From NCBI RefSeq assembly GCF_028728065.1, contig NZ_CP117811.1, forward strand, positions 1 through 64,000: a stretch of 64,000 bases of DNA, written 5' to 3'. Of this stretch, positions 1 through 64,000 are shown piece by piece. Each line of letters starts with the position of its first letter. Position 1 is the stretch's first letter. Position numbers and translations under genes: made by a program. Origin of the DNA: Lentisphaera profundi. GTDB taxonomy: Bacteria > Verrucomicrobiota > Lentisphaeria > Lentisphaerales > Lentisphaeraceae. The notes under the pieces were generated by a model. The model was not told where the DNA came from. It saw nothing but the letters and a program-made list of their open reading frames with translations, and ran no database searches.

Positions 1-11
1 TTTTATTATGA

Positions 12-30
12 GAGGCCCAAAAAGGGCTTT
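12..30. terminator. Possible hairpin terminator at left edge
   Basis: A short stem (GCCC and GGGC around an A5 loop, extended by a wobble pair) lies at the left edge. It may end transcription of a gene outside the window or belong to a cassette end. The T-run after it is short, so support is weak. Confidence 0.3.
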
Positions 31-59
31 AAAGCAGCGTTATTTTATTGCATTATTGA

Positions 60-129
60 GTACGCATAAGTCGGAAATAAGGGTGTTATGTGTAGTACGC
101 ATAAGTCGGAAATAAGGGTGTTATGTGTA
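60..129. repeat. Two tandem 35-bp repeats upstream of the integrase, attachment-site-like
   Basis: Two identical 35-bp units lie head to tail at 60-94 and 95-129. Each begins with TACGCATAA and ends with TTATGTGTA, which are inverted copies with one mismatch, so each unit can fold. The right arm includes GTTATGT, close to the GTTRRRY-type core at which integron integrases cut. Lying about 100 bp before the intI start, they could be an attI site, a remnant attC, or operators for the integrase gene. Confidence 0.5.
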
Positions 130-226
130 CTAAGGCTAAGAATAAATTACATCTAATAGCTATTAAAAACTTGCTTATTGTTGGTTTCGCTTTTTAATTG
201 ATTTAATTCAAAGAGAGGAAATGATT

Positions 227-1501
227 ATGTCAAATATGCAGGTTTTTAAAAGTTTTTTGCTCAAACAAGTAGATGTCTCTGAAAAAAATGTTGATTATTA
301 TCTGCGTTGGGTTGTTCAGTTTGCGGATTTCTCTAGACGATTAGGAACTTCACCTTATGAGAAGGAGAGCTTGGATCAATATTTAAGGAGTCTATTTGGT
401 CGAGTTGAAGAATGGCAAATGAAACAATCAGAAGAAGCAGTGAAGTATTATTGGTATTGGAGAGGAGGTGCCAAATCTAAAGCTAGTGACTGGAAGAGTG
501 AAGAAGACTTACAGACTGAACGTCTGGAATCTAGGTATAATGAAGAGCATGATGATTTGCTGAGGAGTTTTGAGAAAGCGATGCGACTTCAGCAAAAGTC
601 GTATAGAACGATTCAAAGTTATGTATCATGGGTGGAAAGATATTTAGCTTATGCGAAAGGAAATTATAAAAGCAGTGATTGTGTTCGAGATTTTTTGTCT
701 CACTTGATTATGAGATTTAATGTTGCGGCATCTACTCAAAATCAGGCTTTATGTAGTTTGGTTTTATTTTTCAAGTATGTTTTACAGGATGATTTAGGAG
801 ATATAAGTGGAAGCCTTCGTTCAAAACGCAGTGAAAGGCTGCCTATAGTTCTTACGGTTAATGAGGTTCGACAGTTGATAGATCATACCATTGGCAAAGA
901 GCAATTAATGATGAAGTTGATTTACGGAGGAGGACTGAGAAAGAGTGAGTGCTTACGTTTACGAGTAAAAGATTTAGATTTTGAGCGAGGAGCATTAAAT
1001 ATATTAGCTGGCAAAGGTGATAAAGATCGACAGACTTTATTATCAAAAAACTTAAAAGATATTACCGCGCAGCATTTAGGTGGAATACGCCAGCTCTTTG
1101 AAAGAGATCGAATAGATTGTGTCGAAGGTGTTTATTTACCTAATGCACTGGTGAAAAAATATCCTAATGCAGGAACGGAATGGCAGTGGTTTTGGTTGTT
1201 TCCATCAGAGAAATTAAGTGTGGATCCTATGGCCAAGAAAAAGACTGTTCGGCGTCATCATAATTCGGGTCAAATGTTGAGTCGTGTTTTGAAGAAAAAT
1301 TGTAAAGACTTAGGCATTTTGAAGCATTGTACGGTACATACTTTACGACATAGTTTTGCTACTCATTTGTTAGAGAAAGGGACGGATTTGAGGACGATTC
1401 AGGAATTACTTGGTCATGAGGATATAAGTACGACGCAAATTTATACGCATGTACTTAATTTGAATCAGTCGGGAACGCAAAGTCCTTTGGATGATTTATG
1501 A
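227..1501 (+). CDS. intI: Integron-type tyrosine recombinase (IntI-like) with N-terminal extension
   Basis: Tyrosine site-specific recombinase of the integron integrase family, which exchanges cassettes between attI and attC sites. The catalytic domain shows Arg238 (GGGLRKSE), the HTLRHS box with His371/Arg374, LGHEDIS with His397 and the nucleophile Tyr406 in QIYTHV. The IntI-specific insertion lies at about 300-345 ([21 protein letters not shown]). IntI proteins are usually 320-340 residues; this one has about 424. Roughly 100 extra N-terminal residues contain a segment (about 5-40) that resembles the core-binding segment at about 113-147, so the arm-binding part may be duplicated. AGAGAGG sits best for the ATG at 227 rather than the one at 221. 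No cassette array follows it; if one exists it should lie beyond the left edge. Confidence 0.9.
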
Positions 1502-1896
1502 GCAAGACAGGCTCCGCATGAGAACTGATGGTGATCAGCTACTCGTCGAGTATAATTATGTTGTGTTTTTAAAATCCGCCTCCCGATAGATAAGTTATTT
1601 CCTAAGCTTAATAGAAGTGTGCCTATCTTATTAGACAAGACCAAGGCTAGTGAAGCGGATTGATATTATTTTGATTATTACAGAATAATAGAGATAAGTT
1701 AAAGGCAAGATTGCTTGTAAGCAAAAGTTAATGCCAAGGCACTTGCAGCGCGGGCGGGAAAAAAAAGATATTATTTCGCTTAACAGCGGCTTACGCTTGC
1801 CACCATGGGCGGATAAAAATAAAATAATTGCGAAGTTTTGGTGGCCCGGGAAAAGTGCCAAGCTGGTGCTTGGGGTACCCAAGTGATGTAGCTTAT

Positions 1897-1955
1897 GCGG
1901 GCGAGACGCCCGCGTACCCAGGAAAAGTGCGGGCGAGACGCCAGCGGTCCCGGGA
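1897..1955. repeat. Two degenerate copies of the GCGGGCG-AGA-CGCCCGC hairpin repeat
   Basis: Diverged copies start at 1897 and 1929, 32 bases apart, matching the period of the intact array at 2106. The second stem has a mismatch (CGCCAGC), suggesting this array is older or decaying. Confidence 0.7.
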
Positions 1956-2105
1956 AGGTTGTTATTGAGGGTGGGGGAGAAAAAGAGGATGTTGTTTCGC
2001 TTAACAGCAGAATACGCTTGCCACCGTGGGCGGATGAAAATAAATTTTGCAGTTTTGGTGGCGATGCCAAGTTGATGCTTGGGGTACCCAAGTGATGTAG
2101 CTTAT

Positions 2106-2290
2106 GCGGGCGAGACGCCCGCGGTCCCAGGAAAAGTGCGGGCGAGACGCCCGCGGTCCCAGGAAAAGTGCGGGCGAGACGCCCGCGGCCCCAGGAAAAG
2201 TGCGGGCGAGACGCCCGCGGTCCCAGGAAAAGTGCGGGCGAGACGCCCGCGGTCCCAGGAAAAGTGCGGGCGAGACGCCCGCGGTCCCAG
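2106..2290. repeat. Tandem array of six 32-bp hairpin repeats
   Basis: Units start at 2106, 2138, 2170, 2202, 2234 and 2266; five are full length and the last stops after 25 bases. Each contains GCGGGCG, AGA, CGCCCGC, a perfect 7-bp stem with a 3-base loop, then a GGTCCCAGG-type tail and GAAAAGT. Copies are nearly identical (one T-to-C change in the third), implying recent expansion. The core recurs singly near 30918-30940 and 32053-32073. There are no unique spacers, so this is not CRISPR. Confidence 0.9.
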
Positions 2291-2302
2291 TATTATTAAT
2301 AG

Positions 2303-4636
2303 TTATCTTCTGCGGCCGCCACCTCGACTACTACTGCGACTCCGGCTACTAGAGCGATGATAAGAACGAGCGCGCGAATTAGCACTGCTACGCGAGCGTG
2401 ATGATTTTTGTAGAGAGCTATAGACCTTGGATCTTTGACTAGAGTTGTATTGTTTGATTTTACTTTGACGGATCTGATGTTCAGGACCGCTTGTAGGTCT
2501 AGTCGCAGGTCTTTGTGTTGGAGTGGTGGGGCTAGTCGCGGGTCGTGTAGCGGGCTTTTTCGCAGTGGTGGCGGGCCTAGTACTCGGTTTATTAAAAGTC
2601 TGCCAAGTACCATTCTCACGTTTCTTCCAAACGCCGCCATCATTTCTGTAGATATTACCGTCTTTACCGACGTAGATATCGCCATCTTTATTTTTGCCAA
2701 TAAAGCCTTTTTCGCCAGTGATTTTATTTTTACCCGCAATGATTCCGGCACCATCAGAATTCTTTAGTGCCATCGTAGATTTTTGATAATTTGATTTATA
2801 AGCGCCTTTGGCCCAGTCAGAGCCATCCACGGCAACGCCTTTGCCCCACGATCCGTAAGGGGTATTGGCAACAGCGCGAGCTACATAGCGATCGTTAGAA
2901 GGATTGTATGCAGTTCTTGCATAGGCGCTGTCATAAGGGCCATAGCGATAAGCGCTGCGTGCATAAGTTCCCGTAGAGGGGTTATAGACGGCAACTCTAC
3001 CAGCACCGCCGTAGGGACCATAGTGATGAGCCCTGCGATAATAAGCACCATGATAATAATTATAGCGGGCTCCGCAACCATAAGAGTAGTAACGAACATG
3101 ACGGTAGCAATGGCAGTGATGGTGATGACGACAGCGTCCATACCAATAACCCACACCAAAAACGACGACGTCATCATAGACGTAATTGCCATTATAACCC
3201 GAGGTATAACCGAAGACGACTGAATCATCATTGTATTCATAAATATCGACGAAAGTGACATAGAAGAGTGGGTGATCACTAGGGATGGAATAAATGACTT
3301 CAGGGATTTGAGTCGCAACGGCCCATTCACCTGTGGCAGTGGGTGCGACAAACCAGATTGCGTTATCACAGGCATAATAAGTATCTTCGACCCGGAAAAG
3401 GGCTTTTTCAGAGTTAACAGCATAAAATAAAGGAGAATCAGTACCTTTTATTTCTTCAAAAATGGCTTCACCATCATAAGCAACTTCAAACTTTACTTCA
3501 CTTCTATTAACGGTGGCTTTCTGAGGAACCGAAGCAAGGAGCACGGCGGCTTTGGCATCTTCAGTGCCAGGAACCGAAGCAAGAACGAAAGACTTGTCGT
3601 GATTTTCAGGGATTTTTGCGAAGTCCGCAGGAAGTTTTCCAGAAGCAATTTCCCAAGGGCCTTTCAGGTTTGTGGCCTTAAACCAACGGCCCGCGACTAA
3701 GTAGTAATAGAGGTTTTCGGGTGAGTAAAGAAAGAGGTCAGCTTCACTATTATTGACAAAGAGCAAGCGAGTATTTTCGATAGGTGTAAAGGAAGCTTCA
3801 CCTTTAGTGACAAGTAATTCAGCGGGTCGGTTGCTAACAAAAATATTGGGGACTTTTGCGAGAGGCTGGGGCTTTAAACGCTTTTTGACTTCGCTCCAAT
3901 TGGCATCATCAGGGAGTTTATTGAGATCAGCGGGAAGTTGATTTGCTAGTGACCAAGGGCCCTTTTTAAGATCTTTGGTTTTGAGCCAAGAATCACCGTG
4001 CATAAGGAAGTATTCAGATGTTTTTTGATCTAAGAAAATGTCCCAGTTAGTATTTACTGCGAAGAGTAAGTCCGTTCCTTTGATAGCTTCAAACTTTTCT
4101 TCACCGAGAAAAATCACTAAGGATGCATCGCTATTGCTATAAAAAATAGGGGGAGGATCGAGGCTAAGTTTGATTTGATTTTCAATAACTTTTTCTTCAC
4201 CGACCATGGCATTGACGCGATCTAAAGACATGATCATTCTTTTGCCTTTAGGTAGAATGGCATCAATTAACTTTGTTAATTTAGGAGCTAACTTTTCATC
4301 GACTTGCGGGAAGTGAGTTTCCAAGATCTTTAGATCTTTCACCAGGATGAGGCGTTGTGTCTTATGGGTGAGTGTGCGGGCCTGGAAATAAAGAGCACCA
4401 AACATAGGGGCTTTTTCGCCTTTGGGAGTGAGACTTATGGCAGCTTTAAACTTTAAAACTTTATGATCGACCCATTCTTCAACTTCAGGTTGATAAATGA
4501 TCAGTTTATGGCCGCCTTTTTCGTAGTTTCTCGGCCAGGTCAAAGGTTCGGATTCTTTGATTTCTGCATAGCTAGATAAACTAAGAAAGAGGATGAAAAC
4601 AAAACTAATGCTTGCGCGAACACTCAGGACCTTCAT
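2303..4636 (-). CDS. Secreted protein with three repeated domains and a basic Ser/Arg-rich tail
   Basis: Function unknown. The protein starts MKVLSVRAS with a clear signal peptide; this ATG at 4636 has GGAG seven bases upstream and is preferred over an upstream TTG at 4648. After about 160 residues come three tandem repeats of about 90 residues (near 165-260, 260-350 and 370-470). Each carries a Phe-x-x-Ile, LLFAVN-like strand, aromatic residues and a GPW or GEW followed by LP motif. Next is a Tyr/His/Cys-rich stretch (about 485-560, with a HHHHCHCYRH run) and Ala-Tyr-Gly-rich repeats, then a Pro/Thr-Arg linker and a strongly basic Ser-Arg tail. The His/Cys cluster could bind metal. It is probably periplasmic or surface located. 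Similar proteins are sometimes labelled carbohydrate-binding, which I cannot support here. Confidence 0.75.
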   Translation of the reverse strand: MKVLSVRASISFVFILFLSLSSYAEIKESEPLTWPRNYEKGGHKLIIYQPEVEEWVDHKVLKFKAAISLTPKGEKAPMFGALYFQARTLTHKTQRLILVKDLKILETHFPQVDEKLAPKLTKLIDAILPKGKRMIMSLDRVNAMVGEEKVIENQIKLSLDPPPIFYSNSDASLVIFLGEEKFEAIKGTDLLFAVNTNWDIFLDQKTSEYFLMHGDSWLKTKDLKKGPWSLANQLPADLNKLPDDANWSEVKKRLKPQPLAKVPNIFVSNRPAELLVTKGEASFTPIENTRLLFVNNSEADLFLYSPENLYYYLVAGRWFKATNLKGPWEIASGKLPADFAKIPENHDKSFVLASVPGTEDAKAAVLLASVPQKATVNRSEVKFEVAYDGEAIFEEIKGTDSPLFYAVNSEKALFRVEDTYYACDNAIWFVAPTATGEWAVATQIPEVIYSIPSDHPLFYVTFVDIYEYNDDSVVFGYTSGYNGNYVYDDVVVFGVGYWYGRCRHHHHCHCYRHVRYYSYGCGARYNYYHGAYYRRAHHYGPYGGAGRVAVYNPSTGTYARSAYRYGPYDSAYARTAYNPSNDRYVARAVANTPYGSWGKGVAVDGSDWAKGAYKSNYQKSTMALKNSDGAGIIAGKNKITGEKGFIGKNKDGDIYVGKDGNIYRNDGGVWKKRENGTWQTFNKPSTRPATTAKKPATRPATSPTTPTQRPATRPTSGPEHQIRQSKIKQYNSSQRSKVYSSLQKSSRSRSSANSRARSYHRSSSRSRSSSRGGGRRR

Positions 4637-4811
4637 GAAATACTCCAATTGATTTTTATAAATATGCTTAGCTGAGTCGTTTAATACAAATCTAGGTGGA
4701 GATGGCGAAGCCTTTTTTAAGAGAGAAATATCTCTTCAAATAGCTGCGTGGGACTTCTTGACTTTTAAGGACATGGTGGAATGGTAGCGGCGAATTAACA
4801 AGGGCTTATTA

Positions 4812-5228
4812 ATGAGTAAAGAAATAATGTATTTGCGCTTCCTGCAAATTGCGGTTTCCCTAATGACACCGCTTTTGTTCTTTGGAATCATGCAAGCAGC
4901 AAAAGGCAATTTAAAGTTGCACAAGCGTATCAATGGTGGAATCATGTTGATCGTGATGATTGCAGTCATAGGCCTAGTATTAACGTCACAAGTTTTTGGT
5001 TTTGATTATAGTGCGATATCGACGCAAGAAGCGATAATAAATATTGGCCCTGCAGAAATGCGAACGCGCCTGATTATTCATCGTTGCTTTTCAAATTTAT
5101 TATTCATCAGTTTATTAGTCACCACTTTTAGTGGAGCAGTGAAAAAATATAAGCTTCACCGGAAAATGGGTAAGCTCACAGTTTTCTTTTGGTTAGGCAC
5201 ACTTATTTCCGCTTTATTATTCTTTTAG
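4812..5228 (+). CDS. Small polytopic membrane protein, possibly DUF420/CtaM-like
   Basis: A 138-residue protein with about four hydrophobic segments (near 8-26, 40-60, 92-108, 118-137). Conserved-looking histidines sit near membrane faces in LHKRIN, IIHRC and LHRKMG. That layout resembles small DUF420/CtaM-type proteins, which are linked to heme-copper oxidase maturation, but this is a weak family guess. No oxidase genes are nearby. The start is the first ATG with only a poor purine-rich site. It stands alone between a divergent secreted-protein gene and non-coding repeats. Confidence 0.6.
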   Translation: MSKEIMYLRFLQIAVSLMTPLLFFGIMQAAKGNLKLHKRINGGIMLIVMIAVIGLVLTSQVFGFDYSAISTQEAIINIGPAEMRTRLIIHRCFSNLLFISLLVTTFSGAVKKYKLHRKMGKLTVFFWLGTLISALLFF

Positions 5229-5289
5229 TTCTTCGAAATTAATTAGTAAATTCATTTTTACTTCGCGATTAGTGAGTTTAGCTACATCG

Positions 5290-5600
5290 TATACGCGAAG
5301 GATGCGGTCCCTTTGGAGCTCTCCCTAAATAAGATGCCTCCGCAAGAGTAGGACATTTAAGAGATGTTTGAGCTCGAAGAGCTTAGGAATGTAGCCATGG
5401 ACGTAAGTCCGTGGTACTTGAATAACAGTAAGATGCGTGCCGAAGGTACGCTGCAGAGCATTTTCCTTCATACCTTCGGCATGACCATCATTTTCAACAA
5501 TAACCACCGGATAAATCCGGAGGCTACCCTACTACATACCTTCGGCATGTGCTTAAGTTCCCTAGCATTAGAGGAGCCCTCGGGGCCATACTAAAAATGT
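5290..5600. repeat. Structured intergenic element with paired hairpins
   Basis: Within the 440-base gap 5229-5672 lies a block with CCATGGAC/GTCCGTGG around 5395-5415, a CCGGAT/ATCCGG hairpin near 5508-5522, and the phrase ATACCTTCGGCATG repeated near 5469 and 5537. An open frame across 5364-5594 has no protein-like character. The architecture matches dispersed palindromic intergenic elements seen in several environmental phyla. The remaining flanks show nothing recognisable. Confidence 0.55.
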
Positions 5601-5672
5601 AGCAGCACGCTTAATCGGGTTTTACTTTGCCTGTCCCTCCAGTAATGTGTTGCTTTAAATTAAGGAGCTTTT

Positions 5673-6380
5673 ATGAAAGTATTTATTTTCCTCGTAGTCA
5701 GCCTAAGTTTTTCACTGATGGCAAAAGATATTCTATTTATTGGTAATTCTTATACGATACAGAGTCGTGGGACATTAGAAAAACTGCTCAAGAGCGAGCA
5801 AGTCAAATGGAATATGACCCATATCTGTAAGGGTGGTTTCACTTTAGCAAAGCATTTAAAAGACGATAAAAATAAGTCTCTGATTCAATCCAAAAAATGG
5901 GATGCTATTATTCTCCAAGAGCAGAGTCAAACGCCAGCTTATAGCAATTTGCGCAAAGGCTACTTAGGCGCTTTAGCTGACATCGCAAAACTCAACAAAA
6001 AGACTCAATCCCCGATCTATCTCTTTACGAGCTGGGGCAGACGCGATGGCGATAAGCAAAATATCAAAACTTCACCCACTTATGAAGTGATGCAGAAAAA
6101 ACTAAATGAAGGATTTTCTGAAGGCAAGAAAAAATATAAAATGCAGCTTCTTCCCATTGCAGGCCTATGGGAAAAAGTACGCAAAGAGAATCCTGACTTA
6201 GGACGCGAATTATACAAAAACGACGGCAGCCATCCCAGTAGCAAGGGAGCTTTCCTAGTTGCTTTAAGTTTGTATTGTACGATTGAAAATTTAGAGCCAG
6301 CAAAAGTGAAATTTTCAGGTGACTTAAACACTGAAGAAGATAAGCAAGTTAAGGCACTAGCAAAAAAAGTGTTTAAGTAA
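5673..6380 (+). CDS. Secreted SGNH/GDSL-family hydrolase
   Basis: A 235-residue exported protein. The signal peptide (residues 1-17, MKVFIFLVVSLSFSLMA) is followed at once by the block I motif FIGNSYT, where the serine is the expected nucleophile (GNS rather than GDS). Block V appears as NDGSHPSSKG near residue 195, giving the catalytic Asp-x-x-His. Such enzymes remove acyl or acetyl groups from carbohydrates or lipids; the substrate cannot be told. AAGGAG six bases before the ATG supports the start. The gene is monocistronic and convergent with the PH-domain gene. Confidence 0.8.
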   Translation: MKVFIFLVVSLSFSLMAKDILFIGNSYTIQSRGTLEKLLKSEQVKWNMTHICKGGFTLAKHLKDDKNKSLIQSKKWDAIILQEQSQTPAYSNLRKGYLGALADIAKLNKKTQSPIYLFTSWGRRDGDKQNIKTSPTYEVMQKKLNEGFSEGKKKYKMQLLPIAGLWEKVRKENPDLGRELYKNDGSHPSSKGAFLVALSLYCTIENLEPAKVKFSGDLNTEEDKQVKALAKKVFK

Positions 6381-6416
6381 GTAGAGCAGGTTGAGTTAGA
6401 GAGAGCAGTGTATTCA

Positions 6417-6842
6417 TTAGGCATTGAGTTGTTTCACGTTCTTATAGGCAATCGTCTCTAATTGGACATAAAGGGCAAGCACATCAAATTTCTTGGGGAA
6501 TTCAAATTGTTTAACGGCCAAGATGATTTCCTTTGCTTTTTTATAAGGTGATTTGATATAAGTGATCGTGATTTCGCTATCATCAATTCCTGTACCCGCA
6601 GTTTCACAAGTGACTTCACAAATGGTATCTAAATAGATGGAATGAATACGCATTTTTTTCCCAGTCGCTCCCTGCTTGTCAAAATCAATAATTCTCAAAT
6701 TGGTAAATATTAAATTGTCACGAACAAGTTTGAAGCCTGTATTAATCACTTCTCCCTCAATGAGGAAATGAGCATATTTACTTTCTAAATCTTCTTTCGA
6801 TATCTCTGAATAGTTACCGAATAATCCCTGTAATAATCCCAT
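6417..6842 (-). CDS. Bacterial PH-domain protein (bPH_1-like)
   Basis: A 141-residue soluble protein with the hallmarks of the small bacterial pleckstrin-homology family: MGLLQGLFGN start, IEGEVINTGFKLVRD, FTNLRIIDFDKQG, TGKKMRIHSI and an ETAGTG stretch. These proteins form oligomeric PH-fold assemblies of uncertain role, possibly in envelope stress or scaffolding. TAGGAG upstream supports the start. It is convergent with the SGNH hydrolase gene (36-base gap) and its 5' side abuts a MITE-like repeat. Confidence 0.8.
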   Translation of the reverse strand: MGLLQGLFGNYSEISKEDLESKYAHFLIEGEVINTGFKLVRDNLIFTNLRIIDFDKQGATGKKMRIHSIYLDTICEVTCETAGTGIDDSEITITYIKSPYKKAKEIILAVKQFEFPKKFDVLALYVQLETIAYKNVKQLNA

Positions 6843-6868
6843 TTTTAATCTCCTAATTTTTATAAATA

Positions 6869-7014
6869 TACACGATTACCCACAATAAAGGTCATGATGC
6901 TTCGCACACGAGGGAGCGCTGCCCCTCGAGCTCCCTGCAAGGAGCTGCCGGCCCTTAACCCGGCGGCTTGAGTACTTCGTACTCACTTTGTGGTGCTAGG
7001 TGCTTAATCGTAAT
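6869..7014 (-). mobile_element. MITE-like dispersed repeat, copy A
   Basis: Non-coding element of about 146 bases. One end is TACACGATTACCC and the other, read on the opposite strand, contains ACGATTAAG, so the ends are short inverted repeats. Internal blocks (GGAGCTCGAGGGG-type and GCATCATG, on the minus strand) match copies at 15265 and 26037. Confidence 0.65.
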
Positions 7015-7049
7015 ATATAATATTCCTTAATTAACTTTCATGAAGAGCC

Positions 7050-7080
7050 AAAAAAGCCCCGCATGAGCGAGGCTTTTTTT
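7050..7080. terminator. Bidirectional intrinsic terminator after gpmI
   Basis: Stem AAAAAGCCCCGC with GCGAGGCTTTTT (one mismatch) around an ATGA loop, with a T-run on both strands. It lies 16 bases past the gpmI stop. Confidence 0.85.
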
Positions 7081-7095
7081 AGAACTGTGGTCGAA

Positions 7096-8739
7096 CTATT
7101 TTTTCTCGAGCAATGTACGGTTAAAAACATCTGGGGCTTGGAAGCCGAGTAAGTTAAATACCGTTCCGGCAATATGGCTTAGGCCTGCATCTTGAACTTC
7201 ACTTAGAGTGAATTCATTGCGAGTGGCAGGATCATAAACAATAAAGGGCACTTTGTTGAGTGTATGACTAGTTTTAGCCTTGGCAGTGCCTTTCTCATTA
7301 AGTTTAACCGCACCCTTTTTGTCGAACTCGAACATCTCATCACAGTTACCATGATCAGAAGTGACGAGTAAAACACCATTGGCTTTTTTGACGGCGGCCA
7401 TCAGGCGACCCACTTGAACGTCGACAACTTCGACTGCCATACGAGCGGCATTAAAGTTACCCGTGTGACCAACCATGTCACCATTAGCGTAGTTAACACG
7501 AATGAAAGGTTGGCGATTCTCGCAAATTGCTGGGACGAGGTAATCAGTGATTTCGACTGCCTTCATCCAGGGACGAAGATCAAAGCCACCGACATCAGAG
7601 GGGATCTCGATAAAGTCTTCAATCTTGTCGTCGAATTTACCGCTGCGGTTACCATTGAAAAAGAAAGTCACATGACCGTATTTTTGAGTCTCGGAAATAG
7701 CTACTTGACCGACACCATTGGCAGAAAGAAATTCGCACATGGGTTGATCGATGGCGGGTGGAGCCACGAGGTATTGCTTAGGGATGTGCTCGTCACCATC
7801 GTATTCCATCATGCCGGAGTATTCAACATCAGGACGATTACCACGGTCAAAGCTAGGAAATTCATCATCTTCGAACGCTTGGGAAATTTCGATGGAACGG
7901 TCACCACGGAAATTGTAGAAAATCACTGAGTCGCCATCACTGATGCGTCCCACAGGCTGACCATTTTCAGCAATCACAAAAGCAGGGAGGTATTGATCAA
8001 TGACATCATCTTCGCTACGGAACGTTTTGATCGCTTCTTCTGCAGAGGCAAATTGACGACCTTCGCCATGAACGTGAGTATTCCAACCGCGTTCAACCAT
8101 AGCCCATTCAGCGCCATAGCGATCCATAGTAATTGTCATGCGACCGCCACCAGAAGCGATTTTTGCTGAAATGCCTTCGGCATTTAAAGTTTTGAGGTAG
8201 TTCTCAAAAGGAAGAACGTATTCGAGTGCAGAAGTCTCACTAACATCACGACCATCGAGAAGAATGTGGAAACGAATGCTTTTGATGCCTTCTTTGCGAG
8301 CTTGCTCAACCATGGCTTTTAAATGATCGAGGCGAGCGTGAACGCCACCATCGGAAAAGAGCCCAATGAAGTGAAGAGTGGAATTTTTTTCACGGACATT
8401 GCCAGATATTTTACGCCAGATTTCACCTTCGAAAAGTGCGCCTGTTTCGAGTGCAGTATTAACGAGCTTGGCACCTTGAGAAACAATGCGACCGCCGCCG
8501 ATAGCGTTGTGACCTACTTCTGAATTACCCATATCGGCATCGGAAGGAAGGCCTACGTGAGTACCATGCGCATTGAGAGGACGGTTTTGGCAATTGTTGT
8601 GAAGCCAATCGAGATTAGGAGTGTGAGCGGCTTTATAAGCGTCACCTTCGGTGTGGTCTGAGTAACCCACACCATCGAGAATACAGAGTACAACAGGGCC
8701 GGGGCGTTGTTGTATGAAGGAGTGTTTATCTAGAATCAT
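7096..8739 (-). CDS. gpmI: 2,3-bisphosphoglycerate-independent phosphoglycerate mutase
   Basis: Cytoplasmic glycolytic enzyme interconverting 3- and 2-phosphoglycerate with two metal ions (usually Mn). At 547 residues it is slightly longer than the usual 510-550 range. The alkaline-phosphatase fold is shown by LCILDGVG (metal Asp22), DADMGNSEVGH with the phosphoserine Ser73, GLFSDGGVHA, LDGRD and VTSDHGNCDEM near the C-terminus. The gene is monocistronic, with its own terminator downstream. The family assignment is secure. Confidence 0.97.
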   Translation of the reverse strand: MILDKHSFIQQRPGPVVLCILDGVGYSDHTEGDAYKAAHTPNLDWLHNNCQNRPLNAHGTHVGLPSDADMGNSEVGHNAIGGGRIVSQGAKLVNTALETGALFEGEIWRKISGNVREKNSTLHFIGLFSDGGVHARLDHLKAMVEQARKEGIKSIRFHILLDGRDVSETSALEYVLPFENYLKTLNAEGISAKIASGGGRMTITMDRYGAEWAMVERGWNTHVHGEGRQFASAEEAIKTFRSEDDVIDQYLPAFVIAENGQPVGRISDGDSVIFYNFRGDRSIEISQAFEDDEFPSFDRGNRPDVEYSGMMEYDGDEHIPKQYLVAPPAIDQPMCEFLSANGVGQVAISETQKYGHVTFFFNGNRSGKFDDKIEDFIEIPSDVGGFDLRPWMKAVEITDYLVPAICENRQPFIRVNYANGDMVGHTGNFNAARMAVEVVDVQVGRLMAAVKKANGVLLVTSDHGNCDEMFEFDKKGAVKLNEKGTAKAKTSHTLNKVPFIVYDPATRNEFTLSEVQDAGLSHIAGTVFNLLGFQAPDVFNRTLLEKK

Positions 8740-8903
8740 AGTGTTTATCCTTAGTTTTATTGTCTGCGCAAAATACCACAGCTCTAAAAGCCATCAAGTG
8801 TCGGACTTTATAAAGCCTGTCTTAAATCATTTGATTCTCGTCTTTGGCATAGCTGTGGTCATTCGCTAGTATGGCCAAGGCTGATGCTTTAGGCTTTGTT
8901 AAA

Positions 8904-8930
8904 CCATGCCTTTGAAATTCAAAGGCATGG
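8904..8930. terminator. Long perfect hairpin downstream of the CDF gene
   Basis: Arms CCATGCCTTTGAA and TTCAAAGGCATGG are perfectly complementary around one base (13-bp stem). It lies 28 bases after the CDF transporter stop on the minus strand. The following T-run is poor, so it may be an RNA-stability hairpin or a protein site instead of a terminator. Confidence 0.5.
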
Positions 8931-8958
8931 AAGCACTCAAGTACGGGGAGAGCAAAAA

Positions 8959-9849
8959 CTATTTTTTGATATCGGGCTCAAAGAAAATCCATTTAACCTG
9001 CGGGAAAGCGGTTTTAATTTCAGCTTCAATTTGGTTGATATCTTTACAGACTTCTACGGCATTAGCATCGTCCATTCTTGCTTTGACCGCAATCATAACA
9101 TCTTCACCAAGCTGTAAAGTAATGACATTGAGAATTTCTTTGACAGATTCTTTGCTATTTAAAGCAGCAACGAGCTCGGCGCGAATTTTTGGATTGACGG
9201 ATTGACCGACCAAAAGGCCTTTTACTTTTATCGCAATAAAAATGGCAATAATAATCAGCAGCGAACCAATGGCATCATACATCGGGTTACCGGTAAATTG
9301 AGCGAGGAGAATAAAGACTAAGGCAATCATCATACCTAATTCGGCAGCAAGATCTTCGCCTAAGATGACAATGAGCTCACTTTTGCGAGTTTCGCGGCAC
9401 CATTGCAGCAAGGGTGTTTCTCCACGTAAATGCTTAATCTGTTTAAGGCAGCCAAGCAGTGATCCACCTTCTAAAATGATACCAAAAATTAAAACAATAA
9501 CCGCAACCCAAGCATCTTGAAAACTTTCAGGTGGATGTTGAAGTTTATGAATTCCTTCGTAAAGGGAATACATGCCCCCGATCGAAAAAATGATGATCGC
9601 AACTAAAAAACTCCAAAAGTAAATTTCTTTACCATAACCCAAAGGGTAATCAGGACTTGGGGGCTGTTTCGCTTTTTTCATCCCCCAAAGTAGGAGTAAT
9701 TGATTGCCACAATCAGATGCTGAGTGAATCCCTTCGGCAAACATCGTGCCGGAGCCAGTCATAAAAGCGGCGATAAATTTAGCTATTGCGATGCCCGCAT
9801 TTGCTGCGAGGGCATAAAAAATTGACTTTAACGATCCACCTGCGGACAT
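8959..9849 (-). CDS. Cation diffusion facilitator family transporter
   Basis: Inner-membrane divalent-cation/proton antiporter of 296 residues with six predicted helices and a cytoplasmic C-terminal domain (about 215-296). The TM2 metal site HxxxD is present in EGIHSASD (His42, Asp46). In TM5 the usual HxxxD is replaced by GEDLAAE (Glu165/Asp166/Glu170), as in the ZnT9/SLC30A9-like subgroup, so the transported ion should not be assumed to be zinc. The gene starts four bases after the stop of the IS-split gene and so was probably its operon partner. Confidence 0.88.
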   Translation of the reverse strand: MSAGGSLKSIFYALAANAGIAIAKFIAAFMTGSGTMFAEGIHSASDCGNQLLLLWGMKKAKQPPSPDYPLGYGKEIYFWSFLVAIIIFSIGGMYSLYEGIHKLQHPPESFQDAWVAVIVLIFGIILEGGSLLGCLKQIKHLRGETPLLQWCRETRKSELIVILGEDLAAELGMMIALVFILLAQFTGNPMYDAIGSLLIIIAIFIAIKVKGLLVGQSVNPKIRAELVAALNSKESVKEILNVITLQLGEDVMIAVKARMDDANAVEVCKDINQIEAEIKTAFPQVKWIFFEPDIKK

Positions 9850-9852
9850 AAT

Positions 9853-10209
9853 TTATTCCTGTTTTAACCAAAGAGGGTAAAAAGCATTAAAGATCTTTTC
9901 ACTATCTTTATAGGCATCTTTACTCTCGAATTTGTGTTGATAGATATCTTGAAGAAGAATATGGCTGAATTTACATTGTGAGCTAGATCTACGCTCATTG
10001 AGATGAAACAATAAAATCCATTGACTTTCTTTGCTGACGGTAAGCTGACCCTCGGCTAGCGCATTAAGGATGCGTTTTGTGTCATCATCATAAAAACTAA
10101 AGTTTGATTGAAGTGCTTCATCAAAAAAATCTTGAATGTATTTGGGGTCATTTAAGGCGAGTTTTTTATAAACATTAGCTCGAAAAGAGGAAGCCTTAGC
10201 TTGATGCAC
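9853..10209 (-). pseudogene. 3' half of a secreted-protein gene cut by an insertion sequence
   Basis: The last 114 codons (from KASSFRANVYKK to the stop) are gene-derived; the apparent GTG start and first codons come from the IS end plus target duplication. Joining this part to the 11797-12217 fragment, with one copy of the AAGCTA target sequence removed, restores an uninterrupted frame (YYQQA-KASSF) of about 254 residues. No domain is recognised. Without the signal peptide half this fragment is unlikely to act. Confidence 0.85.
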
Positions 10210-10271
10210 TCCGACAGATCATTCTCAAGTGCTATTAAAAAATAGCTTAAAGTTATAATTTCCAATAAAAA

Positions 10272-10328
10272 ATCCCACTTAATCGCCTATATTGTAGTAG
10301 CTTACACCGACAATAACAGCAAGTGGGA
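10272..10328. promoter_or_regulatory. Inverted repeat before the transposase start
   Basis: TCCCACTT near 10272 and AAGTGGGA at 10321-10328 are perfect inverted arms about 42 bases apart, ending seven bases before the transposase ATG. In RNA read in from outside the element they could hide the translation start, a known way for IS elements to limit transposase expression. That role is inferred. Confidence 0.45.
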
Positions 10329-10334
10329 CTTTCA

Positions 10335-11780
10335 ATGTACGATACTCTTTTTCCCGAATATTTCATCGAGGAATTACGGCAAACTATAGGAATTTTATGC
10401 GGACCATTGAAGATTGCGGGGCAAATCATACTTCGTCCTGAATTTCAAGAGATCAAAAAGGCAATTGAAGATGATCAACTTCAGTTGAGTAAAGATAGAG
10501 CCGCCACTAGAAACCGCGAGTTTAAAAACAGCTCTACCCAAAAACACCCCCCAGCTGAATTGGTGGTGGCGTTGTTCATAGCCCGTCACTTTTATGATAA
10601 TTGTTACGGTGAACGAGGCTATAGTATGCTATGTGAGAATAGTTCCTTGCAGCAGTTTATTGGGCGCTTGGGCATAGGAAGCTTCCCTTCACGCAATACG
10701 ATTCATGAACAAGTCTCTGCTCTTTCTGAGAAGACCCTTAATCTTTTTCATCAAGCTATTTTGAACTGCGTTAAGGAGTGTGGCCTGGATGATTTTTCAG
10801 CAGTGATTATTGATTCTACAGCCATTAAGGCCGATTCAGCGTGGCCTGTCGATAGTCAATTACTAAAGAACCTTAGTTGTAAAATGATGAAAAATATCAG
10901 TGACGTTCATGATCAGCTTCCCTGTGTTGAGCGCAGAAAGATCCCTCTCAAACGCCTGCAAAATTACTGTGATTATATGAGTAAACTGGATTTCGAGATC
11001 TCTATGCTTAAAGGAAAAAAAGGAGCAAGAAAAATGAGGCAAAAGTTTTATACGCAAGAACTTTTACCGAGGTGCCGAAAATTTATTATTCGCCTGGAGA
11101 AGACTCTTCCTCAAATTAAACAACACTGTGAAAGTGCCAAAGTTCTGATGATTGACGAATGTCTATCTCGCTTCATAGATAAAGTTTTGATGGTTGAACA
11201 TCGCTTCAACATGGCTCCTAAGGACTACGATACGAAGACGGCACGGAAAATTTACAGCATGAGTGATAATGATGCAGCATTTATTAAAAAGGGTGGTCGA
11301 GAAACCGTATTTGGCTACCGACCAAATTTCGCCTTTAGTGCCAATGGTTTTCTGACATCATTCACCCTAGAATCTGGAAATACTAGTGACAGCAAGGCCT
11401 TCAGTAATTGCCTTGATGAAAATAAAAAGATGACGGGCGAGACCGCAATGATGATCAGTGTGGATGACGGATATAGCTCTGCCGCCAATTTAGATGATGC
11501 CATCGAAAAAGGGGCGACATTAGTCAGTGTTAGTGGCTCAAAGGGAAAGAAGCTCTTAGGAGAAGATATTTATGAGAGTGAAAACTACCAACTTGCGAGA
11601 AATATCCGATCAATTTCCGAAGCAGGTATTTCAAAGCTGAAGAACTATCACAACCTTGAGCGATTTACCGTTTGTGGCTTAAAGAGGGTTCGTCAAGAAA
11701 CTCTCATAAGCGCCATAGGATTCAACTTGGAAAGGATCTGCCAGTTATTATGTCAAATAGAGATTGAGGTCGCCGCATAG
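10335..11780 (+). CDS. DDE transposase (IS5/IS1182-like superfamily)
   Basis: Transposase of the resident insertion sequence. The N-terminal half carries a DUF772-like block (PPAELVVALFIARHFYD, FPSRNTIHEQV); the catalytic aspartates are likely those in VIIDSTAIKAD and ISVDDGYSSAA, and the Glu that in NYHNLERF. About 481 residues, with a long insertion in the middle. The ATG at 10335 (MYDTLFPEYF) fits better than an in-frame GTG at 10323, though no strong ribosome site is seen. A 6-bp target duplication is not typical of IS5, so the exact IS family is open. Confidence 0.85.
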   Translation: MYDTLFPEYFIEELRQTIGILCGPLKIAGQIILRPEFQEIKKAIEDDQLQLSKDRAATRNREFKNSSTQKHPPAELVVALFIARHFYDNCYGERGYSMLCENSSLQQFIGRLGIGSFPSRNTIHEQVSALSEKTLNLFHQAILNCVKECGLDDFSAVIIDSTAIKADSAWPVDSQLLKNLSCKMMKNISDVHDQLPCVERRKIPLKRLQNYCDYMSKLDFEISMLKGKKGARKMRQKFYTQELLPRCRKFIIRLEKTLPQIKQHCESAKVLMIDECLSRFIDKVLMVEHRFNMAPKDYDTKTARKIYSMSDNDAAFIKKGGRETVFGYRPNFAFSANGFLTSFTLESGNTSDSKAFSNCLDENKKMTGETAMMISVDDGYSSAANLDDAIEKGATLVSVSGSKGKKLLGEDIYESENYQLARNIRSISEAGISKLKNYHNLERFTVCGLKRVRQETLISAIGFNLERICQLLCQIEIEVAA

Positions 11781-12217
11781 AATGTCGGAGTGCATCTAGC
11801 TTGTTGATAATAACTGGAGTCAAGAATTTTAAGCAGACGCTTTACATTGGCCTCATTTACAGGGATTTCTTTGAAGAGCCGTTCAGAATAATAAAAATCA
11901 AGTAAATGCTTTTCAATAATATCAAAGAAAAGATCAATTCTATCAGCACGGCCCTTGGTCAAATCTAAAGCTAAAAGGAAACGAGTTTCAGGCTTGAGTC
12001 CATCGCGGTAAATAAAGTCAATACCAGCAGATTGTTGACTCTGAGCACTTAATTTATCAGCTTCAGTTTTGAGGATGAAAGAGGCTTGAGCAGTGATTTC
12101 ACTCGTAATATATTCGACTAAATCAGTTTTGATTTTTTCAGCAATACCTTGTGAAGGTTTCGCATCTTGAGCCAATAGTGTCAGAGAACTAAGAGCAAAA
12201 AGAATAATTTTTTTCAT
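11753..12217 (-). pseudogene. 5' half of the secreted-protein gene cut by the insertion sequence
   Basis: Starts MKKIILFALSSLTLLAQ, a signal peptide, with AGGTGAAG five bases before the ATG. About 140 gene-derived codons end at the target site; the last 14 codons (RCTPTFYAATSISI) are read from the IS end. The start lies 9 bases after the stop of the upstream lipoprotein gene, so the two formed an operon. A truncated product could still be exported. No domain is recognised in the rebuilt protein. Confidence 0.85.
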
Positions 12218-12225
12218 TTCTTCAC

Positions 12226-13071
12226 CTAGTTTAAATTTTTCTTTGCCCAGTCCAAATAGAGTGCGCCAGTCTTCTGACGGTCATCATATTTTTCACTGCC
12301 AAGAGTTTGCCCCGTTAGTTTAACAAGGACTTTATAAGCTTTCTTGAGGTCGTAACTACCATTCACTTTTGGGAAGATATTGATGAGTGCTAATAAGAGC
12401 TGCTTTTTCTCTTGGCCTTTAGCGTAGCCATTAAGTTTGAGTGCTTGAGCAAAAGTACGGTCGAGGTAGCTGATATAGTTACCTTCTGCCTTAGCTAATT
12501 GATTCAGGAAAGCGATAAAACTAGGTAAGTAGCTCGGGTCAATTTCGACTCGTTTAACTTGGATTTTATAGATGTTGCCACGATAATTACTGTCGCCTGA
12601 AAGATTGCCCTCAAGCTCAGAAAGTTGAGTAATATATCCCTTAAATTTGGGGTCAGAGGAAAAACTCATGATGGTATCAATGGGGTAAGACGCATAGCTC
12701 TCATTAATATTGTCTTCAACAAATTTTACCAAAGTGGGAAGCGAGGCAGGGTAATTCTTTAGGCTATAGCAAGCGGCAGAAATGAAGCTGGAGTTATCTT
12801 TATATTTAAGCGCTTCGATATAGAACTCTTCTTCATTGAGTTCTGATGCGGGTTTTTGTGTTGTTTGGAGCGCCTGCTTTTGGTTTTTGACGGCGTCGAG
12901 CTCAGTCTTAATATTGGCCATAACCTTGGCTTCAACTTCTGCCTTGATCTCAGCTGCGTATTTTTGTTTTATTTCGTTTTCGACGTTTTTCGAAACCGTG
13001 GCTTGATCTGGGCCTTGGTTACATGCTGCCATTAAAAGCGCAAGCGGAAGTGCTTTGTAAAAATTATTCAT
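12226..13071 (-). CDS. Predicted lipoprotein with N-terminal coiled coil
   Basis: A 281-residue lipoprotein of unknown function. The start MNNFYKALPLALLMAAC has a lipobox (LMAAC), and GAGGAA lies five bases upstream of this ATG at 13071, favouring it over an ATG at 13086. Residues about 25-75 are charged and heptad-like (repeated KAEVEAKV patterns), then alpha-helical repeats follow that look HEAT-like. It is first in an operon with the IS-split gene, and the two products may have worked together in the periplasm. Confidence 0.75.
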   Translation of the reverse strand: MNNFYKALPLALLMAACNQGPDQATVSKNVENEIKQKYAAEIKAEVEAKVMANIKTELDAVKNQKQALQTTQKPASELNEEEFYIEALKYKDNSSFISAACYSLKNYPASLPTLVKFVEDNINESYASYPIDTIMSFSSDPKFKGYITQLSELEGNLSGDSNYRGNIYKIQVKRVEIDPSYLPSFIAFLNQLAKAEGNYISYLDRTFAQALKLNGYAKGQEKKQLLLALINIFPKVNGSYDLKKAYKVLVKLTGQTLGSEKYDDRQKTGALYLDWAKKNLN

Positions 13072-13183
13072 TATTTCCTCACTCATTTTCCTATTATTTG
13101 AAGCCTTTAAGGTAACGTAAGGCGTTCAAACTTGAAGATGAAAATCATGAGTAATAGCAGGTTTTACTAAAATTTAACAATGT

Positions 13184-13253
13184 TTAATCTTCGGCAATGA
13201 GCAAGGATGCAGAACTGATGACTTTAGACATCGAGGGGCTTAGTTCTAGGGAG
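13184..13253 (-). pseudogene. Remnant of a paralogue of the gene at 15536
   Basis: On the minus strand this stretch translates as SLELSPSMSKVISSASLLIAED and a stop, matching the C-terminus of the 116-residue protein at 15536 (SLDLNPSISKVISSASLLITED). The DNA matches over about 70 bases with mostly third-position changes, as expected of two genes that diverged under selection before this one lost its 5' part. Confidence 0.8.
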
Positions 13254-13357
13254 GTGTATATAAGACTTATGGACAGAGGAATAAGTGTCATCTGACTAGA
13301 AGGCTTAAGTAAAGGGTGTAATCTCTGTGAAAATGAAATCTAATCAGGGAAGTGTAA

Positions 13358-15259
13358 GTGAGTGATTTAAAGAGTGACCTTAATAAATTAGCAATATTTA
13401 GAACTTATTATGGTTTAACATATCTAATCTTAGCCTTAGTGAGTTTTGTACTTTTCCCCCAATCATTTACTGAAATGAGTGCGGGAGTTCTTATATTTAA
13501 TATCACGATAGTTTTGTCTTATACATTTCTTTATATGCTGCCTTTATTGATGGCTATGGCCCTTAGCTGTGGTTTTAATAAGGCATGCAAATTTAGTGAT
13601 CGAGTGAGTAACATCATTTCTTATACAGTGATGATTTTATCAGCAACATTTACGTCATTATTTTTCTACTTTGATTCGGAAATATTTAAGGGTTTTGGTT
13701 TCCACATTAATAGCTTTATATGGAATATCATTAGTACGCCAGGTGGGCTCGATTCAATGGGCGGCGGATATGGAATGCCTGTGATCGCGAGCATTTGGAG
13801 TATCTGCTTTGGTCTCATCTTTTTACTCATGTTATTTTTCGCGATAAAAATAGAAAAAAAGCAATTATTACCAAGTCGACTGAGCCGCAAAGTCAAAATA
13901 TCTTTAGCGTGTGCTTATGTGCTTATTTTTCTCTATCAAGGAACTGTTTTTGGCTTGAGCCATTTCCAAGCTAAAAGTCATATTGTTTCTTCTGCGTATC
14001 GTTATCCAGGCTACATATCGATTACTTTTAGGAGCTTTTTGATTAAGAAACTAGGAATGGAAGAGATAAGAGAAAAAGATATTGCGGTCAAAGAAAATTC
14101 TTCAGCATTGAATTACCCTTCGGAAAAAATACAATTTAACGAGCCCAAGAAAAAACTTAATATTGTTTGGTTAGTGGCGGAATCTTGGCGTTATGGAACT
14201 GCGACCGAAGAAGTCATGCCCACGACATTCGCTTTTAAGAATAAAGCCACGGTATTTGAACAACATTACAGTGGTGGTAACGGTACTCGTATGGGAATGT
14301 TTTCCATGTTTTATGGTCTCTATGGCCCCTATTGGTTTAAAGTACTCAATGAACGACGTTCGCCAGTATTGTTGGATGTGTTACAAGAACAAAATTACCA
14401 GATGGAACTCTTTACCAGTGCAAAATTTTCTTACCCGGAATTTGATAAGACTATTTTTTCGAATATCCCTAAGGAACATTTACATCCGTCTAAAGGTAAT
14501 GGCGGTTATTTAAATGATCGTAAAAAGGTGACTGAGTTATTAAACTTCATCGATGAACGCGATCAAACTAAACCTTTTATGTTTTTCATGTTTTTTGAAT
14601 CACCTCATGCACCCTATACATTTCCAGAAGATTTAGTGGTAAAAAAGGATTATTTGGAACACACAAATTACGCGATGGTGGATATTAAAGAAAACATAGA
14701 ATTGATTTATAATCGTTACCTAAATTCAATTTATCACCTCGATACACAGCATAAGCGTATTCTAGATTACCTGGAAGAAAAAAATCTCATGGAAAATACC
14801 ATTGTGATTATGACTGGTGATCATGGTGAGGAATTTATGGAAGCAGGCCGTTGGGGTCATAATTCGGAATTTCATCAAGATCAAATTCGAGTACCATTTA
14901 TATTATGGGTACCGGGACAAAAAGCGATGAAATATACTAAAATGTCAAGTCACTTGGATCTACCAGCACTCTTAGCTCCACATCTTGGGATTAGTAATAA
15001 ACCAGAAGACTATAGCTTAGGCCACGATTTATTAGGAGAAGGAGATCGCCAGTTTACAGTGGTTTCTTCTTGGAATAATGTAGGTTTAATTACCGAGAAG
15101 GGGAAAATAGATATCCCTTTAAGTAGTGCACTTTCTTTTGGTAGTAGTGTTACTAGTGTTGATGATAAAGCTGTTTCAAAAGAAGAGAAAAAAGAGATAG
15201 AAGCAACTCCACATCTCATGCAAATGTTTAAGGGTTTGAGTAAGTTTCTGGAGAAGTAA
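13358..15259 (+). CDS. Membrane-anchored sulfatase-fold protein, YejM/PbgA-like
   Basis: A 633-residue inner-membrane protein: five hydrophobic segments in the first about 210 residues, then a periplasmic alkaline-phosphatase/sulfatase fold. The core matches the YejM/PbgA/LapC family: NIVWLVAESWRYG, VMPTTFAF, HYSGGNGTRMGMFSMFYGLYGPYW and MTGDHGEEF. The position of the usual sulfatase Cys/Ser is held by the Thr in GNGTRMG, as in YejM. YejM proteins sense outer-membrane lipopolysaccharide and control its synthesis, so an envelope role is likely, but the partner proteins are not nearby. Start is GTG at 13358 with AGGGA upstream. Confidence 0.8.
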   Translation: MSDLKSDLNKLAIFRTYYGLTYLILALVSFVLFPQSFTEMSAGVLIFNITIVLSYTFLYMLPLLMAMALSCGFNKACKFSDRVSNIISYTVMILSATFTSLFFYFDSEIFKGFGFHINSFIWNIISTPGGLDSMGGGYGMPVIASIWSICFGLIFLLMLFFAIKIEKKQLLPSRLSRKVKISLACAYVLIFLYQGTVFGLSHFQAKSHIVSSAYRYPGYISITFRSFLIKKLGMEEIREKDIAVKENSSALNYPSEKIQFNEPKKKLNIVWLVAESWRYGTATEEVMPTTFAFKNKATVFEQHYSGGNGTRMGMFSMFYGLYGPYWFKVLNERRSPVLLDVLQEQNYQMELFTSAKFSYPEFDKTIFSNIPKEHLHPSKGNGGYLNDRKKVTELLNFIDERDQTKPFMFFMFFESPHAPYTFPEDLVVKKDYLEHTNYAMVDIKENIELIYNRYLNSIYHLDTQHKRILDYLEEKNLMENTIVIMTGDHGEEFMEAGRWGHNSEFHQDQIRVPFILWVPGQKAMKYTKMSSHLDLPALLAPHLGISNKPEDYSLGHDLLGEGDRQFTVVSSWNNVGLITEKGKIDIPLSSALSFGSSVTSVDDKAVSKEEKKEIEATPHLMQMFKGLSKFLEK

Positions 15260-15264
15260 ATTTA

Positions 15265-15400
15265 TACACGATTACCCATTACAAGGGGCAAAGCCTCTTA
15301 GTCGCCTAGTCAAGGAAAGGCATTTCCTTGCTGGGGGAGCTCGAGGGGGACAGCGTCCCTATCCTACGGGTCGCATCATGCCCTTTATTCTGGATAAGTA
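15265..15400 (+). mobile_element. MITE-like dispersed repeat, copy B
   Basis: Begins TACACGATTACCC and contains GGGGGAGCTCGAGGGGGACA, CGGGTCGCATCATG and CCTTTATTCTGG, matching copies at 6869 (reverse) and 26037. The right end is degraded. It directly follows the sulfatase stop. Confidence 0.65.
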
Positions 15401-15427
15401 AATTTATCATTCATGTCTTTACTTATA

Positions 15428-15452
15428 CCTGAAACCAGATCACGGGTTCAGG
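15428..15452. repeat. Small hairpin
   Basis: CCTGAA and TTCAGG, extended inside by CC/GG, form a stem between the MITE-like element and the 116-residue gene. There is no T-run; role unknown. Confidence 0.35.
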
Positions 15453-15535
15453 CATTATTAAAACACTAAGATAATGAGGCGATCACTAAAGAGAGCAAAA
15501 GTCACAAGCGGGCTTTTTCCTACACTTTAGAAGAA

Positions 15536-15886
15536 TTAATCTTCGGTAATGAGCAAGGATGCAGAGCTGATGACTTTAGATATTGAAGGATTTAGGTCTA
15601 GGGAAGAGAGTTGAGTCAAGATATCACCCTGAGGTGCTAGCTGATTAAAATCATCCTGAGAATTTAGAAAATCCGCGATAGCAGTGAAATGAATGCATTG
15701 TTCACTAGCATTTTCGAGAGCTTTTTGCGCTAAACGCAAGCGTTTTAAATGAGGCTTGCGTGCGGGATGCGTCTTGACTGCAGCCACTAAATTAGCAGCG
15801 GATTCTTCAATGATACGCAGTTGGCGACTTTCTTCGGTCACCCACTGAGCAAATTGCTCGTTAACTTCTTCCAGTAGAGTAGGCAT
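15536..15886 (-). CDS. Hypothetical helical protein downstream of trmB
   Basis: A 116-residue soluble, largely helical protein that I do not recognise. It starts at an ATG that overlaps the trmB stop (TAATG), so its translation is probably coupled to trmB. A diverged copy of its last 22 codons survives at 13184-13253, showing there was once a paralogue about 2.3 kb away, on the other side of the YejM-like gene. No signal peptide or membrane segment. Confidence 0.7.
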   Translation of the reverse strand: MPTLLEEVNEQFAQWVTEESRQLRIIEESAANLVAAVKTHPARKPHLKRLRLAQKALENASEQCIHFTAIADFLNSQDDFNQLAPQGDILTQLSSLDLNPSISKVISSASLLITED

Positions 15887-16479
15887 TAGGCGAGTACGCG
15901 GAAACCCAAATGAATCACGGGTTTATCTTGAGTCGCAAAGTTCATTTCAAATTCAGTTTGAACATCTGCAATATCGGCCAAAACACTTTGGTCAGGTTCA
16001 AGGAAAGGTAGTTGTGAGGTGACAGTTTTTATCCATTCAAGGTAGGGTAGGTCATCTGTGGCAAGGTGCAATGAGCCGCCTTTTTTGATTTTTCGGGTGA
16101 CGCGATACACAAATTCACTCGAGAGCATACGGTTGCGTCGATGACGTTCTTTAGGCCAGGGATCTGGACAGATAACATGAACACGATCAATAGTGTGATC
16201 GGGGAGTTGAGTCCCAAAGAGTTCCCAGCCTAAGCAATGCAGTGCTTCTACATTGCTACAGTCGGCACGTGCGGCTTTGCCATTGAGTTTTCGTAAGCGG
16301 TCGAGTTTAATGTCTGCACCCATCACAAGGGCTTCGGGATAACGTTTAGCCAATTCAGTCGTAAAGCGACCTTTGCCACAGCCCATATCGAGTTCAATGC
16401 GGGGGCGATTAAAATCAATGATGCTATCTAGACGTTTGAATTCCCCAATGAGTTCAAGAGGAGTTTTGATTTCTAACAT
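15886..16479 (-). CDS. trmB: tRNA (guanine-N7)-methyltransferase
   Basis: S-adenosylmethionine-dependent enzyme forming m7G46 in tRNA variable loops. The 197-residue protein has the Rossmann SAM motif LDMGCGKGRF (residues 30-39), GADIKLDRL, and the family signature CPDPWPKERHRRNR, followed by GGSLHLATDD. Length is typical. It begins one base after the nadB stop and overlaps the next gene, giving a nadB-trmB-unknown operon. Confidence 0.95.
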   Translation of the reverse strand: MLEIKTPLELIGEFKRLDSIIDFNRPRIELDMGCGKGRFTTELAKRYPEALVMGADIKLDRLRKLNGKAARADCSNVEALHCLGWELFGTQLPDHTIDRVHVICPDPWPKERHRRNRMLSSEFVYRVTRKIKKGGSLHLATDDLPYLEWIKTVTSQLPFLEPDQSVLADIADVQTEFEMNFATQDKPVIHLGFRVLA

Positions 16480-16480
16480 T

Positions 16481-18130
16481 TTAAAATTTCCTTAGGTGGC
16501 TTTCTATTGCCGTGTCTGATTTTTGGGGAAAATCATGGTTAAAGTGCAAGCCGCGACTTTCTTGGCGCGAGAGGGCACAATCAATAATGAGTTCTGATAA
16601 ACAAGCTAGGTTACGGAGCTCGATTAAATCAGGAGTGATATTGAAATCCCAATAATAATGGGTGATTTCATGCTGAATATTACGAATGCGACGTTTGGCG
16701 CGCTGAAGGCGCTTATTCGTTCTAAAAATCCCCACAAAGTCCCACATGAAAGAACGCATCTCTTGCCAGTTATGAGTAATAACAACCTGCTCGTCTGAAT
16801 CAGTAGCGTTGCCACTTGTCCAGCTAGGGACGGCATTCATTTGTGTTTGTAAAATAGACTGAGATAAAGAGGCATTCATTTCGGCGGCACATTCTGCGGA
16901 TTTTCCGCCCATGACGACGGCTTCAAGTAAACTATTACTAGCGAGACGGTTGGCGCCATGGAGACCTGTACAGGCGGTTTCACCGATAGCATAGAGACGG
17001 GTAATATTCGTAGTTCCACAAATATCGGTCTTCACACCACCACAGCAGTAATGAGCAGCAGGAACAACGGGGATGGGATCTTTAGCCATATTTAAACCAA
17101 TTGATTCACAAGTGGCAAAGATTTTCGGGAAACGCTTGCGCAGAAATTCTTCATTGTGATGAGTGATATCGAGATAGACGCATTTCTCACCCGTTTCTTT
17201 AAGTTCGCGGTCAATGGCGCGTGCTACGACATCGCGTGGAGCTAAACTTTTGAGTTCATGATATTTTTCCATGAAGTCGACGAGCTCATTTTTACGTCGG
17301 ATTTTCAAAATGGCACCTTCACCACGAACCGCTTCCGAAATGAGGAAGCTATTGATGCGATGATCAAAAAGGCATGTGGGATGAAATTGAAAAAATTCCA
17401 TATTTGCGATATCCGCATTGGCTCTGTAGGCCATAGCAATGCCATCGCCAGTGGCGATATCTGGATTTGTGGTATAGGTATAAACTTTGCCCGCACCACC
17501 GGTAGCTAAAATAGTAGACTTAGCTAGGAAAGTCGTGACGAGTTCATTATCTTTGTCGAGGATGTAAGCACCGAGGCAATTATTTTTATCAAGTCCCCAA
17601 CCGAGTTTACCCGTAGTGATGAGATCTATAGCGTGAAAATTTTCAAAAACCTCAATTCTATCTTCTTGGCGACAAGCTTTCTCTAGGGCACGTATGACTT
17701 CAGTACCAGTAATATCTCCCGCATGCAGAACTCGGCGTTGGCTATGACCGCCTTCGCGACCGAGGTTATATTGGCCTGATTCATCATCGTCACTCTCGTC
17801 CACTTCTGAACGGCGAGTGAATTTAACGCCGAGATCAATGAGTTTTTGTATGGCTGTGGGACCTGCAGAAACTATATCGGTGACGACTTTTTCATCGCAA
17901 AGACCTGCCCCAGCTTTCAGTGTATCCGAAACATGGAGTTCAAAGCTGTCCTGATCGTTGATATCACTCATGACACAGGAGATTCCTCCCTGAGCATATT
18001 TACTATTGCATTCGCTGAGTTCTCGTTTGGAGATCAAGGCCACTGAGCCATGTTCTGCTGCTTGTAGAGCACAGTACATACCCGCGAGGCCGCTACCAAT
18101 GATCAAGAAATCGTACTCGACTTTTTTCAT
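16481..18130 (-). CDS. nadB: L-aspartate oxidase
   Basis: FAD enzyme converting L-aspartate to iminoaspartate, first step of de novo NAD synthesis. The dinucleotide fold starts at FLIIGSGLAGMYCALQA, followed by NSKYAQGGISCVM, SEAVRGEGAIL and the GLHGANRLASNSLLEAVV signature near residue 385. The C-terminal helical domain is present. ATG at 18130 (MKKVEYDF) is preferred over a TTG five codons earlier; the ribosome site is weak. nadA and nadC are not in the window. A NAPRTase-like gene at 44494 hints that a salvage-type protein is also encoded. Confidence 0.95.
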   Translation of the reverse strand: MKKVEYDFLIIGSGLAGMYCALQAAEHGSVALISKRELSECNSKYAQGGISCVMSDINDQDSFELHVSDTLKAGAGLCDEKVVTDIVSAGPTAIQKLIDLGVKFTRRSEVDESDDDESGQYNLGREGGHSQRRVLHAGDITGTEVIRALEKACRQEDRIEVFENFHAIDLITTGKLGWGLDKNNCLGAYILDKDNELVTTFLAKSTILATGGAGKVYTYTTNPDIATGDGIAMAYRANADIANMEFFQFHPTCLFDHRINSFLISEAVRGEGAILKIRRKNELVDFMEKYHELKSLAPRDVVARAIDRELKETGEKCVYLDITHHNEEFLRKRFPKIFATCESIGLNMAKDPIPVVPAAHYCCGGVKTDICGTTNITRLYAIGETACTGLHGANRLASNSLLEAVVMGGKSAECAAEMNASLSQSILQTQMNAVPSWTSGNATDSDEQVVITHNWQEMRSFMWDFVGIFRTNKRLQRAKRRIRNIQHEITHYYWDFNITPDLIELRNLACLSELIIDCALSRQESRGLHFNHDFPQKSDTAIESHLRKF

Positions 18131-18308
18131 ATTTGTTTTTTCCAAAAATTTTGCTTAAATTACACGAAGGCGTGCTACTGACAAGCTGAGTTGACCTTTT
18201 GTGCCATTTATGCTGAAAAAAAAGTATTTGTGCTAGTTCGAATATTTTTATTGAGTGACTAGACGCATAAATTATTTTAGTGTTGATTGAATAATATTAG
18301 GAAGGATT

Positions 18309-20027
18309 ATGCCTCAGTTTATTAGATTGCGTCCAGAATATAAATGCCATGAATCAGAACAAAAAGTTGCGACTTTACTCCAGCGTTTACCCAGTCATTG
18401 GATCGTTGTATGGGGTTACTACTACAAAGGACCTCGCGGAGTTTCTCGAGAAGGTGATTTTTTAGTATTCAATCCAGATGCAGGTGTCTTAGTCATTGAA
18501 GCTAAAGGCGGAGTTTTACGCAGAAATAAAAAAACGGGTGAATGGAATACCCATGGTCGCACTGCTCCAGATTCACAATTATTTAGAGAAATTCAGGGAG
18601 TAAGGGATATTTTGGCCCGCGCAGGTGGCTCCTACAAAATGGTGGTTAAAGGTGTATTGGCTTGTCCTGATTTGTGTATTCAAGGAAAGGTGAATGAGTA
18701 CCAAGGCCTGCCACGTGAACTGATCATGGATCGTGATGACTTAGAGAGTTTTGTTCCTCAGATGGATGCGAAGCTAGGACGAATCATGAAAATTGGCGCG
18801 GGAGAAGCAGAAAAAATGTTTCGCAAGGCCTTTGTCAGTGAGGATGAGAGTGGCGTCGATCCCAAGTCGGTGAAAGAAACTGATAAGTACCTTACAAAAC
18901 TCATTAATTCAAAAGTTACACGGGTGCTGAATCATTTGATTCACAATCGCCAGTTTGTGGTCAAAGGCGCCCCAGGTAGTGGTAAATCGTGGATGGCACT
19001 CGGCTTAGCTAGGATTTGGGCAGGACGTCGTCGTGAACGAGGGGGTTCGGTATTAATTCTTTGTTATAATCGCGCTTTACGCAATAAATTAAAAGATATT
19101 GCAGATAAAATGGAGCAAGGAGGTCAAGCGCGCAAGGGCACAATCACGGTGCGGCTTTGGGAAGATTTAGCCCGAGATATTTATAAGCAGAATGGTTTAG
19201 AATTTGTAGTTCCTGATGAGCAAGCCGCTCGTAACCAGTTTTATGAATCTCAGCTACCATTGACTTTAGAAGGCTTAGTGGCAGCAGGAAAAGTTACAGC
19301 GGAATATGATTGCCTTATAGTCGATGAAGCTCAAGACCACGATACAGAGTTTCCCATACATGGAACTAATGGACCTGGCTGGTGGTCCATTTATTTTTCA
19401 TTACTCAAAGAAGGTGCAGCAGCACGTATTGCGGTTCTTTATGATTCGGATCAACGCCCGAGCTTTCGACGGGGTGGAATGAATGGTTTTGATGCAGAAA
19501 AACTTTATAGTGTCTTGGAGTCGAATCCTATTCGTTTGAATTTGTTCGAGAGCTATCGCTACACGATGAATATTTTTAAGTATCTCATTAAAATCAAATC
19601 AAATTCATCAAAAATTAGAACGATGGATTTAACTCCTGCAGAAGATTTACCCGCGGGGGAACCGGTAGTGGAAAAAGTACTGAAGCACCACCTCATTCCC
19701 AAGTACCTTGATGATACAATTAAAGATCTACTCAAACGCAAAGTCTGTCAGCCAGAAGAAATTATGATCATCGCCAATTCCTTTAGTAAAAATCGTCGTC
19801 TATTACCGAGTGGCACAATGGGGGGAGCTAAAATCAATAACGGCCTCTTTCCAGAGAAAAATAAGATCCTCTATATTTCAGCTAACAAAGTTAAGGGGCT
19901 CGAGACTAAAGTGGCATTTTTAGTCGGCTACGATGCCGATTTTCAGCAAGATGAGCAACAGTGTCAGAGTCTCTTCATTGGAGCCAGTCGAGCGCGGCAA
20001 ATATTGTACGTCGTTTTTACCAAGTAG
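18309..20027 (+). CDS. NERD nuclease-related domain fused to superfamily I helicase
   Basis: A 572-residue soluble protein. The N-terminal NERD domain has a PD-(D/E)xK-like core: Glu48-x-Asp50 in SREGDFLVF and Glu64-Ala-Lys66 in VIEAKGG. The helicase part has Walker A GAPGSGKSW (220-228), LCYNRALRNKL, Walker B LIVDEAQD (336-343), LYDSDQ, LFESYRYT, SANKVKGLETKVAFLVG and FIGASRARQILYVVF (UvrD-like motifs). It probably acts on DNA or RNA with ATP. NERD-helicase proteins are found in housekeeping and in defence loci; here it stands alone with AGGAAGG before the ATG, so its biological role is undecided. Confidence 0.85.
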   Translation: MPQFIRLRPEYKCHESEQKVATLLQRLPSHWIVVWGYYYKGPRGVSREGDFLVFNPDAGVLVIEAKGGVLRRNKKTGEWNTHGRTAPDSQLFREIQGVRDILARAGGSYKMVVKGVLACPDLCIQGKVNEYQGLPRELIMDRDDLESFVPQMDAKLGRIMKIGAGEAEKMFRKAFVSEDESGVDPKSVKETDKYLTKLINSKVTRVLNHLIHNRQFVVKGAPGSGKSWMALGLARIWAGRRRERGGSVLILCYNRALRNKLKDIADKMEQGGQARKGTITVRLWEDLARDIYKQNGLEFVVPDEQAARNQFYESQLPLTLEGLVAAGKVTAEYDCLIVDEAQDHDTEFPIHGTNGPGWWSIYFSLLKEGAAARIAVLYDSDQRPSFRRGGMNGFDAEKLYSVLESNPIRLNLFESYRYTMNIFKYLIKIKSNSSKIRTMDLTPAEDLPAGEPVVEKVLKHHLIPKYLDDTIKDLLKRKVCQPEEIMIIANSFSKNRRLLPSGTMGGAKINNGLFPEKNKILYISANKVKGLETKVAFLVGYDADFQQDEQQCQSLFIGASRARQILYVVFTK

Positions 20028-20153
20028 CTCGAGGCATAATAAATAGTAGTATTTATTATTAGCTTAACACTAAATTAAGAATCCAGATCTTGCTCAAAGC
20101 GGTAACTTTAGTTATAATCCACAATCAATTAATAATGATATGGAGATAGAGAT

Positions 20154-20786
20154 ATGATTGCAGCATGCCCCAATTGTGAGTGGAGTGATACAGTAGAGGA
20201 TTCTTTTTTAGGCCAAACGGCTGAATGTCCCTCATGCGAAAATGACTTTGTTGTTGCCTCAGAAGTTCAAGAAGAAGTAGCACCGCCAAAGAAAAAGAAA
20301 AAGAAAATGACGGTAGCAAAACGTAAACCCGCAGTAAGGCGCCAAGCGGAAAGTATAGATGATTCTAGTAATCCTTACGCGGCTCCAGATAGTAGCGATA
20401 CTCTAAGCGTAAATTCTGACGGCGAAGTACTGGAATACGGAGGCATGCAACGCGGAGCTTATTGGGGATGGAATTTTGGTTTAAACTTTTTAGCGCTGAT
20501 TCCGATTGTCGGTCAAATTGGCGCGATTATTGGTTCCATTCATGTGATTCGCCAACGCTGTGTTAACCTCGGTTATAGCCTGTGGTATGGTTGGACAATT
20601 TTCATTCCGTTTTATAACTTTGTAGTAGGCTTTCGTTTCGCCTGTTGTCCAGAGGGTTATGCCGACCATAAAACTCTTGATAAGACGGGCAAGATACTAT
20701 TAGGTGTTATGCTTGCCTTTATAGTTCTAATGTTCGTAGCAATTGGCGTCGCCGTAGCGGCCGGCGGAGCAGCAGGACGTCAATAA
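20154..20786 (+). CDS. Zinc-ribbon membrane protein
   Basis: A 210-residue protein beginning with a CPNC...CPSC zinc ribbon (Cys5/8 and Cys25/28), then a Lys-rich linker (KKKKKK near residue 45), an NPYAAP stretch and about three hydrophobic segments (near 105-125, 140-160, 180-203). The NPYAAP-linker-membrane layout is common in Planctomycete and Lentisphaera genomes, with unknown function; the membrane part may be DUF805-like. It is monocistronic with a strong terminator. Confidence 0.7.
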   Translation: MIAACPNCEWSDTVEDSFLGQTAECPSCENDFVVASEVQEEVAPPKKKKKKMTVAKRKPAVRRQAESIDDSSNPYAAPDSSDTLSVNSDGEVLEYGGMQRGAYWGWNFGLNFLALIPIVGQIGAIIGSIHVIRQRCVNLGYSLWYGWTIFIPFYNFVVGFRFACCPEGYADHKTLDKTGKILLGVMLAFIVLMFVAIGVAVAAGGAAGRQ

Positions 20787-20808
20787 ACGCTCTTTCCAGT
20801 AAACACAA

Positions 20809-20840
20809 AAAAGGGATGCTATTGAGCATCCCTTTTTTTA
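20809..20840. terminator. Bidirectional intrinsic terminator
   Basis: Perfect stem GGGATGCT/AGCATCCC around ATTG, A-run before and T-run after. It serves the zinc-ribbon gene on one strand and the SulP gene on the other. Confidence 0.93.
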
Positions 20841-20859
20841 TGACTATTGACTTTGCGAC

Positions 20860-22662
20860 TTAGGCAAGTGAATCGTCAGCCACGAGGTATTTTGGGTCTT
20901 CGAGAATATTGACTTCTACGATGTCACCAGATTTTCTAAGTAGTGTAGCACATTCAGGACTGAGGTGACGGAGGTGAAGGATTTTACCTGCTGCTTTATA
21001 GCGCTCACTGAGTCCGTGAACTGCTTCTATCCCAGAGTGGTCACAGACTTTGGAATCAGCGAAGTCGATGTAGACATCTTTAGGATCATTATTAGGATCA
21101 AAGAGTTCTTTGAAAGAAGTGATGGAACCGAAAAAGACATTTCCTTTTACAACATAGGTTTTCTCAGTTTTACTTTCCTTAGTGACTTTGATTTTGATCT
21201 CTTTGGCAGAGTTCCATGCATAGATGAGGGCAGAAATGATAATACCGATACCCACTGCGACTGCGAGGTCAAGGAAGACGGTTACCGCTGATACAATGAT
21301 AATGATGAGAATTTCAGATTTTTGGATTTTGCCAAATAAGCGCAGTGAAGACCATTCGAAAGTGGCGATAACAACCATGAACATCACACCGATGAGTGAC
21401 GCGACGGGGATCATCTCAATAAGATGAGGTGCAAATAAGATAAAAATCAGCATGAAAATAGCCGTCGCAATACCAGATGTACGGCCACGACCACCAGAAT
21501 TTAAACAGATCACACTTTGACCAATCATCGCGCAACCGCACATGCCACCAAAGAAACCACTGACAACATTACCAGCACCTTGGGCAACGGATTCTCTATT
21601 GCCTTGGCCACGAGTTTCAGTAATTTCATCAATAAGTGACATGGTCATGAGCGTTTCAATTAAGCCTACAGAAGCGAGAATAAGTGCAAGGATCAAAACT
21701 TTAATGGCTTTATCACGATTATCCGGATTGCTCATATCCCAGCCAATATCCGGAAGGTGTAAACTTGGTAAACGCCCTTTTAGACTGCCATCAAGTGCAT
21801 CTGCAGTGTCTTTTTTACCTTCTGCAATGAGTTTTGTTTGATTGAGCTCCCAACGCTCTTGGACTTGTTCATTAGTGATTTTTTTAGCCACAGTGGCTTC
21901 TGCCGTAGCGGCATAATCACGATGGAGAACGGTTTCTTTTTGAGCTGTGAATTGATCTGTAATGATTTCCTTCTCAGTCATAGAAGTACGCTGGCCAAGA
22001 ACGACGTCAGATACTCTTTTTGAGTGATCCTTTAAAGGTGTAAAGGTAGCGAGCAATGTGCAAATAACGATGGCTGCGAGTGGTGCGGGAATAGCTTTTG
22101 TGAATTTGGGAAGGAAGTGAACAATTAACATAGTTAGGACAATCATGCCCATCATCGTCAGCATGGCGGGACTCGTAAGTGCCATCCAGTCGCCAGCATA
22201 AGTAAACATATCATGCTGCTTATCGTAAACGACGCGAGTATTTTCTTTGAATTGACCAAATTGTGCCATACCAATGACGATGGCGAGACCATTGACGAAA
22301 CCGAGCATAACGGGATGCGGTAAGAGGCGAATGAATTTCCCCATTTTGAAGGCCCCAAAGAGTACCTGTAAAATCCCGGTAACAATAACTGCCGCAAGTA
22401 AATACTCTAAGCCAAACATAATAATGAAGGCAGTAGTAACGACAGCCATGGAGCCAGCCGCACCAGAGATCATGGCGGGACGTCCGCCGAATACTGAAGT
22501 GATAAAGCCAATAAAGAAGGAGCCATAAAGGCCCATCATCGGGTCAATACCCGCAACAAAAGTAAAAGCAACGGCTTCGGGGATCAGAGTGAGTACGGCG
22601 GTTAAGCCCGCGAGTATATCATTCTTCAGATTGCCTGAATGTTTTCGTAAAATATTAAACAT
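20860..22662 (-). CDS. SulP-family anion transporter with STAS domain
   Basis: A 600-residue inner-membrane transporter for sulfate, bicarbonate or similar anions. N-terminal membrane domain: AGLTAVLTLIPEAVAFTFVAG, SGAAGSMAVV and GMCGCAMIGQSVICLNSGGRGRTSG-type elements. A C-terminal cytoplasmic STAS domain starts near residue 500 (VYIDFADSKVCDHSGIEAV). Between membrane helices, at about 205-305, there is an unusual hydrophilic charged insertion of roughly 100 residues with no recognised domain. AGGAA before the ATG supports the start. Substrate cannot be assigned. Confidence 0.88.
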   Translation of the reverse strand: MFNILRKHSGNLKNDILAGLTAVLTLIPEAVAFTFVAGIDPMMGLYGSFFIGFITSVFGGRPAMISGAAGSMAVVTTAFIIMFGLEYLLAAVIVTGILQVLFGAFKMGKFIRLLPHPVMLGFVNGLAIVIGMAQFGQFKENTRVVYDKQHDMFTYAGDWMALTSPAMLTMMGMIVLTMLIVHFLPKFTKAIPAPLAAIVICTLLATFTPLKDHSKRVSDVVLGQRTSMTEKEIITDQFTAQKETVLHRDYAATAEATVAKKITNEQVQERWELNQTKLIAEGKKDTADALDGSLKGRLPSLHLPDIGWDMSNPDNRDKAIKVLILALILASVGLIETLMTMSLIDEITETRGQGNRESVAQGAGNVVSGFFGGMCGCAMIGQSVICLNSGGRGRTSGIATAIFMLIFILFAPHLIEMIPVASLIGVMFMVVIATFEWSSLRLFGKIQKSEILIIIIVSAVTVFLDLAVAVGIGIIISALIYAWNSAKEIKIKVTKESKTEKTYVVKGNVFFGSITSFKELFDPNNDPKDVYIDFADSKVCDHSGIEAVHGLSERYKAAGKILHLRHLSPECATLLRKSGDIVEVNILEDPKYLVADDSLA

Positions 22663-22776
22663 AATAATTCCTATAAAATTCTAAATAGAGCAATGTCATT
22701 TGGAGTCGTAAGCCCTTATTGCTCTGTAAGCTTCGGTAAAAAGTTCTGACAATGAAGGTATGTATAAAAATGTAAA

Positions 22777-22810
22777 GGGCTAAAACTTTTTTTTGTGAAA
22801 GTTTCAGCCC
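22777..22810 (-). terminator. Hairpin between SGNH lipoprotein and SulP genes
   Basis: Imperfect arms GGGCTAAAACTTT and AAAGTTTCAGCCC. It follows the SGNH stop on the minus strand but lies upstream of sulP, where it may end the upstream transcript. The T-run is interrupted. Confidence 0.5.
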
Positions 22811-22817
22811 CCTATGA

Positions 22818-22839
22818 CATGAATCAATATTGATTCATG
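22818..22839. repeat. 22-bp perfect palindrome
   Basis: CATGAATCAAT joined directly to ATTGATTCATG, an even-symmetry palindrome 14 bases past the SGNH stop. It could be the first part of a terminator or a dimeric-protein site. Confidence 0.55.
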
Positions 22840-22852
22840 ATGATAGAAATTT

Positions 22853-23602
22853 TTAGTCTTGCATAAGCTCCACAAGTTTTGGCTCAATAGCTTCGGCCCA
22901 CTTGGGGTACATTTCATTATTGGGGTGAAGAAGATCATTCATTATATTCTTATGTAAAATTCTCTTGTCATCAAGGAAAATAGCGTTGATATTTAAGAAG
23001 AAAATATCTTTGTTATCGGCGTAAGTTTTAATGATTTCATTTGTGCCCATAGTGAGTTTGCGGAGTGCATCATTATCATCTTTACCACGTGGGAAGATTG
23101 CGAGCATAAGGATTTTTGTCTCAGGTAGTCTTACACGTAACTCTTGGAGAATCGCCTTAACGCCTTTTGCGGTTTCCGCAGAAGCTTCTTTGTTGTGACC
23201 GGCATTATTTGTACCAATCATCAAAACGAGAGCTTTTGGATTGATGCCATCAACAGCTCCATGATCTAAACGCCAAAGTACGTGCTCAGTGCGATCTCCG
23301 CTAAAACCTAAATTGAGTGCCTTGCGACCTGCGTAGTATTGATCCCAAGTTTTTTTCTGCCTATCCCAAGCATGAGTAATGGAATCCCCGAGGAAAACTA
23401 ATTGAACATCGCCGAGTTGTTCTTTCTGAGCAAGCTTTTCTTGATGACGAGGCATCCACCATTTTACCGCCCACTTAGCATCTTGTTGTACAGGAGTGGT
23501 GGATGTACCTGTATTTTTTACTGACTCACCAAGATTATTGCTCGCACATGAAGTGGTCAATAAATAGAGTGCAAAACTTAAAGCGAAGATGATTTTTTTC
23601 AT
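22853..23602 (-). CDS. SGNH/GDSL hydrolase lipoprotein
   Basis: A 249-residue exported lipoprotein (signal MKKIIFALSFALYLLTTSC). It has all SGNH blocks: VFLGDSITHAW (nucleophile Ser), LNLGFSGDRTEHVLWRL (block II Gly), VLMIGTNNAGH (block III Asn) and MNDLLHPN (Asp-x-x-His). This resembles platelet-activating-factor acetylhydrolase-like esterases that deacetylate carbohydrates. It differs clearly from the other SGNH protein at 5673. Likely acts at the outer membrane or periplasm; substrate unknown. Monocistronic. Confidence 0.85.
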   Translation of the reverse strand: MKKIIFALSFALYLLTTSCASNNLGESVKNTGTSTTPVQQDAKWAVKWWMPRHQEKLAQKEQLGDVQLVFLGDSITHAWDRQKKTWDQYYAGRKALNLGFSGDRTEHVLWRLDHGAVDGINPKALVLMIGTNNAGHNKEASAETAKGVKAILQELRVRLPETKILMLAIFPRGKDDNDALRKLTMGTNEIIKTYADNKDIFFLNINAIFLDDKRILHKNIMNDLLHPNNEMYPKWAEAIEPKLVELMQD

Positions 23603-23801
23603 GGGGGTCCTTTTTAGATTGAGGGGATGTAAGAAGAAGTTTTTATTTTAATTGAAGATACCGAGTCTACAAGTTGTGAATTTTTCTAGAGATATTTATT
23701 GTTGAAGACTTCATTAAGTGAAAGATTAAGCCATATTTTGGAGATATAGAATTATAGAGAAAGACTTATATTGTTTCTATGAACATCAAGGGGAGATCGC
23801 T

Positions 23802-25487
23802 ATGCCACGTTTCATTTTATTTATTTTATCCTTAAGTTTCTTTGCCAGTGGCGAAGAACTTTTACCACAAATTGAGCAAGCAAAAAATATGATCGAGGTC
23901 AACAAAATTGTCGACACGATTTTTGAATCTAGTGATTATAAAGAGTCTAGCAAAGCGATAGAGATCTATTTAGATAAACAAAATATATCTTCGATGCGCT
24001 CGGTTTCAAAAATGCTGATTTTTTCTGACCTCGCAAAATTCTTGAAAGTCCTTAGCTTAGGAGATGATTTATCTCCAGAATTCGTAAAATGGCTCTCAAA
24101 CTATAAGCGTCGTAGTGATTTACTTTATAATATCACACGCTCGGATGACTTAAGTGAAGTACTAAATATTCTCCAAAAAATTCATAAGCACGACCCTAGT
24201 GAAGTGGATAAATATTGGAATCTTGCTTTAGCGACAAGTTTAGTTTGGGATACTGAGCGAAAAAATATGCATCATCAAATGGGCTCAAAAACCATGTCTT
24301 ACTCATGGGAGATAACGGCACTGTATGATTACTTCAAAAAAATCTACAAGCGTGGTGCGAAGCTCTCTTATTCTAAATTATCAGTTCAAGAATTAGTCTT
24401 TGTTGTGGCTGTTGATGTACCTTTGGAAGAATTGCATTGGGCCCTTAAAAATTGTTCTGGTTCTGCACGAGCATGGGCCAAGCGCTATTTTGAAATTAAG
24501 TACAATACGACGCGCCTGAATGCCGAACGCTACCAATGGGATCAGGGAATGTATTCCTTAGCGAATATAAAAGAACTCGGCGGAATATGTGTAGATCAAG
24601 CCTATTTCACGGTTATGTCGGCGCGAGCCAACGGGATTCCCGCGATGTATTTTAGTGGTATGGGTCGAGGGGCAACTGATGTAGGTCATGCTTGGGCTGG
24701 AGTGATGAAAGATGGCAGAGAGTGGGATTTAGAAATTGGACGCTATTCTCAAGGCAATTACGGAACAGGTAAAGCACGTGACCCACAGACTAATATGAGG
24801 TTAACCGATCATGAGCTCGATTTCAAAAGTAATGCTATTTTTGCCTCAGAGCAGCACATTAATTCTTTGAGGATGACTTCACTAGCAAGACATTTTAGCA
24901 AAATGAAAAAGGATGATTGTGCCGAATACCTTTACAAAAAGGCCCTGACAAGCTCTAAAATGAATATCAAAGCTTATGCGGGACTTAAGCAGATTTATGC
25001 AAAGTTAGATGATCCAAAGAAATTTATCCAAGTCATGAAAGCGGAAATGACCGTATTCAAAAAGTACCCAGATTTTGTGTATGAATTGGGAACAGAATTA
25101 GTCGCAGTTCTGAATAAAAATGGCCAGACTAGCGAAGCTAAAACGCTACAAAAAGCCTTGGTGAAAAAAGTTGAAGATCGTTATGATTTAGCGGAGAGCG
25201 CGACCCAAAACATGGTGAAGAGCCTCTATGAGAATGGAAAAGCTAGCGAAGGTCGGCGCGCTTTTGAACGCTATATTGATGATCAACCAGATTTTTATAA
25301 TACTTTAGATAAAGATATTTTGCTTTATTATGAGCTCACCAAAGCTAATGATCAAAGTAAGTACGCGACGCGCTTTTTGAAAAAAATGATGAAGGGCGGT
25401 CGAGAACGCCAGGCAGTCGTTAAGGAATATCTCTATAAGGCTTATATGGATATTGGTGATGAACGCAATGCTAAAAAAATCCTTTAG
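23802..25487 (+). CDS. Exported transglutaminase-like protein with TPR-type helices
   Basis: A 561-residue protein with signal peptide (1-17). A transglutaminase/protease-like core is visible: GGICVDQAYF (Cys263), DVGHAWAGV (His296) and REWDLEI (Asp309), giving a plausible Cys-His-Asp triad. The C-terminal 200 residues form TPR-like helical repeats (YLYKKALTSSKMNIKAYAGLKQIY). Such proteins may be cysteine peptidases or scaffold proteins in the periplasm; the reaction is unknown. GGGGAG precedes the ATG. Its stop overlaps the convergent regulator gene by 4 bases. Confidence 0.78.
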   Translation: MPRFILFILSLSFFASGEELLPQIEQAKNMIEVNKIVDTIFESSDYKESSKAIEIYLDKQNISSMRSVSKMLIFSDLAKFLKVLSLGDDLSPEFVKWLSNYKRRSDLLYNITRSDDLSEVLNILQKIHKHDPSEVDKYWNLALATSLVWDTERKNMHHQMGSKTMSYSWEITALYDYFKKIYKRGAKLSYSKLSVQELVFVVAVDVPLEELHWALKNCSGSARAWAKRYFEIKYNTTRLNAERYQWDQGMYSLANIKELGGICVDQAYFTVMSARANGIPAMYFSGMGRGATDVGHAWAGVMKDGREWDLEIGRYSQGNYGTGKARDPQTNMRLTDHELDFKSNAIFASEQHINSLRMTSLARHFSKMKKDDCAEYLYKKALTSSKMNIKAYAGLKQIYAKLDDPKKFIQVMKAEMTVFKKYPDFVYELGTELVAVLNKNGQTSEAKTLQKALVKKVEDRYDLAESATQNMVKSLYENGKASEGRRAFERYIDDQPDFYNTLDKDILLYYELTKANDQSKYATRFLKKMMKGGRERQAVVKEYLYKAYMDIGDERNAKKIL

Positions 25488-26020
25488 GATTTAGTAAAAA
25501 GCTTTAAGAGCGATCCGCCTTTTACGAGTTTTTTCAAAATAGGTAAGGGCAATTTAGAGAAGGAGTCATGGAGAATCGCGAGATCTTCCATGAGTTGACT
25601 CAACTCTTTCATAGCTTTGAGTGTATGGGCAGGTAGATCTTCGCCATCAGCCAATTCAATAAATTCTTTTACCGCTGAAATGGTGGGATCTAACTCACGT
25701 TTTCTACGCTCTTCTAGAACAATTTGAAAAACTTTCCACGGGTCTTTATCGGTGGTAAAATGTTCTTTTCTCCTTCCTAAGACGGGGACACTCTTAATGA
25801 GTTTCCAGTCTTTTAATTCACGTAGCGAATTGGATACATTTGAGCGTGCAATACCCAGTAATTTGGTGATTGTATCGGCATCAAGTGATTCATCAGCGAG
25901 GTAAAGTAGTGCGTGAATTTGTGCTACAGTGCGATTAACTCCCCATTGAGGACCCATTTCACCCCAGTGCAGGATGTAGGCTTCCATAGAAGGAGTGATT
26001 TTAAAATTTTCAGCGCTCAT
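25484..26020 (-). CDS. GbsR/MarR-family transcriptional regulator
   Basis: A 178-residue winged-helix regulator. The N-terminus (YILHWGEMGPQWGVNRTVAQIHALLYLADE) and the recognition helix region LGIARSNVSNSLRELKDWKLIKSV are typical of GbsR-like proteins, and KLVKGG lies near the C-terminus. It is divergent from the methyltransferase operon, whose promoter overlaps a perfect inverted repeat, so it probably represses that operon. AAGGAA before the ATG. A MITE-like element sits between the two start sites. Confidence 0.85.
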   Translation of the reverse strand: MSAENFKITPSMEAYILHWGEMGPQWGVNRTVAQIHALLYLADESLDADTITKLLGIARSNVSNSLRELKDWKLIKSVPVLGRRKEHFTTDKDPWKVFQIVLEERRKRELDPTISAVKEFIELADGEDLPAHTLKAMKELSQLMEDLAILHDSFSKLPLPILKKLVKGGSLLKLFTKS

Positions 26021-26036
26021 ATTGATTCCTTAGTTT

Positions 26037-26222
26037 AACTCGATTAAGTACTTGCCGGCGTCAGATGAGTGCACAGCACTCAATTCGCCTGCTTAAGGGT
26101 CTTGCCAGACAGGCGGATGAAAAGCATTGCCCATACGGCAGTATCTTGCAGGGGGAGCTCGAGGAGGGACAGCGTCCATCTCGTATGGGTCGCATCACGG
26201 CCTTATCTGCTTAATCGTGTAA
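26037..26222 (+). mobile_element. MITE-like dispersed repeat, copy C
   Basis: The best preserved copy, about 186 bases. It starts ACTCGATTAAG and ends CTTAATCGTGTA, an inverted pair with one mismatch, and shares the GGGGGAGCTCGAGG and GGGTCGCATCA blocks with the copies at 6869 and 15265. It lies between a regulator gene and the operon it faces. Confidence 0.7.
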
Positions 26223-26267
26223 GTTATCCATAAGATGACCAAACTTTATTTTTTTTCAAAGGAAACT

Positions 26268-26296
26268 TTGACTTATTCCTGTAGTTACACTAATTT
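26268..26296 (+). promoter_or_regulatory. Sigma-70-type promoter of the methyltransferase operon
   Basis: TTGACT (26268-26273), 17-base spacer, TAATTT (26291-26296), 43 bases before the start codon. The -10 box overlaps the palindrome at 26294. Confidence 0.65.
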
Positions 26297-26320
26297 CTGT
26301 ATAGACAGAAATAACAGAAA
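26294..26320. promoter_or_regulatory. Candidate operator for the GbsR/MarR regulator
   Basis: TTTCTGT-ATAG-ACAGAAA is a perfect 7-4-7 inverted repeat (26294-26311), followed by a third half-site ACAGAAA (26314-26320). It overlaps the -10 box, a classic place for a repressor. Which protein binds is inferred from the divergent regulator gene. Confidence 0.65.
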
Positions 26321-26339
26321 TAAATAAAACGAGGCGCCG

Positions 26340-27230
26340 ATGTCAGTTTACGAAGAAGTAAAGCGAGGTATAAAACTCGTAAGCAGTCAAAAAGAAATTA
26401 TAAAAAATCACTACCGAGAAAATTTAGAGGATTATCTATTTTGGAGTCCTGCAGGCAATATGCATTTTGGTTATTGGCGACTTGGAGTGGGTTTCTTTAA
26501 TAGGGAGCAACAGCTTAAAGAAATGAATCAGCAGGTTCTCAACTTAAGTGATTTAAAAGATGGAGGACATTTATTGGACCTAGGCTGTGGACTTGGGGCA
26601 TTATTAAGAAGTGCACATGAAGCCAATCCCAAGCTTAAGCTTCATGGGATCACGATGGTTGATGAACAAATAGCCAAAGCGCAGGCATTTGGAGAGAATG
26701 ATTTTGACTATCGTCTTGGAGATTTTAGATGTCTTCCCTATAAAGAAGAATCAATGGATGCCTGTACGGCTATGGAAAGCTCTTGTTATGCTAGTGGCAG
26801 TTCAAAGAATGATATGATTGCGCAGGCCGCAAAAGTGCTCAAACCCGGTGGAAGTTTAGTGATAGCGGATTTTTTCATTAAAGCAGATGTAAAACTGGGG
26901 GAGAAAACACAGGAGATTTTGAAAAAATGGGGTGATAATTGGGGCATCGTTGAAATTGGTCGCTTAGATGAAGTGGCAGAAGCCTTAGGGGATAATGGAT
27001 TTGAAGAAATTGAAATCACAAATATTTCGAAGCACCTCATTCCCTCACTTATTCAGGTTCCCTTTTTGGTGATTGTTCATTTATTGAATCTTTTGATCAA
27101 AGGAAAGTGTAATAAGTCACGTTGGGAGCACATGCAATCTTGTTTCTTATGTATCCCCCTAGCCATTCAAATGCATAAATTTGCCTATAGCATTATTAGT
27201 GCAAAGAAGGTTAAAAATGCACTTAATTGA
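26340..27230 (+). CDS. SAM-dependent class I methyltransferase
   Basis: A 296-residue protein with the SAM-binding motif GGHLLDLGCGLGALLR (75-90), a CTAMESSCYA segment and VLKPGGSLVIADFF, typical of small-molecule (lipid, sterol or quinone) methyltransferases. The C-terminal part (about 230-290) is hydrophobic, which may bring it to the membrane. It is first in a three-gene operon with an unknown protein and an epimerase, under a promoter/palindrome likely controlled by the regulator at 25484. Start supported by ACGAGG. Substrate unknown. Confidence 0.82.
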   Translation: MSVYEEVKRGIKLVSSQKEIIKNHYRENLEDYLFWSPAGNMHFGYWRLGVGFFNREQQLKEMNQQVLNLSDLKDGGHLLDLGCGLGALLRSAHEANPKLKLHGITMVDEQIAKAQAFGENDFDYRLGDFRCLPYKEESMDACTAMESSCYASGSSKNDMIAQAAKVLKPGGSLVIADFFIKADVKLGEKTQEILKKWGDNWGIVEIGRLDEVAEALGDNGFEEIEITNISKHLIPSLIQVPFLVIVHLLNLLIKGKCNKSRWEHMQSCFLCIPLAIQMHKFAYSIISAKKVKNALN

Positions 27231-27822
27231 TCCCAAGACTAAAGAGAAATGGAGTTTTGAGTATCGCTTAATCAAAAGCCTTAGCGCGCGAGTGACTAAG
27301 CGCCAATTAGCTAATTTTTCTCTAAAGAGAGAAGACGTAAAGCGACACTTTCAGCTTCCCGATCACTTGGACTTATGGCAGGATGAAAAGGGTGATTGTC
27401 ATTTGAGTTTATGTATGATATGGATGGATACCATGGCACCGGATTGGATGCCTTTGGATATTTTGCCCGCGAGTTTTAATTGTGCCCTTCGTTTAACATG
27501 TCTGGATCGCGAAACTCAAGAATCATGTGTTTGGGTAGATACCCGTTATAGCGATAATTTCTTAGTGAGTGCCAGTAAATTTTTTGGACTTCAGGGTTTT
27601 TCAACAGAACTCAAATATGGGGACTCATTCGTGCAAAGTCCCGAATGGGATTTTCAAATTATGGATGGTGAGCCACCAATACTTATGAACGAAACAAAGT
27701 TTAATGATCTAATTGCGGGCGGAATAAAGAGCTATACCACAGAGAAAAAAGCATCAAGTAAGAAACGAGTTGACCTCATTAAAGAACATCCCTCTGAATT
27801 TAAGATTTATCAGAATCGATAG
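27217..27822 (+). CDS. Hypothetical protein, possibly DUF2071/YqjF-like
   Basis: A 201-residue soluble protein of uncertain family. The ATG at 27217 overlaps the end of the methyltransferase gene by 14 bases and has AGAAGG upstream; a longer frame starting earlier would run inside that gene. The pattern of strands (HLSLCMIWMD, MPLDILPASFNCALRLTCLD, CVWVDTRY, SVSAS-like SASKFFGLQGF) recalls the acetoacetate-decarboxylase-like DUF2071/YqjF proteins, but I would not rely on it. Its place between a methyltransferase and a sugar-epimerase-like gene suggests a shared small-molecule or lipid pathway. Confidence 0.65.
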   Translation: MHLIDPKTKEKWSFEYRLIKSLSARVTKRQLANFSLKREDVKRHFQLPDHLDLWQDEKGDCHLSLCMIWMDTMAPDWMPLDILPASFNCALRLTCLDRETQESCVWVDTRYSDNFLVSASKFFGLQGFSTELKYGDSFVQSPEWDFQIMDGEPPILMNETKFNDLIAGGIKSYTTEKKASSKKRVDLIKEHPSEFKIYQNR

Positions 27823-27928
27823 ACAAAACTAAAGCTAGGGACAAATATTTATACGGGAGATTTGAGAGAAAGTGAAGGGAGTTTGTATACATGGAAATTT
27901 TATTAAAAATGAAAGAGAGGAAATAATA

Positions 27929-28852
27929 ATGTCAAATCAAATTCATAAAGTCGTCATTTTTGGAGGCTCAGGTTTTCTGGGTTTAAACTTAGCGTCAAAA
28001 TTGCTAGGAGAAAATTATCAAGTTCATATCATTTCGAGAACTGAGCCGAAAATCAAAGGAGAATGGAGCTCTAGCCAATGGGATGCTCAATCGCTTGGCT
28101 CATGGGTACAGCAATTAGAGGGAGCGGATACCATTATCAATTTGGTAGGACGAAGTGTGGACTGCATTAAAACTCCTGCAAACTGCGATGCAATTTTAAG
28201 GTCTCGAGTGGAAAGCACTGAACTGATTGGCAAAGCACTGAGAATACTAAAAGCTCCACCCAAGTTATGGATTCAGATGTCTACGGCGCATATATATGGT
28301 GACCCGGAAAAAATAGTCTGTACGGAAAATTCACCCATGGGTTATGGCTTGGCTCCCACAGTAGGACAAGCATGGGAAAAAGCTTATGCGGATTCGGTAT
28401 TGCCACAGATGCGACAAGTCATACTGAGGACGAGTTTTGTCTTGGGATCATCAGGTGGTGCCCTACCTCGATTAAGTAAATTGGTGAAATGGGGCTTAGG
28501 TGGCAAAGTCAGCCATGGCCAGCAAGGGATTAGTTGGCTCCATGAAGAGGATATGAATCGGATTCTTTTGAGTGCAATCAAAAATGAATCTATGAAGGGC
28601 ATTTACATTGCGACAGCTCCTGAGCCAGTTTCGAATGCGAAATTCATGAAAAGCTTACGCAAGACCCTAGTGATGCCAATAGGCCTTCCTGCTCCTGCGT
28701 GCGTAGTGAAACTAGCCGCACCCTTGATCATGAAAACTGATCCAGAACTCGCTTTATATGGCAGATATTGCATCCCTCAGAGACTCATCGATGAAAATTT
28801 TGAATTTAAGTTTCCAGATTTAGATCTAGCACTCAAAGATATTTATACTTAA
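27929..28852 (+). CDS. NAD(P)-dependent epimerase, TIGR01777/SDR39U1-like
   Basis: Extended-type short-chain dehydrogenase of about 307 residues. The start is set at 27929 (MSNQIHKVVIFGGSGFLG) with AGAGAGG eight bases upstream; an earlier in-frame start would add residues before the Rossmann fold. Motifs: GGSGFLGLNLA, TIINLVGRSVD, MSTAHIYGD and a C-terminal DUF1731-like segment (CIPQRLIDENFEFKFPDL). Relatives (YfcH, SDR39U1) have no settled reaction. Last gene of the operon, about 106 bases after the preceding gene. Confidence 0.85.
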   Translation: MSNQIHKVVIFGGSGFLGLNLASKLLGENYQVHIISRTEPKIKGEWSSSQWDAQSLGSWVQQLEGADTIINLVGRSVDCIKTPANCDAILRSRVESTELIGKALRILKAPPKLWIQMSTAHIYGDPEKIVCTENSPMGYGLAPTVGQAWEKAYADSVLPQMRQVILRTSFVLGSSGGALPRLSKLVKWGLGGKVSHGQQGISWLHEEDMNRILLSAIKNESMKGIYIATAPEPVSNAKFMKSLRKTLVMPIGLPAPACVVKLAAPLIMKTDPELALYGRYCIPQRLIDENFEFKFPDLDLALKDIYT

Positions 28853-28920
28853 AATCACCTGATAGTACGCTTAGCCAAGGACCGCACTGAGTAATATCAG
28901 CGTGGGAATTTGGCAAAGAA

Positions 28921-28972
28921 CGAGGCAATAACCTTTATTGAAGTTTCACGCAAACAAAAAAAGGAAATTGCC
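28921..28972. promoter_or_regulatory. Inverted repeat around the IS110 transposase ribosome site
   Basis: GAGGCAAT at 28921-28928 and ATTGCCTC at 28965-28972 are perfect inverted arms; the second ends two bases before the ATG and the pair includes the AAGGAAA ribosome site in its loop edge. It may limit translation or form part of a guide RNA. Confidence 0.4.
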
Positions 28973-28974
28973 TC

Positions 28975-30072
28975 ATGGAAATGTATAACTCAAAAACAAA
29001 ATATCATTGTGGAATTGACCTTCATAAGTCATCTGCTCATATTTGTGTCATGGACAAGGAAGGAAAGATAATGCTGCATAAAAACATTCGAGATAATAAT
29101 TTTGTCTACATGAAGAAGGTCTTGTCGCCTTATATCGATGACCTCACTATTGCTTGTGAGAGTACTTACAACTGGTACCCTCTAGCGGACTTTTGTCGAT
29201 CAGAGCATATTGAATTCACTCTTGGTCATGCGCTCTATATGAAATCTATTCACGGAGGAAAAGCTAAAAACGATAAAATTGATAGCAAAAAAATCACTGA
29301 TTTATTACGCACGAATTTATTGCCTCACGCCTATGCTTGCCCCGCAGAATACCGCTCTCATAGAGACCTCCTACGAAGGCGTATAAAGTTAGTGCAGTCC
29401 AAGTCTGGAATATCAGTCTACATGAATATTTTTGAGCAACAAAACGAGCTAAAAGAAAGTACTTTATACATGAGGTCAAAACCAGATAAACTAGAAAGTC
29501 TAGTAGAACATCAGGACTTTTCTGGGATAGGTGGCATCGCGATGGAACGGAACTATCAGCTCAACACAAATCTATTGATGGCTTATACAAAAGAGTTGAT
29601 CGCAGTGGATAAAGATCTCAAAGAATTAACTTTAAATAGTGCCTACAATGAAGAATTTGAAATAGTAAAGTCAATGCCTGGAGTAGGCGATACCCTTGGT
29701 ATGGTCATTATCTATGAAACTCACGACATCAAAAGGTTTAAAAGCCCAGGTAAGTATTCAAGTTATTGTCGAGTGATTAAATGTAAAAAAGAAAGTGCTG
29801 GTAAAAGTTATGGTTATAGTGGAGCAAAAATAGGTAATCCATTTTTAAAATGGGCCTATAGTCAGGCTGCCGTACTATCAAAAAGAAACCCTTTGATGAA
29901 AGCTTTTTCAAATGACCTAATAAGGCAACACGGCGAACGTAAAGCTAGAGCTATTTACACTCATAAGATTTGTCGATCAATTTATTTCATGCTCCAGAGA
30001 AAACAAAAATTTGATCCCATTGATTTTTTTGGAAGACAAAAATATGAACGTTTACAAAGACTAAATAATTAA
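28975..30072 (+). CDS. IS110-family (DEDD) transposase
   Basis: A 365-residue recombinase with a RuvC-like DEDD domain at the N-terminus: CGIDLHK (Asp15), ACESTYNW (Glu62), KNDKIDSKK (Asp100 and Asp103). The C-terminal Transposase_20 domain has MPGVGDTLG, a helix-hairpin-helix-like element, and GNPFLKWAYSQAA near residue 285 with the likely catalytic Ser. Known IS110/IS1111 enzymes use an element-encoded bridge/seek RNA to choose targets. The frame is intact, so the element may be active. Confidence 0.93.
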   Translation: MEMYNSKTKYHCGIDLHKSSAHICVMDKEGKIMLHKNIRDNNFVYMKKVLSPYIDDLTIACESTYNWYPLADFCRSEHIEFTLGHALYMKSIHGGKAKNDKIDSKKITDLLRTNLLPHAYACPAEYRSHRDLLRRRIKLVQSKSGISVYMNIFEQQNELKESTLYMRSKPDKLESLVEHQDFSGIGGIAMERNYQLNTNLLMAYTKELIAVDKDLKELTLNSAYNEEFEIVKSMPGVGDTLGMVIIYETHDIKRFKSPGKYSSYCRVIKCKKESAGKSYGYSGAKIGNPFLKWAYSQAAVLSKRNPLMKAFSNDLIRQHGERKARAIYTHKICRSIYFMLQRKQKFDPIDFFGRQKYERLQRLNN

Positions 30073-30139
30073 AAAATCTGGAATCTTTTGCAGTGAAGCC
30101 GTCAATGGGGACTTGGACTTTGAGCCTCTATCACCTGAT

Positions 30140-30535
30140 TAGATCGCTGTAAAAGGTTTCTTTAAATCAAAAGAAGTTTAGATGATGACTCACCCCTTAC
30201 TGAGCCCGATATGTACTGGACGATTCCACATGATAGAATTGAGCCTTGATTTACACCTGAATAGGACAGCGAGGGATTGACCGCAAGTAGTTTCTAAGGC
30301 GTCGATTAGCAGCTAAAAAGAGAAGCTGAATAGATCGACAGGGCTCCTTTAAAGCCTTTGACCTTATATGGATGTCTGGAGGGACTTCACATTAAGTGAA
30401 AGACCCGTACCCGAAAAGAAGAAACAAAGATGAGCTGAACTAAACATTTTTAAGCACAAGTCGTTTTAAAAAACAAAAAAACGGATACAAAGATTTATTG
30501 TCTACTTGACAAATTTGGCTAAATGGATGTCCCCA
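30140..30535. ncRNA. Structured non-coding stretch right of the IS110 transposase
   Basis: No gene is seen. Folding potential is high: a nested hairpin at 30301-30339 (GTCGAT/ATCGAC outside CAGCT/AGCTG), a TTCAC/GTGAA hairpin at about 30386-30400, and TGGGGAC at 30107-30113 with GTCCCCA at about 30527-30533 as a long-range inverted pair. It could be a guide RNA of the neighbouring element, a non-coding RNA, or remains of another element. Strand is not known. Confidence 0.35.
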
Positions 30536-30676
30536 CGTTCTCTTTAGTTTTTTAGTTGCCAGTTGAGGGAGGCATCCCTCACGAGGTCCGGGGCTGGCCC
30601 CGAGTTTGACTAAATGAGGGATCGGCCGTACAGGCCTCAGCCTACAGGCTCTTTCACCTAGGAACCCCGAACGCTA

Positions 30677-30826
30677 GAGGGAAGCTATCCCAGACATCGA
30701 AAAAAGAGGGAAGCTATCCCAGACATCGAAAAAAGGTTAAGAGGGAAGCTATCCCAGACATCGAAAAAAGGTTAAGAGGGAAGCTATCCCAGACATGAGG
30801 GAAGCTATCCCAGATATCGAAAAAAG
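30677..30826. repeat. Tandem array of five GAGGGAAGCTATCCC units
   Basis: Units begin at 30677, 30706, 30741, 30776 and 30797, with lengths 29, 35, 35, 21 and about 30. Most carry CAGACATCGAAAAAA, and some GGTTAA, after the small GGGA/TCCC hairpin. Variable unit length suggests slippage. There are no unique spacers. A single copy recurs at 31930. Confidence 0.85.
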
Positions 30827-30940
30827 TTTGTAAGTCATTTATAAAAATAGTTTATGTAAAAAGATGTTGGGTCATTTTAGTTGATAAAATGAAGTGAATA
30901 TCGTTTTGAAAGGTACAGGCGAGAGACCCGCGGTCCCGGG
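30797..30940. repeat. Left copy of a 144-bp direct repeat flanking the toxin-antitoxin genes
   Basis: Matches 31930-32073 over its length with scattered substitutions. It starts GAGGGAAGCTATCCC, includes a CATTTTA/TAAAATG hairpin (30873-30891) and ends with a GAGACCCGCGGTCCCGG block related to the hairpin array near 2106. Confidence 0.85.
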
Positions 30941-31133
30941 TTATTTGTCTGCTAATGCCGATTCCCAATCGGCGCTCCCAGGGGAAATATTATCTAGATA
31001 ATAAAATCTCTAGGTCCCTTTGAGATTGAGGAAATCTAAGAATAGCGAAAAGCCCAAAATGAGGATAAGGCTTGATAGAAGCGTAAATAGGATATATCTT
31101 GGACATGTACAGGAACATGAACAGGATTTCTAT

Positions 31134-31391
31134 ATGCAGACGATTACCTACACAAAAGCAAGAAACAACCTCGCTAAAGAAATGGAAAGAGTGAGTTCAG
31201 ATCACGATTATACGGTGATAACCCGAGCTAATCAGGAGAGTGCAGTGCTGATGTCTTTGGAAGATTTTTCATCTTGGCAAGAAACGGCGTATTTACTTTC
31301 GAGTCCAAGTAATGCAAAACGCTTGATGCGTTCACTTGAACAACTCGATAGTGGCGGAGGCCAAGTTAGGGAACTTATAGAGGATGATTAA
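31134..31391 (+). CDS. yefM: YefM/Phd-family antitoxin
   Basis: An 85-residue antitoxin. The start at 31134 (MQTITYTKARNNLAKEMERV) has AGGA eight bases upstream. The N-terminal Phd/YefM DNA-binding fold is seen in TYTKARNNL and YTVITRANQESAVLMSLEDFSSW; the C-terminal tail (LEQLDSGGGQVRELIEDD) should bind and block the toxin. The last codons overlap the toxin start by eight bases, the usual arrangement. The pair likely represses its own promoter. Confidence 0.92.
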   Translation: MQTITYTKARNNLAKEMERVSSDHDYTVITRANQESAVLMSLEDFSSWQETAYLLSSPSNAKRLMRSLEQLDSGGGQVRELIEDD

Positions 31392-31650
31392 AAAATTCTC
31401 TGACGATGCCTGGGACGATTATGTTTATTGGCAGACTCAAGATAAAAAGACACTCAAGCGAATAAACCTTTTGATCAAAGATACTGAGCGAGATCCATTT
31501 TCAGGGATCGGTAAACCAGAGCCACTTAAACATAATCTGAGTGGTTCTTGGTCACGTAGAATAGATGAAAAAAACCGCATGGTTTACCGGATTAAAAAAG
31601 AAGGCGATCAAGAAATTTTAGAGATAGCGGCTTTGCGTTATCACTATTAA
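31384..31650 (+). CDS. yoeB: YoeB/Txe-family ribosome-dependent mRNA endonuclease toxin
   Basis: An 88-residue RelE-fold toxin that cuts mRNA at the ribosome. The residues known to matter in E. coli YoeB are all present: Glu46 (GKPEPLK), Arg65 (DEKNRMVYRI) and the C-terminal His-Tyr (RYHY, 87-88). It therefore looks catalytically competent. Translation is coupled to the antitoxin. The pair sits between direct repeats in an accessory island, consistent with gain by transfer. Confidence 0.94.
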   Translation: MIKKFSDDAWDDYVYWQTQDKKTLKRINLLIKDTERDPFSGIGKPEPLKHNLSGSWSRRIDEKNRMVYRIKKEGDQEILEIAALRYHY

Positions 31651-31701
31651 AATCATACGAAGCATTCTCCAGTAAATACTAACAAGGAAAAGGGCAAAGA
31701 T

Positions 31702-31733
31702 AAGTAGCTGTCGTTTTGAAAGGTGCAGGCGAG
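31702..31733. repeat. Partial copy of the 144-bp repeat end
   Basis: Matches the segment TCGTTTTGAAAGGTGCAGG plus flanks of the two full copies, placed just after the toxin gene, so the toxin-antitoxin pair is bracketed closely by repeat sequence on both sides. Confidence 0.7.
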
Positions 31734-31929
31734 TGAAGATGAGAATTAGATAGTTCTAAAAAATATGTTTTTATCTGCCTCCGGTGGCAGCCGGCCCTAC
31801 GGGAGGTTTTAACTATAGCCTAGGGACTCCGTCCCCATCCCTGCAAGGTGTGCTCACCTTGAGAGGCGGTAAAAGTATTGCCATACGGGCAGATAAAATA
31901 TTAATGATTCGCCCCCGGTGGCAGCCGTA

Positions 31930-32073
31930 GAGGGAAGCTATCCCATACAGCGGTAAAAAGTTTGTAAATCATTTATAAAAAAAGTTTATGTAAAAATATG
32001 TCGTGTCATTTTAGCTGATAAAATCAAGTAGATGTTGTTTTGAAAGGTGCAGGTGAGAGACCCGCGGTCCCGG
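31930..32073. repeat. Right copy of the 144-bp direct repeat
   Basis: Same order and length as 30797-30940: GAGGGAAGCTATCCC, AAAGTTTGTAA, the TTTTAGCTGATAAAA hairpin and GAGACCCGCGGTCCCGG. Confidence 0.85.
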
Positions 32074-32116
32074 CTTATCATGCTAGGCATAGGGAAGGCC
32101 GGTGGTACTGGTAGAA

Positions 32117-32194
32117 AGAAGCGGCAGGAAAAGAGGGCTTATCTAATTGGGAGCGTCGTATTCTCGATGAGGCAGCGGAAAAAGTCATCCACTA
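32117..32194 (+). pseudogene. Short 3' gene remnant
   Basis: One frame reads KEAAGKEGLSNWERRILDEA then AEKVIH and a stop, immediately after an in-frame TAG. The amphipathic composition and a terminator 20 bases later suggest the end of a deleted gene. No family can be named. Confidence 0.4.
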
Positions 32195-32213
32195 AAACAT
32201 TTTAGAATTCATA

Positions 32214-32247
32214 AAAAGCTACTCAATTTTTTGAGTGCTTTTTTACG
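32214..32247 (+). terminator. Intrinsic terminator after the gene remnant
   Basis: AAAGC-ACTCAA type arm and TTGAGTGCTTTTTT form a stem with T-run. The gene it served is now only the 32117-32194 remnant. Confidence 0.75.
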
Positions 32248-32467
32248 GCGAGAATTTCCTCTTAAAAATATTTTATTGACCCGAATTAGTCACTTGCGAG
32301 AGAGTGTTGATTATGCGGAAGAGACTGCTAATTAAGGTATTTGATGAATCTTTGTGAAAATAAGAAGAAAACAAAGTGAAAAGGGCCTGTATCGCTTCTG
32401 TTTGCTTTTGAAGATCATAGTATTGAGCATAAGATTAAGCTATTGATATGAATTCAGGAGAATGAGT

Positions 32468-33847
32468 ATGAGCCCAGAAGAGCAATGGAAGGAATATTTT
32501 CACAAGCTTAGACGCAAAGTAAATACTGGATGGTTTTTACAAAGTTTTGAGCCTTTATTCCTGTTTAGTTTGATGTCGTTAACGGCAGTTAATCTGTATA
32601 TAAAGAGTTATCAGCCGGGGCTTATTAATCGCTACCCGTACCTTATAGAAATACTTTTGCTTTTGTTTTTATGCTGCTGTTCAATAGGAGCGTACTTTCG
32701 TGCGAGGAAAAAGTTTTTCACTCAAGAGGAATTAATCATTCGCTATGATGAGCGTTATCACTACAATTGTCAGTTATTAAAAGCTTATCAAGGAGATCAG
32801 TCTTGGCCAAATTTACCGGATCATCTGCCGGGGAATTTTATTTTAGAATGGAAAAGGAATAGTTCTTTCTTCTTGTTTGGGATTTTATTAATAGCTGCCA
32901 TTTATTGGGTTCCCGTTAGAGTAGAAGCGATTCAAGTCAAAGTTCAGAAACCCATTGCTTGGATAGAGATGGAGAAGAGGATCGATGAAATGGAAGAGGA
33001 TAGTAGTCTTGACCAAAGTCAGGTGGAAGAGTTTAAAAAGAAATTAGAAAAGCTTCAGCAAGAGGATAATAAAGATTGGTTTTCACACAGTAATCTTGAA
33101 GCATCAAACTCTTTATTAGATACACTTAATAGTGCACATAAAGAGCATGAGGGGAAGATGGATGAAGCTTCTCAGCTCTTACAACAAATGGAAGCTTTGC
33201 AGGAATTGATCGAACAGACGGAGGCGGGGAATATAGATTTAAGTGAGAAAATGAAGCAAAAGCTCAGAGATAAATTAGATGAAATGGATGAAGACTGGAA
33301 AAAAAATATGAGTCAGTTGTCTTCTCAACTTTTAAAAATGCGTCCAGACCTACGGGAAAAACTCCTAAAATTAAAGCCAGGTGATTATGTGATGAATAAT
33401 GGCCAATTGGATAAGAAAACTTTGGAGGAATGTCTGAAACGTTTGGAGAAAAAGGGTAAGTGTAAAAAGTGCGGAGGAAAAGGCTGTAAACCGGGTGACC
33501 AGGAAGGAGAAGGACAATGTAAAAATGGATCTTGTAATGCGGGTTTAATGATTGTTGAAGGAGGGGAATCAATAGGTCGCGGAGGGGGCTCTAGTGAGGA
33601 GATTTTTCGAGATCGGGAATCGGCAAGGCACGATACTGAAATAGAAGTGCTCCAAGGAGAAAAAAATGGGATGGATGGTTCTACGCTACTAGGAACAAGT
33701 AAAGCGGAACACGATTTAGAGAAAAATAAATATAAGTCAGGTCAATTAAGTGCTGGGACGAAAAATACTGGTCGCGGTGGCGAAGCGGTATGGAAAGAGA
33801 ATTTATTACCTGAGGAACAAAAACTGTTGAGGAGAGTAAAACCATGA
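32468..33847 (+). CDS. Membrane protein with coiled coil and Cys motif (DUF4175-like), first gene of MoxR operon
   Basis: About 459 residues. Three hydrophobic segments (near 26-46, 60-78, 133-150) and a sequence between them (TQEELIIRYDERYHYNCQLL) reminiscent of DUF4175 proteins found beside MoxR operons. A long charged coiled coil follows (about 165-330), then KCKKCGGKGCKPGD...CKNGSC, a DnaJ-like CxxCxGxGC zinc motif, and a Gly-rich tail. AGGAG is seven bases before the ATG at 32468 and only one before that at 32462. Its end overlaps moxR by 4 bases. Likely an inner-membrane partner of the operon; function unknown. Confidence 0.8.
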   Translation: MSPEEQWKEYFHKLRRKVNTGWFLQSFEPLFLFSLMSLTAVNLYIKSYQPGLINRYPYLIEILLLLFLCCCSIGAYFRARKKFFTQEELIIRYDERYHYNCQLLKAYQGDQSWPNLPDHLPGNFILEWKRNSSFFLFGILLIAAIYWVPVRVEAIQVKVQKPIAWIEMEKRIDEMEEDSSLDQSQVEEFKKKLEKLQQEDNKDWFSHSNLEASNSLLDTLNSAHKEHEGKMDEASQLLQQMEALQELIEQTEAGNIDLSEKMKQKLRDKLDEMDEDWKKNMSQLSSQLLKMRPDLREKLLKLKPGDYVMNNGQLDKKTLEECLKRLEKKGKCKKCGGKGCKPGDQEGEGQCKNGSCNAGLMIVEGGESIGRGGGSSEEIFRDRESARHDTEIEVLQGEKNGMDGSTLLGTSKAEHDLEKNKYKSGQLSAGTKNTGRGGEAVWKENLLPEEQKLLRRVKP

Positions 33848-34857
33848 GTGATTTTTTAAAGAGTGAAGAAGCGAAAGTCGTTGCGGAGGCCGCAAGTAAA
33901 CTAAAAAAATGTCTAAACCAAGTACTGTTTGGTCAGGAAGAACTGGTTGACTTAGTCTGCACCGGGCTGTTTGCACGAGGGCATATGTTATTGGAGGGTC
34001 TCCCAGGTTTAGGGAAAACTGAATTGGTTAAAGGCCTTTCAAAAGCTCTTGGGCTCGACTTCAAAAGAATTCAGTTCACGCCGGATTTATTACCAGGGGA
34101 TATCTCTGGGAATCCCCTCATTCAAGAAAAGGATGGTAAGAAGGAATTTGTCTTTCAGAAAGGCCCTATTTTTGGCAATCTTATTTTAGCGGATGAAATC
34201 AACAGAGCGTCGCCAAAGACACAATCAGCAATGCTGGAAGCAATGCAGGAAAAAAGTGTGACCGTGGCAGGACAGAGTCATGCTCTGCCAGATCCCTTTT
34301 TTGTATTAGCAACGCAAAATCCTATTGAGTTGGAAGGGACCTACGCACTCCCAGAAGCACAACTGGATCGCTTTTTATTTAAGCTTGATGTACATCACGC
34401 ATCAGTAGATGTACTGGAGAAAATAGTTTTATCTCGTGAATTGGGAGATAGCCCTGAAGTTGAGCAGGTTTTAAGTCATGATGAACTTCAAAAAATGATT
34501 GGCTTGGTGAAAAAGGTTCATATACCTCAGCAAGTAGCACAAATGATAGCTCAGCTGGTTAATTCCACTCAAGCTGGACAATCAGAAATGAGTGAACACA
34601 TAAAGTTTGGTGCGGGCCCTCGTGCGGCGATTGCTCTGGCAGCAGCATGTAAAGCTCGAGCTTTAATTGAAGGTCGAGTTCACACGGGTTTTGAAGATGT
34701 ACGTGATTTAGCTTTGCCGGTTCTACGTCACAGGTTAATTTTGGACTATCGCGCACGTATAGAAGGACATACTCCTGATTCAATTGTGAAGAGTTTATTG
34801 AGTGAATTAAAAATAATAGACAAAGCAGTTCCTGTGACCATGAAGGAAGAAAGTTAA
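33844..34857 (+). CDS. MoxR-family AAA+ ATPase
   Basis: A 337-residue MoxR ATPase with Walker A EGLPGLGKTE (51-60), Walker B LILADEINR (113-121), sensor 1 ATQNPIELEGTYALPEAQLDRF and a C-terminal GAGPRAAIALAAACKARAL helix bundle. MoxR proteins act as chaperones that remodel or insert metal into VWA-domain partners; two such VWA/BatA-type proteins and a DUF58 protein lie downstream in the same operon. Overlaps both neighbours (ATGA before, TAATG after). Confidence 0.95.
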   Translation: MSDFLKSEEAKVVAEAASKLKKCLNQVLFGQEELVDLVCTGLFARGHMLLEGLPGLGKTELVKGLSKALGLDFKRIQFTPDLLPGDISGNPLIQEKDGKKEFVFQKGPIFGNLILADEINRASPKTQSAMLEAMQEKSVTVAGQSHALPDPFFVLATQNPIELEGTYALPEAQLDRFLFKLDVHHASVDVLEKIVLSRELGDSPEVEQVLSHDELQKMIGLVKKVHIPQQVAQMIAQLVNSTQAGQSEMSEHIKFGAGPRAAIALAAACKARALIEGRVHTGFEDVRDLALPVLRHRLILDYRARIEGHTPDSIVKSLLSELKIIDKAVPVTMKEES

Positions 34858-36539
34858 TGCGCTTTTTGCTCATATTACTTTTTTGTAGTACTTATTTGTG
34901 TGGACAATCCTTCAGTACTTACTCAACAAAAAGTTCTTCAGGAGTTTCGATAGGATACAGAGCACTGTTCCAATCTGCATCAATGAATCGACCAGGTGCA
35001 AGGGTTCCTTTACAGATTAGAATCACTAATAAAACAAAGGAGACCTTGAGTTGGACTTTTAAAGCTAATGAGCGTTGGGGTGAATTCATTGATTCTGAGC
35101 TGAATACGTCATTTACAGTAGAATCTAAAGCCACGCGTACTTATACACTTAATATTCCTTATAATTCCTCTTATGATGAGAGTTCTTTTTATTCGCCATC
35201 ATTTAGAATTGAAGGACCTGGTGTGGATCAACATTCCAAAGTTCAAGCTTTTGGTAAACAACTCGAATCAGGAAAGATTTGTACACAGCAAGCGTATAAA
35301 AAAATTGAACTTTATGGAGATGATGAAAGAGAGAAAAAGAAAAAATTACTTTCGAAATCACGTTCTAGCGCTAGTTCATTTGTACTTGATTATGAATATA
35401 GTTATTTCGACTCTCGTTATTTAAATATGAACTGGCAGTCCTACTCAGGGATTACAGAAATTTTAATGACAGTCGCGGAATTTGACCTTCTTCAAGAAGA
35501 AATTAAAACTGCGCTCAGAGACTGGGTTTTAAGCGGTGGGAGATTGTTGCTGGTGGATCCAGTAAATGAAATGGATAAAACAAAAGTGGAAGGCTTTTTT
35601 AAGGGAGTATCATTTAAGGGACTAGGTGCGGTATACCTATTAGCTGATGGCCGTAGGCCTGATTCAGTAAAAGCAGGAAAACTTTCGACGGCGGAAAATT
35701 TTTTCGGTCTTCAAAAGAGTTATTTTCTTAAAGAAATTTCAGAACCTAAAGCCAGTTTCATCTTTTTTTCTATTCTCTTAGTACTTTTCTTAATTTTGCT
35801 GATCCCTGTAAACTTACTGATCCTGACAAAGAAAAATCGGCTGAAACTTTTGGTGACAATTCCCGTAATCTCAATTGGTGCAAGCATCCTCTTTTTTATA
35901 GTGATCATTTTGAGTGATGGATTCGGTGGAGCAGGAGTGAAAAGTACTTTAATCTATGTTAACCCGGAACTTAAGCGCTGCAGTATTTTTCAGTCCCAAG
36001 TCTCTAGAACAGGAATCATGACTAGTGAGAACTTTAAAGTTTCAAATGAGCTCTTGATTGATGTTTATTCTATGACGAAAAAGCGTTGGGAAAAAACTTC
36101 TTATCCGATGAAAAGTAAAATTGTTGTGAATGATGACAATATAGGTGGAGATATATTTAATAGTAGGACCCGAAGATTTGCAGATATTCGTCATATTCAG
36201 TCAACTCAGGGGGCAATTGAAATTATCCCTGGGGAGAGCTTAAAGCTACGGTCATCTTTTCAGTCGTCGATTAAGAAAATTTATCTACGTACGAGTGATG
36301 GAAAGTACTGGAAGGCAAGAGATTTACAGCCCGGAGAATTAGTTCTTGCTGAAGCCATTATCCAGCCAGATAAGGAAGATATGGCCTGGAAGTTATCACC
36401 TTTAATGAAAGGCAATAAAACTGCATTTTTTGCAGAACTTAATGAAGCGGGAGAATTTGACATAGCCACTCATAAATCAATTGATTGGAAGGAGCATAAA
36501 GTGTATGTCGCCGGCCCCGTTAAGGAAGTGAAAAAATGA
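34857..36539 (+). CDS. Exported single-span membrane protein of the MoxR operon
   Basis: A 560-residue protein with signal peptide (1-17), a beta-rich N-terminal region, and a segment ITEILMTVAEFDLLQEEIKT...LRDWVLSGGRLLLVD like the glutamine-amidotransferase-like fold found in BatA/ABC-associated proteins. Two hydrophobic segments lie in the middle (about 300-325 and 335-355), then a C-terminal beta-rich part. No catalytic residues are evident. The TAATG overlap ties it to moxR, and it overlaps the ABC ATPase gene by 4 bases. Function unknown. Confidence 0.8.
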   Translation: MRFLLILLFCSTYLCGQSFSTYSTKSSSGVSIGYRALFQSASMNRPGARVPLQIRITNKTKETLSWTFKANERWGEFIDSELNTSFTVESKATRTYTLNIPYNSSYDESSFYSPSFRIEGPGVDQHSKVQAFGKQLESGKICTQQAYKKIELYGDDEREKKKKLLSKSRSSASSFVLDYEYSYFDSRYLNMNWQSYSGITEILMTVAEFDLLQEEIKTALRDWVLSGGRLLLVDPVNEMDKTKVEGFFKGVSFKGLGAVYLLADGRRPDSVKAGKLSTAENFFGLQKSYFLKEISEPKASFIFFSILLVLFLILLIPVNLLILTKKNRLKLLVTIPVISIGASILFFIVIILSDGFGGAGVKSTLIYVNPELKRCSIFQSQVSRTGIMTSENFKVSNELLIDVYSMTKKRWEKTSYPMKSKIVVNDDNIGGDIFNSRTRRFADIRHIQSTQGAIEIIPGESLKLRSSFQSSIKKIYLRTSDGKYWKARDLQPGELVLAEAIIQPDKEDMAWKLSPLMKGNKTAFFAELNEAGEFDIATHKSIDWKEHKVYVAGPVKEVKK

Positions 36540-37498
36540 ATAAGGATGTCATGATTTCAGTTAGAGGAGTGAAGCGTAGTTTTGGTAAGCTTGAGGCAGT
36601 TAAGGGTATCTCATTTGATATTCACCGCGGTCAGGTGGTTGGTTTTATTGGAGCCAATGGAGCCGGTAAGACAACGACAATGCGTATGATAGCCACTTTG
36701 GAAATGCCCGATGAAGGAGACATTTATATATGTGGAAGTGATGCGGTAGATGATCCCAACTCAGTGCGTTCAAAAATAGGTTGGGTACCAGATGATTTCG
36801 GTCGCTATCAGAATATGACGATAGTGGAATATCTTGATTTTTTTGCAAGAGCTTTTGATTACCAAGATCAGGAGAGGAAAAACCGTATACAAGAAGTCAT
36901 GGACTTTACGGGCTTAACAAAGCTTAAAGATCGCTTCATTGATAAGTTGTCGAAAGGTCAGGGACAGCGTGTTTGTTTGGGTCGAGCTTTACTTCATGAT
37001 CCTGACGTTCTGCTGATGGATGAACCTGCAGCAGGCTTGGATCCCAAGGCACGCATGGAGTTAAAGAACCTTATTCGTATCTTAGCGGAGGAAGGAAAAA
37101 CAATTTTCATTTCCTCTCACATCTTATCGGAGCTTTCAGAAATTTGTGATACAATGATTTTTCTCGAACAGGGAGAAGTACTGCATCATGGTGGAGCAGA
37201 AGAACTTAAACGAGGAGCTCGTGAAGGGGTCTCTGTTCTAGTTAAAATATTAAATGATCCTCAGGTACTAGAGAATTGGGCAGATATGAATCCTGGGATA
37301 AGCCTCTTAGATAAAACAAATAAAGGAGGCCGTTTGCTATTTGAACAGAGTTCAGATGACTTCCTAGCAGAAACATTGAAGCGCATGATTAATGAAGGAA
37401 TTCAGGTGATTGAATTTACTCAGGAAGAGACAACTTTAGAATCGGCCTTCGTCGATTTGCTTAATCAAGCAGAAGATAAGGAGCTCGCATCAAAATGA
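36536..37498 (+). CDS. ABC transporter ATP-binding protein (ABC-2 type)
   Basis: A 320-residue ABC ATPase with Walker A GANGAGKTT (39-47), signature LSKGQGQRVCLGRAL, Walker B VLLMDEPAAGLDP and the H-loop FISSHIL. The C-terminal 90 residues resemble the CcmA/DrrA-type extension. It pairs with the ABC-2 permease encoded next, with a 4-base overlap, and likely exports or moves a substrate across the inner membrane. The surrounding MoxR/VWA genes suggest an envelope-related cargo. Confidence 0.93.
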   Translation: MNKDVMISVRGVKRSFGKLEAVKGISFDIHRGQVVGFIGANGAGKTTTMRMIATLEMPDEGDIYICGSDAVDDPNSVRSKIGWVPDDFGRYQNMTIVEYLDFFARAFDYQDQERKNRIQEVMDFTGLTKLKDRFIDKLSKGQGQRVCLGRALLHDPDVLLMDEPAAGLDPKARMELKNLIRILAEEGKTIFISSHILSELSEICDTMIFLEQGEVLHHGGAEELKRGAREGVSVLVKILNDPQVLENWADMNPGISLLDKTNKGGRLLFEQSSDDFLAETLKRMINEGIQVIEFTQEETTLESAFVDLLNQAEDKELASK

Positions 37499-39123
37499 TA
37501 AGTGATATGATCAAGAATCCGAATCCTATTCTCTACAAAGAACTCATTCAGGGAATGCGCTCTAAAGCTTTCTTAGGCATATTTGTCATTACTCAATTAG
37601 TGATGGTAGTCGCAACTATGGGAATAGTTGGTTCTGAAGGTGGTTCGTCAAATAATAGTGAAGAACTCACGATGATGTTTTGGGGGGCTATAGCCATTCC
37701 CTTTTTGATTTTTCAGCCCTTGTTGGCGATCGAGAGTATTCATTCTGAAGTCAAACATAAGACCTTGGAGATGTTGTACCTCAGTCGCTTATCATCAAGG
37801 CGTATCATTCTCGGCAAATTTTATTCTCACATGCTACAGACTTTGATGATTGCCTGTACGATTATGCCCTATGTTGTACTGCGGTATTTTGCGGGAGGAG
37901 TGAATCTGCTGATGGAAATAAGTACTTTCATTTCCATTGTTTTAATTTCGGCGCTAGGAACTGCAATTAGCGTGAGCACCAGTTCTTTTTCTGTTCGTCA
38001 TCCACGTTCGCACCGAGTGCGTATTTTAATATTGTTGATCCTTATTGTTGTTGGTTCAACAACAGGGTTTGGGATGTTCACAGCTTTTATGCGCTTTGGT
38101 GGAGGCGGAAGTATAAATTGGGTGGACTTTGTAACTTTTGTACTGATGGTGCCTTTTGTGATATATCAGGTGCTTTCACTTGGTATGAGTCAGGTTGCCC
38201 CTGTTTCTGAAAATAATCTTTTGCACAAAAGAATCAACTGTTTTGCGGTTTTGGCGATTTATATCATCTTCCGTTATTTCTGTGAAAGCTTCTTGCCCTT
38301 ATTACCAGTAATGGTTTGTTTTTTAATGTCGGCATTAGAGGGTGTATTTAGTGGAGATGCCAATTACAGAAGTAGTTATCAGCCAGTTAAAAAATACCCT
38401 GAAATTGGATTATTAGTGGCGCCTAATCGCTATGCTTATTTCAACTGGTTTAATTTAGCGGTTTTAATGTCGCTAATGCTAATGGTTTTGGAGATAGCGA
38501 ATGATGACCTTGGAGGGAATAATAAGGCTATGCTGATTTTAGCGCCCTTAATTTGTCTTGCCGTATATTTTACTCAAATGCAGTTAGCGCAGAAAGAGAT
38601 ATGGGCGAATATCAATAATTTTTTCATTGTGTTTTTTTTACCATTTACACTTTTCTTAGGAATGGGATTCAACGATTCTTTAGACAGTGTTTTACACAAC
38701 GATGCTTATGAGGTTTTTGCGGTGTCCTATATTTTTTACGCGAATATAATGATTTCCTATGGCCTGGCCTTACAGATCTCTCGTTGGAAAAAAGAAAAAC
38801 TCAATACCATGCATGTACTTTTAGCAGTGATAAGTTTGATTATAATTGGAACGATTAGCCTAATTCTAAAGTCTATTTTTACTCATCGCGTCGATGAGGT
38901 AATGGCCTTTTTTCCACTCGAACTATTTCCTGTGATGTTAGATAATAATGAAACAAAAGGTATTGCACTGGGATCGATTGTGCACCTACAGCTTTTTTTC
39001 AGCCTATTAGCTCTACATCTTATGTCTGCGGAATCCGCAAAAAAGTTTTTCCAATTTCGTGAAGAGGGGAAAGACTCGACGGATGAAGTAGATCAAGCAA
39101 GATCACTTACAGAAGAGCTCTAA
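37495..39123 (+). CDS. ABC-2 type permease
   Basis: A 542-residue integral membrane protein with about ten to twelve hydrophobic segments. The start NPILYKELIQGMRSKAFLGIF is the typical amphipathic entry of ABC-2 permeases, and HSEVKHKTLEMLYLSRLSSRRIILGKF matches the conserved coupling region (E...T...LL.S.P/LSR..I..GK). It is twice the usual 250-residue half-permease, so one subunit may supply both halves. It overlaps the ATPase gene upstream by 4 bases and the DUF58 gene downstream by one. Confidence 0.88.
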   Translation: MISDMIKNPNPILYKELIQGMRSKAFLGIFVITQLVMVVATMGIVGSEGGSSNNSEELTMMFWGAIAIPFLIFQPLLAIESIHSEVKHKTLEMLYLSRLSSRRIILGKFYSHMLQTLMIACTIMPYVVLRYFAGGVNLLMEISTFISIVLISALGTAISVSTSSFSVRHPRSHRVRILILLILIVVGSTTGFGMFTAFMRFGGGGSINWVDFVTFVLMVPFVIYQVLSLGMSQVAPVSENNLLHKRINCFAVLAIYIIFRYFCESFLPLLPVMVCFLMSALEGVFSGDANYRSSYQPVKKYPEIGLLVAPNRYAYFNWFNLAVLMSLMLMVLEIANDDLGGNNKAMLILAPLICLAVYFTQMQLAQKEIWANINNFFIVFFLPFTLFLGMGFNDSLDSVLHNDAYEVFAVSYIFYANIMISYGLALQISRWKKEKLNTMHVLLAVISLIIIGTISLILKSIFTHRVDEVMAFFPLELFPVMLDNNETKGIALGSIVHLQLFFSLLALHLMSAESAKKFFQFREEGKDSTDEVDQARSLTEEL

Positions 39124-39998
39124 TGGATTTTGCGATGCAGCAATATGCAGCTAAAGTGGCGGAAGCCACTCATGTGTTGAGTGAACGCTTCAGTCTACCC
39201 TTTAAAAAGCGTGAATGGCGAGGTCAGGGCGGTGGCTTACGTGGAAAATCATCGGGGAGTTCTATAGATTTTCGTGAACATCGCGAATATCAATTTGGTG
39301 ATGACCCTCGCCACATTAACTGGCAAGCCTACGCTCGTAGTGGTGAATATATTATCAAGTTGTATGAAGAAGAAGTGAGTCCGGTAGTGGATATCTTATT
39401 CGATTTATCTAATTCTATGAGTCTTAGTAAGGAAAAGCTATTTTTAAGTCAACTACTGCTAAATTTTGCGATTAAAAGCTGTGCGAAAAATGGAGCCTCT
39501 TGTAAAGTTTGGGGCTTACAGGGCGATAAAACAAGGCCTTATAGTAGAGAGGAATGTGAGCGTGGTTTACTTACGTTTGAAGGGCATAGCCCTGATTTGA
39601 GTGATTCACTTGAGCGAGTCGAACTACGTCGTGGATCACTTACCTTATTGATTTCTGATTTACTTTATCCACAGGATCCCTTAGAGGTTTTTAAATTGCT
39701 TAAAAGAGCTGGGAACCGCGTCCTAATTTATGCTCCTGCTGATGTGGCAGAGTATGCGCCTGACTGGAATGGCGATTTAGATTTTATAGATATTGAAGAT
39801 GGGGCAATGAAACAGGCTTTTATAGATGATGAATGTCTTCAGGATTATCATCGAGCTTATGAACAGCACTTTCAGATATGGCGAGAACTGAGTCGAAAAA
39901 ATGGAGCAGGGCTAGAGTGTTTTATAAGTAATCAGAGTTTAAGTCGTCAGTTTGAAGGATTGCCTTTAGCGAATGCTGCTGTGGAGCTTTGCGTATGA
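39123..39998 (+). CDS. DUF58 domain protein
   Basis: A 291-residue soluble protein with the DUF58 signature REHREYQFGDDPRHINWQAYARSGEYIIKLYEEE at about 50-85, followed by VVDILFDLSNSMSLSKEK, a VWA-like strand whose MIDAS (DLSNSMS) is close to DxSxS. It is the usual companion of MoxR and BatA in aerotolerance-type operons. It overlaps the permease gene (TAATG) and the next gene (ATGA). Confidence 0.92.
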   Translation: MDFAMQQYAAKVAEATHVLSERFSLPFKKREWRGQGGGLRGKSSGSSIDFREHREYQFGDDPRHINWQAYARSGEYIIKLYEEEVSPVVDILFDLSNSMSLSKEKLFLSQLLLNFAIKSCAKNGASCKVWGLQGDKTRPYSREECERGLLTFEGHSPDLSDSLERVELRRGSLTLLISDLLYPQDPLEVFKLLKRAGNRVLIYAPADVAEYAPDWNGDLDFIDIEDGAMKQAFIDDECLQDYHRAYEQHFQIWRELSRKNGAGLECFISNQSLSRQFEGLPLANAAVELCV

Positions 39999-41731
39999 AT
40001 CTGTTGAACCCACTAGGTTTTATTGCGCTGCTGAGTATTCCTGTCATCCTCTATATTCATATGTTGCAGAGGAAATCAAAGAAACGTCAAATTAGTACCT
40101 TATTTTTACTCAATAGTGATAAAATCGAGAAAAAGGCAGGTAGTCGCTTGGAGAAGCTTCGAAACTCTAAGTTGCTGTGGTTAAATATTTTTGCTGCACT
40201 GCTTTTGACTTTTCTGTTATTGCAAATTCGCAAGCTTCAGGAGCAGCAGGTTCTGAAAATTGTCGTCGTTGTTGACTCCAGTGCATCAGTACAAGCTTTT
40301 TGGCCTTCAGGAGCAGATAAACTAAGTGCGGAACTCGCGAAATTAGCCAAAGAAATCAAGTACATAGATTTAAAAATCATGAGTTCATCACTTGATGAAG
40401 CGACGATTTATTCGGGTGCGCGAATAGATGAAGCGCGTCAGGCTTTAAGGAATTTTTTCCCCTCTAGAAGTGGCCATGATTTTGGACCAGCAATTCGGCG
40501 TGCGCGCTCCTTGATAGATGAAAAAGGCATTTTGATTTTATGCTCTGATCATCTCCAGGATAGTGGAGAGGATATAAAGTATTTACTGATTGGTGAACCG
40601 ATAGTAAATGTTGGCTTTACAGGTTTTCAGGCTGATAGTAGCGGTAAATGGCAGGCGATAGTCAAAAATCATAGTAATCAGCCACTTAATGTAAACTGGT
40701 CTATAGGGATACCTGGGGACGAAAAATTGTTAACACAGCAATTAAACCTAAAAGCGGGCGAACTAGGTCAGTTGAGAGGTGAATTTCCTCCCGCAAATGA
40801 AAAGATGATCCTAAGCTTAGAAGAAGATGCTTTTTTACCTGATAATAAGCTTTATGCAGTTAAGCCACTTAGTAAAAAAATAAATGTGAATTCACAGGGT
40901 TTTGACGATGCAAATGAACTCGAGTTGTTAGGGATTTTAAATCGTTTTGAAGGGGTCAAATTCCAAGCTGAGGAAAGCGATTTTCAAATTTCAAAAATCA
41001 AATCCCTAAGTGAGCTTGGCAGTCAGCCAGGCATATACTTTACTGATGGTCCTTATAATTTGATCAAACAAGATGTCACGGCTTTAAATGTCCCCTTGAT
41101 AGAAGGTCTGAATTGGCAGGGTATTCCCTTTGCCTTGGCAGGAGTCCCTAGTATACCTGAAGGTTTTTTTCCGATTTTAAAATCGGGCAAAAATGATTTA
41201 ATGTTAATGAGGGAAACAAGGCTTGGGCACCAGCTTTTATGTCCATTTAATTTGAATGATAGTGAAATGCTAAAATCACCTGCGATGATCATTCTAATGT
41301 ACCGCGCGATTGAAGACGCTAAGAAATATCGTTTAGCTTATCATCAGAAAAACTATGAAACGGGCAATGAGTTTCAAGACTGGGCACTGCTTGGTAAAGA
41401 GGTGGAAGTTGAAGGTCTGGAGAGCTTAAGTTCTAGTCATTTTAGAACGCCAGAAACAAGTGGTTTTTTTAGCCTGCATCTAAGAGAAGGAGATGTCAGG
41501 AAACAAATCATGCAGGGAGGTGTTTTTTATGCAGACGCAGAAGAAGGTGATTTTAGTCAGGCGCAAAGTAGAAATGACATCAACATCGATGAACTTGAAA
41601 CGGTTACGATTTGGCAAGAGCGTAGTTTTTTACAGAGTTTCTGGCTTTTGATACTCATTATTATCGTGTTTTATGGGTGGTATGTCTTCGATCAACGACA
41701 AGGGCTCATTAGCAGGAGGGCTGGGAAGTGA
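39995..41731 (+). CDS. BatA-type VWA membrane protein
   Basis: About 578 residues starting MNLLNPLGFIALLSIPVILYIHMLQRKSKKRQISTLFL, the BatA N-terminal two-helix motif (aerotolerance regulator N-terminus), with a second helix near 60-78. A VWA-like domain follows (VVVVDSSASVQAFW; a DSSAS MIDAS), then beta-rich periplasmic regions and a C-terminal helix (SFLQSFWLLILIIIVFYGWYV). ATG at 39995 overlaps the DUF58 stop. Likely anchors protein interactions at the periplasmic face. Confidence 0.88.
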   Translation: MNLLNPLGFIALLSIPVILYIHMLQRKSKKRQISTLFLLNSDKIEKKAGSRLEKLRNSKLLWLNIFAALLLTFLLLQIRKLQEQQVLKIVVVVDSSASVQAFWPSGADKLSAELAKLAKEIKYIDLKIMSSSLDEATIYSGARIDEARQALRNFFPSRSGHDFGPAIRRARSLIDEKGILILCSDHLQDSGEDIKYLLIGEPIVNVGFTGFQADSSGKWQAIVKNHSNQPLNVNWSIGIPGDEKLLTQQLNLKAGELGQLRGEFPPANEKMILSLEEDAFLPDNKLYAVKPLSKKINVNSQGFDDANELELLGILNRFEGVKFQAEESDFQISKIKSLSELGSQPGIYFTDGPYNLIKQDVTALNVPLIEGLNWQGIPFALAGVPSIPEGFFPILKSGKNDLMLMRETRLGHQLLCPFNLNDSEMLKSPAMIILMYRAIEDAKKYRLAYHQKNYETGNEFQDWALLGKEVEVEGLESLSSSHFRTPETSGFFSLHLREGDVRKQIMQGGVFYADAEEGDFSQAQSRNDINIDELETVTIWQERSFLQSFWLLILIIIVFYGWYVFDQRQGLISRRAGK

Positions 41732-44412
41732 TTTTACTAGCTCCTGAATGGTTGATCTTAATTCCTGCAGTACTCATTTTCTGCTGGTTCTTTTTTAGAC
41801 CTGTAGTGTTTAGGTTTTTACGGATAAGTATTTTACTCATTCTTTTGTTTTGCTTAACAGAGCCTCATTTAAATCAGACAGAAAAGGGAATGGACCTTTA
41901 TGTTTTGGTAGATCGTTCGGACTCTGCAGAATCTTATTTGGAAGAAAAGATAGCTGAGTGGGAAGAGCTCCTTGAAAAAGAGAAAGGGAATTATGATCGG
42001 ATTTTTTATATAGATTATGGTCGTGATATATTGCCGCGAATTAGGAAGAATGAGCGGGAGTTAATCAATGGCTCAGAGAGCCTTAGCGGAGAGGCTATTT
42101 TTAAAGCTTTAAGCTTAGCAAAAAGTGATCGTCATTCTCGGATTTTAGTTTTGAGTGATGGCTTTGGAACCGATTCTTTGAATGGTTTGTCTAATAAATT
42201 AATAGAGCAGGAGATTTTCCTAGATTATCGCCTGTTACACTATTCACGAGAGAGTGATATTCAGGTGAAGTCCTTAAGAGTTCCAGAAAGAGTCATGCCA
42301 GGGGAAAAATTTGTCGTCGAAGCCTTGTTTGAAGGCGATATGAATCAGAAATTTAATTATACCCTTTTAAGAGATAAAGTGGAAGTCGATCGTGGCGTAT
42401 TAGAGCTTCAAAATGGTCGGGCTTTTTTAAGAAAAAGCGACTCTTTACAGAGTGGAGGACTTCATAAATATGAAATCCGAATTTCATCACCTGCAGATCA
42501 ACTAGCGGGAAATAATCGCGCAGAAGTATTGCTAGAAGTCAAAGCAGGTCCGCGAGTTGTGTTGTTGAGTACCTATAAGAATGATCCTTTTGTGTCTGTC
42601 CTGCGAAAGCAAGGCTTTGATCTTAAGGTTTTTAATGAGTTTTCTAAACTTAATTCGGCAACTTTGGCAGGGGCTCGCTTGGTGATTATCAATAACGTTC
42701 CCGCGTGGGAATTACCCGATGGTTTTCTTGAGGAATTAAATTTCTTTAGTAAGGATCAAGGAGGTGGATTAATCATGGCGGGTGGTCAGTTTTCCTTTGG
42801 TATGGGGGGCTACTTTAAATCACCTATTGATGAGCTTTTACCCGTTTCCATGGAATTGAAAAATGAACACCGAAAACGGCGCAGTCATTTATCGATTGTC
42901 ATGGACCGTTCTGGAAGTATGGCGATGACTGTAAAGGGTGGTAAAACAAAGATGGAGTTAGCCAATGAAGGAGCGGCTCAGACAATTGAACTCTTGGGTG
43001 GGATGGATTCAGTGTCGGTCATAGCAGTTGATACAAATGCCCATGTAATTGTTCCGCAGACAGTATTAAAGGGTAGTGCAGATATCATCTCACAAGCACG
43101 TCGTGTTAAAAGTCAAGGTGGTGGAATCTATGTGTATACGGGCTTAGAGGAATCATGGCGGCAACTGGAGGGGCGAGAAGGACAAAAGCATATTATCCTT
43201 TTTTCAGATGCGGGTGACTCTGAGGAGCCAGGCAATTACAAAGAGCTTTTATCTGATATGAATGACGAGGGCATGACGGTTAGTGTGATAGCCTTAGGGA
43301 CGAGAGAAGATTCAGATGCACCTTTTTTAATTGATATCGCCAAGCGGGGAAAAGGGAGAGTTTTCTTTACCAATGATCCGATGAATCTACCCGCAATTTT
43401 TGCCCAGGAAACAGTGACGGTGGCACGTTCTGCCTACCTAAAGGAATTGACTCTAACTATTCCGGGACAAGAATGGTCTAAGGTGGCTTCTGGAGAATGG
43501 CAATGGCCTGCTATGGTCAACGCTTATAATTTAAGTTATTTAAAAGAAGGAGCAAAAGCCACTCTCCGCACCAATGATTATTATAAGGCGCCACTGATTG
43601 CGTGGTGGAAAGTCGGCGCGGGTCGTAGTGTGGCGCTAAGTTTTCCTACCGCGGGAGAATATTCTGATCTAGTTCGTCAGTGGCCTCAGTATGGTGACTT
43701 TCTTCAGACCTTGACCCGCTGGGCGGCGAAACCCGATGTACCGGCTGGTTTAAGCCTTCGTTATAAAAAGCAGGGTAGTACTCTATCTATGAATTTTCAT
43801 TACGATAGTAAATGGGCGGATGAGTTTAGTCGTGAAATGCCTGAACTATACATCAAATCTAGCTTAGATAATGAGGTGAGGAAATTCAATTGGCGTCGTT
43901 TATTGCCGGGTGTTTTTAGCAGTCGAATAGATTTGGCTTCTGGAGAAATTGTCACAGGCGTGATAAAAGCGGGAGATCATACGATTCCCTTTGGCCCGTT
44001 AAAATCTGACAAGAATGCTGAATGGCGTTTTGATCTGGATAAAGTGGAGCAATTACGAGATTTGAGTAAGCTAAGTGGAGGTCGTGAAATTAATGATTTA
44101 AGTGAGGTTTGGAAGAATAAACCAGCAGCTCGCTTACGAGATATATCGCCCTATTTTTTAATACTTGTTCTGATTTTATTTCTACTAGAGATCTATCAAT
44201 CACGTGTCGGGAAATTATTTAAAAAACGGGTGGCTCATCAAAATGAAGTTTATTCAGCATTACTTGACGATATAGGCCTTGTCAGGTCCATAGGAACTAA
44301 GACGAAAGAGCCAGACTCAGCAGCTCTAGTTACCGAAGAAGATGATTTGGATAAGGAGTCTAAACTCGATGCAAACGAACGTCGCTCCCGCTTTGATCGC
44401 GCGAAGATGTAG
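41728..44412 (+). CDS. Large VWA membrane protein, end of the MoxR operon
   Basis: An 894-residue protein starting with GTG at 41728 in a GTGA overlap. Two N-terminal helices (about 5-25, 30-45) precede a first VWA-like region (DLYVLVDRSDSAESYL), a glutamine-amidotransferase-like region (about 275-370, with GGGLIMAGGQFSFGMGGY) and a full VWA domain with MIDAS DRSGSMAMT (about 390-400) and LFSDAGDSEEP. One helix lies near 810-830 before a charged cytoplasmic tail. It resembles large VWA proteins of Planctomycete BatA operons. Confidence 0.88.
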   Translation: MILLAPEWLILIPAVLIFCWFFFRPVVFRFLRISILLILLFCLTEPHLNQTEKGMDLYVLVDRSDSAESYLEEKIAEWEELLEKEKGNYDRIFYIDYGRDILPRIRKNERELINGSESLSGEAIFKALSLAKSDRHSRILVLSDGFGTDSLNGLSNKLIEQEIFLDYRLLHYSRESDIQVKSLRVPERVMPGEKFVVEALFEGDMNQKFNYTLLRDKVEVDRGVLELQNGRAFLRKSDSLQSGGLHKYEIRISSPADQLAGNNRAEVLLEVKAGPRVVLLSTYKNDPFVSVLRKQGFDLKVFNEFSKLNSATLAGARLVIINNVPAWELPDGFLEELNFFSKDQGGGLIMAGGQFSFGMGGYFKSPIDELLPVSMELKNEHRKRRSHLSIVMDRSGSMAMTVKGGKTKMELANEGAAQTIELLGGMDSVSVIAVDTNAHVIVPQTVLKGSADIISQARRVKSQGGGIYVYTGLEESWRQLEGREGQKHIILFSDAGDSEEPGNYKELLSDMNDEGMTVSVIALGTREDSDAPFLIDIAKRGKGRVFFTNDPMNLPAIFAQETVTVARSAYLKELTLTIPGQEWSKVASGEWQWPAMVNAYNLSYLKEGAKATLRTNDYYKAPLIAWWKVGAGRSVALSFPTAGEYSDLVRQWPQYGDFLQTLTRWAAKPDVPAGLSLRYKKQGSTLSMNFHYDSKWADEFSREMPELYIKSSLDNEVRKFNWRRLLPGVFSSRIDLASGEIVTGVIKAGDHTIPFGPLKSDKNAEWRFDLDKVEQLRDLSKLSGGREINDLSEVWKNKPAARLRDISPYFLILVLILFLLEIYQSRVGKLFKKRVAHQNEVYSALLDDIGLVRSIGTKTKEPDSAALVTEEDDLDKESKLDANERRSRFDRAKM

Positions 44413-44493
44413 TCTGCTTCGCTAGAGTTACTTTTGTAGAAATAATTTCCTTTATCGACGAAGAAAAATCGAATGACTAAGTATCAGTATATT

Positions 44494-45774
44494 TTAGTGA
44501 ATAGAGTTAAAGAAATTTTCTTCTAGGCCGTTGGGGTAAACGGCGGGAAAATCTAAGGCCGTGTAGTTTTTGCCGAAATACTCTTTTTGTATTTGCGCAT
44601 GCTTGGCATCGGCATCTTCATCTTGAAGTAGAGTGAAATGTCTACCCATAAAAACGGGCTCAAGCAAAATGCTGTAATCTCCCCTTAAACTACGGGTGAG
44701 GAATTCGCGGTCATTAATGATATTGGAACTCGCTTTGATATGCTCGTTGACAATCATATCACCTGAAGGGCGGCGTTTGCCGTAGCGACGGATATTGAGA
44801 AAACCAGGGAGGCGAGGGAAGGCACAGTCATCGGCAAAAGAGTGTAGCCATTGCCATTTGGATTCAGAATTGCAGATGGAACTCTTTAAGGCGTGAATTT
44901 TCACATAACCCAAGGAGCCTTGTTCACGTTTAAAGTTGAGAAGCCAAAAATCTGGTTGGGTACCACTAGATTTTTGTTTTTTGAGTACTTGTTCACTACT
45001 TGGAGCGGCACAGTAAAGCTTCGAGTGAATCCAAGTGCGGTCATTGAGAATTTTACGGTATTTTTCGAGTTCTGAATCAACACCCGCAAAGGGAATAATG
45101 ATACCCTTAGGAGGGTAAGGTAAAGAACGTAAGAGCTCAAAATTTTTCTCACTCGGGGCACTCGAGCTGAGTAACAAGAGTGCGTGTGGATTGTGTTCGA
45201 GAACGAAAGCATCGTATTCTAACAAAAGCGTCGTCTCGGTGGAGTCACCATGATTCAAAACGATTTCAGCACCACCAATGATACCGGCACGGGCACTGAG
45301 CGTATCTTTGGCAATCAAAGCAACGGGAGCTTCTCCCAACGCGGTTTTGAGGCGAGATACGCGTGTGGCGGTGTTGATAGAGTCTTCAATAATTTGCTGA
45401 AAATATTTGAGGAGTATGAGAGTCAAAAAGGTATTGCCCTGTATACAGAGGCAAGGCTGACTCCCAAAGAGGAAGGAGCCATCGTGCACAGCGTCTACGC
45501 GCCAAGAAACTTTCACATTGTGAATCATTGTCAAGAAATCGTTGATATCTTCATTAACACAGGCTTTTAATGCGGTTTCTAGTTCATCTAAAAAAGCTTT
45601 ATCAGCCTCAAAGTTTTGGAGCTGCTCAGCGAGAACGCGAATGCCTGCACTAATGACGTAGCCCCAGTGATTGGGGAGTTTAGCAATCATGAACTGAGAG
45701 CAAATCAATTTATCTGTAGGAGCTATTTTCCAACGCTGAAAAGCTTCGTATACATCAGGTAAATGAAAAATCAT
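44494..45774 (-). CDS. Divergent nicotinate phosphoribosyltransferase-like protein
   Basis: A 426-residue cytoplasmic protein. The N-terminal part (SQFMIAKLPNHWGYVISAGI, then VLAEQLQ) follows the NAPRTase pattern, as do GSFLFGSQPCLCIQGNTFLT, SINTATRVSRLKTALG and SARAGIIGGAEIVLN. The EFGLRRAQG-type active-site strand of true PncB is missing (VALIAKDTLS instead), so NAD salvage activity is uncertain. It overlaps the dus gene by 4 bases and is last in the glmM operon. A de novo NAD gene, nadB, also lies in the window. Confidence 0.65.
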   Translation of the reverse strand: MIFHLPDVYEAFQRWKIAPTDKLICSQFMIAKLPNHWGYVISAGIRVLAEQLQNFEADKAFLDELETALKACVNEDINDFLTMIHNVKVSWRVDAVHDGSFLFGSQPCLCIQGNTFLTLILLKYFQQIIEDSINTATRVSRLKTALGEAPVALIAKDTLSARAGIIGGAEIVLNHGDSTETTLLLEYDAFVLEHNPHALLLLSSSAPSEKNFELLRSLPYPPKGIIIPFAGVDSELEKYRKILNDRTWIHSKLYCAAPSSEQVLKKQKSSGTQPDFWLLNFKREQGSLGYVKIHALKSSICNSESKWQWLHSFADDCAFPRLPGFLNIRRYGKRRPSGDMIVNEHIKASSNIINDREFLTRSLRGDYSILLEPVFMGRHFTLLQDEDADAKHAQIQKEYFGKNYTALDFPAVYPNGLEENFFNSIH

Positions 45775-46763
45775 ACTTCACCTAAGGCACAGATGGTCTT
45801 TCCACAGAGGGCTTGATTTTCTTTGAGTAGGCTATGGAGATTATTCATCATTTCTTTGAGTGATTGACTACGCCCAATGGCTTGGCGAAAAGGTGCAGGT
45901 TCCGGTAAATTTAAGGAAAAGTACATTAACATTTCTTTAGTCTTGTTCAAAGTGCCGCTTTCGCTGTCGCAAAAATCGGTAAAGGCATCACACATACCCT
46001 TATAAAAATTGTAAATATCTTGCCATTGAGGAATGAAAGCTTCTTGGCCAGCCATGATTTGCGAAGTTTGCAAAAATATCCAGGGATTAGCAAGGGCGCC
46101 ACGACCAATCATAACGCCATCACAATTGGTTTCTTTAAACATGCGGATCGCATCAGCAGCGGTGAGCACATCGCCGTTGCCAATGACGGGGATAGGAGAT
46201 TTTTCTTTGAGAGCCGCAATGATTCTCCAGTCCGATTGACCCTTGTAGTGATCAATTCTACGGCGCGGATGAACTGCAAGGAAATCGGCACCTGAATCAA
46301 CGATAGCTTTGAGTATCTCAAAAACATCTTCCTTATTATCAAAACCCGCACGAATTTTTGCGGAAAGCGCACAGGAGACTTGTTCACGCATAGCAGAAAG
46401 CACTTGATAACAGAGTGAGGTATCTTTGAGCATCGCAGAGCCAACACCACCCTTAACGGCACGTTTTGTTGGGCAGCCCATATTAACGTCAACGATATCG
46501 GCACCACAATCAACCATGAGCTTTGCAGAGCTCGCCATCAGGCTGGCATCATTGCCCATGATTTGAACTGATAGAGGAATATCATCAGTTTTGACCACTT
46601 GTTTCTTCAGTACACGTAGAGAAGGTGTATTGCTAGATATGCGAATGAATTCAGTACACAGTAAATCCAAACCGCCATGTTGAGCGATTTGATTTCTCAT
46701 GAGAGGGTTGGTGACACCCTCCATTGGAGCCAGACTAAGTTTAAAGGGGAAGGCGGACGTCAT
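45771..46763 (-). CDS. dus: tRNA-dihydrouridine synthase
   Basis: FMN-dependent enzyme reducing uridines in the tRNA D-loop. The 330-residue TIM barrel shows LAPMEGVTNPLMR (11-23), SVQIMGND, VDVNMGCPTKRAVKGGVGSAML with catalytic Cys97, AKIRAGFD, AVHPRRRIDHYKG, PVIGNGDV and GVMIGRGALANPW. It is closest in type to DusB but I do not fix the subfamily. It begins one base after the beta-helix protein stop and overlaps the NAPRTase-like gene. Confidence 0.95.
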   Translation of the reverse strand: MTSAFPFKLSLAPMEGVTNPLMRNQIAQHGGLDLLCTEFIRISSNTPSLRVLKKQVVKTDDIPLSVQIMGNDASLMASSAKLMVDCGADIVDVNMGCPTKRAVKGGVGSAMLKDTSLCYQVLSAMREQVSCALSAKIRAGFDNKEDVFEILKAIVDSGADFLAVHPRRRIDHYKGQSDWRIIAALKEKSPIPVIGNGDVLTAADAIRMFKETNCDGVMIGRGALANPWIFLQTSQIMAGQEAFIPQWQDIYNFYKGMCDAFTDFCDSESGTLNKTKEMLMYFSLNLPEPAPFRQAIGRSQSLKEMMNNLHSLLKENQALCGKTICALGEV

Positions 46764-47576
46764 TCACACTTTTAGGTCTTTTTGGACAATATCACCAGGG
46801 CGGGTCGTTACACCAGGGTAGAGCTTACGACCAGGGTAAAAGGAAGTGTTAATTCCAGTGTGTACACCATCGCCAATGACAACACCAAACTTGCGGCGTC
46901 CAGTATCGATCATGTTGCCGTGGAATTCAGTACGATGATTTGTACCATCATGACGTAAGTTTGAGCTGACAGTACCTGCGCCTAAGTTGACTTTTTCGCC
47001 CAAAATAGAATCGCCAATATAAGAGAGGTGACCGACATTGGTATTGTTCATAATTAAAGAATTTTTGATTTCAACAGATTGACCAATATGACAATTATCA
47101 CCGATAAAAGTGTTGCCTCTAATATAGCAATTGGGACCAATCTTACAGTTTTCACCAATGATGACACTGCCTTCAATGAAAACACCAGGAAGGATCTTTG
47201 TGCCTTCACCAGCATACAAGAAACCTTCATTTTGAGCACCATCATAAACTTTTGCTAGAATGAAATCAGTATCGATTTGTTTGACCAAAATTTCGTTGAG
47301 TTTGAGTAGGTCCCAGGGAAAACGTAATGCAAAACTTTGATCAGAAAGATCCTCACCACGAGAAAACTTTTCTAAATCGTCGGGTGCATACCAAAAATTC
47401 TCTTCGAGAAGAATTTCAGCGTCGTCTTTTGAGAACTCATGTTCAGCGGCTTCGAGGTAATCAATTTGTGCTTGGCGGACAGTGGTGCCAGCAACAGGCA
47501 GTTCAGAAATAATAGCATCATGTCGCAGGGACTCGAAGTAACTGGGGCTCTCGCCGGGGATAAAATCAAACTTCAT
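46764..47576 (-). CDS. Left-handed beta-helix acyltransferase, GlmU C-terminal-like
   Basis: A 270-residue protein: about 100 N-terminal residues without recognised domain, then hexapeptide repeats (VFIEGSVIIGENCKIGPNC through VGHLSYIGDSILGEKVNLGAGTV) and RRKFGVVIGDGVHTGINTSFYPGRKL. The latter block is typical of sugar-phosphate acetyltransferases such as GlmU and archaeal ST0452-type C-termini. It overlaps glmM by 4 bases. It may therefore acetylate the glucosamine-1-phosphate made by GlmM in UDP-GlcNAc synthesis. There is no nucleotidyltransferase half. Confidence 0.8.
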   Translation of the reverse strand: MKFDFIPGESPSYFESLRHDAIISELPVAGTTVRQAQIDYLEAAEHEFSKDDAEILLEENFWYAPDDLEKFSRGEDLSDQSFALRFPWDLLKLNEILVKQIDTDFILAKVYDGAQNEGFLYAGEGTKILPGVFIEGSVIIGENCKIGPNCYIRGNTFIGDNCHIGQSVEIKNSLIMNNTNVGHLSYIGDSILGEKVNLGAGTVSSNLRHDGTNHRTEFHGNMIDTGRRKFGVVIGDGVHTGINTSFYPGRKLYPGVTTRPGDIVQKDLKV

Positions 47577-48922
47577 GAGCAGAGTTCCTCTTCTGCAGTA
47601 GCGACGAATTTTTTAACCCATTTATCCACATCTTTCTGTGCTTGAGCTTCGACGAGGATACGCAATTTCTTTTCCGTGCCTGAGTAACGCAAGATACAGC
47701 GACCTGAGTCACCAAGATCTTTTTCACATTCAGCTATTAAGCCAGTGAGTCCAGGAAGAGTATTAAGAGCAGGTTTTTTCTTGACCATAACATTCACTAA
47801 CTGTTGAGGAAAGATATCCATGACAGAGGCTAATTCTTTGAGGTTTTTGCCTGTTTGTTTAATGAGTTGTAGGACTCGTAGGGCTGCCACTGTACCGTCG
47901 CCAGTGGTGGAGTAATCACCAAAAATAATATGTCCTGATTGCTCGCCACCGAGTTTGATATTACCTTTTCTCATGGCGGCAATAACATGGCGATCACCAA
48001 CGTCAGTAACGACAGCTTTAATGCCATTGGCTTCCATAAGTTTGAGTAAACCCATGTTAGACATAGAAGTCACAGCAATGGCATTGCCAGTTAATGTACC
48101 AGCTTCTTTCATTGCTAATGCACAGATTGCAATGATACGGTCGCCATCGACAACAGTGCCCTCGTGATCGGTGAAGATCACTCGGTCAGCATCACCATCG
48201 AGGGCAATACCACAATCAGCACGATATTTATTAACTGAATCAGCCAAGCGTTCAGCGTAAGTAGCTCCGCATTGATGATTGATATTGAGACCATCGGGTT
48301 CAACGAATTCTTTGATGACTTCACAGCCGAGTTCTTTCATTAGGATAGGAGTGAGGTGATAGGCGGCACCATTCGCACAATCAAGAACGATACGCAGTCC
48401 ACTAAGGTCCATATGATCTACGGAGTTTTTAGCATATTCAATATAACGACCACCGACATCGTCAACACGGTAGGCTTTGCCTACGCTAGACTTGGGATCT
48501 GGATTGATGGGCTTGTCAGAAAGAATGAGTTTTTCAATTTTATTTTCGATTGCGTCAGTAAGTTTAAAACCATCACTACCAAAAATTTTGATACCATTAT
48601 CTTCGGCAGGATTATGCGAAGCAGTAATCATGATACCAGCAGAAGAAATCATTGAACGGGTTAAAAGGGCAACGGCAGGAGTGGGCATAGGGCCAACGAG
48701 GTAGACATCCATGCCCATTGAAATGAGGCCAGAGGTAAGGGCCGTTTCCAGCATGTAACCAGATAAGCGAGTATCTTTACCAATAATGACGCGTGATTTT
48801 TTCCCTTTTATATCGCCAAAAACTGAAGCGATAGCTTTACCCATACGCAAAGACATTTCTGGCGTGATGGGGTACTCATTTGCGCGCCCACGAACTCCAT
48901 CAGTTCCGAATAATTTTCCCAT
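47573..48922 (-). CDS. glmM: Phosphoglucosamine mutase
   Basis: Converts glucosamine-6-phosphate to glucosamine-1-phosphate for UDP-GlcNAc and peptidoglycan synthesis. The 449-residue length is typical. MGKLFGTDGVRGRAN opens the protein; the phosphoserine loop is GIMITASHNPAEDNGIK (Ser102), the metal site GIALDGDADRVIF, the sugar loop GGEQSGHIIF and the phosphate-binding RYSGTEKKLRILVEA. GGAGAG lies before the ATG, 15 bases after the upstream zinc-ribbon gene. Confidence 0.97.
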   Translation of the reverse strand: MGKLFGTDGVRGRANEYPITPEMSLRMGKAIASVFGDIKGKKSRVIIGKDTRLSGYMLETALTSGLISMGMDVYLVGPMPTPAVALLTRSMISSAGIMITASHNPAEDNGIKIFGSDGFKLTDAIENKIEKLILSDKPINPDPKSSVGKAYRVDDVGGRYIEYAKNSVDHMDLSGLRIVLDCANGAAYHLTPILMKELGCEVIKEFVEPDGLNINHQCGATYAERLADSVNKYRADCGIALDGDADRVIFTDHEGTVVDGDRIIAICALAMKEAGTLTGNAIAVTSMSNMGLLKLMEANGIKAVVTDVGDRHVIAAMRKGNIKLGGEQSGHIIFGDYSTTGDGTVAALRVLQLIKQTGKNLKELASVMDIFPQQLVNVMVKKKPALNTLPGLTGLIAECEKDLGDSGRCILRYSGTEKKLRILVEAQAQKDVDKWVKKFVATAEEELCS

Positions 48923-48937
48923 GATTCATCTCTCCGT

Positions 48938-49315
48938 TTATTTAAAGTCGCCAGACTTGGCGGGCTCTACTCTAAAATTAAAATCTATTTTATATTCACC
49001 GACTTCTAGAGTGATGACTGTATTCATACGAGTGAGTAGTAGACGATAAGGGATTTTTGCGGATCCCGCAATGGTATTAACGCCCACATTAACATCGCCT
49101 AAAATATCTTCGGCATCTTTTACTGCGATCAATAAGTTGCGTAATTTTTCTAGTTTATCGATAAAGTTGCTGTCAGAGAATGAGTACTGACGGTAACAAT
49201 GAGGGCAGTTGAGTAAGCCTTCTTTTTCTTTAAGTTCCATCACATTAAAGTTAATGGTTTTGCCGCATTCTTCATCAAGGCAAAGAAAGTCGACTAAAGC
49301 GGTCATTTTATCCAT
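48938..49315 (-). CDS. Small zinc-ribbon protein upstream of glmM
   Basis: About 125 residues of unknown function. ATG at 49315 (MDKMTALVDFLCLDEECGKT) has GGAG ten bases upstream and is preferred over a TTG five codons earlier. CLDEEC and CPHC are a four-Cys metal site; the remainder is mixed helix and strand with no signal peptide. It leads the operon glmM - acyltransferase - dus - NAPRTase-like, so it could have a regulatory or chaperone role, which is speculation. Confidence 0.7.
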   Translation of the reverse strand: MDKMTALVDFLCLDEECGKTINFNVMELKEKEGLLNCPHCYRQYSFSDSNFIDKLEKLRNLLIAVKDAEDILGDVNVGVNTIAGSAKIPYRLLLTRMNTVITLEVGEYKIDFNFRVEPAKSGDFK

Positions 49316-49381
49316 AGGGTTGGACTCCAATAGGTATTTTCAATTTTGCCTACTTTAGCATGAGCTTATCATAATAAAATA

Positions 49382-49407
49382 AAATACAGCCTAGGGAGGC
49401 TGTATTT
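49382..49407. terminator. Hairpin between two minus-strand genes
   Basis: AAATACAGCC and GGCTGTATTT around TAGGGA, a 10-bp perfect stem 64 bases after the DUF1254/1214 stop. The T-run is short. Confidence 0.65.
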
Positions 49408-49470
49408 ATGAGTTTATTTAAAGACTAAGTAGCTCAGTAAAGAAATTAGAGCTTGGGATTCTAAGAAAGC

Positions 49471-50499
49471 TTATTTAAGCTCACTCGGTTTCGGGAAATT
49501 CCATGTGCCATCGAGGATGCTTTGCTGAGGTTTATATAAGCGAATAGCATAATTCCAACCAGGCATAATATCTAAGACGTTTGCTTGGCTAGAATCACCA
49601 CCAAAGTTAACTGTTACAGAGCCATCTTCATTGCGTTTGGCGGTCTTGCTATTGATTGAATAAACCCCACGCTCGTTAATGTCAAAGTAACCTTTTTGAT
49701 TGTAAACCGTGACCGACCAGAAGCCATCAACGGGCACGTCTTTAACTGTGAGCGAATAGAGGGCTTTACCATCATTATTTTCGACTTCGCCTAAGTTGTA
49801 AAAAGCGTCTTTCTCAGGAAGTCCGCCCCAACCGTAAGCCGTGCCAACAAGATGGATCACAGGATTGAGGTCTTCCTTTTTACCAAACATTCCTTGAGTA
49901 CCTGAAAGCAAGCCTGCAATCTCTGCTAATTGCTGACGTTTAGCTTCTAGGGATTTCACATCCCATCGAGTAATAGAGAAGCGACCTCTAGATTTTTGTG
50001 AGATTTTAATCATATCTTGTGCTTTGTGAGCATTTTCTAGATCCGCTTCATCATTGGGGTCAACAAAGGTGCGTATGACAATGAAGACATAGCGAGTCCC
50101 TATTTTGTCTTGAGTAAAATCATGATCGCCTTCATAGGCTGCAAAGAGAGAGTGATCTTGGTTAACAATCATGGCGGATTGATAACGATCGAGCTTTGGC
50201 ATGCTAAGTTTTACGGGTGTAGTAAGGTCGTAGATACCAAAGGAGTAAAGCGTATCGGTATTAGGTCGTATAGTGATTTGTTTAGTGACGTCGTACATGG
50301 CGCGATTGTGATGCAATTGGCCAAAAGCATTAAAGGCATGGACATAACCTTTCATTTGCATGTCAGTCTCTGCGCGGACAAAGTTTTTCACGCTTACTTC
50401 GGTGGTGCACATGTCATCAAAAACACTAGGCTTAGATGATGAGCAAGAGGAAAATATCATGCCTATTAAGGCTAATGGGATGAGGCTAAATTTTTTCAT
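49471..50499 (-). CDS. DUF1254/DUF1214 lipoprotein
   Basis: A 342-residue lipoprotein (MKKFSLIPLALIGMIFSSCSS). The N-terminal half has the DUF1254 pattern (NTDTLYSFGIYDLTTPVKLSMP, YQSAMIVNQDH), the C-terminal half the DUF1214 pattern (GFWSVTVYNQKGYFDINERGVYSI, NVLDIMPGWNYAIRLYKP). Such proteins are widespread with no known reaction. It acts outside the inner membrane. Monocistronic; a hairpin follows. Confidence 0.88.
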   Translation of the reverse strand: MKKFSLIPLALIGMIFSSCSSSKPSVFDDMCTTEVSVKNFVRAETDMQMKGYVHAFNAFGQLHHNRAMYDVTKQITIRPNTDTLYSFGIYDLTTPVKLSMPKLDRYQSAMIVNQDHSLFAAYEGDHDFTQDKIGTRYVFIVIRTFVDPNDEADLENAHKAQDMIKISQKSRGRFSITRWDVKSLEAKRQQLAEIAGLLSGTQGMFGKKEDLNPVIHLVGTAYGWGGLPEKDAFYNLGEVENNDGKALYSLTVKDVPVDGFWSVTVYNQKGYFDINERGVYSINSKTAKRNEDGSVTVNFGGDSSQANVLDIMPGWNYAIRLYKPQQSILDGTWNFPKPSELK

Positions 50500-50661
50500 G
50501 GTGGACTCCTATAGATTTATATCCTTCAAAATATTCTGCCTTGTTCATGAATAAGCAAGTATATAGTTGTGAGAGGATGATATTTATTATATAGGATGAG
50601 GAATCACTTAGTGCACATCACAAATTCAATTGTGATGCGCGAATAAAGTTAGCTCAGGTAT

Positions 50662-52023
50662 TTACTCCAAGCCTTTGGCGCCGTTTTTGATCCATTCTTT
50701 GATCATGGCAATTTCTTCTTTTGTAACGGGATTTTTCTCTTTTGGCGGAGGCATGAGAGAGTCTTCGTCATCAGTAATAAGCGAATCATAGAGCCAGGAA
50801 TCCTCGGGATTGCCAGGGATAATGACTTCCTCTTCAAAAGAAGCTTTGATCATTTCAATCGTATGTAAACGCAAGTCGCCCTTATCTTTCTTCTCGCCGT
50901 GACACTTGGTACATTTAGCTTCAAAGAAAGGAAGGATTTTTTCGTGAACAAATCTTTGTTCTACAGAAAGTTTACTTAGATCAACAATGGCTTTCACGGT
51001 TTCAGAGTTGACTTCAACTTTTTCCATTTTGACTTCTGTGGGAGCGGGTTTAGCCATGGGTTTAAGCTCGATATCACTGAAAGAGGCTCCACCATCAATC
51101 CAATCATGGATAATAGCTTTTTCTTCTTTAGTGAGTATTGAATTGCCTTCTGGGGGCATGATTTCTTCTGTATCCTCAGTGACAAGTAAGGCGTAAAGTT
51201 CTGAGTCCATGGCATGACCAGGAGCAATGATTTTGTCGTAGCGACGCATAATGCCTAAAATATTGTTGAGCTTGAGTTTGCCCTTCATTTTTTCTTCGCC
51301 GTGACAAGAGACACAATGCTTTTCAAAGATGGGCAGAACTTTGGCTTCGAAATAAGGAAGCTTTTTGATTTTCGTTTCTTTTTCTTTCACAGTCTTTTTT
51401 GAGCGACCCGTCATTTGACGGAGGGGATCGGGAGCATATTCAAAGAGGTATTCAGTTCCGTGAGTAAGTGAACCGCCATCGTGGCCGGCAAAACCCATGA
51501 GCACGCAAGCAATAAAGATGGCACCACGGAAGCGGTGACGCTTAGCCATGATTTTGTCTTTGCGGTAATGGTGCTTGAGGTATAGAGCCAGGATTGCTGC
51601 GACTGCAACGGCGAGTCCGAGCCAGCCGTGACGTGAAAGGAGTTCAGGATTATAACCACCAGGGAGAGCTAGGAGGATGCCAAGCCCCGCGGCGCCTACA
51701 GATGTAACTGCAGCAATCCAACAGAGGATATACATAGCCTCGTCATAGATTTCGACTTTGCGCCACCAAGAGAATATTTCGAGGAAAGCAATAACCGCAA
51801 GCAGTCCAACGGGGAGGTGAAGAATGAGGGGATGATGACGACCGAGGAAAATGAAAAAATCGGGGATGTTGCCATCAGAGGTGAAAGTGATCGCTCGGAT
51901 CATTTTCATGAAGAGAGTTTGTTGAGCCTCGGGGTCTGCGCCAGCTGCAACAGCGTCAGACGCGAAAGCAGTAAAACTTAGAAAGAGTGAGGAGATACAG
52001 ATGAAAAGTTTATTGTTTCTCAT
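50662..52023 (-). CDS. Membrane protein with two Planctomycete-type cytochrome c motifs
   Basis: A 453-residue protein with signal peptide (1-21), a DUF2231-like four-helix membrane region (about 65-185, with HHPLILHLPVGLL) and two c-heme domains: HCVSCHGEEKMKGKL near 237 and KCTKCHGEKKDKGDL near 370. Each is followed by the IIPG/IAPG...MPPE or MPPP loop and IKEWI/IHDWI helix of the PSCyt1-type domain. Expected at the periplasmic side of the inner membrane in electron transfer. This domain type is concentrated in PVC bacteria. Monocistronic. Confidence 0.9.
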   Translation of the reverse strand: MRNNKLFICISSLFLSFTAFASDAVAAGADPEAQQTLFMKMIRAITFTSDGNIPDFFIFLGRHHPLILHLPVGLLAVIAFLEIFSWWRKVEIYDEAMYILCWIAAVTSVGAAGLGILLALPGGYNPELLSRHGWLGLAVAVAAILALYLKHHYRKDKIMAKRHRFRGAIFIACVLMGFAGHDGGSLTHGTEYLFEYAPDPLRQMTGRSKKTVKEKETKIKKLPYFEAKVLPIFEKHCVSCHGEEKMKGKLKLNNILGIMRRYDKIIAPGHAMDSELYALLVTEDTEEIMPPEGNSILTKEEKAIIHDWIDGGASFSDIELKPMAKPAPTEVKMEKVEVNSETVKAIVDLSKLSVEQRFVHEKILPFFEAKCTKCHGEKKDKGDLRLHTIEMIKASFEEEVIIPGNPEDSWLYDSLITDDEDSLMPPPKEKNPVTKEEIAMIKEWIKNGAKGLE

Positions 52024-52314
52024 AGGAACCTTTGTGCTTGAGTTAGAATTTTTAATAATTAATCATAAGGGAATTTAGCTGTTTATCAAGTTTTGAGTTT
52101 AGACGATTGCTAATTCCCTTATTAATAGATCGTCAAAGCTAGATAGAATCTGCCTGTTATTTGTTAAAGTATACCAAGTAGTGCTACCAAAGTTAACAGG
52201 ATTAGACGTTAAAATTGTAAAAAAGGATCATTATTTTATCTCATTGCTTACTAATATAGGTTTCCCTGAGATCGAGTTTTGTTACGTGTAATGAAGGTAC
52301 TGAGTCTTACTTTT
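52024..52314. other. Intergenic gap, nothing recognised
   Basis: About 290 bases between the CPBP protease stop and the start of the diheme gene. I see no gene, RNA, or strong hairpin. Confidence 0.5.
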
Positions 52315-53124
52315 TTATTTTCCGAATTCGCCAAAGAGGTTGACGGCACCCAAAGTATTCACAAAGCTATGAGCAATGATGGAAGGAAACACGGATTGAC
52401 TCTTGTGATACATCCAGCCAAAGATGCAACCGAGTAAAATGAGTGGGACCATTTGATCGGGGTCAAAATGGATAAGGCCGAAAATAATACCTGTTGAAAT
52501 GATCGCAGTAGTGGGAGAGACACTTTGTTGAAGGCCATCTTGTAGGATGCCACGAAAAACAATTTCTTCCCAAATAGGAGCGGAATAAACAAGCATGAAA
52601 TACGCAGCAACGAGGGTGAAATCTTTCTGTTGAAGTAAGAGTTCTACCTGTTGCGCTTTTGGGGTGTAATCGAGGAGCTTGAGAATGAAGTCATAGGCAA
52701 AAGCTACGAGGAAACAAAGGAAAACTCCTTGAGCAACGAGAATGAGGTTATCTTTAATGCCTTGCCCATGGAGGGTGATATGAAAAACCTTTTTCCTGAT
52801 GTAAGTACGGAATAGGTAATAAAAAAGGATGACGGTCGCAGAGTATGATGCAGCGACAATTAAGCCGATGCCAAAGATTTTAATAAAGATGACCATGAGG
52901 GCCTGTTGAAACAAAACTATGAACAATGCTTCAATAATACCCCACATAGTGAGCTGCTTAGGACTCAGTAATGGCGTCGACTCCAAAGCTTCTTTTGGAA
53001 GCTCTGGCATCACTTTGCGGTCATCTTTTTTTATGGGTAAAGTCTTGCTCCCAAAATTGGGAACAAATTCTTTACGGGGAATATTCTCGAGTGAGTCTAT
53101 TACTTCTTTTGGCTGTTCTTCCAC
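52315..53124 (-). CDS. CPBP-family intramembrane metalloprotease
   Basis: A 269-residue membrane protein with about eight helices. The CPBP/Abi motifs are intact: APIWEEIVFRGIL (EExxxR), GIIFGLIHF (FxxxH) and SIIAHSFVNT (HxxxN). It may process prenyl-protein-like or other membrane substrates. It begins with GTG at 53124 inside the 3' end of the ABC-F gene, 25 bases of overlap, with GAGGAG upstream, so translation is likely coupled. Confidence 0.88.
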   Translation of the reverse strand: MEEQPKEVIDSLENIPRKEFVPNFGSKTLPIKKDDRKVMPELPKEALESTPLLSPKQLTMWGIIEALFIVLFQQALMVIFIKIFGIGLIVAASYSATVILFYYLFRTYIRKKVFHITLHGQGIKDNLILVAQGVFLCFLVAFAYDFILKLLDYTPKAQQVELLLQQKDFTLVAAYFMLVYSAPIWEEIVFRGILQDGLQQSVSPTTAIISTGIIFGLIHFDPDQMVPLILLGCIFGWMYHKSQSVFPSIIAHSFVNTLGAVNLFGEFGK

Positions 53125-54713
53125 GCTTCATACTCCTCGAAGTTGCCAGGATAATCGGTGAAAGTGCCATCGCCATGTAACTCAATGATACGTGTCGCTA
53201 AAGAACTAACAAATTCACGATCATGACTCACAAATACAACGGGATCAGAGATAACCGTTAAAGCATAATTGAGTGATTCAATGGCTTCGAGGTCAAGGTG
53301 ATTCGTTGGTTCATCTAGAACGATGAAATTTCCGCCTTCTAAGAGCATAGATGAGACGATGAGACGGGCGCGTTCACCACCTGAAAGGACACTAATGGGT
53401 TTCTGTGAATCTTCACCTTTGAAAAGCATACGACCCATGGCGGCACGCAATTCAGTTTCGGTAATACCTTCTTCAGGAGCAAATTTGCCGAGCCAGTCAA
53501 TAGCCTTCATATCTTCATCTAGGACTTCTTGAGAATCCTGAGGGAAGTAGCAGAGTTCAATAGTCTGACCGATTTCAATAGTACCGGAATCAGGTTTGGT
53601 TTTACCTAGAAGAGTTTTGAGAAGAGTAGTTTTGCCGACACCATTAGTGCCAATGATAGCAATTTTCTCATCGTTATTCATGTGCAAACTTAAATCTTTG
53701 AAGAGAGGTTTATCATAGCTCTTACAGATTTTTTCTGCATGGATAACTTTGGCACCCATTTTAGTTTTAGATTCAAAGCGAATATAGGGAGCGACGCGAC
53801 TTGAGGGTTTAAACTTCTCGATTTGTAAAGTATCAAGTTCTTTTTGACGTGCCGTAGCTTGCTTAGCTTTGGAGGCATTCGCACCGAAACGCGAGATGAA
53901 AGTTTTGAGCTCATCGGCACGTTTTTCTTTCTTATCATTATCTCTTTGTTTACGCTCGAGTTGGATCTGGTTGGCTATCATAAAGTCATCGTAATTACCG
54001 GTGAATAAACGCATCGCTTGGTAATCTAAATCGGCAATGTTGGTGCAAACGCTATTGAGGAAGTGACGATCGTGAGAAATAACGATGACCGTACCTTCAT
54101 GGCGTCTAAGGAAGTTCTCTAGCCATTCGATGGTGTCCATATCCAAGTGATTGGTAGGTTCGTCTAGTAAGAGGATATCAGGATTACCAAAAAGAGCTTG
54201 GGCAAGAAGGACACGTAACTTAAGGCCTCCAGAAATTTCATTCATTTTACGATGGTGCTCTTCGGCAGGAATACCTAAGCCTGAGAGTAGTTTAGAGGCA
54301 TCACCTTCCATGGTGTAGCCGCCACTTTCGCCATATTGAGCTTCAAGATCACCATAGAGGTAATCGGCATCTTCATCACTGATTTCACCGCTATCACTTA
54401 GGTCGTAGAGTTCATTGCGCTTAAGGTGAAGCTGCCAGACGGCGTCGTTACCAGTACATACCGTGTCAATTACTTTGTAATCATCAAATTTGTAGTGATC
54501 CTGACGGAGGAAAGACATGCGACAGCCTTGGTCGATAGAAACTTGACCAGTAGAAGACTCGAGCTCACCAGCGAGGATTTTCATGAAGGTAGATTTACCC
54601 ACTCCATTAGCACCAATGAGACCATAACGACAGCCAGGAGAGAATTTCACGGAGACCTCTTCGAAAAGAGTACGCTTTCCGAAGCGGATAGAAAGGTTGG
54701 ATACTGCGATCAT
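53100..54713 (-). CDS. ybiT: ABC-F ribosomal ATPase, YbiT-like
   Basis: Cytoplasmic ABC-F protein of 537 residues with two nucleotide-binding domains: Walker A GANGVGKST and GTNGVGKTT, signatures EISGGLKLRVLLAQAL and LSGGERARL, and two LDEPTNHLD Walker B blocks. A charged P-site-tRNA-interaction linker lies between them (about 240-310). ABC-F proteins act at the ribosomal E-site; the AIEWL pattern and length fit YbiT best, though Uup or EttA cannot be excluded. No transmembrane domain. Confidence 0.92.
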   Translation of the reverse strand: MIAVSNLSIRFGKRTLFEEVSVKFSPGCRYGLIGANGVGKSTFMKILAGELESSTGQVSIDQGCRMSFLRQDHYKFDDYKVIDTVCTGNDAVWQLHLKRNELYDLSDSGEISDEDADYLYGDLEAQYGESGGYTMEGDASKLLSGLGIPAEEHHRKMNEISGGLKLRVLLAQALFGNPDILLLDEPTNHLDMDTIEWLENFLRRHEGTVIVISHDRHFLNSVCTNIADLDYQAMRLFTGNYDDFMIANQIQLERKQRDNDKKEKRADELKTFISRFGANASKAKQATARQKELDTLQIEKFKPSSRVAPYIRFESKTKMGAKVIHAEKICKSYDKPLFKDLSLHMNNDEKIAIIGTNGVGKTTLLKTLLGKTKPDSGTIEIGQTIELCYFPQDSQEVLDEDMKAIDWLGKFAPEEGITETELRAAMGRMLFKGEDSQKPISVLSGGERARLIVSSMLLEGGNFIVLDEPTNHLDLEAIESLNYALTVISDPVVFVSHDREFVSSLATRIIELHGDGTFTDYPGNFEEYEAWKNSQKK

Positions 54714-54820
54714 AAAAGCTACCTAAAAAGTAATATTAAAATTTGGCGCTTAAGGTAAAAGCACGAGGCGCAAATTCAAGTCACTTTAGCGCATGGTTTT
54801 AAGGAGGATTTGAAAACAAA

Positions 54821-54846
54821 AAAAGCCTCCGTGTGGGGAGGCTTTT
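54821..54846. terminator. Intrinsic terminator after serA
   Basis: AAAAGCCTCC/GGAGGCTTTT stem around GTGTGG with T-runs on both strands, 21 bases past the serA stop. Confidence 0.92.
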
Positions 54847-54866
54847 TTTATCAATGGTGGATGGGT

Positions 54867-56435
54867 TTAGAGCTTAACTTGGAAAGCTACTTCGCCATTG
54901 ATTTTTGCATTGATTTTGTCAATAACATCGTTGCTGACTGAGCTATTCGTTTTTACGATAGCAATGGAACGTTGCTTTTCGCTATTATGCGGAGAGCGCA
55001 AATCTTCGATGTTAATGCCTTCGCTAGCAAGGATCTGAGTGATATCTGCAAGAACGCCTGGACGGTCATTGTAGATGAACACTGTGCTGAAACCATCTGC
55101 TGCGTAGTAAAGCTTATCGAAACTATCGATACGAGAAATGATGATATTACCTTCTACAACTGTACCGCGAACACTTAAGCGTTCGAGTTTTGAACCGTTG
55201 GTCTTGATGAGATCAACAGTGATTGACTCACCGTATTTTTTGGAATCATCAGCTTCACGAACGTCAAGTTTGATACCGTGTGATTCAAGAATATCAGCAG
55301 CTTTTTCAGCATTAACGATTTTGTCGTTAGCAGAAGCACCAGCAATAATTGCAGGAACGAGGAATTTATCGTACTGCTTGAGTTCACCATAGAGCGAGAT
55401 ATTGATCTCGTATGGCTGGCTATCGCCCATCCAAGCTTTAGCAACTTTAGCAACTGAGTAAGCAAGTTCTTGATACTCTGGAGCCAAACCGTCTGGAAGT
55501 ACTTTGTTGACAGCGAAAACGCTAATGCCTTTACCGAGGTAATTGGAAACTTGGTTAGCGGCCATTACTGCAGCATTAGTATTAGCTTCGAGTGAAGAAG
55601 CACCCAAGTGAGGAAGCATGATGTCGGAAACATCGGCAATAGTCTTATCGCCCGCAGCATCTTTAGGATAGACATCGTTTGCGTAGTAGATAGTTTTAGT
55701 CTTTTTAACTTCGCGTAAAGCCGCTTCGTCAAGGATTTCATAACGTGCACAGTTAACGAGAACCGCACCATCTTTCATGCTTGTAAGAAGTTTAGTACTA
55801 ACAATGTTAGCAGTTTCTTTAGTAGCAGGCATGTGGAGTGAGATGAAATCAGAGCCAGCGAATAATTCTTCTAGGCTAACATTTTTCGCGCCATATTCAG
55901 CTAACTTGTCTTCGGATACAAATGGATCAAAAACGAGAAGTTTTACATCAAAGCCACTAAGGCGCTTTGCGAGTAGTTGACCAATGTTACCAAAACCAGC
56001 AATACCAATAGTCTTGCCAGTGAGTTCGAAACCTTGTAACTGAGCTTTCTTCCATTCGCCTGCACGAGTTGAACGGTCACCTTCGATGAAGAAACGTGCG
56101 CAAGAAATCATCATGCCAACAGCTTCTTCAGCAACGGCATTTGAATTTGCACCAGGAGTATTCATTACAGTGATATCTTTACTACGAGCATATTGGATGT
56201 CGATAGTGTTGTAGCCAGCGCCAGCGCGAACAATAACTTTAAGATTTGGGAAAAGGTCGATAACTTCTGGAGTGAGTTTCTCACTTCTAACGATCATACC
56301 TTCAGCGTCGCTGTGGGTTTTTGCGAGTTCTACGAGATCTACACCAGCTTCTTGAACAACATTAAAACCGTTGTTCTCGAGTATATCTTTGGCTGCAGTA
56401 GAAAGTTTAGTTGGAATTAAAACTTTTTGTGACAT
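54867..56435 (-). CDS. serA: D-3-phosphoglycerate dehydrogenase
   Basis: First enzyme of serine synthesis. 522 residues: catalytic and NAD-binding domains (GIAGFGNIGQLLAKRL; VRAGAGYNTID; the MLPHLGASSLEAN active-site region), an intervening domain and a C-terminal ACT domain (VFIYNDRPGVLADITQILASEGINIEDL). ACT domains bind serine for feedback control. ATG at 56435 (MSQKVLIPT) has GGAG seven bases upstream; the ATG at 56447 lacks one. Monocistronic with its own terminator. Confidence 0.96.
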   Translation of the reverse strand: MSQKVLIPTKLSTAAKDILENNGFNVVQEAGVDLVELAKTHSDAEGMIVRSEKLTPEVIDLFPNLKVIVRAGAGYNTIDIQYARSKDITVMNTPGANSNAVAEEAVGMMISCARFFIEGDRSTRAGEWKKAQLQGFELTGKTIGIAGFGNIGQLLAKRLSGFDVKLLVFDPFVSEDKLAEYGAKNVSLEELFAGSDFISLHMPATKETANIVSTKLLTSMKDGAVLVNCARYEILDEAALREVKKTKTIYYANDVYPKDAAGDKTIADVSDIMLPHLGASSLEANTNAAVMAANQVSNYLGKGISVFAVNKVLPDGLAPEYQELAYSVAKVAKAWMGDSQPYEINISLYGELKQYDKFLVPAIIAGASANDKIVNAEKAADILESHGIKLDVREADDSKKYGESITVDLIKTNGSKLERLSVRGTVVEGNIIISRIDSFDKLYYAADGFSTVFIYNDRPGVLADITQILASEGINIEDLRSPHNSEKQRSIAIVKTNSSVSNDVIDKINAKINGEVAFQVKL

Positions 56436-56679
56436 GTGTGTCTCCATAATTTATGGCTTTTGTTTAGGTGCCCCCAATATTCATCCATCTCCCTTTTTCG
56501 CAATCTTATATGACTTTCTTTTCTGTCACATAAACTTTGATTTGCCATAAATGTATAAAATTCAATGATGGAATAAATAACTTTGTACTAATAGAGGCTG
56601 TAATGATGTAACTTTAGCTCAGTGTTTGGCGTTTAATAAAGCATGTTTATAACAATCAACTTTAAATGATGGAGTCTTC

Positions 56680-58536
56680 ATGAATAAAATATTTTTACTA
56701 TGCACCTTTTTAATAGGAGCCACGCTTAGTGGCCAAGATAAGCCTAATATCGTCATCGTCATGACTGATGATCAAGGTTATGGAGATTTAAGTTGCCATG
56801 GCAATCCGATAATAAAGACTCCTAATATTGATAAGTTTTATAAAAACTCCCTGCGCTTAACGAATTATCATGTGGATCCTACTTGTGCGCCGACTCGATC
56901 AGCCCTAATGACTGGACGTTACAGTGCGCGCGTGGGTGTTTGGCACACTGTTCAAGGAAGGCATTTGATGCGTGAACGCGAAATCACTATGGCGAATGTT
57001 TTGAAAGACAATGGCTACGCAGCGGGGATTTTTGGCAAATGGCATTTAGGTGATGCTTATCCCTACCGTCCTGAAGATCGTGGCTTTACTCATGTAGTGA
57101 CTCATGGTGCTGGTGGTGTAGGTCAAACTCCTGATTACTGGGGCAACGACTACTTTAATGATACCTATTATGTAAATGGTAAGTTTGTAAAATTTAATGG
57201 CTTTTGTACTGATATTTGGTTTACTGAAGCCAAGAAGTTTATGAAGCAGCAAATTGCTAAGAAAAAACCTTTCTTTACTTACATCACTCCAAACGCTCCT
57301 CATGGACCTATGCGAGCACCGCAAAAGTATTTGGATATGTACAATAAAGAGGAATTGATCAAGGGTAAAAAGCAGGTCGCGTTCTATGGTATGATCACTA
57401 ATATCGATGATAATTTTGGCGAACTCCGCAAATTCTTACAAGATGAAGGTGTCGAAGATAATACAATTCTTATCTACACGACTGACAACGGTTCTTCATC
57501 GGGCAGTGCACTTTATAATGCCGGAATGACAGGTGCTAAAAACAGTAATTTTGATGGCGGTCATCGTGTGCCTTTTATCTTTCAATGGCCAAATGGTAAA
57601 CTCACGGGAAATCGTGATATTAATCAGTTAACGGCACACATGGATATACTTCCGACTTTGATTGATATGCTTTCATTAAAGGCACCTAAAATCGAATTTG
57701 ATGGTACAAGTCTGACTAAGATTATTAAGGGTGATCAATCAGCTTTACGCGATCGTGTTTTATTAGTAGAATCACAAAGAGTAAAAGATCCAGAGAAGTG
57801 GCGCAATACAGCAGTGATGAGTGATGAGTGGCGCTTACTCAATGCGAAACAACTCTATAATATTCGTAAAGACCCAGCACAAAAAAATAATGTAGCAGCT
57901 CAGTATCCAGAAGTTTTACAGCGACTCTCCGCGGCTTACGATGCTCGTTGGGTGGACTTAGCAAAAGAACATTACCTTTTCAGCCCGCTTGTGATTGGTG
58001 CAAAAGAAGAAAATCCAGTAACTCTTACATCTCATGATCAAATGGTTGAAAAAGGTCTCCCAAAATGGAATCAACCACATATTGTTTCAGGTGGTAATCA
58101 CTTAGCCCCATGGGTAGTGAGAGTCCAGAGTGATGGAGAATATGAAATATCAGTTCGCCGTTGGGCTGCTGAGGCAGATAAGGGAATCAATGAAAAATAC
58201 GTGGCTAAAAAAGCTTTGGGCGCAAGTAAAGCATTTATCAAAATTGCTGATATAGATTTGGTGAAAGAGATTCCAGAAGGCGCAAAAGAAGTCACTTTTA
58301 AAGTAAAATTAAAAACAGGACAGCAAGAACTTTTCACAGGCTTTATCAAGGCTAACGACAAACGTGAATCAAATTTTTATACTTATGTTTTGAATAAAAG
58401 TATGGCTCAAGGTGATACGAAAAATTGGCAAAGTCGTGAAGGCTTGGGCTTACCTTTAGCAGCACCGATCACAGTTGATTATCCGGAAGAAATTTTAAAG
58501 TGGGACAAAGCACTCAACGGAAAATCGAAAAAGTAA
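56680..58536 (+). CDS. Secreted arylsulfatase-type sulfatase
   Basis: A 618-residue exported sulfatase (signal 1-18). The formylglycine signature CAPTRSALMTGR places the modified Cys at residue 69; metal residues appear in VMTDDQGYGD (Asp30/31) and YTTDNGSS, and FGKWHLGD supplies Lys/His. The Cys-type site requires a formylglycine-generating or anaerobic maturase, which is not in the window. A C-terminal beta-rich region of about 150 residues extends past the usual domain. Such enzymes are numerous in marine PVC bacteria that degrade sulfated polysaccharides. GGAG before the ATG. Confidence 0.92.
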   Translation: MNKIFLLCTFLIGATLSGQDKPNIVIVMTDDQGYGDLSCHGNPIIKTPNIDKFYKNSLRLTNYHVDPTCAPTRSALMTGRYSARVGVWHTVQGRHLMREREITMANVLKDNGYAAGIFGKWHLGDAYPYRPEDRGFTHVVTHGAGGVGQTPDYWGNDYFNDTYYVNGKFVKFNGFCTDIWFTEAKKFMKQQIAKKKPFFTYITPNAPHGPMRAPQKYLDMYNKEELIKGKKQVAFYGMITNIDDNFGELRKFLQDEGVEDNTILIYTTDNGSSSGSALYNAGMTGAKNSNFDGGHRVPFIFQWPNGKLTGNRDINQLTAHMDILPTLIDMLSLKAPKIEFDGTSLTKIIKGDQSALRDRVLLVESQRVKDPEKWRNTAVMSDEWRLLNAKQLYNIRKDPAQKNNVAAQYPEVLQRLSAAYDARWVDLAKEHYLFSPLVIGAKEENPVTLTSHDQMVEKGLPKWNQPHIVSGGNHLAPWVVRVQSDGEYEISVRRWAAEADKGINEKYVAKKALGASKAFIKIADIDLVKEIPEGAKEVTFKVKLKTGQQELFTGFIKANDKRESNFYTYVLNKSMAQGDTKNWQSREGLGLPLAAPITVDYPEEILKWDKALNGKSKK

Positions 58537-58540
58537 CTTT

Positions 58541-60049
58541 CTAGATTTTACTTTCTACGGGTAATAAACCAAGGAACCAAGATTCGAATAATTGAAGTCT
58601 TGAGTTCCGTGGTTGTTGATGGAGGGTTTTGTCATGGCCACGCCAGATTAAATTTCCCTCTTGATTGATTTCGACTTTCCAAGAGTTCCGTAGGTGAAAA
58701 TCGATATCCAATAATTTGCGCAGTTGACGACTGAGTGTTTTGCTTTTTAGCAAGATACCCAATTCAGAGTTAATATTAAGTGAGCGAGGATCGAGGTTGG
58801 CACTTCCGATTAAGCTCAAATCATCATCAATTAAGATCATTTTAGCATGCAGGGCCAGAGATTTATCCTCTACGGGTGCAAACATAAATAAATTACGATC
58901 TCGTGCCCAAGCACGATATTCGTATAAGTCGGCACCACTTTCAACGTACTTGCGCATGTGCTTACGGTAAAAACTGTGCGCAATCGTATGATTCGTAGAT
59001 TGTAATGAATTCGTTAAAATACGAACTTCTACACCGCGCCCTTCCGCTTCAAAAATAGCTTCATCTAATTCCTGAGTGGGAATAAAGTAGGGACTGACGA
59101 TATCGACTCGTTTTTTTGCTTCAGAAATTAATTTATATATATCGAGAGTGAAGTTATCATCGGTTCTATTCTCGGTATTTGCATCTACGGGAAGGTCATA
59201 TAATACAGAATAGTCCGCTTGCGTAGCGAGAGATTTAAAGCGTTTCCAAGCAGTAATACGTTGAGCATGATTTTCATTTAAAGGAAAAAAGGGGCTAACA
59301 GGTGGAGTGACGGGCTTTATTTTTTCGGGATCATTTTTAATTATTTTTTCTAGTGGGAAGGACCATGGATTCGCCCAATAAATAGAGAAAATTGTACTGA
59401 GAAATGGACTGATGTTACCATTGGCAAGAAGTTCCATATCACGGAAATTAGTTTCTGCGTGTAAACCAAAGTACTCATCACCGAGATTTCTCCCGCCTAA
59501 AATAACCACATGATTATCGACGATTAGGACTTTGTTATGCATGCGGTGATCGATGCGAGAGAATTCTGTGATGTTCATGAGATAACGCATGCCAAATGAA
59601 TTATAGCGGCGTTTAAAAGGATTATAGATTCTAATATCTATGTTGGGGTGTTTATGGATGTTGCTTAAGCCTTGATCTTTCTCAATGGTAAAGGTGTCAT
59701 CAATGAGAAGGCGTATTTTCACACCTCTATCAGCGGCCAGAACGAGGCTATTGGCTAGTAGTTTACCCGCGTGGTCATTATTCCACAAAAAAATCTGTAA
59801 ATCAATGGATGATTCGGCGGAATCTAAAGCTCGAAGACGCCACTTCAGAGCCTCAAAATGATTGTTGAGAGGGAGGAAATAGCTACGATCATGTTTGAAG
59901 TTTAATTCCGACCAAATGCCATTTGTTGTCGGTAGAGCCGCGGGCTCAAATTTATGATTCTGTTCTTTCAGCCCTGAACAAGAACTCACTAAACTTAAAC
60001 AAAAGAGAGTAAGACTTATGTGCAATAGGTATTTCTTTAATTGAGTCAT
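58541..60049 (-). CDS. Phospholipase D-like lipoprotein (cardiolipin synthase type)
   Basis: A 502-residue lipoprotein (LSLVSSC lipobox) with two PLD domains. The HKD motifs are HNKVLIVDNHVVILGGRNLGDEYF (about 165-190) and HAKMILIDDDLSLIGSANLDPRS (about 405-430). It resembles the ClsC/YmdC group, which makes cardiolipin from phospholipids. The lipoprotein signal puts it outside the cytoplasm, which needs care when inferring its substrate. It is convergent with the sulfatase gene (4-base gap). Confidence 0.87.
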   Translation of the reverse strand: MTQLKKYLLHISLTLFCLSLVSSCSGLKEQNHKFEPAALPTTNGIWSELNFKHDRSYFLPLNNHFEALKWRLRALDSAESSIDLQIFLWNNDHAGKLLANSLVLAADRGVKIRLLIDDTFTIEKDQGLSNIHKHPNIDIRIYNPFKRRYNSFGMRYLMNITEFSRIDHRMHNKVLIVDNHVVILGGRNLGDEYFGLHAETNFRDMELLANGNISPFLSTIFSIYWANPWSFPLEKIIKNDPEKIKPVTPPVSPFFPLNENHAQRITAWKRFKSLATQADYSVLYDLPVDANTENRTDDNFTLDIYKLISEAKKRVDIVSPYFIPTQELDEAIFEAEGRGVEVRILTNSLQSTNHTIAHSFYRKHMRKYVESGADLYEYRAWARDRNLFMFAPVEDKSLALHAKMILIDDDLSLIGSANLDPRSLNINSELGILLKSKTLSRQLRKLLDIDFHLRNSWKVEINQEGNLIWRGHDKTLHQQPRNSRLQLFESWFLGLLPVESKI

Positions 60050-60280
60050 GGTTTAATCACTTTGATTTGTCTTGTTTAATATAGTGATGGAAATTTAGCA
60101 AACAAAGCTCTTGTGAATATTTAGGGCAAAGGGAAAATAGTTTGAATTTAAGTCGGAATGCGCTCAAAAGCTGTTTAAAATTTAACAGATTTTTAAAAAA
60201 CTTGTAAGTTTATTTTAAAATTATTTGTGTTTATACCCTCGCAAGATTTTATTTTTATAATCACTCATTCGGAGATTGTA

Positions 60281-61303
60281 ATGAAAGCTTTAAAAAGACA
60301 AGATATCATGGCCTCGCTTTTAGTCGCGGGGGCTGACCCCAATAAAATTAACGATGCGGGGCAAACACCTTTGGACATTTCGGTGTCTGCGGGAGATCTT
60401 GATAGTGTGAAATACCTCTTGGGGGGCGGAGCGCAAGTCGTTCACCAGCAGTCCTCTGTTGAACTCCATAGCGCAGTTAAATCTAGTATGCGTTCAGGAA
60501 ATTTAACAAGCCTCAAGAATTTACTTAAAAAGCATCCTAAGCTCATTAACTATCGCCAAAAAAATGGTTATGGATTAGTTCACTTGGCCGTTGAAGCAGG
60601 CTCCGATAATATAATTGAATACCTCTACTCAAGAGGACTGTCATTAAACACTCGTAGTCATACAGGGGATACGCCAATACATGTGGCGGTGCATAGCGGC
60701 CGAATTAGAACACTGGAATGCCTAATGGCCATTGGTGCTAGTATAGAAATCCCCAATGAAGAGGGCAATACACCTCTCCACATAGCATGGACAATGCCGA
60801 AAATGATTAAAATTTTGATCATGGCAGGAGCCAATGCAGAATATGCCAATTTAGTAGGTGCGATGGCGCTTCACGTAGCTTCAAAAAAAGGAGCTATTGC
60901 AGCCGTGGATCAATTAATAAGTTGCGGTGTCAATATAAAAGCCCATGACTTTGATGGTCGACGAGCGATTCACGTAGCTATCCACTACCCCGAAGTGATG
61001 AAGTTCTTGATAGATAAAGATGCTGATATTGATGCTAAGGATTTTTATGGTGAATCACCCTTACATGTAGCCGTTCAAGAAGTCTGCTTTGATTCAGTCA
61101 AAATTTTACTTGAAGCAGGTGCCGATTCGTCTATGCAGAATCATCATGGTGATACCCCTCTGCATTTTGCGACCTTAAAAGGAGATTTAAAGGTGGTAGA
61201 ATTACTGCTGGAATATGGTTCTAATCCTGATATCGCGAATATTCGAGGCTACACGCCCTTACATTCAGTAGCTTTAAGTGCGCTGAGTGATAAAGCGCCC
61301 TAA
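60281..61303 (+). CDS. Ankyrin-repeat protein
   Basis: About 340 residues consisting almost wholly of ankyrin repeats (roughly nine), e.g. GADPNKINDAGQTPLDISV, NGYGLVHLAVEAGSDNIIEYL, TGDTPIHVAVHSGRIRTLE, HHGDTPLHFATLKGDLKVV. ATG at 60281 (MKALKRQD) has GGAG six bases upstream; a longer frame from 60227 lacks one. No signal peptide. Likely a cytoplasmic protein-interaction module with an unknown partner. Its stop overlaps the convergent transporter gene. Confidence 0.85.
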   Translation: MKALKRQDIMASLLVAGADPNKINDAGQTPLDISVSAGDLDSVKYLLGGGAQVVHQQSSVELHSAVKSSMRSGNLTSLKNLLKKHPKLINYRQKNGYGLVHLAVEAGSDNIIEYLYSRGLSLNTRSHTGDTPIHVAVHSGRIRTLECLMAIGASIEIPNEEGNTPLHIAWTMPKMIKILIMAGANAEYANLVGAMALHVASKKGAIAAVDQLISCGVNIKAHDFDGRRAIHVAIHYPEVMKFLIDKDADIDAKDFYGESPLHVAVQEVCFDSVKILLEAGADSSMQNHHGDTPLHFATLKGDLKVVELLLEYGSNPDIANIRGYTPLHSVALSALSDKAP

Positions 61304-62163
61304 GTTTTCTTCGCTTCTTTGGCGCGAAGAACCGGGATAGCGAAGGTAGCTCCGAGAATCAGAATCGCACCAATTATTTGTACTGGGGACAAGCTTTCTT
61401 GATAAAGAAGGTGAGCCCATAAAAGTCCACAAAGAGGTTCAATGTAAGTGATTTGAGCCGCATTTGCGGTTTTCATTTCTTTGAGCGCAGAGAAAAATAA
61501 TGAAAAGGCAAGCACTCCAATAATGAGTCCCAGAAAGGATGCAATGAGAACTTGCTTAAGACTCAGGGAAGGTGCCTCAGGAATGAAAAGAGGAAGTAAG
61601 AGTAGCGGAGTGAGAAGATTCTGAAAAAAGACAATTTCAATGCTTTGGTACTCCGTTCCATATTTTTTAAAAACAATAAAGACGAAGCTGAGAATGAAAG
61701 CACTTAATACCATGGCACAAATGCCAAGGAAATGTTTATCATCAAGACTGAATACACTCTGACTGAACATCAGTAAGAGTCCCAAAAAAGCAATGCTTAG
61801 TAAAAATTTCTGGATTGAGCTGACTTTTTCTTTAAGAAAAAATGAACCTAATATAGCGGCCCAAATGGGCCAGCTATAAAGAGTGACTTGAGCATTGCCA
61901 ATGGTCGTAAGATTGAAGCTGATAAAAAACAAAATGGCGCGAATGGAGTTGAGCCCCGAGCCCAGAATCATCCACTTCCAATTACTGCGGAAAAGTTTTT
62001 GAGGTGCTTTGCGACTTTTTAGCCAAATGAAAAGTACAACGGTGGGAATTAAGGTTCGAAAGAACGCGAGTGAGACCGCGGACATATTATCCGCTTCACG
62101 GATAAAAATACCAACAGTCCCCCACAAAACGGAGGTGATAATGACTTTTAGAACTGGAGACAT
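61300..62163 (-). CDS. EamA/DMT-family transporter
   Basis: A 287-residue inner-membrane protein with ten predicted helices in two EamA halves (SVLWGTVGIFIREAD; SFNLTTIGNAQVTLYSWPIWAAIL; and AQITYIEPLCGLLWAHLLYQESL). Such carriers move metabolites or amino acids; the substrate cannot be predicted. No strong ribosome site. Convergent with the ankyrin gene, overlapping its stop by 4 bases. Confidence 0.88.
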   Translation of the reverse strand: MSPVLKVIITSVLWGTVGIFIREADNMSAVSLAFFRTLIPTVVLFIWLKSRKAPQKLFRSNWKWMILGSGLNSIRAILFFISFNLTTIGNAQVTLYSWPIWAAILGSFFLKEKVSSIQKFLLSIAFLGLLLMFSQSVFSLDDKHFLGICAMVLSAFILSFVFIVFKKYGTEYQSIEIVFFQNLLTPLLLLPLFIPEAPSLSLKQVLIASFLGLIIGVLAFSLFFSALKEMKTANAAQITYIEPLCGLLWAHLLYQESLSPVQIIGAILILGATFAIPVLRAKEAKKT

Positions 62164-62303
62164 AAAAAAGTGTAATTAAATGATTGGGAAAGGCGTATAA
62201 TACGCCGGTCTATAATTTTGGCAAAATTATGGAATCAAGATTAGAGGACTTCAGTTTAGTCAGTCTAAGTTTGAGAGGGAGGAGAGGTCTTAAAGTAAAA
62301 GAA

Positions 62304-62391
62304 TGGCGGAGAGAGAGAGATTCGAACTCTCGGTACCTTGCGGTACACACGCTTTCCAAGCGAGCACGTTCAGCCACTCCGTCACCTCTCC
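62304..62391 (-). tRNA. tRNA-Ser (GGA anticodon), CCA encoded
   Basis: On the minus strand GGAGAGGTGACGGAGTGG opens the molecule, the anticodon stem-loop holds TTGGAAA, a long variable arm (GTGTACCGCAAGGTACC) is typical of serine tRNAs, and GAGAGTTCGAATCTCTC is the T arm. Acceptor GGAGAGG pairs with TCTCTCC, followed by G and an encoded CCA. Anticodon GGA reads UCC/UCU. Confidence 0.97.
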
Positions 62392-62480
62392 GCATAAAGC
62401 TTAGTAATAAGCTGTTCAGATAGTAATGTAGCTTTATTGTATTGCAAGTTAAAATAATAGGATTTGTAGAGGACTTTATC

Positions 62481-63182
62481 ATGGGAAATATTGAGCAGTT
62501 AATTAATGATTTGGGAAATTTTAAGTTACGATTTAAGGCTCGACGAGCGCTCGGGGGCTTTGCGCAGGAAGACGTTTGTCCTGCCTTACTGAATTACCTT
62601 AAACAGAGTGACAATAATATCAATGGTGCATGGGCAGCGCTTCAGGTCTTGAAAAAGTTTCGCTATGCAGATGTTTTGGGTGATTTGCCTAGCTTAGCAG
62701 AAGCTTACCCTTCTTTAATATGGGATATTCGCGACCTCGAAGAGATTATCACAGGTAAAAAAGCAAGCGATGCCCTCGCGGCTCTGGAGACGAACCTCAA
62801 CCCCTTCGCTGAATTGCGAACTTTGTTGGGGATCGATTTGCTGAGTTTCAGTGATAAGGGCGGTTTTTATTCTTTTGTGTTAAAGACTGATTTAACTCGC
62901 AAGCATGAAATGATTTTAATTGAAGAAGAAAACTTTTATCATATTTATACTGAGTGTGGCGTGGCGGATGAAGAAATATCCGGACAATTGGCCGCCTTAA
63001 ATGAAAATCTCGATTTAGGTGAATTGAAAATTGAAAGCAAAGAAGATGGCGAGTCAGCTTTAAGCTTGCATTACTCCATAACGCGGGAATCTTCGGCCAT
63101 TGAACAGGAAAAAGTCCTTCGTCGCTTAGCTCAAGTGGCAGATGGACTCGAGAAACAGCTTAGTGATAAGGATCTAATATGA
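62481..63182 (+). CDS. Hypothetical protein coupled to prmA
   Basis: A 233-residue soluble protein, start at 62481 (MGNIEQLINDLGNFKLRFKARRAL) with AGAGGA eight bases upstream. The N-terminal half looks like HEAT-type helices (ALLNYLKQ, GAWAALQVLKKF); the C-terminal half (SFVLKTDLTRKHEMILIEEENFYHIYTE) is alpha/beta and could resemble YbjN-like chaperone folds, a weak guess. Its stop overlaps the prmA start (ATGA), so the two are probably co-translated. Confidence 0.75.
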   Translation: MGNIEQLINDLGNFKLRFKARRALGGFAQEDVCPALLNYLKQSDNNINGAWAALQVLKKFRYADVLGDLPSLAEAYPSLIWDIRDLEEIITGKKASDALAALETNLNPFAELRTLLGIDLLSFSDKGGFYSFVLKTDLTRKHEMILIEEENFYHIYTECGVADEEISGQLAALNENLDLGELKIESKEDGESALSLHYSITRESSAIEQEKVLRRLAQVADGLEKQLSDKDLI

Positions 63183-64000
63183 GCACCCCCCAAGAAATTC
63201 TTTATGTTGTCACACTCATGACTAATTCAGCCATGGGCGAACTGTTGGATGAAATGCTTCCCGTTGAGGAACTCTACCCGACTTCGTATTTTGATAAAGA
63301 TGATGATTTAGCTCGTATGTCATTGTACTATGAAACAGCCGCTGAACGTGACCAAGTCCACGTTCGCTTAGAAAAAGCTTTAGCCAATTGGTCCGATTTC
63401 ATTGATATTGATGAAGTGGATATTATTGCACAAGAAGTTTTACGTGAAGATTGGTCAGAAACCTGGAAAAAGTTTTTTCATACCGTGAAAGTATCCGATC
63501 GCATTGTGATAAAACCTTCTTGGGAAGAATATGAAATTCAAGAAGCAGATGAAGTGATTGTAGAAATTGACCCAGGCATGAGTTTTGGGACAGGCAATCA
63601 TGGCACAACCAAGGCCTGCTTACAGTTTATCGATCAGGCCTCAGCACTTCAGACGGGCATGTCTTTTTTAGATGCGGGTTGTGGTTCGGGTATTTTGTCA
63701 TTGGCCGCAGATAGCTTGGGCTGTAGCCCTGTAGAAGCGTTTGATTATGACCCCGAGGCCGTCGCTTGTACCAAGCGTCATTTTGAAGCTATTAACGCTT
63801 CGGATCGGATCGATGTTTTTCAGGCCGACTTAACGACTTTAGAATTGGCTAAGCAGTACGATATTATTGCCGCCAATATCTTGGCACCAGTTTTACTCGG
63901 CGCCTCAGATAAGTTGATGAATCACCTGAAAAAGGGTAAAGATTCACGCTTGATTTTAGCGGGTATTTTGACGGAACAATACCCCGAAATCAAATCGCAT
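63179..64000 (+). CDS. prmA: Ribosomal protein L11 methyltransferase (partial, runs off the right edge)
   Basis: The open frame continues to the window end without a stop (274 codons). ATG at 63179 overlaps the preceding stop. Family motifs: EDWSETWKKFFHTVKVSDRIVIKP, EIDPGMSFGTGNHGTTKACLQF, SFLDAGCGSGILSLAA (SAM-binding) and YDIIAANILAPVLL, as expected for PrmA, which trimethylates L11 at several sites. The family is about 290-300 residues, so little is missing. Confidence 0.93.
   Translation, partial: MSTPQEILYVVTLMTNSAMGELLDEMLPVEELYPTSYFDKDDDLARMSLYYETAAERDQVHVRLEKALANWSDFIDIDEVDIIAQEVLREDWSETWKKFFHTVKVSDRIVIKPSWEEYEIQEADEVIVEIDPGMSFGTGNHGTTKACLQFIDQASALQTGMSFLDAGCGSGILSLAADSLGCSPVEAFDYDPEAVACTKRHFEAINASDRIDVFQADLTTLELAKQYDIIAANILAPVLLGASDKLMNHLKKGKDSRLILAGILTEQYPEIKSH

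Follow-up and report, generated by a model that had tools for sequence, protein, structure and literature searches.

The window, a 64,000-nucleotide stretch of Lentisphaera profundi DNA, comprises bases 1 to 64000 of contig C1 (2,808,341 bp) and carries near its left end an intact intI gene of 426 codons (positions 221 to 1501, plus strand), for which the position of a GAGAGG motif makes a start at 227 likelier than one at 221. The predicted product scored 364.8 bits against the NCBIfam integron integrase model TIGR02249 (cut-off, 265), and its nearest solved structure was 2a3v, the integron integrase of Vibrio cholerae (E=1e-75, aa 115 to 424). A canonical core-binding (SAM-like) domain (557 to 820, plus strand; PF13495, aa 113 to 193, 6.6e-23) is followed by the catalytic domain (848 to 1456, plus strand; PF00589, aa 210 to 412), in which alignments place R240, K265, H373, R376, H399, and Y408 on the catalytic set R, K, H, R, H, and Y. 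Alignment to 2a3v also located an IntI-type patch region at aa 317 to 347 (1169 to 1261, plus strand), as befits a member of the integron integrase family. The first-pass annotation had described an intact intI-like gene with catalytic residues and an IntI patch, with which the TIGR02249 score and the 2a3v alignment agree, and its interval of 60 to 1501 is correct to within one base. The Pfam matches alone require just a generic tyrosine recombinase fold and would suit an ordinary Xer-type or phage integrase lying beside chance repeats; that explanation has next to no chance of being right, given that the gene product exceeds the TIGR02249 cut-off while scoring far below the cut-offs of the XerC and XerD models, and it is already refuted by the array of 38 attC sites in line that is described below.

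Approximately 110 residues stand ahead of the canonical core-binding domain, and they appear to form a second SAM-like core-binding domain (about aa 1 to 90, then a linker; 227 to 556, plus strand). PF13495, to which the canonical domain also belongs, matched the extra domain in 19 of 20 aligned members (best, 1.5e-6), with not all of these matches reaching the curated cut-off; the window IntI's own extra domain gave 0.0011, below the cut-off. Its predicted fold consists of four helices, and the top PDB matches of the model were core-binding domains of IntI, XerA, and Cre, at E values of only 0.12 and above. The extra domain was present in 45 of the 69 IntIs compared, a set in which several "single"-domain IntIs of mixed clades start at contig ends. 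Its carriers include Desulfobacterales, Nitrospirae, Elusimicrobia, Spirochaetes, Kiritimatiellae, Kuenenia, and Latescibacterota, and the betaproteobacterial IntIs in the comparison are without it. By these domain predictions, the window IntI is a tyrosine recombinase with two core-binding domains, an architecture common to many phyla. Integron biology has been based mainly on proteobacterial integrases with one core-binding domain, and no description of an IntI with a second one was found in the literature searched, which covered few subscription papers.

The left flank missing from the window is the other end of C1, whose last bases (L017) end with further copies of a 35-bp unit that stands upstream of intI in two exact tandem copies (59 to 93 and 94 to 128, minus strand). 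The motif CCGACTTATGCGTACTACACATAAC occurs at C1:85-109 and at C1:2808314-2808338, 112 bp apart across the join, and the same spacing separates the motif pair in the attI copies on contigs C25, C26, and C33 of the sister species G002; C1 therefore closes on itself, apparently with no base missing. The attI/promoter region, which extends from intI to the first cassette and of which positions 1 to 220 (minus strand) fall in the window, was delimited by aligning six attI regions, two from platforms of this genome and four from G002. All six contain two modules of the form TTAT-N10-CATAAC-N15-TTAT, and five reach the junction ...CCATG^TT, after which all sequences diverge (the sixth, on G002 contig C26, stops before the junction). 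The crossover G^TT lies at C1:2808152, 189 bp to the left of window base 1. The attI region thus adjoins intI, homology stops at G^TT, and the first cassette has complementary R' and R'' boxes, beginning with G^TTAGTT at C1:2808152 and having an attC that begins with AACTAAC. In a search for an outward promoter Pc, sigma-70 matches were no more frequent than expected by chance.

Module 1 (66 to 104, minus strand) runs across the boundary of both 35-bp units, and module 2 lies across the contig join from it (C1:2808295-2808333). The exact module pattern was found four times in this genome (two per platform) and eight times in G002; every occurrence belongs to a pair, spaced 112 or 100 bp, at an intI platform, and neither genome has the pattern elsewhere. 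It was absent from G001, the next sister genome (IntI, 60% identical), and outside these genomes it gave one isolated match, in another family. No copy of the 35-bp tandem was found elsewhere in the 5.46-Mb genome at up to three mismatches, so the unit is no general intergenic repeat, and an exact scan of viral contigs did not find it. The exact doubling in the window is local and lies within a module; in the sister species, the second copy has diverged.

The two identical 35-bp units approximately 100 bp from intI are therefore as first described, and the dispersal that would have made them a general repeat was not seen. The first-pass annotation took them for an attI site or two short attC-like sites. 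The former stands in that the repeats belong to the attI region, since they occur only at intI platforms, between intI and the first cassette; the latter is not supported, for the real attC sites are 58 to 67 bp long, lie elsewhere, and have another sequence and fold. Its account of the IntI and the repeats holds as far as it went, the extra N-terminal domain and the unit's other module half having been overlooked.

As judged from sequence, the 35-bp units probably serve attI as accessory sites for integrase binding or for regulation. The R'/R''-like boxes ACATAAC and GTTATGT at their ends could suggest that the units are themselves recombination sites (an attI core or a short attC, as originally proposed). 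This is very improbable, because the units carry no cassette boundary, the attI regions diverge at the G^TT of C1:2808152 with the cassette junctions following from there, and the units, whose folding had been pointed to as a check, fold weakly (z = -1.97 on one strand and +0.44 on the other). An appreciable, if minority, chance is given to the proposal that the modules are operators, bound by a host regulator or by IntI, that govern transcription of intI and the cassettes without any involvement in recombination. Their position 90 to 160 bp upstream of intI, their distance from the crossover (the units and modules lie approximately 140 to 250 bp away), and the near-palindrome TTATG-N9-CATAAC would all suit operators, whereas the invariable occurrence of two modules at one of two fixed spacings would not, and the arm GTTATGT is also the R' box of a real attC (L014:14318-14384), which supports IntI as the binder of the units. 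In the accessory-site interpretation that we prefer, the units of the two-module attI region would bind IntI or would control transcription.

The window stops before any cassette array, as had been noted, and an attC covariance model found no match within its 64 kb. Leftward extension across the contig join showed that attC sites and cassettes, which the first-pass annotation had regarded as decisive if missing, both adjoin intI. The array consists of 38 cassettes spanning 25 kb (C1:2782265-2807792), with small ORFs that nearly all point away from intI and, between them, attC sites of the form NNNNAAC-CATGAGCTGCAG...CTCGGTC-GTTNNNN. A VapBC-type toxin-antitoxin cassette is among them, and no Rfam families were detected in the attI region or the array. 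The sites were located with a strict regular expression, a more permissive one having yielded many spurious hits, and then with the covariance model, which was built from 42 sites. The model returned 91 matches in this genome and, for two further members of the genus, 89 and 32; three genomes from other genera gave no match. The attC sites have R'' and R' boxes, a folded bottom strand, and an extrahelical base, and their mean column identity is 84%. Between two attC variants, the stem is kept through four compensatory pair changes and the extrahelical A is invariant, as counted on a hand-registered structure with variant B shifted by one column; an automatic pair count on the unregistered alignment also preferred the named structure over slid versions. 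RNAalifold recovered only 6 pairs from the alignment, folding energies and z-scores of single sites were weak, and two shorter sites are without one stem arm.

Cassettes that derive from circles opened at G^TT should each have a start complementary to the box of their own attC. Comparison of the four bases after GTT at the cassette start with the four before AAC of the same cassette's attC revealed complementary R'/R'' ends in 34 of the 38 cassettes (mean of 2.9 and maximum of 10 in 5000 shuffles). A second array (C1:1893015-1915234) gave 35 of 39 (mean of 2.8 and maximum of 10; n=5000). The cassette starting with GTTGGACGAAAATATGCC is found both in the window's array and as the first cassette of the intI2 platform. 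These observations suggest that the cassettes are exchangeable as circles.

We interpret the locus as a complete sedentary chromosomal integron that was split by linearisation of a circular replicon and whose two-module attI region contains the 35-bp units, a reading to which we assign a probability of roughly 0.93. Its gene, attI, attC sites, cassettes, and closed-circle signature can be traced in the DNA itself, its architecture is common with the sister species, and 38 cassettes with similar attC sites on a 2.8-Mb contig place it in the sedentary class (>20 cassettes on a chromosome). IntI, which is presumably active in recombination, would cut folded single-stranded attC and double-stranded attI (G^TT, C1:2808152) and would thereby insert, remove, and shuffle cassettes in an array of 38 that reads away from intI.

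The genome contains three integron platforms, which have a single attC family in common; at two of them the attI region is large and modular. A tandem IntI pair occupies one platform (C1:1889559-1892037, within C1:1889556-1892058; L014:7557-10059): ahead of an intact IntI stands an IntI-like partner of 404 aa that lacks the GKGDKDR Lys and carries D in place of H in HxxR. The G002 orthologue of the partner is 85% identical and shows the same catalytic losses; tandem pairs also lie at L114:7591-10092 and L113:8564-11248, the one at L113 being a further pair of G002 with a similar partner. The three partners form one clade (100/99) with long branches. Between species orthologues, dN/dS was 0.15 to 0.22 for the partner and 0.05 to 0.07 for its catalytic mate, indicating that the partner is still constrained. 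A bolder proposal, which we consider unlikely, is that some integrons of the genus depend on two dedicated recombinases, namely a catalytic IntI and a conserved IntI-like partner devoid of the catalytic Lys and the HxxR His, which may be a non-cleaving protomer or a DNA-binding regulator, and that a distinct integron type is recognisable by its double core-binding domains and paired attI modules; the double core-binding domain of such a type would be spread over many non-proteobacterial phyla.

On G002 contigs C25 and C33 (L122:7625-7864; L121:8254-8493), the intI next to a complete attI is reduced to its last ~52 codons, 91 to 92% identical to the window gene; these loci represent duplicated platforms with a truncated integrase. 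Sites without a complete intI nearby include a cluster of seven attC matches (L124; C1:600684-606950), two and one matches on C2 (L125 and L126), and an attC (L015:4487-4553) beside an intI fragment at C1:1360432. At all three platforms, a palindromic GC-rich repeat, GCGGGCGAGACGCCCGCGGTCCC, of which the genome has 33 copies, occurs within ~500 bp downstream of the intI stop (window positions 1929 to 2288; C1:653753-653991; C1:1888933-1889401).

Identical copies of an IS91-type transposase (Y2_Tnp, Zn_Tnp_IS91) are present as a gene cassette with its own divergent attC (L017:10515-11931, 13160-14576, and 17618-19034; L014:14747-16325; L020, around 17183-18825), and homologous transposase cassettes stand first in two G002 platforms. 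Insertion of these copies targeted to attC was considered and rejected: each has its own attC, with R'' GTACAAC complementary to R' GTTGTAC, and the copies are therefore cassettes. In one copy (L020, around 17150-17250), the attC segment GAACTGATC...CTCGAACGTT is doubled in tandem.

The integron resembles the V. cholerae superintegron (IntIA/attIA/VCR) in that intI is divergent from a long array whose small genes are mostly unknown, attC sites are near-identical within the genome, and a VapBC-type toxin-antitoxin cassette is present. It differs in the second core-binding domain of its IntI and in the three platforms of one genome. The repeated extra integrase-type boxes beside the crossover recall DR1 and DR2 of the class 1 site attI1, which are nearer to the crossover; the modules here, with putative IntI binding, are ~39 bp long, spaced 100 or 112 bp, and 140 to 250 bp from it. 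The two extra direct repeats of attI1 are supplementary binding sites that favour attI x attC recombination, whereas attIA, unlike the attI described here with its two long modules, reportedly lacks repeats of this kind (PMC8946536). Integrons as such are not new in the genus Lentisphaera, since the L. araneosa IntI was included in a published IntI tree; mentions of the enzyme in that paper, as far as traced by name, only list it in the tree (PMC3108266).

Thus, a PVC-type genome holds three platforms with one attC family and integrases with a predicted duplicated core-binding domain, and the same IntI architecture occurs in Desulfobacterota, Nitrospirota, Spirochaetota, Elusimicrobiota, and others. 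With its defined attI, attC sites, and cassettes, the window integron is directly testable. Should the additional domain or the attI modules affect the way in which IntI locates its sites, present models of attC and attI recognition would cover only part of the diversity.
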